Assembly (NCBI GenBank): GCA_024683645.1
Contig: JAIKYA010000084.1
Span: 1-32,894, forward strand
Source: Lachnospiraceae bacterium
Lineage (GTDB): Bacteria > Bacillota > Clostridia > Lachnospirales > Lachnospiraceae
Reading direction: 5' to 3'
Length of the DNA stretch: 32,894 bases
The notes below the pieces were generated by a model. The model made no database searches, had not been told where the DNA came from, and worked only from the letters and a program-made list of their open reading frames with translations. Below are positions 1-32,894 of this stretch, piece after piece (within the stretch, counting starts at the first letter, position 1; each line of letters begins with the position of its first letter). A program made the translations under genes and the position numbers.

Positions 1-2
1 CA

Positions 3-1715
3 GATGAAATACAGTATCCGTCTAAAACATTATGGCAATTCCTTCGAGATAATAACTCGGATCATTTAGATGAAGTATGTTTTTTGTACTTTGATAAGAA
101 AATTACCTATCGCCATTTTTTTAAGAATGTCGAGGCAACGGCCAAAGCATTGGAATCAATGGGGATAAGATCAGGTGATATAGTTACTGTCATGTCTATG
201 CATACGCCGGAAACGATTTATATTTTGTATGGATTAAATTGTATTGGAGCTATAGCGAATAACATCTATCCGACGATTACAGCAAAAGAACTGTCGCAAA
301 CACTTGATTGTACAGAATCAAAAGCATTCTTCATTTTAGATGCGGTGTTCGACAAATACGCGGAACTGGTCAGCAGTTTAAAAATTCAAACGGTTTTACT
401 CAAAGTGGATGATTCCATGCCTGCGCCAACCAGAGCGATTTATCGCATTAAGAATAAGGCGTCGAAAAACTTTGCGAAAAAAATTGATTCGTATAGTGAT
501 TTTATCAGACTCAGTACAAACGATAATACATTTATGGAGGCAACAGATTCTAAGGCTCCGGCAGCTATCATCTATACCAGTGGAACGACAGGGGAACCAA
601 AGGGTGTAGTGTTAAGTAACGATAGCATAAATCATTTGGCATTGCAGCATTTGAACGGATTGGTGAAGTTTTCACGTGGCGATACTATGCTTTTTATTTT
701 GCCGCCCTTTATCGGAATAGGAATGACGCACCTGCACATTTATGCTTCGTTGGGCGTTAAGCTCATATTGAATATAGTGTTGAACCCGAAAGAGGTGACA
801 AGGCAGTTATTCAAATATAAGCCGTATGCATTCATAACGGGACCTGCGTTTATACCGGAACTTCTTACGCACAAGCCTCGTGATTTACGAAATCTGAAAT
901 ATTTCATCGGTGGTGGTGGCGCTTTGACAGAACAACAGATAGAAGAGGTAAACCATCTGCTGGAAAAGAGCCATTCATCAGCGTTTTATTGCAATGGATA
1001 TGGCATGACAGAAGCGTGTTCATCTCTCGCTGTAAATGTTTTTCCGAATAAGTCAGAGAGCGTTGGATTACCCTGGCTTGATACGGTTGTGAAGGTGGTG
1101 GATCCGGAATCTGGAACTGAATGCAGATATAACGAAATCGGAGAATTGTGGTTTTGTACACCGTTGTTGATGGAAGAATATTGGAAAAATACTAAAGCAA
1201 CCAACGAAGTGATCGTTACGGATGAACGGGGGCAAAAATGGTTAAGGACAGGAGATCTCGGAATTGTAGACTCGGAAGGTTTTATATATATAAAAGGGCG
1301 GATTAAACGGATATATATTACACGCGGAGAAGGAAATCTGGCATGCAAACTATTTCCGCAACACATCGAAGAGGTTTTATTGGAGTCGCCCAACATCAAG
1401 GAATGCGGTTGTATAGTCCGTGCGGATGAAGAGAGAATTAATGTGGTAATCGCATATGTGACTTTATCGGAAGACTGTATAAAAAATCAAAAAACGGATA
1501 AGCGTGAAATTGAAAACAAAATACTGATTTATGCTCGGGAGGAGCTGCCGGCATATATGGTTCCAGTTGCTGTTCGGATAATTGATAGGATGCCGATGAC
1601 CCCGAGCGGGAAAGTGGATTACCGGAAACTCGAGGCGATGGATCCGGCGGAGCTTAACCCGTTGTGGGTCAGGGATCCTCTTGTCAGGGAGGATGGTCAG
1701 AAGAGATTCTTATAA
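3..1715 (+). CDS. AMP-forming acyl-CoA synthetase/ligase family protein, 5' end missing
   Basis: The protein belongs to the ANL superfamily, which activates a carboxylate with ATP to an acyl-adenylate and usually passes it to CoA or a carrier thiol. The P-loop-like signature YTSGTTGEPKG is encoded at 573-605, the hinge-region motif WLRTGDLG near 1240-1260, and the C-terminal PSGKVDYRKL with the catalytic lysine codon at 1611-1613. The frame is open from base 3 with no stop, and residues before the TTG at 84 (such as TLWQFLRDN) look like normal family N-terminus, so the gene starts outside the window. The C-terminal domain is complete. The substrate cannot be read from the sequence; it could be a fatty acid, an aryl acid or a secondary-metabolite starter. 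The gene looks AT-richer than the housekeeping genes downstream, which may indicate transfer. It converges with the nuclease gene on the other strand. Confidence 0.9.
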   Translation, partial: DEIQYPSKTLWQFLRDNNSDHLDEVCFLYFDKKITYRHFFKNVEATAKALESMGIRSGDIVTVMSMHTPETIYILYGLNCIGAIANNIYPTITAKELSQTLDCTESKAFFILDAVFDKYAELVSSLKIQTVLLKVDDSMPAPTRAIYRIKNKASKNFAKKIDSYSDFIRLSTNDNTFMEATDSKAPAAIIYTSGTTGEPKGVVLSNDSINHLALQHLNGLVKFSRGDTMLFILPPFIGIGMTHLHIYASLGVKLILNIVLNPKEVTRQLFKYKPYAFITGPAFIPELLTHKPRDLRNLKYFIGGGGALTEQQIEEVNHLLEKSHSSAFYCNGYGMTEACSSLAVNVFPNKSESVGLPWLDTVVKVVDPESGTECRYNEIGELWFCTPLLMEEYWKNTKATNEVIVTDERGQKWLRTGDLGIVDSEGFIYIKGRIKRIYITRGEGNLACKLFPQHIEEVLLESPNIKECGCIVRADEERINVVIAYVTLSEDCIKNQKTDKREIENKILIYAREELPAYMVPVAVRIIDRMPMTPSGKVDYRKLEAMDPAELNPLWVRDPLVREDGQKRFL

Positions 1716-1822
1716 GATAAAACGGATTTGGCAACAAACTCGTATATCGTCATTGGCATCCCCTCCTTCCGTAAAGTCGGAGGGTGGCAGAAAGAATGGA
1801 AAACTTGTCGACTTATGATTCA

Positions 1823-1854
1823 ATCCGACCCGGGAGATATCTCCAGGGGCGGAT
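1823..1854. other. Interrupted hairpin between convergent genes
   Basis: ATCCG (1823-1827) pairs with CGGAT (1850-1854), CCC (1829-1831) with GGG (1846-1848), and the centre is the perfect palindrome GGAGATATCTCC (1833-1844). It lies between the two convergent stop codons. No T-tract follows on either strand, so it is not a canonical intrinsic terminator, although it could act as a bidirectional 3'-end structure. Confidence 0.4.
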
Positions 1855-1860
1855 GCTGTC

Positions 1861-2745
1861 TCATATTTCACCAAATTTTTCTTTATATTTTGCGAGCTCG
1901 GCAGCCAGGGCCTCTCGCTCGGCAGCGCCTTGTTTAAGCCCCTTCTCCAACCCTTGCTCGAGCCCTCGCTTCAGTCCATGAGCATCCCCTTCTTTCCAAC
2001 TCAGCTCCTTTTCATTCTGAATATGCAGTTCTTCGTCGTAATCACTCAAAAAAGAATCCGTAAACATATCTCTGTTCTCCGTTAGAAAGGGTTTTATCAC
2101 AAAATCGTCCGGCATTTCCTCAAGCGTTTTTGCGACTGCCTGCTCTATGGACATCGTTTTGTTATATTTTCGTTCGGTCTCCACCGCCCATGCATATTCT
2201 TTTAACGGCGCGCATGCCTCGAGCAGTTTTTTGTTGTGCCCATAGTTGATGTTGAGCATCCTGCTGTGGACTTCGATATCCGCCGGTATATCCTTGAGAC
2301 GCTCAGGGAACAGGTCGCTCAGGTGCAGGATGGTCTCTTCCGGCTCATCCTGTTTGCCGTTGTAAAACACGATGAGCTTCGGGAGCGGTATCGTCAGCCG
2401 GCTGCTGCTGAATTTATCCAGCCTGTTCTTCGAAATATACTCCCTGTACAATGTCGCCGCATACTCTAACTGTCTGAGCGGCATGTTCGGGTTAAAGGTG
2501 CTTTGATGCTCATAGATGTTCATCACAAAATCAAGTATGAATGAAACATCGTTTTTAACACCCATATACAGAGCATTTTCGAGAGTGTTGATCTCGATGT
2601 CGTCCGGATCGGTGTAGTTTGATCCGTTGACGGCATTGTACAACTCGAGCGTCCAATGCCTGTTTTCGGGTCTGCCGAACATCAGCGCAAAAATGGTATC
2701 CTTGCGGGTACGGTTGACGGTGCCTGTGAAATTGTCATCGTTCAT
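1861..2745 (-). CDS. Rpn-family recombination-promoting nuclease / PD-(D/E)XK nuclease transposase-like protein
   Basis: About 294 residues. Rpn proteins are DNA endonucleases related to the YhgA transposase-like family; some promote RecA-independent recombination, and they are common in multiple copies in gut Firmicutes. The family pattern is visible: RKDTIFALMFG near the N-terminus, then NDVSFILDFVMNIYEHQ, which carries the acidic D and the E-x-Q variant of the nuclease core. The C-terminus has the typical glycine-leucine repeat (GLKRGLEQGLEKGLKQG) followed by a charged helix. The start at 2745 is preferred over upstream ATGs at 2763 and 2790 because AGAGGAGA lies just before it. The gene has its own minus-strand promoter and stands alone. 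Its biological role here is unknown. Confidence 0.85.
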   Translation of the reverse strand: MNDDNFTGTVNRTRKDTIFALMFGRPENRHWTLELYNAVNGSNYTDPDDIEINTLENALYMGVKNDVSFILDFVMNIYEHQSTFNPNMPLRQLEYAATLYREYISKNRLDKFSSSRLTIPLPKLIVFYNGKQDEPEETILHLSDLFPERLKDIPADIEVHSRMLNINYGHNKKLLEACAPLKEYAWAVETERKYNKTMSIEQAVAKTLEEMPDDFVIKPFLTENRDMFTDSFLSDYDEELHIQNEKELSWKEGDAHGLKRGLEQGLEKGLKQGAAEREALAAELAKYKEKFGEI

Positions 2746-2866
2746 AAATCTGTCTCCTCTCATTATACAAAACAGGTCTGATTGTTGCAACGCCGCATAT
2801 GCGACAACAAAATGGAAAAAGTACGACCGGAACGGCCGTATCGGAGAGAGCTCCCCGAGTGAATGT

Positions 2867-2895
2867 AATATATATCAGTGAGTAAAGATTGTCAA
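2867..2895 (-). promoter_or_regulatory. Sigma-A promoter of the Rpn-family gene
   Basis: On the minus strand, TTGACA (2890-2895) and TATATT (2867-2872) are separated by 17 bp. This implies a leader of roughly 115 nt before the nuclease start codon. It is divergent from the rpsO promoter, with about 20 bp between the two -35 boxes. Confidence 0.75.
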
Positions 2896-2915
2896 GAAAA
2901 GAAAATCCGGACCGT

Positions 2916-2943
2916 TTGACAATAAAAACAAATGTGATATAAT
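2916..2943 (+). promoter_or_regulatory. Sigma-A promoter of rpsO
   Basis: TTGACA (2916-2921) and TATAAT (2938-2943) are both perfect consensus boxes, with a 16-bp spacer. Transcription would begin near 2950, giving a leader of about 84 nt before rpsO. Confidence 0.85.
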
Positions 2944-2962
2944 AGCCGAGTGTGTGTTTACC

Positions 2963-3002
2963 CGCACTTAGGGAACGGAAACTCCGACCCTCTCTCAGTG
3001 CG
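2963..3002 (+). promoter_or_regulatory. Structured rpsO leader, possible S15 autoregulatory element
   Basis: CGCACT (2963-2968) pairs with AGTGCG (2997-3002). Inside it, AGGG (2970-2973) pairs with CCCT (2988-2991) and CGGA (2976-2979) with TCCG (2983-2986) around an AAC loop. The fold sits in the rpsO 5' leader. S15 is known to repress its own mRNA through leader structures in several bacterial groups. That this particular fold binds S15 is inference. Confidence 0.5.
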
Positions 3003-3033
3003 TGGCATATTTAAGATCATAGGAGGAAAAGAA

Positions 3034-3300
3034 ATGATCACCAAAGAGAAGAAAACAGCAATCATGAATGAGTACGCTCGTACTCCCGGCGACACCGGAT
3101 CACCCGAGGTTCAGGTGGCAGTCCTTACCGCAAGGATCAGCGAGCTCACCGAGCACCTTAAGGCAAACCCCAAGGATCACCACTCCAGACGTGGAATGCT
3201 CAAGCTTGTAGGACAGAGACGCGGACTTCTTGATTACCTCAAGGAGAAGGACATCGAGAGATACAGAGCACTTATCGAGAAGCTCGGACTCAGAAAGTAA
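3034..3300 (+). CDS. rpsO: 30S ribosomal protein S15
   Basis: 88 residues, the usual S15 length. S15 binds the central domain of 16S rRNA as a primary assembly protein of the small subunit. Family hallmarks are [24 protein letters not shown] and [16 protein letters not shown], read directly in the translation. The start at 3034 is chosen over the longer upstream reading because AGGAGG (3021-3026) lies at the right distance and the extra N-terminal residues would fall in the structured leader. It has its own promoter and an intrinsic terminator, and is followed by pnp, the same gene order as in many bacteria. Confidence 0.98.
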
Positions 3301-3309
3301 TAAGTTAAT

Positions 3310-3344
3310 AAAAGAGGGACTGCGGGACCGCGGTTCCCTCTTTT
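3310..3344 (+). terminator. Intrinsic terminator after rpsO
   Basis: AAAAGAGGGA (3310-3319) pairs with TCCCTCTTTT (3335-3344), with a GC-rich loop between, and ends in a T-run. It starts about 10 bp after the rpsO stop. Partial read-through would feed the pnp leader. Confidence 0.85.
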
Positions 3345-3391
3345 CATATTAAAAAACTTATAAATCATTAATTTCCGGACCGGAAGGATGA

Positions 3392-3444
3392 CCGAAATTA
3401 CTCAAATGCATATGATCTTTTCATACGTATCTGAGTGGTTTCGG
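3392..3444 (+). promoter_or_regulatory. Long hairpin in the pnp leader
   Basis: A 13-bp stem (3392-3404 with 3432-3444, including two G-T wobbles) continues after A-C mismatches into 3406-3409 with 3427-3430 and TATGA/TCATA (3411-3415 with 3421-3425), closing on a 5-base loop. It ends 34 bases before the pnp start codon and has no T-run, so it is not a terminator. In Escherichia coli a double-stranded pnp leader is cut by RNase III and is then the target of PNPase autoregulation. A similar role here is inference from position and shape. A small perfect inverted repeat (TTCCGG/CCGGAA, 3373-3385) lies just before it. Confidence 0.55.
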
Positions 3445-3478
3445 AAGTCGCCTTAAGGTTCGGGGCAAAGGAGGAACT

Positions 3479-5575
3479 ATGTACCGGACTTATGAAATGC
3501 AACTCGCCGGCAGAACCCTTAAGGTCGATATCGACCGCGTGGGCAAGCAGGCAAACGGATGCGCATTTATGCACTACGGTGATACCACCGTTCTTTCAAC
3601 CGCAACCGCATCCGACAAGCCCAGGGATGGCATTGATTTCTTCCCTCTTTCCGTTGAGTATGAGGAGAAGATGTATGCCGTAGGAAAGATTCCCGGAGGC
3701 TTCAACAAGAGAGAGGGCAAGGCAAGCGAGAATGCTATCCTTACCAGCCGTGTTATCGACCGCCCTATGAGACCTCTCTTCCCCAAGGATTACCGCAACG
3801 ATGTAACGCTCAACAACATGGTAATGAGCGTTGATCCCGAGTGCCGTCCCGAGCTCGTAGCTATGCTCGGAGCAGCTATCTCGACCTGCATCTCCGATAT
3901 TCCTTTTGACGGTCCTTGCGCTATGACTCAGATGGGACTTGTTAACGGAGAGCTTATCGTTAACCCCACACAGAAGCAGTGGAATGAGGGAGACCTCAAG
4001 CTTACCGTTGCTTCCACCCGTGAGAAGGTCATCATGATCGAGGCAGGAGCAAATATCGTTCCCGAGGCCAAGATGATCGAAGCTATCTACAAGGCTCATG
4101 ATGTCAACCAGACCATCATTGCTTTCATCGACGATATTGTTGCTAAGGAAGGCAAGAAGAAGCATGAGTATACCAGCTGTGCGATCCCCGCAGAGCTCTT
4201 TGACGAGATGAAGAGACTTGTTCCTCCCGAGGAGATGGAGAAGGCTGTCTTCACCGACGAGAAGCAGGTTAGAGAAGAGAATATCCGCGAGATCACTGCC
4301 AGACTCGAGGAGGCATTTGCAGAGAAGGAAGATTGGCTCGCAATCCTCGGAGAGGCTATTTATCAGTATGAGAAGAAGACCGTACGTAAGATGATCCTTA
4401 AGGATCACAAGCGTCCTGACGGCAGAGAGATCACCCAGATCAGACCTCTTGCAGCAGAGGTTGATCTCATCCCCCGCACTCACGGTTCTTCAATGTTCAC
4501 CAGAGGACAGACTCAGATCTGCGATGTATGTACCCTCGCACCTCTTTCCGAGTCTCAGAAGGTGGACGGACTTGATGATAACGTTACCGAGAAGAGATAT
4601 ATGCATCACTACAACTTCCCTTCATACTCCGTAGGCGAGACCAAGCCCAGCCGCGGACCGGGAAGAAGAGAGATCGGTCACGGAGCACTCGCTGAGCGTG
4701 CACTCCTTCCTGTGCTTCCCAGCCCTGAGGAGTTCCCTTATGCGATCCGCTGCGTATCCGAGACCTTTGAGTCCAACGGATCCACTTCAATGGCTTCAAC
4801 CTGTGCGTCCTGTATGTCACTGATGGCTGCAGGTGTTCCCATCAAGAAGATGGTTGCGGGTATTTCCTGCGGACTGGTAACAGGTGAGACAGATGAAGAT
4901 TTCGTACTGCTTACCGACATCCAGGGACTTGAGGATTTCTTCGGAGATATGGACTTCAAGGTAACAGGTACAAAAGACGGTATTACGGCTATACAGATGG
5001 ATATCAAGATCCACGGCCTTACAAGACCTATAGTTGAAGGTGCTATCGCAAGATGTCGTGATGCAAGACTCTTTATCATGGAGAACTGCATGAAGAAGGC
5101 GATCGCAGAGCCCAGACCCGAGGTCAACAAGTATGCGCCCAAGATCATCCAGACCAGCATCGATCCCGAGAAGATCGGCGATGTTGTGGGCCAGAGAGGC
5201 AAGACCATCAATGAGATCATTGCCCGTACCGGCGTGAAGATCGATATCACTGATGACGGCGCTGTAAGCGTATGCGGTACCGATCCGGCAGCTATGCAGG
5301 ATGCTATGAAGATGATAGAGACCATCGTTACCGAGTATGAAGAAGGACAGATCTTCGAAGGTACGGTAGTCAGCATCAAGGAGTTCGGTGCGTTTGTAGA
5401 GTTTGCGCCCGGCAAGGAAGGAATGGTACATATCTCACGTATAGCTAACCGCCGTATCGATAAGGTCGAAGAGGTAGTGAACATAGGAGACAAGGTAAAG
5501 GTTGTATGCCTTGGCAAGGATCCCAAGAATCCCGGCAGATACACCTTCTCCATGAAGGACTGCCCTCAGGACTGA
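3479..5575 (+). CDS. pnp: Polyribonucleotide nucleotidyltransferase (PNPase)
   Basis: 698 residues, the normal PNPase length. The enzyme degrades RNA 3' to 5' by phosphorolysis as a trimer and takes part in mRNA turnover. Two RNase PH domains come first (the second has the SSMFTRGQTQ motif near residue 340), then a KH domain from about residue 553 (IGDVVGQRGKTINEII) and an S1 domain from about 621 (EGTVVSIKEFGAFVEF, GMVHISRI). AAGGAGGAAC sits directly upstream of the ATG. Codon use is biased in the manner of highly expressed genes. It is separated from rpsO by a terminator and a leader carrying a long hairpin, and ends with its own terminator. Confidence 0.98.
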   Translation: MYRTYEMQLAGRTLKVDIDRVGKQANGCAFMHYGDTTVLSTATASDKPRDGIDFFPLSVEYEEKMYAVGKIPGGFNKREGKASENAILTSRVIDRPMRPLFPKDYRNDVTLNNMVMSVDPECRPELVAMLGAAISTCISDIPFDGPCAMTQMGLVNGELIVNPTQKQWNEGDLKLTVASTREKVIMIEAGANIVPEAKMIEAIYKAHDVNQTIIAFIDDIVAKEGKKKHEYTSCAIPAELFDEMKRLVPPEEMEKAVFTDEKQVREENIREITARLEEAFAEKEDWLAILGEAIYQYEKKTVRKMILKDHKRPDGREITQIRPLAAEVDLIPRTHGSSMFTRGQTQICDVCTLAPLSESQKVDGLDDNVTEKRYMHHYNFPSYSVGETKPSRGPGRREIGHGALAERALLPVLPSPEEFPYAIRCVSETFESNGSTSMASTCASCMSLMAAGVPIKKMVAGISCGLVTGETDEDFVLLTDIQGLEDFFGDMDFKVTGTKDGITAIQMDIKIHGLTRPIVEGAIARCRDARLFIMENCMKKAIAEPRPEVNKYAPKIIQTSIDPEKIGDVVGQRGKTINEIIARTGVKIDITDDGAVSVCGTDPAAMQDAMKMIETIVTEYEEGQIFEGTVVSIKEFGAFVEFAPGKEGMVHISRIANRRIDKVEEVVNIGDKVKVVCLGKDPKNPGRYTFSMKDCPQD

Positions 5576-5595
5576 TACAGAGATAAGACTTAAAG

Positions 5596-5619
5596 AGGAC
5601 GCTTCGGCGTCCTTTTTTT
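5596..5619 (+). terminator. Intrinsic terminator after pnp
   Basis: GGACGC and GCGTCC (5597-5602 with 5607-5612) close on the stable TTCG tetraloop, followed by seven T residues (5613-5619). Confidence 0.92.
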
Positions 5620-5642
5620 ATTGCCGGCACTTCGGATGCTGG

Positions 5643-5671
5643 TTGACATAAATTGTGAAATCCTGTATAAT
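5643..5671 (+). promoter_or_regulatory. Sigma-A promoter of the nrdR operon
   Basis: TTGACA (5643-5648) and TATAAT (5666-5671), both perfect, with a 17-bp spacer. Confidence 0.9.
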
Positions 5672-5721
5672 ACTACCATATTTTGTGTATAAAGCCATTT
5701 TTTTCAGGAGGAGAACCTATT

Positions 5722-6171
5722 ATGAAATGTCCTTTTTGCGGCCATGAAAATACGAGAGTGGTTGATTCCAGACCGGCAGACGATAATTCTTCCATACGCA
5801 GACGCCGCGTCTGTGATGAGTGCTCGAAGAGATTCACAACTTATGAGAAGGTGGAGACAATACCGCTCATCGTTATAAAGAAAGACAATGCGCGTGAAGC
5901 ATACGACAGGAAGAAGATAGAAGCCGGCGTGCTGCGTGCCTGCCACAAGAGACCTATCAGTGCAGAACAGATCTCCAATCTGGTAGATGAGGTCGAAACG
6001 GAAGTATTCAAGAGGGAAGAGAAGGAAGTGCCCAGCGAAGTGATAGGTGAGATCGTAATGGCGAAGCTTAAGGATCTCGAAGCTGTTGCATATGTGCGTT
6101 TTGCTTCGGTATACAGGGAATTCAAGGATATCAACACATTCATGGAAGAACTGAAGAAGGTACTCAAATAA
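5722..6171 (+). CDS. nrdR: Transcriptional repressor NrdR
   Basis: 149 residues. NrdR represses ribonucleotide reductase genes in response to ATP/dATP. The N-terminus carries a zinc ribbon (CPFCG at residues 3-7 and CDEC near 31-34) with the family motif SIRRRRVCDECSKRFTTYE; the rest is the ATP-cone (PLIVIKKDNAREAYDRKKI). The start at 5722 fits the AGGAGGAG at 5706-5713; an in-frame start at 5683 would add residues not found in the family. A four-gene run follows with spacings of 1 nt, 2 nt and a short overlap, so it probably heads an operon. Confidence 0.97.
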   Translation: MKCPFCGHENTRVVDSRPADDNSSIRRRRVCDECSKRFTTYEKVETIPLIVIKKDNAREAYDRKKIEAGVLRACHKRPISAEQISNLVDEVETEVFKREEKEVPSEVIGEIVMAKLKDLEAVAYVRFASVYREFKDINTFMEELKKVLK

Positions 6172-6172
6172 A

Positions 6173-6745
6173 ATGGTTGAAGAACAAGACGCGCTGCCTC
6201 AGCGTATCGAGCAGGGATACTATTCCTATCCCGACGAAGATGCTGCAGGCGAGGCGGCGAATGAGCTTGAAAAGATAAGAAGGCTTGAAGCGCAGATAGA
6301 TTACAACAAACCGAAGGTAGTCTACGCGCTTTATAACAAGATGCTTTTGGGAGAGGTATTCTCCACTCCCGAAGGCTTTGCATATCTGTTGCATCTGAGG
6401 CAGTATCTTGAAGATCATGTTTACGATATAGGGGAGGCTGTTCCCGGGATCCCCGTAGAGATGTTTATTCATGAGAAAATACAGGAAGTACCTGCCGGTG
6501 AAGAAAAAAATCCGAACAGAAGAAAAAAGAAGGATCAGGACACTTTATCGTATAAGATAATCATTACCGCACTGGCATTGCTTGTGATTGCAATGCTTGT
6601 GATCACGGCTCTTTCGGATTCACCCACGATACTGAATTATGAAAAGAAACTGCAGGATCGTTACGCATCGTGGGAGATGGAGCTGGCTGAACGCGAGGAT
6701 GCCATACGTGCAAAGGAACTTGAGCTAAAGAAGGGCGGCGAATAA
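6173..6745 (+). CDS. Single-pass membrane protein of unknown function linked to nrdR
   Basis: 190 residues, not recognised as a named family. The N-terminal 125 residues are soluble and charged, with a basic stretch (NRRKKKDQD) just before one hydrophobic segment at about 127-146 (IIITALALLVIAMLVITAL). A short C-terminal part of about 44 residues is highly charged and probably a coiled coil (LQDRYASWEMELAEREDAIRAKELELKK). The basic flank on the N side predicts a cytoplasmic N-terminus and an external C-terminus. It starts one base after the nrdR stop and ends two bases before the response regulator, so translation is probably coupled. The function is unknown. Confidence 0.8.
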   Translation: MVEEQDALPQRIEQGYYSYPDEDAAGEAANELEKIRRLEAQIDYNKPKVVYALYNKMLLGEVFSTPEGFAYLLHLRQYLEDHVYDIGEAVPGIPVEMFIHEKIQEVPAGEEKNPNRRKKKDQDTLSYKIIITALALLVIAMLVITALSDSPTILNYEKKLQDRYASWEMELAEREDAIRAKELELKKGGE

Positions 6746-6747
6746 AT

Positions 6748-7422
6748 ATGAATACCGGATCGAGGATACTGGTAGTAGATGATGAGAGCAGGATGAGAAA
6801 ACTGGTAAGGGATTTCCTCAGCAACGGAGGTTATGAAGTCCTGGAAGCCGAAGACGGCAATGAGGCTGTAGATATTTTCTTTTCCGAGAAAAATATAGCG
6901 CTGGTGATACTTGACGTGATGATGCCGGGAATGGACGGCTGGGAAGTGTGCCGGGAGATAAGAAAACACTCGCAGGTTCCCATCATCATGCTTACCGCAA
7001 GAAGCGATGAGAGAGATGAACTGACAGGGTTTGAACTGGGCGTCGACGAATATATAACCAAGCCTTTCAGCCCCAAAATACTTGTTGCCAGGGTAGAGGC
7101 TATACTCAGAAGATCGGGAAATGCCGTATCCGAACAGATAGAGATTGGCGGCATCAGTATAGACAAGGTAGCTCATACGGTAAAGGTGGACGGTATAAGC
7201 ATCGATCTTTCATTCAAAGAATTCGAGCTGCTGGAGTATTTTATGGAGAACCGGGGAGTGGCTCTCTCAAGAGAAAAGATACTCAACAGCGTATGGAATT
7301 ATGATTATTTCGGGGATGCGCGTACCATAGATACACATGTTAAAAAACTCCGGGCGAAGCTCGGGGAAAAGGGCAATCTGATACAGACCGTATGGGGGCT
7401 CGGATATAAATTCGATGAATAA
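6748..7422 (+). CDS. OmpR/PhoB-family response regulator
   Basis: 224 residues. The receiver domain (about 5-120) has the acidic pair D11-D12, phosphoacceptor D56 (LDVMMPGMDGW), T83 and K105 (TKPF). The C-terminal winged-helix DNA-binding domain (about 130-224) has LSFKEFELLEYFMENRGVALSRE and RTIDTHVKKLRAKLG, typical of OmpR/PhoB. It overlaps the histidine kinase gene by 8 nt, so the two form a two-component pair. The target genes and the stimulus cannot be read from the window. Confidence 0.95.
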   Translation: MNTGSRILVVDDESRMRKLVRDFLSNGGYEVLEAEDGNEAVDIFFSEKNIALVILDVMMPGMDGWEVCREIRKHSQVPIIMLTARSDERDELTGFELGVDEYITKPFSPKILVARVEAILRRSGNAVSEQIEIGGISIDKVAHTVKVDGISIDLSFKEFELLEYFMENRGVALSREKILNSVWNYDYFGDARTIDTHVKKLRAKLGEKGNLIQTVWGLGYKFDE

Positions 7423-8896
7423 GCCGAGGAGTTTTTCACTAAAAAACCAGCTGGCTGCAGCAATCATAGTGATACTCAGTGTCACCATTACTTCTTTATG
7501 GTTCATAAACGTTTTCTTTCTGGAACGTTATTATACCCAGTTTAAAAAAGAGAATCTGCAGGAATTCTATGTACAGATGGTGCAGCATGCACGTGACGGA
7601 CAGCTCGGATCCGATGTGACCAAAGCCGAACTCATGAGGCTCTGCAATATCCACAATCTGGAATTCCTGATCGTCGATTCAAGCGCGAATATACTTTATT
7701 CTTCGCTGAATGATCCCGGACGCATAAACAGACAGCTGAGGGATTTCATTTTTGCGAGGGAAACCGGACGGGGCAAGATACTGGATGAAAACGACGAATA
7801 TACTCTCGAACTTGTCACTGATGATGTGGAATCCCTGAACTATCTGGTGATGTGGGGAAGTCTGGATGCGGAAAATTTTTTTATGCTCAGGGCCAACGTT
7901 GAAAGTATAAAGGACAGCGTGGAGCTGGCAAACCGTTTCCTGCTGAGGGTGGGAATAGCAGCGATAGTGATCGCTTCGGTTGTGACATGGTTTATGATGG
8001 GCAGGATAACAAAACCGATACTGGAACTGGCCCGTATATCGCAGAAGATGGCCGAACTGAATTTCGAAGAAAAATATAAGGGACATTCAAAATCAGAGAT
8101 CGGTGTGCTTGGTGAAAATATAAATCTGCTCTCGGAGACTCTTGAAAAGACCATAGGTGACCTGAAGGGCGCAAATATAGAACTGCAGAAGGATGTGAAA
8201 GCAAGGGAGGAAGCGGATCAGAGAAGACAGGAATTCCTGGGGGCAGTTTCTCACGAACTGAAGACGCCTATCGCACTGATACAGGGATATGCGGAAGGAC
8301 TTAAAGAAGGCATATCAGAGGATAAGGAGAGCAGGGATTATTATTGTGATGTCATTATCGACGAAACGGGAAAGATGAACAATCTGGTGCTGCGTCTCAT
8401 TTCACTTAATCAGGTGGAGAGCGGAAATGAGATCACAAATATGGAACGTTTTGACCTCTGCGCGCTCGTGGCGGGCTGTCTGCAGGCTTATGATCTGAAG
8501 TTTAAAACGGCGGGAATAAAGCTGTTTTATGAAAAGTCGGAAGATGAGATATATGTCTGGGGTGACGAGAGCGGGATTGAGGAAGTGTTTATCAATTATA
8601 TCTCAAATGCCGTAAATCACTGCAGCGGCGCAAAAGAGATCCATGTGAAACTGAACAGGCATGAGAATCGCGTGCGTACGGAAGTGTTCAATACGGGAGA
8701 GCGGATACCCGAGGAGAGTCTTGAGAGGGTATGGGAAAAATTCTACAAAGTAGACAAGGCAAGAACCAGAGAGTACGGCGGCAGCGGTCTGGGGCTGTCC
8801 ATAGTAAAAGCTGTAATGGAGAACATGAACGGAACCTACGGCGTGATCAATTATGATGACGGAGTGGGCTTCTGGTTTGAGATGGAAAGTAAATAA
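7415..8896 (+). CDS. Membrane sensor histidine kinase
   Basis: 493 residues. Two transmembrane segments (about 13-36 and 175-197) frame an extracytoplasmic sensor domain of about 135 residues. A HAMP region follows (about 198-250), then HisKA with phosphoacceptor H280 (SHELKTPIALIQGYAEGL), and a HATPase domain with an N box (NYISNAVNHC) and G boxes (GGSGLGLSIVKAVMENMNG). It autophosphorylates and passes phosphate to the adjacent response regulator. The start ATG lies inside the end of the regulator gene. The sensor domain is not a family I recognise, so the signal is unknown. Confidence 0.95.
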   Translation: MNKPRSFSLKNQLAAAIIVILSVTITSLWFINVFFLERYYTQFKKENLQEFYVQMVQHARDGQLGSDVTKAELMRLCNIHNLEFLIVDSSANILYSSLNDPGRINRQLRDFIFARETGRGKILDENDEYTLELVTDDVESLNYLVMWGSLDAENFFMLRANVESIKDSVELANRFLLRVGIAAIVIASVVTWFMMGRITKPILELARISQKMAELNFEEKYKGHSKSEIGVLGENINLLSETLEKTIGDLKGANIELQKDVKAREEADQRRQEFLGAVSHELKTPIALIQGYAEGLKEGISEDKESRDYYCDVIIDETGKMNNLVLRLISLNQVESGNEITNMERFDLCALVAGCLQAYDLKFKTAGIKLFYEKSEDEIYVWGDESGIEEVFINYISNAVNHCSGAKEIHVKLNRHENRVRTEVFNTGERIPEESLERVWEKFYKVDKARTREYGGSGLGLSIVKAVMENMNGTYGVINYDDGVGFWFEMESK

Positions 8897-8910
8897 TGCC
8901 CCTTGCGGGC

Positions 8911-8939
8911 TTGATATAATCAGGCTGAAATGGTAAAAT
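8911..8939 (+). promoter_or_regulatory. Candidate promoter before the lipoprotein gene
   Basis: TTGATA (8911-8916) and TAAAAT (8934-8939) with a 17-bp spacer and a TGG extension upstream of the -10. Transcription from it would begin almost at the ATG, leaving no room for a leader. An alternative extended -10 (TG-A-TATAAT, 8912-8920) has no clear -35. The choice between them is open. Confidence 0.35.
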
Positions 8940-8946
8940 CGAACAT

Positions 8947-9717
8947 ATGAAAAAGATATGGATAACGGTACTGGCAACGGTATTTACGCTCATGCTCGCA
9001 GCCTGCGGCAACGAGATACCGGAGCTCAGTGATGAAGAAATGTATATGGTTGAAGAGTACGCGGCCAGGCTGCTCCTTAAATATGATGCCAATTACCAGG
9101 GCACCACTCTTTCCGATGAGGAGATAGCGGAGAAAAGAGCAGAAGCTGAACGAAGGGCTGACGTACAGGCCAAGGCTGAAGCCGACCGGGAGGCAAGGGA
9201 GAAGAAAAAGGCTGAGAAGGAAGCGCAGAAGGCTTCGGAGAGCGAGGACGGTGAAGGCGGCGGAGAGAGTACGGCAGCACCGGAGAAGGAGTATGCGGAT
9301 ATAGCTGCTTTCCTGGGACTTGACGGTATCTCGATAGAATATGCCGGCTTTGCTTTCAGCGAGGTGTATCCTATGGACAGCGATATCACCCAGGGTCTGG
9401 CACATGCCCCTTCGGGTAAGAAGTTCATGGTACTTGCATTCAGGATGAGCAATAAATCCGGGGCTGACAAAGAGATCGATATGAATGCGGTCAATCCGTC
9501 GTTTACCGTAGTACTGGGAGCAGGTGTTAAGAAGAGTGCCCAGCCTTCGATGCAAGGTGACAATCTCCTCGGATATACGGGAACACTTGCTGCCGGAGAG
9601 ACTAAGGATGTTCAGCTGTTCATAGAGGTCAATGCGAATACGGAACCGCCCCACACGGCAACCATGAACATGAAGAAAGACGGCGAAAGCGCCGAAGCAA
9701 TGCTGTTTGCGGAGTAA
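8947..9717 (+). CDS. Secreted lipoprotein with a charged coiled coil and a DUF4352/DUF5067-like C-terminal domain
   Basis: 256 residues. A lipoprotein signal peptide is visible: basic MKK, a hydrophobic stretch, then the lipobox LAAC with Cys20. Residues about 55-100 are dominated by Glu, Lys, Ala and Arg and are probably a long coiled coil or helical stalk. The C-terminal 140 residues look like the small beta-sandwich domains common in Firmicute lipoproteins (KFMVLAFRMSNKSG, then TGTLAAGETKDVQLFIEV). No Shine-Dalgarno sequence is evident before the ATG. The gene follows the two-component system, so it may be its output or accessory, which is inference. The precise function is unknown. Confidence 0.8.
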   Translation: MKKIWITVLATVFTLMLAACGNEIPELSDEEMYMVEEYAARLLLKYDANYQGTTLSDEEIAEKRAEAERRADVQAKAEADREAREKKKAEKEAQKASESEDGEGGGESTAAPEKEYADIAAFLGLDGISIEYAGFAFSEVYPMDSDITQGLAHAPSGKKFMVLAFRMSNKSGADKEIDMNAVNPSFTVVLGAGVKKSAQPSMQGDNLLGYTGTLAAGETKDVQLFIEVNANTEPPHTATMNMKKDGESAEAMLFAE

Positions 9718-9724
9718 CATATAC

Positions 9725-9752
9725 TGGACTTTTCATATGGAAAGTGTATAAT
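9725..9752 (+). promoter_or_regulatory. Probable promoter of cheV
   Basis: TGGACT (9725-9730) and a perfect TATAAT (9747-9752) with a 16-bp spacer. A small hairpin (AGCATA/TATGCT, 9767-9782) lies in the leader. Confidence 0.55.
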
Positions 9753-9805
9753 AAAATAGTGGGTTTAGCATACTGATATGCTGAAATAATAAAGCGAGGT
9801 GGGTT

Positions 9806-10720
9806 ATGGATTCAAAGATCTTACTTGAAAACGGAACGAACGAACTTGAAGTTTTGGAATTTACGCTGGCTGGGAATTCTTACGGTATCAATGTAGCAAA
9901 AATCCGCGAGATCATCCAGTATCAGCCGGTAACACCGGTTCCCAACGCTCATCCCAGTGTTGAAGGTATATTCATGCCGCGTGAGACCATGATTACGGCG
10001 ATAGACCTTAAGAACTGTCTGCAGAGGGGACAGTCGGAACCCCGTGGTTTATTTATCATAACCAATTTCAATACGCTGGATATCGCATTCCATGTGGATT
10101 CGGTCGTCGGCATACACAGGGTTTCCTGGAGAGAGATCATAAAGCCCGATTCAACGGTTTCGAATTCCGAAGACGGTATATCCACGGGTATAATAAAGAA
10201 AAATGACAAGCTCATCATCATACTTGATTTTGAAAAGATAATATCCGATATCAATCCCGAGACCGGACTTAAGGTTCAGGATATTGATGAGATGGGACCC
10301 AGGAGCAGGAATGACAGCCCCATACTTATAGCTGAGGACTCCGCACTGCTCAACAAGCTGATCGTAGAGTCACTTAAGAAAGCAGGATATGAGAACCTTA
10401 CGCATACCGAGAACGGGCAGGAAGCCTGGGACAGACTGCTTCAGTGGAAAGCGGAAGGAAATGTTGAAAGCCGGGTTCAGTGTATCATTACCGATATAGA
10501 AATGCCCCAGATGGACGGCCACAGGCTTACCAAACTGGTTAAGGAAGACGAGGTACTCAGGAAAATACCCATCATCATCTTCTCTTCGCTTATTAATACG
10601 GAGATGAGGAGAAAAGGTGAGCAGCTGGGTGCGGATGCGCAGCTTACCAAGCCCGAGATAGGCAATCTTGTCAGAACGATCGATAAGATACTCGGGATCG
10701 ATGGAGAGGCGGAAGGCTGA
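9806..10720 (+). CDS. cheV: Chemotaxis coupling protein CheV (CheW domain plus receiver)
   Basis: 304 residues. Residues about 10-160 form a CheW-like domain that would bind chemoreceptors and CheA (LEFTLAGNSYGINVAKIREII, VEGIFMPRETMITAIDL). Residues about 172-300 form a receiver domain with the acidic pair in IAEDSALL and phosphoacceptor D230 (ITDIEMPQMDG). CheV is known to couple receptors to CheA and to adjust adaptation through phosphorylation. GAGGTGGG (9796-9803) supports the start. No other chemotaxis gene is in the window, so it works with partners elsewhere. It ends in a strong terminator. Confidence 0.95.
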   Translation: MDSKILLENGTNELEVLEFTLAGNSYGINVAKIREIIQYQPVTPVPNAHPSVEGIFMPRETMITAIDLKNCLQRGQSEPRGLFIITNFNTLDIAFHVDSVVGIHRVSWREIIKPDSTVSNSEDGISTGIIKKNDKLIIILDFEKIISDINPETGLKVQDIDEMGPRSRNDSPILIAEDSALLNKLIVESLKKAGYENLTHTENGQEAWDRLLQWKAEGNVESRVQCIITDIEMPQMDGHRLTKLVKEDEVLRKIPIIIFSSLINTEMRRKGEQLGADAQLTKPEIGNLVRTIDKILGIDGEAEG

Positions 10721-10743
10721 GCATAAGCTTTTGGTGATTTTTC

Positions 10744-10775
10744 AAAGAGTGCCGCAGGTAAACGGCACTCTTTTT
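10744..10775 (+). terminator. Intrinsic terminator after cheV
   Basis: AAAGAGTGCCG (10744-10754) pairs perfectly with CGGCACTCTTT (10763-10773) around an 8-base loop, followed by a T-run. It ends only 19 bp before the next start codon and no separate promoter is obvious there, so partial read-through may supply the following operon. Confidence 0.9.
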
Positions 10776-10793
10776 AAGAAAAGAGAATAGGGA

Positions 10794-13232
10794 ATGAGAG
10801 ACGAAGAGGAATATTTAGACAGTCTGTTAAAGGCAGCACTGAATAAAGGAAAAGCTGAAACGCCCGCTGCGCCTGAGCCTGAGGAGGCTGAGGCTTCTTT
10901 TGATGCGGCCGGGACGCTTAAAAACCTTGCGTCCGAAACACCCAAGAAAGATATAGGCAGCGGGGCGCTGCCGAGTTTCAGACAGGTTGCCACTGCTGAG
11001 GAAAAGGGAGAAGATCTGACCGAAAGCTTTAAGCAGGAAGAGGAACTGCCTGCGACAGAAGAGATACCTGAGCTGGCTGATGTGTCTGATGTAATGAATC
11101 TCTTCGGGGATGGAAATGAAGAACAGCCGGATGAAGAAGAGGAAATCGTTGACCTCTCGGAATTCAGAGCGCTCGGAGCGGAGAATGCAGAGGAAGCCGG
11201 CTATGAAGAAGCTGCGGTTACCGATGCTCCGGCGGAGGAGCTGACGGCTGATGAAATAGCGGCAATGTATGCCGCTGAATCTGAAATGTACGGTGAGGAA
11301 ACAGCGGCAGAAGAAGTGCCGGCTGAGGAAGAACCGGGATACGCAGAGGAAATAGCTGCTGAAGAAGAGCAGCCTGTATATGAAGAGGAAGTACCGGCAG
11401 AAGAAGAACCGGGATACGCAGAAGAAGTACCCGCTGAAGAGGAACTGCCTGTATATGAAGAGGAAGTACCGGCAGAAGAGACCGGATACGCTGAGGAAGT
11501 ACCTGCCGAAGAAGAGCAGCCTGTATACGAAGAGGAAGCACCGGCAGAAGTAGAACCCGTATATGAAGAGGAAATACCTGCCGGAGAAGTGGATGCGGAT
11601 ACGGGAGCAGTTGCGGATGATGATCCGAACAGACAGCTTTCGCCCGAGGAGATCGCAGCGATGTTTGACGCCGGCATGCCTGAAGATGAGGCGGATAAGA
11701 GCGATGATGATATGGCGGATGAGCTGATGGCCTTACTGGGCGAGTCCGGTGAGACAGCGGAGCCGGCGGGAGAGGAAGCGGCTCAAGTGCATGAAGAGGC
11801 CGGAGAAGAGGAAGCGCTTTCCATGGACCTCGGGCTTGACGATCTGTCACTTGACGATATAGAAAGCCGCATGAGAGAGGCTGAAGCCGCAGGTTCGGAA
11901 TCCGGAATGGACGAGACGCTTTCGGCGGTTGCCGATGATGAAGATGCCGACGTGACAGCACTTTTAGAGAGCCTCGGCAGCGATGATATGGATCTTTCGG
12001 ATATAGGTGATATCCTGAAGAAATCCGATAATAATGAGATAGTAGACTTAAGCATTAGAGAGCAGGCCGATGCCGAAATGCCCGAAGATCCGCTTGCGGA
12101 TGAGCCGGAAGCTGAGGACGGTGCTGAAGAAGAGCAGGGCAAAAAGAAGAAAAAGAAGCTTTTCGGAAAGAAGAAAAAAGAAGCGGAAAGCGAAGGCGGT
12201 GAAGGAGAAGATAAGGAAAAGAAGCCGGGCTTCTTTAAAAGGCTTCTTGAAATGCTCATAAAAGAAGAGGAAGAGGATACCGTGCCCGAAGCGGAGTCGC
12301 TGCGGCTGAGCGACGAGAACAAGGCTATCCTTGATGAACTTGACAAGGAAGCTGCCGAAGGAGGCAAGGGTAAAAAGAAGAAAGAGAAAAAGCCCAAGAA
12401 AGAAAAGCCCCAAAAGGAAAAGAAACCCAAGCCGAAAAAAGAAAAGAAAGTAAATCCCAAGGAAGAAGAGAATACCAGGAAGATCCCGAAGAAATATGTA
12501 AGGAGGACCTTTATCCTGACAGCATCGATCCTTGCGGCTCTGCTGGTAGTAACACTCTATCTTCCCGGGATGAAGACCATGGAAGATGCAAGAAAAGCCT
12601 TCTATGAGAAAAAAGACTACAAGACCGTATTTCTCACTTTCTACGGAAAAGAACTGAGTGAAAGCGATATGAAGATCTACAGACAGTCGAGAATGGTCGT
12701 GCTCCTCGACAGAAAGTACGAGTCTTATGAGAATTACAAGCGCATGAACATGCAGGAGGAGGCGCTGGATGCGCTGCTTCAGGGACTCAAACGTTATGAT
12801 GATCTCCAGGAAGAAGCGATAGAGCTCGGCATGGGCAGCGAGATAATTGGCGTAAGAGGCAATATACTGGCAGCTTTGTACAGTGATTACGGTATTGACG
12901 AGGCGACAGCCTATGAGATACTCGGTTACAACCCTCTTGATTATACCGGAAAGATAAAGGCTGCGGTAAACGGACAGCCTTATACAAAGATCGAAGATGA
13001 GATGAGGCAGAAATACGGACTGAGCGCTCCGGTAGAGGAAACTGTGCCTGAACCCGAGCCGGTTGATGAGCCGGGCGTGCTCCCGGATATGCTTCCCGAA
13101 GAGGCGGAGTACCTTGAACAGAAGGATGCTGCTCCGGCAGCAGAAGAGGAGGATCCGGCTCAGCCGCTGCCTGCCGAAGCTGAAAGCGGCGGAAGGGATG
13201 TGCCGGTTCAGATAGACAGCGATCAGTTTTAA
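10794..13232 (+). CDS. Large acidic, repeat-rich single-pass membrane protein of unknown function
   Basis: 812 residues. The N-terminal 430 or so are extremely acidic (Glu, Asp, Ala, Pro) and probably disordered, with a repeated segment at about 173-264. Residues about 455-566 switch to Lys-rich stretches (GKKKKKKLFGKKKKE, KEKKPKKEKPQKEKKPKPK). One transmembrane segment follows at about 572-590 (TFILTASILAALLVVTLYL). The C-terminal 220 residues contain a helical region (residues about 600-720) that resembles a TPR-like fold and a Pro/Glu-rich tail. The basic side before the membrane segment predicts a cytoplasmic N-terminus. It lies 12 bp before hisH and is probably cotranscribed with it. Short motifs such as LSPEEIAAMFDAG recur in the N-terminal part and might be partner-binding sites. 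No family recognised; the function is unknown. Confidence 0.8.
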   Translation: MRDEEEYLDSLLKAALNKGKAETPAAPEPEEAEASFDAAGTLKNLASETPKKDIGSGALPSFRQVATAEEKGEDLTESFKQEEELPATEEIPELADVSDVMNLFGDGNEEQPDEEEEIVDLSEFRALGAENAEEAGYEEAAVTDAPAEELTADEIAAMYAAESEMYGEETAAEEVPAEEEPGYAEEIAAEEEQPVYEEEVPAEEEPGYAEEVPAEEELPVYEEEVPAEETGYAEEVPAEEEQPVYEEEAPAEVEPVYEEEIPAGEVDADTGAVADDDPNRQLSPEEIAAMFDAGMPEDEADKSDDDMADELMALLGESGETAEPAGEEAAQVHEEAGEEEALSMDLGLDDLSLDDIESRMREAEAAGSESGMDETLSAVADDEDADVTALLESLGSDDMDLSDIGDILKKSDNNEIVDLSIREQADAEMPEDPLADEPEAEDGAEEEQGKKKKKKLFGKKKKEAESEGGEGEDKEKKPGFFKRLLEMLIKEEEEDTVPEAESLRLSDENKAILDELDKEAAEGGKGKKKKEKKPKKEKPQKEKKPKPKKEKKVNPKEEENTRKIPKKYVRRTFILTASILAALLVVTLYLPGMKTMEDARKAFYEKKDYKTVFLTFYGKELSESDMKIYRQSRMVVLLDRKYESYENYKRMNMQEEALDALLQGLKRYDDLQEEAIELGMGSEIIGVRGNILAALYSDYGIDEATAYEILGYNPLDYTGKIKAAVNGQPYTKIEDEMRQKYGLSAPVEETVPEPEPVDEPGVLPDMLPEEAEYLEQKDAAPAAEEEDPAQPLPAEAESGGRDVPVQIDSDQF
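11313..11586 (+). repeat. In-frame repeats coding for Glu/Pro/Tyr-rich segments
   Basis: Several imperfect copies coding for variants of EEVPAEEEPGYAEE and EEQPVYEEEVPAEE follow each other. Copies differ in length and in silent positions, so they have diverged rather than expanded recently. Confidence 0.75.
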
Positions 13233-13244
13233 GGAGAAAAGGAA

Positions 13245-13850
13245 TTGATAGCGATAATAGATTATGATGCAGGTAATATCAGAAGCGTAGAGAAAGCTTT
13301 TGGCGCGCTCGGCGAAGAAACCGTTGTCACAAGGGATGAGAAGCTCATCCGCGAAGCAGAGCGGGTAGTGCTTCCCGGAGTCGGTGTATTCGGAGACGCG
13401 GCTGCGAAACTCAGGGACTACGGTCTGGAACAGGTGGTAAAGCAAACCGCAGGATCAGGCAAACCTTTTCTTGCCATCTGTGTGGGACTGCAGCTTCTTT
13501 TTGATGAGAGTGAGGAGTCACCGGGAGCAGAAGGGCTCGGGATCATGAAAGGCAGAATACTCCGTATCCCGGACGGGCCGGGACTGACCGTTCCCCAGAT
13601 TGGCTGGAATTCCCTGCATAAGACAAAAGAATCGAAACTACTGCATGGCATAGATGAAGGAGCATTTGTGTATTTTGTCCATTCCTATTATCTTAAGGCC
13701 GAAGATGCGGATGTGGTAACAGCGACAACAGATTACGGCGTGGAGATACATGCAGCCGTGGAGCGTGGGAATGTATTTGCAACACAGTTTCATCCGGAGA
13801 AGAGTTCGAAAACGGGACTTAAGATACTTAAGAACTTTTGTGAGATCTGA
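13245..13850 (+). CDS. hisH: Imidazole glycerol phosphate synthase, glutaminase subunit
   Basis: 201 residues. HisH hydrolyses glutamine and channels ammonia to HisF in histidine biosynthesis. The class I glutamine amidotransferase triad is present: C79 (AICVGLQLLF), H183 and E185 (TQFHPEKS). The start is TTG at 13245, supported by AAGGAG at 13231-13236 and by the conserved N-terminus MIAIIDYDAGNIRSVEKAF, which leaves no better ATG. hisF follows 19 bp later. The other his genes are not in the window. Confidence 0.97.
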   Translation: MIAIIDYDAGNIRSVEKAFGALGEETVVTRDEKLIREAERVVLPGVGVFGDAAAKLRDYGLEQVVKQTAGSGKPFLAICVGLQLLFDESEESPGAEGLGIMKGRILRIPDGPGLTVPQIGWNSLHKTKESKLLHGIDEGAFVYFVHSYYLKAEDADVVTATTDYGVEIHAAVERGNVFATQFHPEKSSKTGLKILKNFCEI

Positions 13851-13869
13851 TTACAGGTGGTGAGTAAAT

Positions 13870-14646
13870 ATGCACACTAAACGTATAATACCCTGTCTGG
13901 ATGTTAACAGGGGCAGAGTAGTAAAAGGGATCAATTTTGTAAATCTTGTAGATGCGGGAGATCCGGTGGAAACGGCAAAAGCTTATGATGCGGCCGGAGC
14001 CGATGAACTGGTCTTTCTTGATATCACTGCTTCTTCCGACGGCAGGGATACCGTAGTGGATATGGTCCGTCGCGTTGCTGAACAGGTATTTATACCCTTC
14101 ACGGTCGGCGGCGGTATCAGGAGTGTTGATGATTTCAGAAAGCTCCTTCGTGAAGGTGCTGATAAAGTGGCCGTAAACAGTGCAGCCATAATGAATCCCA
14201 CGCTCATCGCGGATGCGGCTGACAAGTTCGGCTCGCAGTGCGTCGTGCTTGCGATAGACGCAAAGCGAAGGAATGACGGCGGCTGGAACATCTTTAAAAA
14301 CGGCGGCAGAGTGGATATGGGCATAGATGCCGTTGAATGGGCGATCAGAGGCGTGGAGCTGGGAGCAGGCGAGATACTGCTCACAAGCATGGATTGTGAC
14401 GGGACCAAAGAAGGATACGATCTGGAACTGACAAGAAAGATAGCCGAAAATGTCGGCGTACCGGTGATAGCCTCGGGCGGAGCCGGTAGGCCGGAGCATT
14501 TCTATGATGCACTGACGGCGGGCAGAGCGGATGCGGCACTCGCTGCATCACTTTTCCATTTCAAGGAACTCGAGATAAATGAGGTAAAAGAATATCTTAA
14601 AAGCCGCGGGGTACCGGTGCGTATGCAGGAGGCAGTGGAACTTTGA
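13870..14646 (+). CDS. hisF: Imidazole glycerol phosphate synthase, cyclase subunit
   Basis: 258 residues, a (beta/alpha)8 barrel. HisF uses ammonia from HisH to form imidazole glycerol phosphate and AICAR. The catalytic aspartates D11 ([15 protein letters not shown]) and D130 (LAIDAKR) are present, as are the phosphate-binding motifs PFTVGGGI and IASGGAG. The start is preceded by AGGTGGTGAG. The last codons overlap the TTG start of ung by 4 nt. Confidence 0.98.
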
Positions 14647-15320
14647 GCGCATTGGCAGGTGACTGGGCGGAAGCTCTGGATGAGGAGTTTAAGAAGCCGT
14701 ATTATAAAAAGCTTTATGAGACGGTAAGGGATGAGTACAGAAGCACTAAGGTTTTCCCGCCCTCATCGGAGCTTTTTAATGCTATGCATCTGACACCGCT
14801 GCATGAGATTAAGGCCGTGATCCTGGGACAGGATCCCTATCATAATGACGGTCAGGCGCACGGACTGTGTTTTTCGGTGAGAAAGGGTGTGGACATTCCG
14901 CCCTCGCTCGTGAACATATATAAGGAACTGCACGATGATCTGGGAATAAAGATACCGGATCACGGAGATCTGACCAAATGGGCAGAAGAAGGAGTGCTGC
15001 TGCTCAATACTGTTCTGACGGTCAGAGCTCACCAGCCCAATTCCCACCAGCATATAGGCTGGCTTACGTTTACTGATGCGGTTATCAGAAAAGTTGCGGA
15101 AGAAGACAGACCCATAGTCTTTATGCTATGGGGAGCACCGGCTCAACGCAAGGCTGAACTGGTACATAATCCCAAACATCTTGTGCTCAGGGCACCTCAT
15201 CCCAGTCCGTTATCGGCATACAGGGGATTTTTCGGGTGCAGGCATTTTTCAAAGGCAAATGAGTTTCTGAAAGCGAACGGGGTAGAGCCCATAGACTGGG
15301 ATCCCGACCGTCTGGGCTGA
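14643..15320 (+). CDS. ung: Uracil-DNA glycosylase, family 1
   Basis: 225 residues. The enzyme removes uracil from DNA and starts base excision repair. The water-activating motif GQDPYH with D64 and the leucine-loop motif HPSPLSA with H186 are intact. The start is a TTG whose last bases form the hisF stop (TTGA overlap, 14643-14646), with AGGAGG 10 bases upstream (14627-14632). Its place between hisF and an rRNA-modifying enzyme probably reflects cotranscription only. Confidence 0.97.
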
Positions 15321-15337
15321 TATAAGGAATCCGGAAT

Positions 15338-16054
15338 ATGGAAGAAGGAATACGTATAAACAAATATCTGGCTTCATGCGGAGTGGCATCGAGACGCGGC
15401 GCTGACAGACTGATCGGGGAAGGAAGGGTCAGCATAGACGGACGTACGGCGCAGCCCGGAGATATCTTCCGGGAAGGCAGTGTGGTCTGTGTGGACGGCA
15501 GGAACGTGAGTGTGCAGAAAAAGGTAGTGCTTGCATATTATAAACCTGCGGGCGTGCTTGTGAGTGAAGAAGATCCCCACGCGGAAGAAACACTTATGGA
15601 TCTGATCGATTATCCCGTGAGAGTGACTTATGCAGGCCGGCTGGATAAAGAGTCCGAAGGACTGCTGCTGCTCACGAATGACGGTGATCTGATACATGCC
15701 ATGATGCACGGTTCCCATGGACACGAGAAAGAGTATATAGTCCATCTTAACAGAGAGCCGGACAATACAGTCATAGAAAAGCTGAAGGGCGGAGTGTATC
15801 TGAAGGAAGCAGGACATAAGACCAGACCGTGCAGGATAGAGAAGCTAAAGCGAAACGTGGTGAGGATGGTGCTCACCGAGGGAATAAACCGGCAGATAAG
15901 GCGTATGTGGTCAGGGGAAGGATATCATGTGAAAGCCCTTAAGAGAGTGCGCATCATGAGCATAAGCCTGGGCAATCTGATGCCCGGTGAATACAGTGAG
16001 CTGACAAAAGAGGAGACGGATAGCCTGTACAGACAGGCGGGACTGACAAGATGA
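15338..16054 (+). CDS. RsuA/RluF-family rRNA pseudouridine synthase
   Basis: 238 residues. An N-terminal S4 RNA-binding domain (about 5-50, INKYLASCGVASRRGADRLI) precedes the catalytic domain with the nucleophile D103 in GRLDKESEGLLLLTND. The motifs HEKEYIV and GINRQIRRM, together with VRIMSISLGNL, are closest in my memory to RluF, which modifies 23S rRNA at U2604 in Escherichia coli. The exact target in this organism is not certain, so no symbol is given. It ends in an ATGA overlap with murI. Confidence 0.92.
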   Translation: MEEGIRINKYLASCGVASRRGADRLIGEGRVSIDGRTAQPGDIFREGSVVCVDGRNVSVQKKVVLAYYKPAGVLVSEEDPHAEETLMDLIDYPVRVTYAGRLDKESEGLLLLTNDGDLIHAMMHGSHGHEKEYIVHLNREPDNTVIEKLKGGVYLKEAGHKTRPCRIEKLKRNVVRMVLTEGINRQIRRMWSGEGYHVKALKRVRIMSISLGNLMPGEYSELTKEETDSLYRQAGLTR

Positions 16055-16821
16055 AGATAGGGATGTTTGATTCCGGTATAGGCGGATTGACATTATTGAA
16101 AGAGGCGCTGCGGCAGATGCCCGATGAAGAGTATCATTATTATGCCGATACCGATCATGTACCGTACGGTTCCCATACGGTTGAGGAGATAAGGAAATAC
16201 TCCGACGAGGCGACAGGCTTTCTGCTGTCGAGGGGCTGTGAAGCAGTGGTCGTGGCCTGCAATACGGCAACTTCCGCAGCGGTAACGTTTCTTCGGGAAA
16301 AATATCCCGTACCGGTGATAGGGATAGAGCCGGCAGTAAAGCCGGCACTGAAGCTAAGGGAGGATAAGCGCATACTCGTGGTTGCAACGCCTGTCACCGT
16401 CAGGGAGAAAAAACTGCATGATCTTATAGAGAGGGAAGATGCCTGCCACAGAGTAGATATGCTGGCGCTGCCCGGCCTGGTCGGCTTTGCCGAAAAGGGA
16501 GATTTTGATTCCGATGAAGTGAAAAAATACCTTGATAAGGTATTTGCAGGGACAGATACCGGAAAATATTCCGTACTGGTGCTGGGCTGCACGCATTTCA
16601 ACCATTTTCAGACACTGTTAAAAACATATTTTGATAAGGACATCTGTGTTACCGACGGGAAAGAAGGAACCATCAGACATCTTAAGGATGTTTTGGAAAA
16701 AAAGGATGCCGGGACCGCCGGAAAAGGGAGTGTATATTATTACGAATCCGGAAGGACTGTAAGGGAAAAAGAAAGACTGGCCTTTTATGAGAGTCTGATC
16801 AGACACCTTGATAAAGCCTAA
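16051..16821 (+). CDS. murI: Glutamate racemase
   Basis: 256 residues. It converts L- to D-glutamate for peptidoglycan synthesis in the cytoplasm. The two catalytic cysteines are C70 (VACNTATSAA) and C180 (LGCTHF), and the N-terminal FDSGIGGLT carries D7. The start overlaps the preceding stop (ATGA at 16051-16054), so translation is probably coupled. It appears to be the last gene of the cluster that begins at 10794. No strong terminator follows; the efp promoter begins within 10 bp. Confidence 0.97.
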   Translation: MKIGMFDSGIGGLTLLKEALRQMPDEEYHYYADTDHVPYGSHTVEEIRKYSDEATGFLLSRGCEAVVVACNTATSAAVTFLREKYPVPVIGIEPAVKPALKLREDKRILVVATPVTVREKKLHDLIEREDACHRVDMLALPGLVGFAEKGDFDSDEVKKYLDKVFAGTDTGKYSVLVLGCTHFNHFQTLLKTYFDKDICVTDGKEGTIRHLKDVLEKKDAGTAGKGSVYYYESGRTVREKERLAFYESLIRHLDKA

Positions 16822-16829
16822 AAAAATTC

Positions 16830-16858
16830 TTGATTTTTCCGTATATATAGGTTATAGT
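16830..16858 (+). promoter_or_regulatory. Promoter of efp
   Basis: TTGATT (16830-16835) and TATAGT (16853-16858) with a 17-bp spacer. The leader is about 38 nt and ends in AGGAGGAG. Confidence 0.75.
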
Positions 16859-16902
16859 GATACGGTATTATTTTGTGACGAACATTCAGGAGGAGTAAAA
16901 GA

Positions 16903-17460
16903 ATGATATCAGCAGGTGATTTCAGGAACGGTATGACTATCGAGCTGGATAACAGTGTATACCAGATCGTTGAATTCCAGCACGTTAAACCGGGTAAAGG
17001 TGCTGCTTTCGTAAGAACAAAGCTTAAGGATGTAAAGAACGGAGGCGTGGTAGAGCGCACATTCAGACCTACCGAGAAGTGCCCTCCTGCAAGAATAGAC
17101 CGTAAAGATATGCAGTATCTGTATTCTGACGGAGACCTCTTCAATTTCATGGATACCGAGAATTATGAGCAGATAGCGCTGAACAGCGATGCTGTAGGCG
17201 ATGCACTCAAGTTCGTAAAAGAGAATGATATGGTAAAGATCTGCTCACATAACGGCAATGTGTTCGCTATCGAGCCGCCTCTCTTTGTAGAGCTGGAGAT
17301 AACCGATACGGAGCCCGGCTTCAAGGGTGATACCGCTACAGGTGCTTCCAAGCCCGCAACAGTTGAGACAGGTGCAACCGTACAGGTTCCTCTCTTCGTT
17401 AATACGGGAGACAAGATAAAGATCGATACCCGTACAGGTGAATATTTAAGCCGCGTTTAA
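16903..17460 (+). CDS. efp: Translation elongation factor P
   Basis: 185 residues, the standard length. EF-P relieves ribosome stalling at consecutive prolines. The N-terminal KOW-like domain carries the loop KPGKGAAF with K32 at the tip, the site that is modified in some bacteria. Two OB domains follow, ending in the conserved [16 protein letters not shown]. No lysine-modifying enzyme gene is nearby. It is a single-gene unit with its own promoter and terminator. Confidence 0.98.
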
Positions 17461-17481
17461 TTTCTTTTAACGATCAACTGT

Positions 17482-17527
17482 AAGACAACCGTAAAGGCAT
17501 TATATGCCGTTTCCGGTTGTCTTTTTT
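17482..17527 (+). terminator. Intrinsic terminator after efp
   Basis: AAGACAACCG (17482-17491) pairs with CGGTTGTCTT (17514-17523); an inner GGCAT/ATGCC stem (17496-17508) extends it. A run of T residues follows to 17527. Confidence 0.9.
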
Positions 17528-17552
17528 ATTTCAGAAAAAAGGAGAATGATGA

Positions 17553-18479
17553 ATGACAATAGATGAATTTGCGATAAAAGTTAAGAATGCATTTATGAAG
17601 GAGGGAGAAGAGAAGGAGATAAAGATCAGCAAGGTTCTGAAGAATAACGGGATATGCCTTACGGGGATAAGCATTCCGGATGAGATCCATAATATGACTC
17701 CAACCGTATACCTGGATGAGTATCTCGAGGATTATGAGAACGGTACCCCTTTTGCGAGCATAATGAAGAGGATAAGGCAGATGACGGAATACAGGGATGC
17801 GGAGATAAGCTTCGATCTCAAGGCGTTTATGAGTTTTGCTACGGCGCGTGACAGGATAGTTTACAAGCTTATAAATGCGGAAATGAATGAAGCACTGCTA
17901 AAAGAGGTCCCGCATGAGAGATTCCTTGATATGGCAAAGGTATTTTACTATGTGCTGAGCGACCAGGGCGAAAAACAGGCATCGATACTTATATACAACG
18001 GACATATGCAGGGCTGGGGTATAGATACGGAAGCACTGGCCGAATGTGCGGCGGAAAATACACCCAGGCTTCTGCCCGGAAGGATATATGATATAAATGA
18101 GCTTATAAGGAAAATGATGCCGGCAGACGCAGTTTTTTTTGACCCGGACTGCGGGGCAAACGACATCATGTACGTGCTTACCAATGAGAGAAAATACTTC
18201 GGTGCAGCCTGCATGCTGTATGAGGGGAAACTTAAGGAGTTTTCGGAACGCATAGGCGGGAGTTTTTATATCCTGCCCTCGTCCGTGCATGAGCTGATAC
18301 TGCTCAGGGAGACCGGCGATGAAGATCCGGCAGCTCTGGTCGACATGGTCAACGAAGTGAACGAAAGCCAGGTTGCTGCGGACGAGGTCCTGAGCGGAAG
18401 TGTCTACAGATATGACCGGGAAACCGCGAATATATCAGTGTTTGGCAGGAGTACGGCCGGGTTTGCGGCATATAGCTGA
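17553..18479 (+). CDS. DUF5688-like protein of unknown function
   Basis: 308 residues. The central to C-terminal segment with MYVLTNERKYFGAACMLY followed by SFYILPSSVHELILL matches my memory of the DUF5688 family, which is frequent and often multicopy in Lachnospiraceae and has no known function. No signal peptide or membrane segment is visible, so it is probably cytoplasmic. The start at 17553 fits the AGGAG upstream; two ATGs just before it are in another frame. It follows the efp terminator without a clear promoter of its own. Confidence 0.75.
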   Translation: MTIDEFAIKVKNAFMKEGEEKEIKISKVLKNNGICLTGISIPDEIHNMTPTVYLDEYLEDYENGTPFASIMKRIRQMTEYRDAEISFDLKAFMSFATARDRIVYKLINAEMNEALLKEVPHERFLDMAKVFYYVLSDQGEKQASILIYNGHMQGWGIDTEALAECAAENTPRLLPGRIYDINELIRKMMPADAVFFDPDCGANDIMYVLTNERKYFGAACMLYEGKLKEFSERIGGSFYILPSSVHELILLRETGDEDPAALVDMVNEVNESQVAADEVLSGSVYRYDRETANISVFGRSTAGFAAYS

Positions 18480-18482
18480 TAC

Positions 18483-18511
18483 TGGACAAAAAGACTTTCA
18501 TGTGCTAATAT
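18483..18511 (+). promoter_or_regulatory. Promoter of tRNA-Arg
   Basis: TGGACA (18483-18488) and TAATAT (18506-18511) with a 17-bp spacer and a TGC extension before the -10. It lies 12 bp before the tRNA 5' end. Confidence 0.65.
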
Positions 18512-18523
18512 ATATCGGTGTGT

Positions 18524-18595
18524 GCACCCGTAGTCTAATGGATAGGACGAAGGCCTCCGACGCCTTTAATGCAGGTTCGATTCCTGTCGGGTGTA
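18524..18595 (+). tRNA. tRNA-Arg (anticodon CCG)
   Basis: A full cloverleaf can be drawn: acceptor GCACCCG (18524-18530) with CGGGTGT (18588-18594, one G-U), D stem GTCT/GGAC, anticodon stem AAGGC/GCCTT with loop CTCCGAC, T arm GCAGG-TTCGATT-CCTGT. The anticodon CCG reads CGG arginine codons. The CCA end is not encoded. The start of the following gene lies 43 bp downstream, so the tRNA may be processed from a shared transcript. Confidence 0.95.
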
Positions 18596-18638
18596 GTACC
18601 GGTATTATCTGGACTAAAACAAGAAGGTTTGTTTTTTC

Positions 18639-20339
18639 ATGGCAAAAAGAAGAAAGAGAAAACCGAATAATACGAATACCGATGTGAAGTCTGTCATCAG
18701 TTCGGCTTTTGAACCCGAAGCTCTCGAAGAGGCGGCGGATAAAGAAGTATCAAAGCAGGATGAGCCTGAGGAGAATACTGCAGCGGAGGCAGAGCTTTCG
18801 GAGCCGGAAGTTTCGGAGGAAGCTTTTGAAATGTCGGATGAGGATATCGGGGCGGACGATGTGGAACAGCTTGAAGTGGATGATGTCGAGCATCTCGATG
18901 TGGAACAGCTTGAAGTGGATGATGTCGAACATCTTGATATGGAACATCTTGATATCAGTGAGGATGATCTGGCGGTAGATGAAGAGATAAAGAAAGAGAA
19001 GGCGGCAAGAAAGAACCGTGACAGCCGCAGCCGGAAAAAGAATTCCGCTAAGAGGGAAAACAGCTCTGATCTCGGCGTATATGTTAAAGATATCTTTTAT
19101 GCGATCGGTGACTGGTTATTTGAAAACAGAGTAAAGATCTGCCGCGTCCTGGTCGTACTGATCTTATGCATCATCGCATTTGCAGCCCTCAGGGGCATGA
19201 GCAAGGCAAGGCAGAAACAGGCGGCGGAGGGAGATCCCGTAGATCTGAATTCGCTTGCCGGTGACGTGATACCCATCCCGGTGGATGCAATGAAGAAGGA
19301 TGCGTATCCCGAGCTGAATGAACTGGTGAAGAATTATTTCACGGCCATGCAGGACAATGATCTGTATACTTACACCCAGCTGCGCAGCCAGACGGATGCA
19401 CTTGAGGAAGCAAAGCTCGGAGCCAAGAGCGAGTATATAGAATCCTACGATAACATATGCTGTTATACCAAGGCCGGACCCTATACAGATTCCTATATGG
19501 TATATGTGACCTACGATCTGAAACTGAAGGACTGGGACAAAAAAGCGCCCGCACTGGTCACGCTGGTTGTGTGTACCAATGAAAAAGGTGAACTCTACGT
19601 ATACAGCGGCAGCTTCGAGGAGAACGTGGCCGAATACATCAAGGGCATAACGAGCCAGGAAGATGTGGTAGAACTTTACAACAGTGTTGAACAGGAATAC
19701 AAGGAAGTAGTGGAAGCGGATCCCGCTTTCAGGGAATATATGTCAGCACTGAACCAGCTGATAAAGGACGGGGTAGGCGAACGTGTGGCGGCTGCAAGGG
19801 AACAGGCAGCTGCGGAAGAACCTGAGGCATCCGGAGAGGCTGACGGAGATAACGCTCCGGAACAAAACGATCAGGACGGGAATTCAACGGAAACACCCGC
19901 GGAAGAGACTCCTGCTGAACCCGAGAAACCTAAGGAGATCATAGTTGAGGCTACTACCAATGTCAATGTCAGGTCTTCGGACAGTGAGAATGCCGATAAA
20001 CTGGGAAGAGTAAACGAGGGAACGCAGCTCACCTGTGAAGAACAGCTGCAGAATGGCTGGAGCAGGATACAATATGAGGGAAAGACCGCCTATATCAAGA
20101 CGGAATTCCTGAAGGTTGTCGGTGCTAATGCGGAAGATGCGAGCGGGATGACGGTAGTCGGAAGCGTTACGGCTAAGGAGAATGTGAACGTTCGTGTTAC
20201 CGCTGAGACAGACGGTGAGAAGCTGGGTGTCGTAAACGAGGGTGATAAACTCGAAGTACTGGAAAAAGACAAGAACGGCTGGACCAAGGTTAAATACAAG
20301 GGGAAGGCCGGATACGTCAAGACTGAATACGTAAAATGA
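18639..20339 (+). CDS. Membrane-anchored protein with two C-terminal SH3b domains
   Basis: 566 residues. The cytoplasmic N-terminal 165 are acidic with a tandem repeat (about 74-104) and a basic stretch just before the membrane. One transmembrane segment lies at about 168-187. An external alpha-beta region (about 215-330, LNELVKNYFTAMQDNDLYTYTQLRS) looks like an NTF2/SnoaL-type fold, which is inference. A low-complexity Glu/Pro linker (about 387-430) leads to two bacterial SH3 domains (about 437-490 and 507-566), each with the NVNVR and NGW motifs typical of cell-wall-binding SH3b. The likely role is a wall-associated membrane protein. An AGAAGG 11 bases upstream supports the start. It ends 1 bp before a convergent gene. 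Confidence 0.85.
   Translation: MAKRRKRKPNNTNTDVKSVISSAFEPEALEEAADKEVSKQDEPEENTAAEAELSEPEVSEEAFEMSDEDIGADDVEQLEVDDVEHLDVEQLEVDDVEHLDMEHLDISEDDLAVDEEIKKEKAARKNRDSRSRKKNSAKRENSSDLGVYVKDIFYAIGDWLFENRVKICRVLVVLILCIIAFAALRGMSKARQKQAAEGDPVDLNSLAGDVIPIPVDAMKKDAYPELNELVKNYFTAMQDNDLYTYTQLRSQTDALEEAKLGAKSEYIESYDNICCYTKAGPYTDSYMVYVTYDLKLKDWDKKAPALVTLVVCTNEKGELYVYSGSFEENVAEYIKGITSQEDVVELYNSVEQEYKEVVEADPAFREYMSALNQLIKDGVGERVAAAREQAAAEEPEASGEADGDNAPEQNDQDGNSTETPAEETPAEPEKPKEIIVEATTNVNVRSSDSENADKLGRVNEGTQLTCEEQLQNGWSRIQYEGKTAYIKTEFLKVVGANAEDASGMTVVGSVTAKENVNVRVTAETDGEKLGVVNEGDKLEVLEKDKNGWTKVKYKGKAGYVKTEYVK
18858..18950 (+). repeat. 39-bp tandem repeat, about 2.4 copies
   Basis: Two 13-codon units (18858-18896 and 18897-18935) coding for DVEQLEVDDVEHL differ at two bases, and a partial third copy (DMEHL) follows at 18936-18950. 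The high identity suggests recent slippage or unequal exchange within the SH3b protein gene. Confidence 0.85.
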
Positions 20340-20340
20340 T

Positions 20341-21087
20341 CTAGCGTATCTCCTCGAGACGGCTGTCCATATATTTAAGAAGTTTTTGCGGACGCAGATA
20401 GTAGAGTATACTGTCGCGTCCGTTTTCTTTTATGAATTCTTCGGTCGAGTCATAGCCTTCCGAAGAAGCGAGCTCCGCGATCTCTTCATCAGTTACGTCA
20501 CCGATGGTATCACTGAGCACAGCCTCGCTCATCTCCAGATCGCAGACGTAGCGGTAGGCAGAGGCCATTATTTCAGCTGTCAGCTCATCCAGGCTGATGC
20601 TGTCGGCAGCGATATAGGCAGGGACAGACTGAGAGTAGTTATTTCTGATATATTCGCAGTAGTCATTGAGTGTGGCTTCGTAAGCGCTGCGTACATGTTC
20701 CTCATCCACATCAAATATCGCAAAGCCGTTGTAGAGGAAGGCTTTGAAGTCCTCCTCGTCTTTGACATTCTCCTTAAGCAGTGCATCATCGTGATAATTC
20801 CTGATGTATACGTCGGTACCGCTGTCTGAGCAGAGCTTAAGCATACTGCCGTCACGTACGCCGGTTTCGCATTCGCTGCGAGTGAAGCCGTTAAAAGATA
20901 CGCTTTTTGGCATGGGTGGTACAATGGACCAGAGTATACGGTTTTCGGCGTAGCTTGTATCTACTTCGGGCTCGGTGAGAGTGAACTCCTGCTTTTCACG
21001 GTTTAAGGCAATGACAAAAGAAGCTATGATAAAGACCACAGCGAGCAGGACAATGAGTATTTTGATTTTCCTATGTGAATTGTTCAT
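20341..21087 (-). CDS. Membrane-anchored extracytoplasmic protein of unknown function
   Basis: 248 residues. A basic N-terminus (HRKIKI) and one hydrophobic segment (about 9-27, ILIVLLAVVFIIASFVIAL) predict a signal anchor with an external domain. The C-terminal helical part (TDEEIAELASSEGYDSTEEFIKENGRDSILYYLRPQKLLKYM) resembles the C-terminal region of trigger-factor or SurA-type chaperones, including the final LxxxKLLxY pattern, but no isomerase domain is evident. This resemblance is from memory and uncertain. The start lacks a clear Shine-Dalgarno sequence and lies 17 bp after tRNA-Leu, with which it may share a transcript. Its stop is 1 bp from the stop of the convergent SH3b gene. Confidence 0.75.
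   Translation of the reverse strand: MNNSHRKIKILIVLLAVVFIIASFVIALNREKQEFTLTEPEVDTSYAENRILWSIVPPMPKSVSFNGFTRSECETGVRDGSMLKLCSDSGTDVYIRNYHDDALLKENVKDEEDFKAFLYNGFAIFDVDEEHVRSAYEATLNDYCEYIRNNYSQSVPAYIAADSISLDELTAEIMASAYRYVCDLEMSEAVLSDTIGDVTDEEIAELASSEGYDSTEEFIKENGRDSILYYLRPQKLLKYMDSRLEEIR
20389..20431 (+). terminator. Intrinsic terminator located inside the convergent gene
   Basis: CGGACGC (20389-20395) pairs with GCGTCCG (20416-20422); after one bulged A the stem continues for seven more pairs (20397-20403 with 20409-20415, one G-T) and closes on a 5-base loop. TTTTCTTTT follows on the + strand only. It would end the + strand SH3b transcript about 90 bp after its stop, within the coding sequence of the minus-strand gene. 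Confidence 0.7.
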
Positions 21088-21104
21088 GAGTTTATTTATT
21101 TAAC

Positions 21105-21187
21105 TGCCGGCGGTGGGACTTGAACCCACACGTGGTTACCCACAACAGATTTTGAGTCTGCATCGTCTGCCATTCCGACACGCCGGC
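21105..21187 (-). tRNA. tRNA-Leu (anticodon CAA)
   Basis: On the minus strand the acceptor GCCGGCG pairs perfectly with CGCCGGC. The anticodon arm is GCAGA-CTCAAAA-TCTGT, giving anticodon CAA, and a long variable arm (class II) and the T arm GTGGG-TTCAAGT-CCCAC follow. Discriminator A is at 21105 on the complementary strand. CCA is not encoded. It reads UUG codons, which several genes here also use as start codons. Confidence 0.96.
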
Positions 21188-21210
21188 GGGGTGTTTATCA
21201 CACGAACGTT

Positions 21211-21239
21211 ATCATATCATATCCTGACAGATTAAACAA
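21211..21239 (-). promoter_or_regulatory. Promoter of tRNA-Leu
   Basis: On the minus strand TTGTTT (21234-21239) and TATGAT (21211-21216) with a 17-bp spacer. A second TATGAT overlaps at 21216-21221. Confidence 0.6.
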
Positions 21240-21319
21240 GGATAATTTCTTCAGGATGGTGGAGCAAAATCCGACGGGAACGGCGACACTTTCAATATCA
21301 GATATCCGGCTGTTCTCAC

Positions 21320-21348
21320 TTGTTGTAAGAAGGGGATTATGGTATCAT
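21320..21348 (+). promoter_or_regulatory. Promoter of the polA operon
   Basis: TTGTTG (21320-21325) and TATCAT (21343-21348) with a 17-bp spacer and a TGG extension before the -10. Apart from this and the divergent tRNA promoter, 21240-21319 shows no clear feature. Confidence 0.6.
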
Positions 21349-21387
21349 AAACGTTAATGTGAGCAGGACGAAAGAGGGTATTGGCTT

Positions 21388-24114
21388 ATGAAAAAACTGG
21401 TACTGATAGACGGACACAGTATTCTGAACAGGGCATTTTACGGGCTGCCGGATCTTACTAACAGTGAGGGCAGGCATACGGGGGCAGTATACGGCTTTCT
21501 GAATATAATGTTCCGTATCATAGATGAAGAAAAGCCGGACCATCTGATGGTGGCTTTTGATGAACATGCGCCGACATTCAGACATGAGATGTATAAGGAA
21601 TATAAGGGAACCAGAAAGCCGATGCCGGAGGAACTGCGTGAGCAGGTACCGCTGATGAGGGAGATGCTGGCGGCCATGAACATAAAGACGCTGTCCATCC
21701 CGGGGCTGGAGGCTGACGACATACTGGGAACGGCTGCAAAAAGGGCAGAAGAAGCAGGAAGTGAGGTGGCTCTGATCTCCGGCGACAGGGACCTTCTGCA
21801 GATAGCTTCCGAACATATAAAGATAAGGATCCCCAAGACAAAGAAGGGCGGGACCGAGATAGAGGATTATTATGATGAGGATGTCAGGGCGGCGTACGGA
21901 CTGACACCGCTGCAGTTTATAGAGTTGAAGGCTCTTATGGGAGATACGGCGGATAATATCCCCGGAGTCCCGAAGGTAGGCGAGAAGACAGCTCTGGCGC
22001 TCATGCAGGAGTACGGTTCGATAGACAGCATATATGAGCATCTTGAAGATATAAGCAAAAACGCCATAAGGGAGAGTCTGCGCGAAAACCGGGAACTGGC
22101 TGATCTGAGCCTTAAGCTGGCAACGATCAATACTTCCTGTGATCTGGGTATAAGCCTTGAGAATGATGCCGTATATGACGATCCCTATACAGCTGCTGCT
22201 TACGAACTTTGCAAAAAACTTGATTTCAAGGCAATGCTCGGAAAGTTTGACAAAAAAAATGCAGCAGTACAGGCAGCAGAGTACCATTATACCATCGTCA
22301 GCGAAAAGGAATTCTGTGAAAAGCTCGCAGCTGCGGAAAATCCGTGTCTGATTGTTTATCCGATGAGCGGTGAGAGGCTGATCGCCGCGCTTTATGCAGG
22401 GGCAGACAGCGTGGTCATACTCGATACCGTGAACTCTTCGGAGGCCTGTGAAATGATACGCAGAAAGAGAGCCGGAGGCTCCGGCTTTATAACCTGTGAT
22501 GTTAAGCGGCTTTATAGCCTGCTTTACGGAAAGAGCGCGGCTCCGCTTATGAACTGTGTCGGCGAGCAGATGAGCTTTGAACAGCTGCTTGCCCCGGAAG
22601 AGACGGCAGACGGGGAATATGAACTGCTCTCTTCAAAAGAAGCGGCAGAAAACATCCGTGACGTTCTCATAGAAGCCTACCTTCTGAATCCGCTGAAGAG
22701 TGACCTGCAGACGGCGGATATGATCCGGGCTTATCTGGGAGGCAATCCGGAAAGCTATGAGACGCTTTTTGGCAAAAAGAGTTATGAAGAGGCTGCAGAG
22801 GCCGATAAAGAGAAGTTTTACAGCTATGCGGCCATGGAGGCGGCTTCACTGGAGAGTCTGGACAGGGTAATGAGTCAGAGGCTTTCGGAAGAGGGAATGT
22901 GGCAGCTGTTTAAGGATATGGAGATGCCGCTGTCCTACGTGCTCTACTGTATGGAAAGGGAAGGCATACAGGCATCATCCAAAGCACTGAAGGAATATGG
23001 CGAGGAGCTGAAGAACAGGCTGGATGAGCTTGAAAAAAAGATATACGAAGCGGCAGGGGAAGAATTCAATATCAATTCACCCAAGCAGCTGGCAGTGATC
23101 CTTTTTGAAAAGATGGGACTGCAGGGCGGAAAGAAGACCAAGACAGGGTATTCCACCTCGGCTGAAGTATTGGAAAAACTGGCAGGAGATGTTCCATTTG
23201 TACAGGACATACTGGAATACAGGACATATGCCAAGCTGAAGTCGACCTATGCGGACGCTCTGGACAGTTTCATAGCCGCAGACGGCAGGATACATACAAA
23301 GTTTAACCAGACCGTAACGGCTACGGGACGCCTGAGTTCAACCGATCCGAACCTTCAGAACATACCGATGAGGACCGAACTGGGACGCCGCATAAGAAAG
23401 GTGTTCACTCCTAAGGAAGGCTGTATATTTACCGATGCGGATTATTCGCAGATAGAACTGCGCATACTGGCGTCTCTTGCGGGTGACGTGAGTCTGATAG
23501 AGGCTTACAGGGAGGGCAGGGATATACACCGGATCACCGCATCAAAAGTATTCGCTGTGCCGTTCGAAGAAGTTACCGATCTGCAGCGACGTAATGCCAA
23601 GGCGGTCAATTTCGGAATAGTATACGGCATATCCTCTTTCGGGCTTTCGCAGGATCTGTCTATCAGCAGGAGCGAGGCAAAGGAATATATAGAACAGTAT
23701 TTTATGACCTATCCCGGAGTAAAGGATTACCTTGAGCGGGCTAAAGAAGAGGCAAAGAAAAACGGTTATTCGACAACGTATTTCGGCAGGCGCAGGCCCA
23801 TCCCCGAGCTTAAGAATTCCAACTTCATGCAGAGACAGTTCGGAGAGAGGGTAGCAATGAATGCACCGGTACAGGGTACGGCTGCCGATATAATGAAGAT
23901 AGCAATGATAAATGTTTTTGACAGGATAGTCAGAGAGGGGCTTAAGTCCAGACTGCTACTGCAGATACACGACGAACTCCTGATCGAGACCTTTGAGGAT
24001 GAAAAGGATGCGGTAGTCAGCATACTCAGGGAAGAGATGAAGAATGCGGCTGATTTTCCGGTAGAACTGGAGACGGATGTGCATACCGGATCGGACTGGT
24101 ACGAGGCTAAATGA
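21388..24114 (+). CDS. polA: DNA polymerase I
   Basis: 908 residues. It fills gaps and removes RNA primers in replication and repair. The N-terminal 5'-nuclease domain (about 1-290) has LIDGHSILNRAFYG, the catalytic ALISGDRDLLQI and LMGDTADNIPGVPKVGEKTA. The polymerase domain (about 500-908) has motif A DADYSQIELRILA (D683), motif B RRNAKAVNFGIVYGIS, and motif C QIHDELL (D862). The middle domain (about 300-480) lacks the D-x-E of the proofreading exonuclease, as in Bacillus and Thermus enzymes, so it is probably non-catalytic. It overlaps coaE by 4 nt (ATGA). Confidence 0.98.
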   Translation: MKKLVLIDGHSILNRAFYGLPDLTNSEGRHTGAVYGFLNIMFRIIDEEKPDHLMVAFDEHAPTFRHEMYKEYKGTRKPMPEELREQVPLMREMLAAMNIKTLSIPGLEADDILGTAAKRAEEAGSEVALISGDRDLLQIASEHIKIRIPKTKKGGTEIEDYYDEDVRAAYGLTPLQFIELKALMGDTADNIPGVPKVGEKTALALMQEYGSIDSIYEHLEDISKNAIRESLRENRELADLSLKLATINTSCDLGISLENDAVYDDPYTAAAYELCKKLDFKAMLGKFDKKNAAVQAAEYHYTIVSEKEFCEKLAAAENPCLIVYPMSGERLIAALYAGADSVVILDTVNSSEACEMIRRKRAGGSGFITCDVKRLYSLLYGKSAAPLMNCVGEQMSFEQLLAPEETADGEYELLSSKEAAENIRDVLIEAYLLNPLKSDLQTADMIRAYLGGNPESYETLFGKKSYEEAAEADKEKFYSYAAMEAASLESLDRVMSQRLSEEGMWQLFKDMEMPLSYVLYCMEREGIQASSKALKEYGEELKNRLDELEKKIYEAAGEEFNINSPKQLAVILFEKMGLQGGKKTKTGYSTSAEVLEKLAGDVPFVQDILEYRTYAKLKSTYADALDSFIAADGRIHTKFNQTVTATGRLSSTDPNLQNIPMRTELGRRIRKVFTPKEGCIFTDADYSQIELRILASLAGDVSLIEAYREGRDIHRITASKVFAVPFEEVTDLQRRNAKAVNFGIVYGISSFGLSQDLSISRSEAKEYIEQYFMTYPGVKDYLERAKEEAKKNGYSTTYFGRRRPIPELKNSNFMQRQFGERVAMNAPVQGTAADIMKIAMINVFDRIVREGLKSRLLLQIHDELLIETFEDEKDAVVSILREEMKNAADFPVELETDVHTGSDWYEAK

Positions 24115-24725
24115 TGAAAACGATAGGGATAACAGGAGGCGTAGGTGCCGGTAAAAGTCTGGTACTGGACTATCTTAAGGAAAAATATAACGCTTATATA
24201 ATCGTTGCCGACAGGCTGGCACATGAACTGGAAATGCCGGGAGAAGCCTGCTACGAACGGCTCGTGGAGGCTTTCGGAGAGAAGATACTTGACGAAAAGC
24301 ATTATATTGATAAAATAAAGTTTGCTGCCATGATCTTTTCGGACAATGAAGCACTGGAAAAGACCAATGCGATAATACACCCTGCGGTAAAAGAAGAGAT
24401 ACTGAAAAGAATAAGCCGTGAAGAAGAGACGGGGACGAAACTGTTCGTAGTGGAAGCCGCTCTGCTCATCGAAGAGGGCTATGATAAGATCCTCTCTGAG
24501 CTATGGTATATCCACGCAAAAGACAGCGTACGCCGCAAAAGGCTTAAAGAAAGCAGGGGCTACAGCGATGCTAAGATCGACAGCATCATGGCACAGCAAA
24601 AAGGCGAAGAAGAATTCAGACAAAGTTGCAGACGTATCATAGATAACAGCAAAGATACTGAATCTACCTGCGCTCAAATAGACAGGATAATGGAAGAGCT
24701 CGGATTTGAGCCTTCCCCGGTTTGA
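24111..24725 (+). CDS. coaE: Dephospho-CoA kinase
   Basis: 204 residues. It phosphorylates dephospho-CoA in the last step of coenzyme A synthesis. The P-loop GGVGAGKS is at residues 9-16, and the ADRLAHEL and HPAVKEEI motifs follow as in the family, with the lid-like RRKRLKESRGYS. The start overlaps the polA stop. polA-coaE adjacency is common in Firmicutes. Confidence 0.95.
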   Translation: MMKTIGITGGVGAGKSLVLDYLKEKYNAYIIVADRLAHELEMPGEACYERLVEAFGEKILDEKHYIDKIKFAAMIFSDNEALEKTNAIIHPAVKEEILKRISREEETGTKLFVVEAALLIEEGYDKILSELWYIHAKDSVRRKRLKESRGYSDAKIDSIMAQQKGEEEFRQSCRRIIDNSKDTESTCAQIDRIMEELGFEPSPV

Positions 24726-24739
24726 ATTGGAGGTAGAAG

Positions 24740-25828
24740 ATGAAAAAATTCAAAGAATTTCTCAAAAAAAAGGATATCGAGATCTCGCTTAAAAGATATG
24801 GTGTGGATGCCCTTGGTGCCATGGCACAGGGCTTGTTTTGCTCGCTTCTTATCGGAACGATTATAAACACCATAGGAACGCAGTTTAAGATCGGTTTCCT
24901 TACACAGACAGTGGCTACGGTGGCCGGGGTGGAATACACGGTCGGTGGTCTGGCAAGCGCCATGAGCGGACCGGCTATGGCAGCAGCTATCGCCTACGCG
25001 CTTAAATGTCCGCCTCTGGTATTGTTCTCGATGATAAGCGTTGGCTTTGCTTCGAACGCTCTCGGCGGGGCAGGAGGCCCTCTGGCAGTTCTTATCGTGG
25101 CTATCATAGCTTCCGAGTGCGGTAAGGCGGTATCCAAGGAGACCAAGGTAGATATACTCGTAACACCGCTGGTGACCATAGGCATAGGTGTACTGCTCTC
25201 GGCTCTGATAGCACCGGGGCTCGGCAAAATAGCAATGAAGACAGGAGATCTGATTATGTGGGCGACCAACCAGCAGCCTTTCATAATGGGTATACTGGTT
25301 TCGGTGCTTGTAGGTGTTGCGCTTACACTCCCCATTTCTTCTGCGGCCATATGCGCGGCCCTTGGCCTTACCGGTCTGGCAGGCGGAGCTGCGGTTGCAG
25401 GCTGCTGTGCACAGATGGTGGGTTTTGCCGTTATATCTTTTAAGGAAAACAAGTGGGGCGGACTGGTTTCCCAGGGCATAGGTACTTCCATGCTGCAGAT
25501 GGGCAATATAGTGAAGAATCCCAGGATATGGATCGCACCCATACTGGCGTCGGCGATAACGGGTCCCATATCGACCTGCGTGTTCAGGCTTCAGATGAAC
25601 GGAGCTCCTGTTTCCTCCGGCATGGGAACCTGCGGACTCGTGGGACAGATCGGAGTATATACGGGCTGGGTCAACGAAATAGCCGAAGGCAGCAGGACTG
25701 CCATCACTGCATTTGACTGGATCGGACTTGTGCTTATATCATTTATCCTTCCGGCAGTATTTGCACTGATCATAAATGCGGGGCTTAAAAAGCTCGGCTG
25801 GGTAAAAGAAGGAGATATGAAACTTTGA
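24740..25828 (+). CDS. PTS IIC-like membrane transporter (PfoR / EIIC-2 type)
   Basis: 362 residues, strongly hydrophobic with about eight to ten predicted membrane segments and many small residues. The pattern (YGVDALGAMAQGLFCSLLIGTIINTIG near the N-terminus, then NALGGAGGPLAVL and GPISTCVFRLQMNGAPVSSGMGTCGLVG) is that of the PTS_EIIC_2 family, which includes PfoR. No IIA or IIB domain or gene is nearby, so coupling to the phosphotransferase system is uncertain and the substrate is unknown. AATTGGAGGTAG precedes the ATG, and the stop overlaps the TTG start of metF. Confidence 0.88.
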   Translation: MKKFKEFLKKKDIEISLKRYGVDALGAMAQGLFCSLLIGTIINTIGTQFKIGFLTQTVATVAGVEYTVGGLASAMSGPAMAAAIAYALKCPPLVLFSMISVGFASNALGGAGGPLAVLIVAIIASECGKAVSKETKVDILVTPLVTIGIGVLLSALIAPGLGKIAMKTGDLIMWATNQQPFIMGILVSVLVGVALTLPISSAAICAALGLTGLAGGAAVAGCCAQMVGFAVISFKENKWGGLVSQGIGTSMLQMGNIVKNPRIWIAPILASAITGPISTCVFRLQMNGAPVSSGMGTCGLVGQIGVYTGWVNEIAEGSRTAITAFDWIGLVLISFILPAVFALIINAGLKKLGWVKEGDMKL

Positions 25829-26697
25829 AGATAGCAGAGATCCTGAAAAAGGGCCCGACCCTGTCACTGGAGGTTTTTCCTCCCAAGACCAGTGAAGTAT
25901 ACGAGAGCGTGGAAAAAGCTACGAATGAGATAGCAGCGCTCAAGCCTGACTTTATGAGCGTAACCTACGGTGCGGCCGGTTCTACCAGAACCTATACCAC
26001 GGCCATAGCCGCGAATGTGGAGAAGGCAGGAGTGACGGCACTGGCGCACCTGACCTGTGTAAACGCGTCGGAAGAGACGATAAAGAACCAGCTGAAAAGT
26101 CTTAAAGAAGCCGGTGTGGAAAATATCCTGGCGCTTCGGGGCGATCTGCCGGAAGGAGTGGAAAGTACTGAAGACTGGATCTACAGACACGCAAGTGAAC
26201 TCATGCCGGTTATTAAAAAATACGGGGATTTCTGCATAGGCGGCGCCTGTTATCCGGAAAAACACCCGGAGGCTGCGAACCTCGCAGAGGATATCGCCAA
26301 TATGAAACGCAAGCAGGAAGCGGGCTGTGAGTTTCTGACCACGCAGATGTTTTTTGATAATGATATATTATATAACTATCTGTACAGATTAAGGGATGCG
26401 GGGGTGACCATACCCGTGGTAGCCGGTATCATGCCGGTCACCAATGCCAAACAGATGGCAAGGATCATCAAACTGTCCCAGGCCTTTATACCCCGCAGAT
26501 ATGTGGCTCTGCTCGACCGTTTCGGTGACAAGCCTGTAGCACTTAAGCAGGCAGCTGTCGCCTATGCAACGGATCAGATCATGGACCTTATGGCAAACGG
26601 AGTGGAGCATATCCATATCTATACCATGAACAAGCCTGATGTGGCGGCAAAGATACAGGACAATCTGTCTGAGATAATCGCATCGTGCAAAAAATAA
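25825..26697 (+). CDS. metF: Methylenetetrahydrofolate reductase
   Basis: 290 residues, a flavin-dependent (beta/alpha)8 barrel that reduces 5,10-methylene- to 5-methyl-tetrahydrofolate for methionine synthesis or acetogenic carbon flow. Family features are SLEVFPPKT near the N-terminus, VTYGAAGST, NILALRGDLP, GGACYPEKHPEA and TTQMFFDN. The start is TTG at 25825 in a TTGA overlap with the transporter stop, with AAGGAG 10 bases upstream (25809-25814). It is the last gene of the polA cluster. Confidence 0.97.
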   Translation: MKIAEILKKGPTLSLEVFPPKTSEVYESVEKATNEIAALKPDFMSVTYGAAGSTRTYTTAIAANVEKAGVTALAHLTCVNASEETIKNQLKSLKEAGVENILALRGDLPEGVESTEDWIYRHASELMPVIKKYGDFCIGGACYPEKHPEAANLAEDIANMKRKQEAGCEFLTTQMFFDNDILYNYLYRLRDAGVTIPVVAGIMPVTNAKQMARIIKLSQAFIPRRYVALLDRFGDKPVALKQAAVAYATDQIMDLMANGVEHIHIYTMNKPDVAAKIQDNLSEIIASCKK

Positions 26698-26725
26698 AAG
26701 CGTTCATTTAAGCGTTAACTTAGCA

Positions 26726-26828
26726 AACCACGGGTTAAAGCCCTCCGGGCGGGATGCGCACTCGCGCGAGAGGAAAATGTTGCCTTCGGCAACCGCGCTC
26801 GGCGCTAGCGTTCCGCAAGCGGAACGCT
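26726..26828. other. Cluster of six small perfect hairpins upstream of the GGDEF gene
   Basis: In 103 bp there are AACC/GGTT (26726-26736, loop ACG), GCCC/GGGC (26740-26750, loop TCC), CTCG/CGAG (26761-26770), GTTGCC/GGCAAC (26779-26793, loop TTC), GCGC/GCGC (26795-26805, loop TCG) and AGCGTTCCGC/GCGGAACGCT (26807-26828). The last is followed by TTGTTCT and may terminate the polA-metF transcript. The segment looks GC-richer than its surroundings. It resembles repetitive extragenic palindromes, but I cannot name a family. Confidence 0.65.
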
Positions 26829-26844
26829 TTGTTCTGAAGAAAGA

Positions 26845-26873
26845 TTGACAAAAACGGCTGAAAGAGGTTAAAT
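26845..26873 (+). promoter_or_regulatory. Promoter of the GGDEF gene
   Basis: TTGACA (26845-26850) and TTAAAT (26868-26873) with a 17-bp spacer. The leader would be about 70 nt. Confidence 0.7.
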
Positions 26874-26952
26874 CTAATGGTAGGTTTATGTGAACATCTC
26901 TGTTTTTGCAAAAGATGCGTACACAAAATATACAGGTGATAAGGAGTTTACT

Positions 26953-28242
26953 ATGGGTAAGGATTATTCGCTTAAGGACGCTATGGATATTCTTAACGAA
27001 AGAGTTGATGCCATACTGGCGGTCGACGCGGCTGCGGACAGCTATAAAGTCCTTTCAAAAAAAGGAATTTTTACGGATTTTCTGGAGGACAGCGGAAGTT
27101 ATAAGGAACTCATTGAAAAGCTCTGGTTTCATTTTAATGATACTATGGACAAGATCACCGAAGACTATCAGGTGTTCATCCCTACCTTTGGCAAGTTTAC
27201 CGGTAAATACAGCAGACGCCTTAAACTTGTGATAAATGACATCCCGTATGCCGCCCAGATGAGTATCTATCCGATCGATGAGAATAATTATATCATCCTA
27301 TTGGATGAGCTTGATAACAGCGAGTATATGAAGGACTTTTATACAAGTGAAAAAGTCAACACCATACAGAACACTTATCTGTTTTCCATGTATATCGATC
27401 TTTTCAAAGACAGCACCAGCAGCATAAGTATCACTGAGATATCCGACGAAACCGTGCATTCTTCCGTCAAATACTCCGAATGGAGATATATGATCGTAAA
27501 TATGATCTGGCCGGATGACCAGGCACTGTTCATGGAAAGGACAGATCCGGATTATCTGAAGAAGAACATAGCGCCGGGAAGAACTGCATCTTTTGACTGC
27601 CTGATGCAGAACCTGGAAGGAAAATATATCTGGGTAAAACTGATCTTCTCGCGTTCGGAGACCAACAACAGTGAAGAAGACTTCAGATATGTCTTTATGG
27701 TTCAGGATATACATGAGAATTCTGTTCAGCTGATGTCAACGCTTAAGAAATACGAGGAGCTGGCATCAAAGGATGCGCTTACCGAGGTGTTCAACCACGG
27801 ACGCATTGAGACTGAACTCTACAATGCTGTCGAGATCGCAGCGCGTACGGACAGAGCGGTTTCGATGATGATGTTTGATATAGATTATTTCAAAAATGTA
27901 AACGATACCTACGGGCATGCTGTCGGAGACATGACGCTGAAGCATTTCGCATACATGCTCGGAGAACACTTCAAAAAGCTTAATTCCGTGATCGGAAGAT
28001 GGGGCGGCGAAGAATTCGTGGTGGTATGCTACGATGCGGATGCCGAAAAAGCATTCGGCTATGCGGAGAGCTTCAGGGTGGCTATGAGCAACGAAGAGTT
28101 TAAGGTAGCCGGAAAAGTTACCTGCAGTGCAGGTGTTACCCAGATAAAGGCAGGCGACGACTTCAACAAAGCCTTTGACCGTATGGACAAAGCACTCTAC
28201 ACCGCAAAATCCGCAGGAAGAAACTACGTTAAACTCCTGTAA
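26953..28242 (+). CDS. Diguanylate cyclase (GGDEF domain) with an unassigned N-terminal sensory region
   Basis: 429 residues from the ATG at 26953, which has AAGGAG six bases upstream; a GTG at 26890 in the same frame lacks a ribosome site. The C-terminal 165 residues are a GGDEF domain (DALTEVFNHGRIETEL, MMFDIDYFKNVNDTYGHAVGD, RWGGEEFVVVCYDAD). The active-site signature is GGEEF, so c-di-GMP synthesis is expected. The usual inhibitory RxxD site before it is replaced by KLNS, so product inhibition at that site is probably absent. The N-terminal 260 residues have no membrane segment; about 150-260 look PAS-like (WRYMIVNMIWPDDQALFM, then a beta-rich end VFMVQDIHE). The signal is unknown. Confidence 0.9.
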   Translation: MGKDYSLKDAMDILNERVDAILAVDAAADSYKVLSKKGIFTDFLEDSGSYKELIEKLWFHFNDTMDKITEDYQVFIPTFGKFTGKYSRRLKLVINDIPYAAQMSIYPIDENNYIILLDELDNSEYMKDFYTSEKVNTIQNTYLFSMYIDLFKDSTSSISITEISDETVHSSVKYSEWRYMIVNMIWPDDQALFMERTDPDYLKKNIAPGRTASFDCLMQNLEGKYIWVKLIFSRSETNNSEEDFRYVFMVQDIHENSVQLMSTLKKYEELASKDALTEVFNHGRIETELYNAVEIAARTDRAVSMMMFDIDYFKNVNDTYGHAVGDMTLKHFAYMLGEHFKKLNSVIGRWGGEEFVVVCYDADAEKAFGYAESFRVAMSNEEFKVAGKVTCSAGVTQIKAGDDFNKAFDRMDKALYTAKSAGRNYVKLL

Positions 28243-28282
28243 AAGATTTCAGAATTAATCATTACATCGCCCGAGCGGACTA

Positions 28283-28409
28283 TATGTGTCCGGCCAGAAC
28301 CCGATCCCGCCTGGGCTAAAGCTCGTAGCGGTGCTGAATTCGCTGTTCACCCGCAGGCTTCTGTTAATTAAGCATCTACGGCCTCACATGGTTCTGTACC
28401 GGACACATA
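28283..28409. repeat. Long-range imperfect inverted repeat
   Basis: TATGTGTCCGG (28283-28293) and AGAACC (28296-28301) pair with GGTTCT (28390-28395) and CCGGACACATA (28399-28409), with a 2x3 internal loop. They enclose 88 bases with further short pairings (such as GCGGTG with CACCCGC). No open reading frame of note lies inside. It could be a structured RNA or the remnant of a small palindromic element. Confidence 0.65.
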
Positions 28410-28464
28410 ATGGCTGCACGATAGTACTGCAATGATCCGGCATAAACGGAAAAAAGTAAGCAAA

Positions 28465-28758
28465 GACACGAAGAATCAGCATTATCGGATTTTTCGTGTC
28501 GGCAGTTTTAAAAGGTCGATGAGAAAAAGACACGAATAACGGAATGATTCCGTTTTTTTCGTGTAATTCGATTTTCCGACCTCGTAAGCAAAGGCACGAA
28601 AAGACAGTGTATTTCCTTAATTTCGTGTTATTTGCTTCCGCTGTCTGAAGTGATGCTGACACGAAGAAAATAAGAAGCGTCTGCTATTCGTGTCTGATGG
28701 ATAAAAAGGCTTCGAAATGCGTGACACGAAAACTAATGATTTTCCCGCTTTATCGTGT
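28465..28758. repeat. Array of five GACACGAA...TTCGTGTC hairpin units with a 64-65 bp period
   Basis: Left arms begin at 28465, 28529, 28593, 28658 and 28723 (steps 64, 64, 65, 65). Right arms begin at 28493, 28558, 28622, 28687 and 28752 (steps 65, 64, 65, 65). Units 1 and 4 have full 8-base arms; units 2, 3 and 5 have one or two changes. Loops are 20-22 bases and mostly purine-rich then pyrimidine-rich, with a weak shared core like ATGATTTYCCG; spacers of 28-29 bases differ. Unit 2 has an inner perfect AACGGAAT/ATTCCGTT stem (28538-28554) and an outer AGGTCG/CGACCT pairing (28513-28518 with 28578-28583). Unit 3 has an outer AAGCAAA/TTTGCTT pairing. This is the core of the 655-bp stretch 28243-28897, which has no gene. 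Confidence 0.85.
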
Positions 28759-28775
28759 AAAAAACGTAAACCAAC

Positions 28776-28883
28776 CTCGCGAATGTCGCAAGCGCGGTCT
28801 GCGCTCTGCTTTGGTCGGTGCAGAACTACCGTCCTCCGGACGGTATGAACTGCGCGAGTGTTCAGCAAACAAAGCACTTTGTT
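28776..28883. other. Hairpin cluster before the Old Yellow Enzyme-family gene
   Basis: CTCGCG (28776-28781) can pair with CGCGAG (28853-28858), enclosing AGCGC/GCGCT (28791-28805), CTGC/GCAG (28806-28823) and TACCGTCC/GGACGGTA (28827-28845, loop TCC). AACAAAG/CTTTGTT (28868-28883) follows, ending 14 bp before the ATG at 28898. The final CTTTGTTCTAAAG (28877-28889) matches the end of the 26.8-kb cluster (CTTTGTTCTGAAG, 26827-26839) in 12 of 13 bases. Confidence 0.6.
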
Positions 28884-28897
28884 CTAAAGGGGGTATT

Positions 28898-29963
28898 ATG
28901 AGCAGGGTAGATGAGGCGATAACAATAAACAGGACTGTGGTAAAGAACAGGCTGACAATGGCGCCGACCGTAAAGTTTGATTATGCCGGGCCGGATGGTA
29001 AGGTTACACAGAAGCATATCGAACATTACAGGAAAAGAGCGGAGCATGGCTGCGGACTGATCTGCGTAGAGGCGACTGCGGTGACACCTGGCGGAAGATT
29101 TTGCAAAGAACCATCTGGGACTCTGGGAGGATGCGCAGACAGAGGGCCACAGAGAGGTAGTGGAAGCCTGTCATAAGTTCAGCTGCGTGATGCTGGTGCA
29201 GCTTAATCATACTGGTATAATGGCCAATCCGGACTGCGGACCGGCTATAGGCCCGTCGGCAGTACCCACAAGAGATGAGTCGGTATTGTCGAAGGAGATG
29301 ACTATCGATGAGATACATGATATGCAGAGGTCTTTCCTGCAGGCAGCAATTCGTGCAAAGAAAGCAGGTTATGACGGTGTGCAGCTTCACGGCTGTCATG
29401 GCTATATGATAAACCAGTTCGTATCGGCCAAGACCAATCACAGAACCGATGAGTATGGAGGCAGTGTTGAAAAACGCGCGCGTTTTTGCGCAGAGATAAT
29501 CGGGATGATAAGAAAAGAATGCGGTGATGCCTTTATCATTTCTGTAAGGACTACGGGCATAGAGCCGGATGTGACCACAGCGATAGCTGTTGCAGAAGAG
29601 TATGTAAAAGCAGGCTGTGACTATCTCCAGGTATCGACCGGAATAGAGTGGGAGGATAAGAGTGTAACGGACTGCGGAGAGCATTACAATAAATTCTGCT
29701 CTCTCGGCGTGCGTTTTCACGAACAATTCAGAGGGCGTATTCCCGTATCCTGTGTAAACGGCATCAATACACCGGAAAAAGTAAAGTATCTGATCGAAAA
29801 TGATCTGGTCGATACCGTGGATCTGGCCAGAGCGGTACTTGCAGATCCGGCTTTCTGCGAGGCGGTGTTGAACGGCACGGAATATACAAAGTGTTATGAC
29901 TGTCCACGCTGCCAGTATGGTCCATTTACACCCCATAAATGCCCGGCGGGAAGCGGCGTCTGA
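28898..29963 (+). pseudogene. Old Yellow Enzyme-family NADH:flavin oxidoreductase, disrupted by a one-base frameshift
   Basis: These are FMN-dependent (beta/alpha)8 barrel enoate reductases. The first frame (28898-29176) gives the family N-terminus (VVKNRLTMAPTVKFDYAG, ICVEATAVTPGGRF). After base 29105 the match continues one base later in another frame (KNHLGLWEDAQTEGH, VMLVQLNHTG, HGCHGYMINQFVSAKTNHRTDEYGGS, CYDCPRCQYG) to 29963. Removing one A from AAA at 29105-29107 restores an uninterrupted product of about 354 residues, close to single-domain family length. The start has AAAGGGGG just upstream. The remainder looks intact and unmutated, so the change is recent or a sequencing error. The substrate is unknown. 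Confidence 0.85.
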
Positions 29964-29982
29964 GAGGGTAAATACATAAAGG

Positions 29983-30006
29983 CGGACGGCTTGAGGCCGT
30001 CCGTCT
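29983..30006 (+). terminator. Hairpin terminator after the Old Yellow Enzyme-family gene, weak T-tract
   Basis: CGGACGGC (29983-29990) pairs with GCCGTCCG (29996-30003) around TTGAG. Only TCTATT follows, so termination may be partial. The loop holds the -35 box of the next promoter. Confidence 0.65.
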
Positions 30007-30019
30007 ATTATGATAAAAT
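29991..30019 (+). promoter_or_regulatory. Promoter of the BspA-like gene
   Basis: TTGAGG (29991-29996) and TAAAAT (30014-30019) with a 17-bp spacer and a TGA extension before the -10. The leader is about 32 nt and ends in AGAGGAAAA before the ATG. Confidence 0.6.
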
Positions 30020-30057
30020 AGCACGGTATTTCAAATAACAATCGAGAGGAAAAAGAC

Positions 30058-32613
30058 ATGAAGATAAGAAGAGTGGTGGCTGCGTTTATGACTGTTGTTT
30101 TGACCATGGTACAGATGTATGTTCCGGCTATGGCCGGGGAAGAATCCGAGACTGTGGCCATCGCAGAAGAGAGCGATGAAGAAACCGTTTCAGAGGATAA
30201 AGCTTGGGACGGAGAGACAGATGCCTGGTTAAGCGGATATGAGTATACCGTAAAAGACGGCAAACTCCATCTTACCGCGGGGAAGGATACGCTTGCGGGA
30301 GATATAGTGATAGCTGCCAAAGCTAAGGTAAACGGAACGGAATACCCGGTTGTGATCGGCGCCAGATCAGCTACGGATGGAAGCTCATTCTTTGGTTATA
30401 TGAACAATAAGATCACCGGTATAAAGGTGGAAAAGGGAACTGAGCTGGCAGATGACGCCAGATATATATTCAGTACACTGACTGAACTCGTAAGTCTGGA
30501 TGTCAGCGGGCTTGATACCTCAAAAACAACCAACATGCATGGATTGTTTTATTATGATCCGAAACTGACCGGGCTGGATGTCAGTAACTTTGATACAAGT
30601 AATGTGACAGATATGTCATGGATGTTTAAGGGTAGTAATAAACTTAAATTGCTGGACCTGAAAAGCTTTAATACGTCAAAAGTAGAGAGTATGGGTTGGA
30701 TGTTTGACGGATGTGCGGAGTTGGAAAGTTTGGATGTCAGCAGCTTTGATACATCGAATGTTACGGATATGGAGAGTGTGTTCTTCAATTGTAAAAGCCT
30801 GGAGGCACTTGATGTCAGCGCCTTTAAAACATCCAAAGTGACAAAAGCAGATCAGTTATTCAGTGACTGTGAAAAGCTGAAGAGTCTGGATGTGTCCGGA
30901 TTTGATACATCGAATATCACCAGTATGCAGAATATGTTCAATAATTGTAAGAGCCTCACAGAGCTGGATGTCAGGAAATTTAACACGTCCAAGGTTGAGA
31001 AGATGGGAGGAATGTTCAGTGGCTGTGTAAGCCTTAATTCAGTCGATGTCAGCGGCTTTGATACGGCAAATGTTACGAATATGGCGTGTATGTTTGCAAA
31101 CTGCCATGAGCTGAAGACCTTGGATGTAAGCAAGTTTAAAACATCAAATGTCACCGACTTTGCAAGTATGTTTAATGAATGCAGAAGTCTGACCTCTGTC
31201 GATGTTTCAAATTTTAACACATCAAATGTGACGGATATGGGATATATGTTCGCAGGCTGTTCCAAACTGGTATCATTGGATGTCAGCAACTTTAATACAT
31301 CAAAAGTAGTGCGCATATATGACATGTTCCTTCGCTGTTCTTCGCTTAAGAGTATAGATGTCAGCCATTTTGACACATCAAATGTGACGGATATGGGATA
31401 TATGTTCGCCGGCTGCAGCTCCCTCACGGATCTGGATATCAGAAATTTCAAGATATCCAAAGACTGCGGAGTAAACAATCTTGCGTCTAATTCGGCGGTC
31501 AATCTGTATATACCCATCAGAGGGCTGGTGACCGGATCGATCACGAACAATTCTCAGCTTAAAAAAATATATTATCCCGGAACGGAGGCTCAGTTTAAGG
31601 CTCTCGGAATTCAGGTACCGGACGGGGTGGAAGTGATATATAACTATACCGAAGGGATGACGATCAGATCAGCTAACCCTCTTTCGCCCATACCCTTTAT
31701 CACGGATACAACGACAGAGTTATATCTTGTTAAAGGACAGAAGTTCGATCTTCCGGCGGGAGAATGGGAGAGCGAAAAGAATAAGGTACTGAATATCTCG
31801 AAGAAGGGTATCGTCAAGGCTAAGAAGGTGACATCCGAGCCCATACTGATGAAGAAAAAAGACGGTTCACAGAATATAAAGGTGTACATCTCCGCACCGA
31901 AGATCGGAAAGGCAGTACGAGCAGGCAGCGAATTTTTGGATGGATATGAGTGCGCAAAGTTCAATGTGCCTCTTGAATATGACAAAGAACATCTTTCCGT
32001 ATACTGGTATTGCAGTTCTCCGGATGTGGCTACGGTCTCTGCCGGCGGAAACGTGCTGTTCTTAAAGCCCGGAAAAGTTACTGTTACGGCTTATATCAAC
32101 GGCAAGGCATACAGCAAAAAAGTAAGCTATTCGAATAAATACGTAAGACCGAGTTACGCAACAATGCACATAAATCTCGGTGAAACGAAGAAGATAAGCA
32201 TGAAAGGCGTTAAAAATGCCGTATGGGAGAAGGATAATGATAATGTTGCGATAGACGGTAACCGGCTGACGGCAAAGACAGCAGGTGAGACCAAACTGAC
32301 AGCAGTGGTCGGAGGCGGTGATACTCCGCAGTATACCTATACCATGAAAGTCTTTGTGGAAGACATAAGCGTAAGCGGAGAGGGCATCACCTCCGCCGGA
32401 ACGAATAAGTATGCAGTCAATGTTAAGGCGGGAGACACCGTAAATATTGCATTTAAGGCTGTGTCACAGCCGGTGCTCTTAAAGAGCAGCAATACCAAAG
32501 TGGCAACTGTTGACGAAGACTGCAACATCACCGTCAGAGCAAAAGGAAAGGCTGTCATTTCCACGAAACTAAACGGCAAGACAGTTAAGATAAACATTAA
32601 TTCGGCACAGTGA
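30058..32613 (+). CDS. BspA-type leucine-rich repeat secreted protein with Ig-like C-terminal domains
   Basis: 851 residues. A Sec signal peptide (about 1-26, ending in AMA before GEE) is followed by an acidic stretch, then by 12 exact-length BspA (DUF285) repeats of 26 residues with a consensus like LDVSNFDTSNVTDMxxMFxGC at about residues 147-460, and a capping segment. The last 300 residues contain three or four bacterial Ig-like (Big2-like) domains (for example SSPDVATVSAGGNVLFLKPGKVTVTAY and SNTKVATVDEDCNITVRAKGKAVI). Such proteins mediate adhesion to host or bacterial surfaces in other genera. No LPxTG, SLH or membrane anchor is present, so attachment is unclear. It has its own promoter. 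Confidence 0.93.
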   Translation: MKIRRVVAAFMTVVLTMVQMYVPAMAGEESETVAIAEESDEETVSEDKAWDGETDAWLSGYEYTVKDGKLHLTAGKDTLAGDIVIAAKAKVNGTEYPVVIGARSATDGSSFFGYMNNKITGIKVEKGTELADDARYIFSTLTELVSLDVSGLDTSKTTNMHGLFYYDPKLTGLDVSNFDTSNVTDMSWMFKGSNKLKLLDLKSFNTSKVESMGWMFDGCAELESLDVSSFDTSNVTDMESVFFNCKSLEALDVSAFKTSKVTKADQLFSDCEKLKSLDVSGFDTSNITSMQNMFNNCKSLTELDVRKFNTSKVEKMGGMFSGCVSLNSVDVSGFDTANVTNMACMFANCHELKTLDVSKFKTSNVTDFASMFNECRSLTSVDVSNFNTSNVTDMGYMFAGCSKLVSLDVSNFNTSKVVRIYDMFLRCSSLKSIDVSHFDTSNVTDMGYMFAGCSSLTDLDIRNFKISKDCGVNNLASNSAVNLYIPIRGLVTGSITNNSQLKKIYYPGTEAQFKALGIQVPDGVEVIYNYTEGMTIRSANPLSPIPFITDTTTELYLVKGQKFDLPAGEWESEKNKVLNISKKGIVKAKKVTSEPILMKKKDGSQNIKVYISAPKIGKAVRAGSEFLDGYECAKFNVPLEYDKEHLSVYWYCSSPDVATVSAGGNVLFLKPGKVTVTAYINGKAYSKKVSYSNKYVRPSYATMHINLGETKKISMKGVKNAVWEKDNDNVAIDGNRLTAKTAGETKLTAVVGGGDTPQYTYTMKVFVEDISVSGEGITSAGTNKYAVNVKAGDTVNIAFKAVSQPVLLKSSNTKVATVDEDCNITVRAKGKAVISTKLNGKTVKININSAQ
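30496..31431 (+). repeat. Twelve 78-bp repeats in the BspA-like gene
   Basis: The codon that starts each LDV motif recurs every 78 bp (30496, 30574, 30652, 30730, 30808 and on), and the one opening the incomplete thirteenth unit is at 31432, exactly 12 periods from the first. No insertions or deletions are seen between the units. Copies near 31230-31260 and 31390-31410 are nearly identical at the DNA level. Confidence 0.9.
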
Positions 32614-32661
32614 TTATCGGAGTGACTGAAAAACAGATAAAGTACATTAATTCTACTATCG

Positions 32662-32690
32662 TTGACAAGAATAGTAAACGACAGTAAAAG
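32662..32690 (+). promoter_or_regulatory. Candidate promoter before the right-edge ATPase gene
   Basis: TTGACA (32662-32667, perfect) and TAAAAG (32685-32690) with a 17-bp spacer. AGTAAA repeats lie in the spacer, over the -10 box and downstream. Confidence 0.55.
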
Positions 32691-32717
32691 ATTTTTAAAA
32701 CAGTAAACCACAGTAAA
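32673..32717. repeat. Paired AGTAAA direct repeats at the promoter, possible operator
   Basis: AGTAAA occurs at 32673, 32683, 32702 and 32712 (steps 10, 19, 10). The two pairs form a direct repeat, AGTAAACGACAGTAAAA and AGTAAACCACAGTAAAA, with one mismatch. The 10-bp spacing places the sites on the same face of the helix. A regulator binding site is inference. Confidence 0.5.
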
Positions 32718-32793
32718 AAAATACAGATTATGAGAAAAAAATGAAAAGACTAAAAATCCATATTCGCTGATATTCGGGAAAGAGCCTAAGCAG

Positions 32794-32894
32794 ATGATCT
32801 CACGTAAAGCGGCCGAATCGGAGATCATAGAAACATTTTGCGAAGACGATCCATCACAGCAGATATTCATGATCACCGGAGTAAGAGGAAGCGG
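32794..32894 (+). CDS. P-loop ATPase (AAA-type ATP-binding protein), N-terminal part only
   Basis: The frame is open to the window edge and ends in IFMITGVRGSG, the start of a Walker A motif; the rest lies outside. The first in-frame ATG is at 32794 (MISRKAAESEII). The codons just before it in the same frame (32752-32793, KNPYSLIFGKEPKQ) look like the usual N-terminus of this ATPase family in Firmicutes. No standard start codon precedes them, only a TGA at about 32731. An ATG at 32741 is in another frame and would join this frame if the A-run at 32752-32756 had one more A. Either translation starts at 32794 or the gene has a one-base deletion. Confidence 0.6.
   Translation, partial: MISRKAAESEIIETFCEDDPSQQIFMITGVRGS

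Follow-up and report, generated by a model that had tools for sequence, protein, structure and literature searches.

Regularly spaced inverted repeats in a Lachnospiraceae genome as candidate binding sites of a nuclease-like protein encoded in trans

The window analyzed here is a 32,894-nucleotide stretch of DNA from a Lachnospiraceae bacterium (contig JAIKYA010000084.1, referred to in the following as C60). It carries an array of five inverted repeats that we regard, with high confidence, as candidate docking sites for a protein whose gene lies in another part of the genome. The fuller statement, which includes a mechanism, is also likely in our judgment: the array, which has no gene of its own, would be bound in trans, most likely by a PD-(D/E)XK nuclease-like protein encoded on another contig, C189. 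This reading draws on computed results for the linkage between gene and array, the co-inheritance of arm word and protein, the quantization of unit spacing by helical turns, the conservation of the arms in three gene-less arrays and the dispersal of arrays with the same word.

The window array and its setting

The features of the array and its surroundings are:

26890-28242, + strand: GGDEF-domain gene, on the 5' side of the gap
28243-28897, no strand: intergenic gap with the array, between the GGDEF-domain gene and the NADH:flavin oxidoreductase-like gene
28461-28778, no strand: block with 77–79% identity to the gene-less arrays on contigs C154 and C157 of the same genome (blastn and alignment)
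28466-28499, no strand: unit 1, ACACGAA-N20-TTCGTGT
28530-28564, no strand: unit 2, ACACGAA-N21-TTCGTGT
28594-28628, no strand: unit 3, GCACGAA-N21-TTCGTGT
28659-28693, no strand: unit 4, ACACGAA-N21-TTCGTGT
28724-28758, no strand: unit 5, ACACGAA-N21-ATCGTGT
from 28898, + strand: NADH:flavin oxidoreductase-like gene, on the 3' side of the gap

The initial annotation had recognized five regularly stepped inverted units, and this was borne out: the left arms advance by 64, 64, 65 and 65 bp and the right ends by 65, 64, 65 and 65 bp. The coordinates of the 655-bp noncoding gap around them (28243-28897) were also right. Some details had to be adjusted. The interiors, described as 20–22 nt, are 20, 21, 21, 21 and 21 nt long, and an interior of 22 nt is absent. 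The full 8-base arms, GACACGAA...TTCGTGTC, are present in units 1 and 4 only; the common core is ACACGAA/TTCGTGT, from which unit 3 (GCACGAA) and unit 5 (ATCGTGT) deviate. The additional outer stems of units 2 and 3 do exist in the window, but the paralogous arrays on C154 and C157 lack them, and they are therefore probably incidental.

Upstream of the array, the gap contains a second, unrelated pair of imperfect inverted repeats (28272-28293 and 28399-28420). Its 22-nt arms are 77% complementary and 105 nt apart, and it had no Rfam match. The NADH:flavin oxidoreductase-like gene (28898-29963) is split over two reading frames, covering positions 6–66 and 87–337 of Pfam Oxidored_FMN; this is either an assembly error or a pseudogene.

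Arrays with the same arms

When the 3.1-Mb genome was searched with the pattern ACACGAA-N15–26-TTCGTGT, 22 matches were found, against none for a reversed-pattern control. With the interior fixed at N21 and up to two mismatches allowed, there were 41 matches (19 in the control), all 41 of them in eight arrays on eight contigs, and a two-unit pattern gave 32 matches versus none in the control. Two of the eight arrays have other arms, ACACGCA/TGCGTGT on C145 and a mixture on C181. In the six ACACGAA arrays, the units are spaced 64–65 bp apart, apart from three intervals of 54–55 bp and one of 62 bp. The gene on C180 led to a ninth array of the ACACG type. Seven of the ACACG-type arrays have no partner gene in the fetched flanks. 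The window array and the gene-linked array on C189 share the same arms (ACACGAA/TTCGTGT) and the spacing of 64–65 bp, with C189 also having one interval of 55 bp.

The initial annotation had proposed a search for similar arrays in related genomes, and such arrays were found. The strict ACACGAA pattern matched 5 of 60 genomes (the genome itself, 34 congeners, one of the family and 24 of the order); in this sample, the matches outside the genome itself are single ones or, in G052, belong to another repeat. This last genome, from another family of the order, has an interlaced ACACGAAT/ATTCGTGT repeat on C35, C56, C174, C178, C200 and C216. A pattern scan of the genome collection yielded 12 stretches, of which L032, L034 and L035 were judged to be true arrays and L029 ambiguous, the other eight being chance matches or other repeats. 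Scanning for the array pattern gave 2 positive genomes out of 35 in the genus and 6 out of 397 in the family, including one (G269) judged to be a plain tandem repeat. Two stretches in the viral collection that matched the same pattern were taken as chance.

Arm conservation in gene-less arrays

Paralogy among C60 (the window), C154 and C157 is largely confined to the arrays themselves, with blastn homology stopping near the array edges. In a unit-by-unit alignment of the three, pairwise differences amounted to 2/210 in the arms, 86/310 in the interiors and 124/353 in the spacers. The initial claim that the arms are kept while loops and spacers have diverged thus holds, with a divergence of 1% at arm sites and 28–35% at other sites; the corresponding p-value of 2e-26 is merely indicative, since pairs among three sequences are non-independent. 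This difference indicates that these old, gene-less arrays are selected for their half-sites, that is, for predicted binding. A chance or decayed repeat was rejected based on this arm conservation and on the 22 matches against none in the control.

Within unit 2, the interior (28537-28557; paralogues in L012 and L014) shows a further peculiarity: the reverse complement of the C157 copy resembles C154. The resemblance, seen by eye, is ambiguous, and would suggest an inversion of the 21-nt interior between C157 and C154.

The partner protein

Downstream of the C189 array is an ORF (8865-9677, + strand) encoding a protein of ~270 amino acids with a nuclease-like C-terminus (VRSKSE...YPDF...WEH). 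No Pfam or NCBIfam family was assigned to this protein, and PADLOC profiles of candidate defense proteins match its C-terminus (PDC-S68, E down to 2e-26). Its expression is uncertain because there is no in-frame ATG near the expected start (L077, 1400-1510). By eye, a short stretch around the gene start, in the same interval, looks duplicated. Relatives of the protein are encoded beside arrays in G013 (57% identical) and in L035, from an uncultured Lachnospiraceae (27% identical over part of the length). Among the 30 sources searched, only L015, L064 and L035 had the protein in the fetched flank of an array.

The protein was modeled with AlphaFold2 (pLDDT 92.5) as two long helices separated by three strands, followed by the C-terminal nuclease-like part. 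The best PDB matches found by Foldseek were weak, with E values of 0.02 or more (best 0.023), but most of these entries hold PD-(D/E)XK nucleases, for example Bax1, DrdV and MunI. Ten residues are invariant in 27 sequences, including E161, D192 and E207 (27/27), which we read as a candidate PD-(D/E)XK active site. The position of the usual PD-(D/E)XK lysine is occupied by H208 in 90% or more of the 27 sequences. A Pfam search of 27 members at E 0.1 detected no HUH/Y1 tyrosine transposase domain. The N-terminal part was also modeled alone (pLDDT 93). Foldseek returned no significant structural match for this domain, so the DNA-binding role of the protein is something that we infer; an AP2-like or integrase-arm-like fold found no support in Foldseek.

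At E 1e-20, the protein was found in 25 of the 292 genomes searched in the class, in some cases not at full length; at E 1e-30, it was found in 7 of 398 genomes of the phylum. Five of the seven, in this family, are full length, while the remaining two match only in part, within open frames of 656 and 1218 amino acids. An origin from phages, plasmids or viruses was considered and rejected, as full-length homologs are nearly absent from the respective collections. One phage record matches more than 90% of the protein and two more only the C-terminal part, to which all eight plasmid matches are likewise confined; of the nine matches in viral contigs, eight run from residue 150 on and one from residue 144.

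These properties bear on the idea that the arrays are a filament-like store of an inactive, potentially toxic nuclease, which would be freed by loss or invasion and act in defense or addiction. The relationship of the C-terminal domain to the PADLOC candidate defense proteins would fit such a store, as would the invariant candidate catalytic residues and the maintenance of sites in trans. However, the idea is purely inferential, and the near absence of full-length homologs from the phage, plasmid and viral collections speaks against it; we consider it quite improbable.

Linkage between gene and array

All nine array-positive genomes encode homologs of the protein, three of them having supplied the query. 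By itself, this co-occurrence is weak, because homologs are also encoded by 11 of 23 array-negative congeners tested (of 33 available). Eight of the 11 have an array with different arms near a homolog, as expected from the gene–array model. In G454, the array downstream of the best homolog (E 2e-18) has a word other than that of the ACACG-type array of that genome (L034).

Linkage was then measured on 90 homologous Clostridia genes, comprising 42 of 49 places from the search of congeners and array-positive genomes and 48 of 87 places from the class search; the rest of the 87 were 5 repeats of the congener search, 7 distant homologs (L125-L131) and 27 that were left out. With an exact 5-mer detector that does not assume the word, a palindromic array of at least three units was detected upstream of 58 of the 90 genes, compared to 0/90 shuffled upstream sequences and 2/48 control chunks of 1500 bp. 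Downstream of the genes, where many stretches were shorter, the same detector found arrays in 7/90. A mismatch-tolerant detector, also requiring at least three units, gave 62/90 upstream, 8/90 downstream and 0/90 in the shuffles. Not all of these loci are independent, as related arrays were counted, for example from three species of one genus. The exact detector found no upstream array for 32 of the 90 genes; for some of these, an array is visible by eye or picked up by the mismatch-tolerant detector, two are truncated at a contig end and others seem to be without one. No upstream array was found when the seven distant homologs were scanned. Pseudobutyrivibrio ruminis has nine homologs, and an upstream array was detected for eight of these.

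Of the 58 gene-linked arrays, 49 have a last unit that starts at most 300 bp from the assigned start codon, a position that makes autoregulation likely. Several loci have features of their own. The genes in L098 and L099 contain an in-frame stop, yet the upstream array persists, with 17 units in L099 by the mismatch-tolerant detector and degenerate units, seen by eye, in L098. Arrays are present on both sides of the gene in L095, L106, L115 and L165 (exact detector), as if flanking it. Gene–array cassettes recur next to the same conserved genes across species, namely guaA, lysS, rplM-rpsI, uvrB and a comEC-like gene, all named from a reading of the translations; guaA also appears in the literature on integration hotspots.

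Unit spacing and the RNA reading

Although the exact detector allowed any interval from 44 to 95 bp, all 280 unit intervals fell within 50–55, 60–64, 72–76, 83–86 or 93–94 bp, and none at 56–59, 65–71, 77–82 or 87–92 bp. These classes correspond to 5 to 9 helical turns. A period of 10.48 bp gave the best zero-phase fit (mean vector 0.849 over 76 per-locus class medians). Intervals that depart from the rule are those of 59 bp in L114 and L180, found by the mismatch-tolerant detector; the gene-less C145 array has one interval of 43 bp, near four turns. Whole helical turns are thus a strong rule for unit spacing. Same-face binding on B-DNA requires whole-turn spacing, whereas RNA has no such need, and quantization at the helical repeat therefore indicates a protein on one face of double-stranded DNA rather than an RNA.

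One of the roles initially suggested for the array was a family of small structured RNAs, in which each unit would be an RNA hairpin with an 8-bp stem. The 300-nt array does fold better than shuffled sequences (z −4.57; 1/200 shuffles as good), and the bases that directly flank the two arms on the outside are complementary in 138/187 units, compared to a within-locus shuffle mean of 131 and a maximum of 141. However, the predicted fold joins the arms of different units instead of forming one hairpin per unit, 37/187 units have an A–C mismatch at arm position 7, and a search of the window against Rfam at the gathering score matched two tRNAs only. Arm position 6 is complementary in 155 of the 187 ACACG-type units. 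Shuffling of partners gave means of 65 across all units, 134 within a genome and 149 within a locus (maximum 159), a comparison of low power, given the little variation within loci. These values suggest that the arms match the common half-site of their array, with no clear pairing left at the level of the unit. Covariation of the arms, as raised in the initial annotation, is seen between arrays and genomes and not between the arms of single units. With no Rfam match, no clear arm compensation, outer stems that are not conserved and a 10.5-bp phasing that it does not explain, the RNA reading can be given very little credence.

The arm word follows the protein

Arm words vary widely among the gene-linked arrays, and include GACACG, CACCGC, TTACGG, GGCAAT, TTAGCC and others. 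At 60 loci, proteins from different genomes that are at least 70% identical had the arm word in common in 4/5 pairs, compared to 10/735 pairs of less than 30% identity. For pairs with at least 40% identity, the word was shared in 23/81, where permutation gave a mean of 3.3 and a maximum of 11. That the word might be set by the genome was considered and dismissed, since paralogues within one genome mostly differ, sharing the word in 5/66 pairs. The two ACACG-type proteins in the genome of the window are a case in point: C189 goes with ACACGAA and a period of 64/55, and C180 with ACACGCA and a period of 53. The gene-less arrays of this genome match either the C189 or the C180 type, except for the mixed array on C181.

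Dispersal and neighbors of gene-less arrays

Gene-less arrays are also dispersed in other genomes. G013 has an ACACG-type protein on C84 and at least 11 array loci without the gene, although the true number of arrays is uncertain, as several of these loci lie at contig ends and may be parts of one array. In G018, the word is a different one, AGCATCA/TGATGCT: the single homolog, with its gene-linked array, is on C48, and further AGCATCA arrays with the same 62-bp period are present on C49 (two), C58 and C122. Unit number also varies, as L166 has extra 74-bp units compared to L165 from a close species. We found no gene-less array position common to different genomes in the partial flanks available. 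The genes next to gene-less arrays included none that were clearly orthologous between genomes, only common families, in a comparison limited by the many contigs that end at the arrays. Decayed copies of the gene were rejected as a source of these arrays: at E 1e-3, no remnant was detected in the flanks, which extended to ~4 kb, or less where a contig ended.

The initial annotation had also proposed an expanding palindromic element. This is partly supported: same-word arrays are dispersed within a genome, and unit number, a kind of variation that it had suggested looking for, differs between two close species. A related explanation would be a selfish or domesticated pair like REP/RAYT, in which the nuclease would cut or nick DNA and help to copy the array, the gene-less arrays being non-autonomous copies. 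The dispersal of same-word, mostly same-spacing arrays in the genome of the window, G013 and G018 points in this direction, as do the homology between C60, C154 and C157 that ends near the array edges, the unit numbers of L165 and L166, the lack of a common gene-less position in the partial flanks and the invariant candidate catalytic residues. Against it, copying alone does not explain why arms are conserved unit by unit amid 28–35% divergence. No empty site, target duplication or intermediate came up on unsystematic inspection, and a PD-(D/E)XK-like enzyme differs from the HUH enzyme of RAYTs. We regard such a pair as possible but somewhat doubtful; as a consequence of binding, it can overlay our best explanation.

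Alternatively, the protein could be a transcription regulator, with the arrays as operators that let it control both its own gene and the neighbors of the dispersed arrays. Helical phasing is a typical feature of cooperative operators, and the last units of the gene-linked arrays lie close to the assigned start codons. On the other hand, gene-less arrays sit in codirectional, divergent and convergent gaps alike, with no common theme or function seen among their neighbors, and a regulator leaves the conserved nuclease-like site unexplained. We find this explanation unlikely.

A model for array binding

The explanation that we prefer, a binding array for the protein, corresponds to the third role named in the initial annotation, a multi-site binding region for a dimeric protein. 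As a prediction of binding, it is strongly supported by the helical phasing, the tracking of the protein by the word and the conservation of the arms. That this particular protein would bind the arms, which domain would do so, its dimerization and the consequence of binding are what we infer. In the proposed mechanism, protein dimers would hold the two inverted 7–8-bp half-sites of one unit, and whole-turn spacing would place successive dimers on one face of the DNA, where neighbors could touch and form a regular nucleoprotein array. Such nucleoprotein arrays might also bridge one array to another. At a gene-linked array, the complex would probably autoregulate the promoter of the protein's gene; at dispersed arrays, the same complex would form, and selection would keep the half-sites. 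The consequence that we favor is autoregulation combined with protein-aided dispersal or maintenance of arrays in trans, as in REP/RAYT.

More speculatively, with rather less than even confidence, we propose that these loci may represent an undescribed class of elements in Clostridia. A small DNA-binding PD-(D/E)XK enzyme would co-evolve with its own phased arrays and assemble on them as a one-faced nucleoprotein lattice, building, spreading and maintaining further arrays across the chromosome. Several gene–array pairs, each with a different word, would coexist in one genome, and together they would make up a natural recognition code from protein to word.

An unclassified protein family is now tied to intergenic repeats that are spelled differently for each protein, and this variability may explain why sequence searches miss these repeats. 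That the 10.48-bp quantization holds for many unrelated arm words makes it unusually direct evidence, from genomes, of same-face protein assembly, and the some sixty gene–array loci provide a data set for a protein–DNA recognition code. The central puzzle is the combination of a conserved candidate nuclease site with selected chromosomal sites, and why the host genome is not destroyed.

Comparison with known systems

No description of the arrays or of the protein was found in the open-licence literature, a scope outside which most subscription journals and preprints fall, and our claim that the gene–array family is new is limited to that literature.

CRISPR and TIGR arrays are likewise periodic, with conserved and variable parts. 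Here, however, the conserved parts are 7–8-bp inverted arms and not whole repeats, the spacing is in helical turns, and no cas or tas gene was recognized among the neighbors read. The PADLOC families PDC-S68/S69 and HEAT_CxxC_PDDEXK have a nuclease-like C-terminus related to the one described here, with E values down to 2e-26, but the PDC-S68 models span 1,202–1,273 positions and are matched only near their C-terminal ends, whereas the proteins described here have ~270 amino acids and a different N-terminus.

Cooperative operator and iteron arrays consist of regularly spaced sites on one DNA face beside the gene for the binding protein. The present arrays share this regular, same-face arrangement next to the presumptive binder's gene. 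They differ in their inverted sites with a wide interior, in a spacing of 5 to 9 turns that varies between and within arrays, in the presence of gene-less arrays in trans and in the nuclease-like domain on the protein.

The closest parallel in logic is with REP/REPIN elements and their RAYTs (TnpA_REP; REPtrons), where dispersed palindromes co-evolve with a neighboring enzyme gene, as is also found here. According to one study, recognition of the palindromic elements co-evolves with the associated nuclease or transposase gene, and RAYTs belong to the HUH enzymes and act on REP hairpins in single-stranded form, which they process (PMC8266576); two others describe the persistence of REP/RAYT systems for millions of years (PMC8049555) and REPs as usually exceeding 100 copies per genome (PMC2817692). 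In our case, the protein is PD-(D/E)XK-like and not an HUH/Y1 transposase, the phasing of the arrays fits double-stranded DNA, and window-type arms are separated by 20–21 nt. In the three genomes examined, one word accounts for only ~5 to 12 array loci, and the genome of the window has 41 unit matches. The gene–array pairs resemble REP/RAYT in their logic, but two defining features that could be tested, the HUH enzyme and the high copy number, are absent here.
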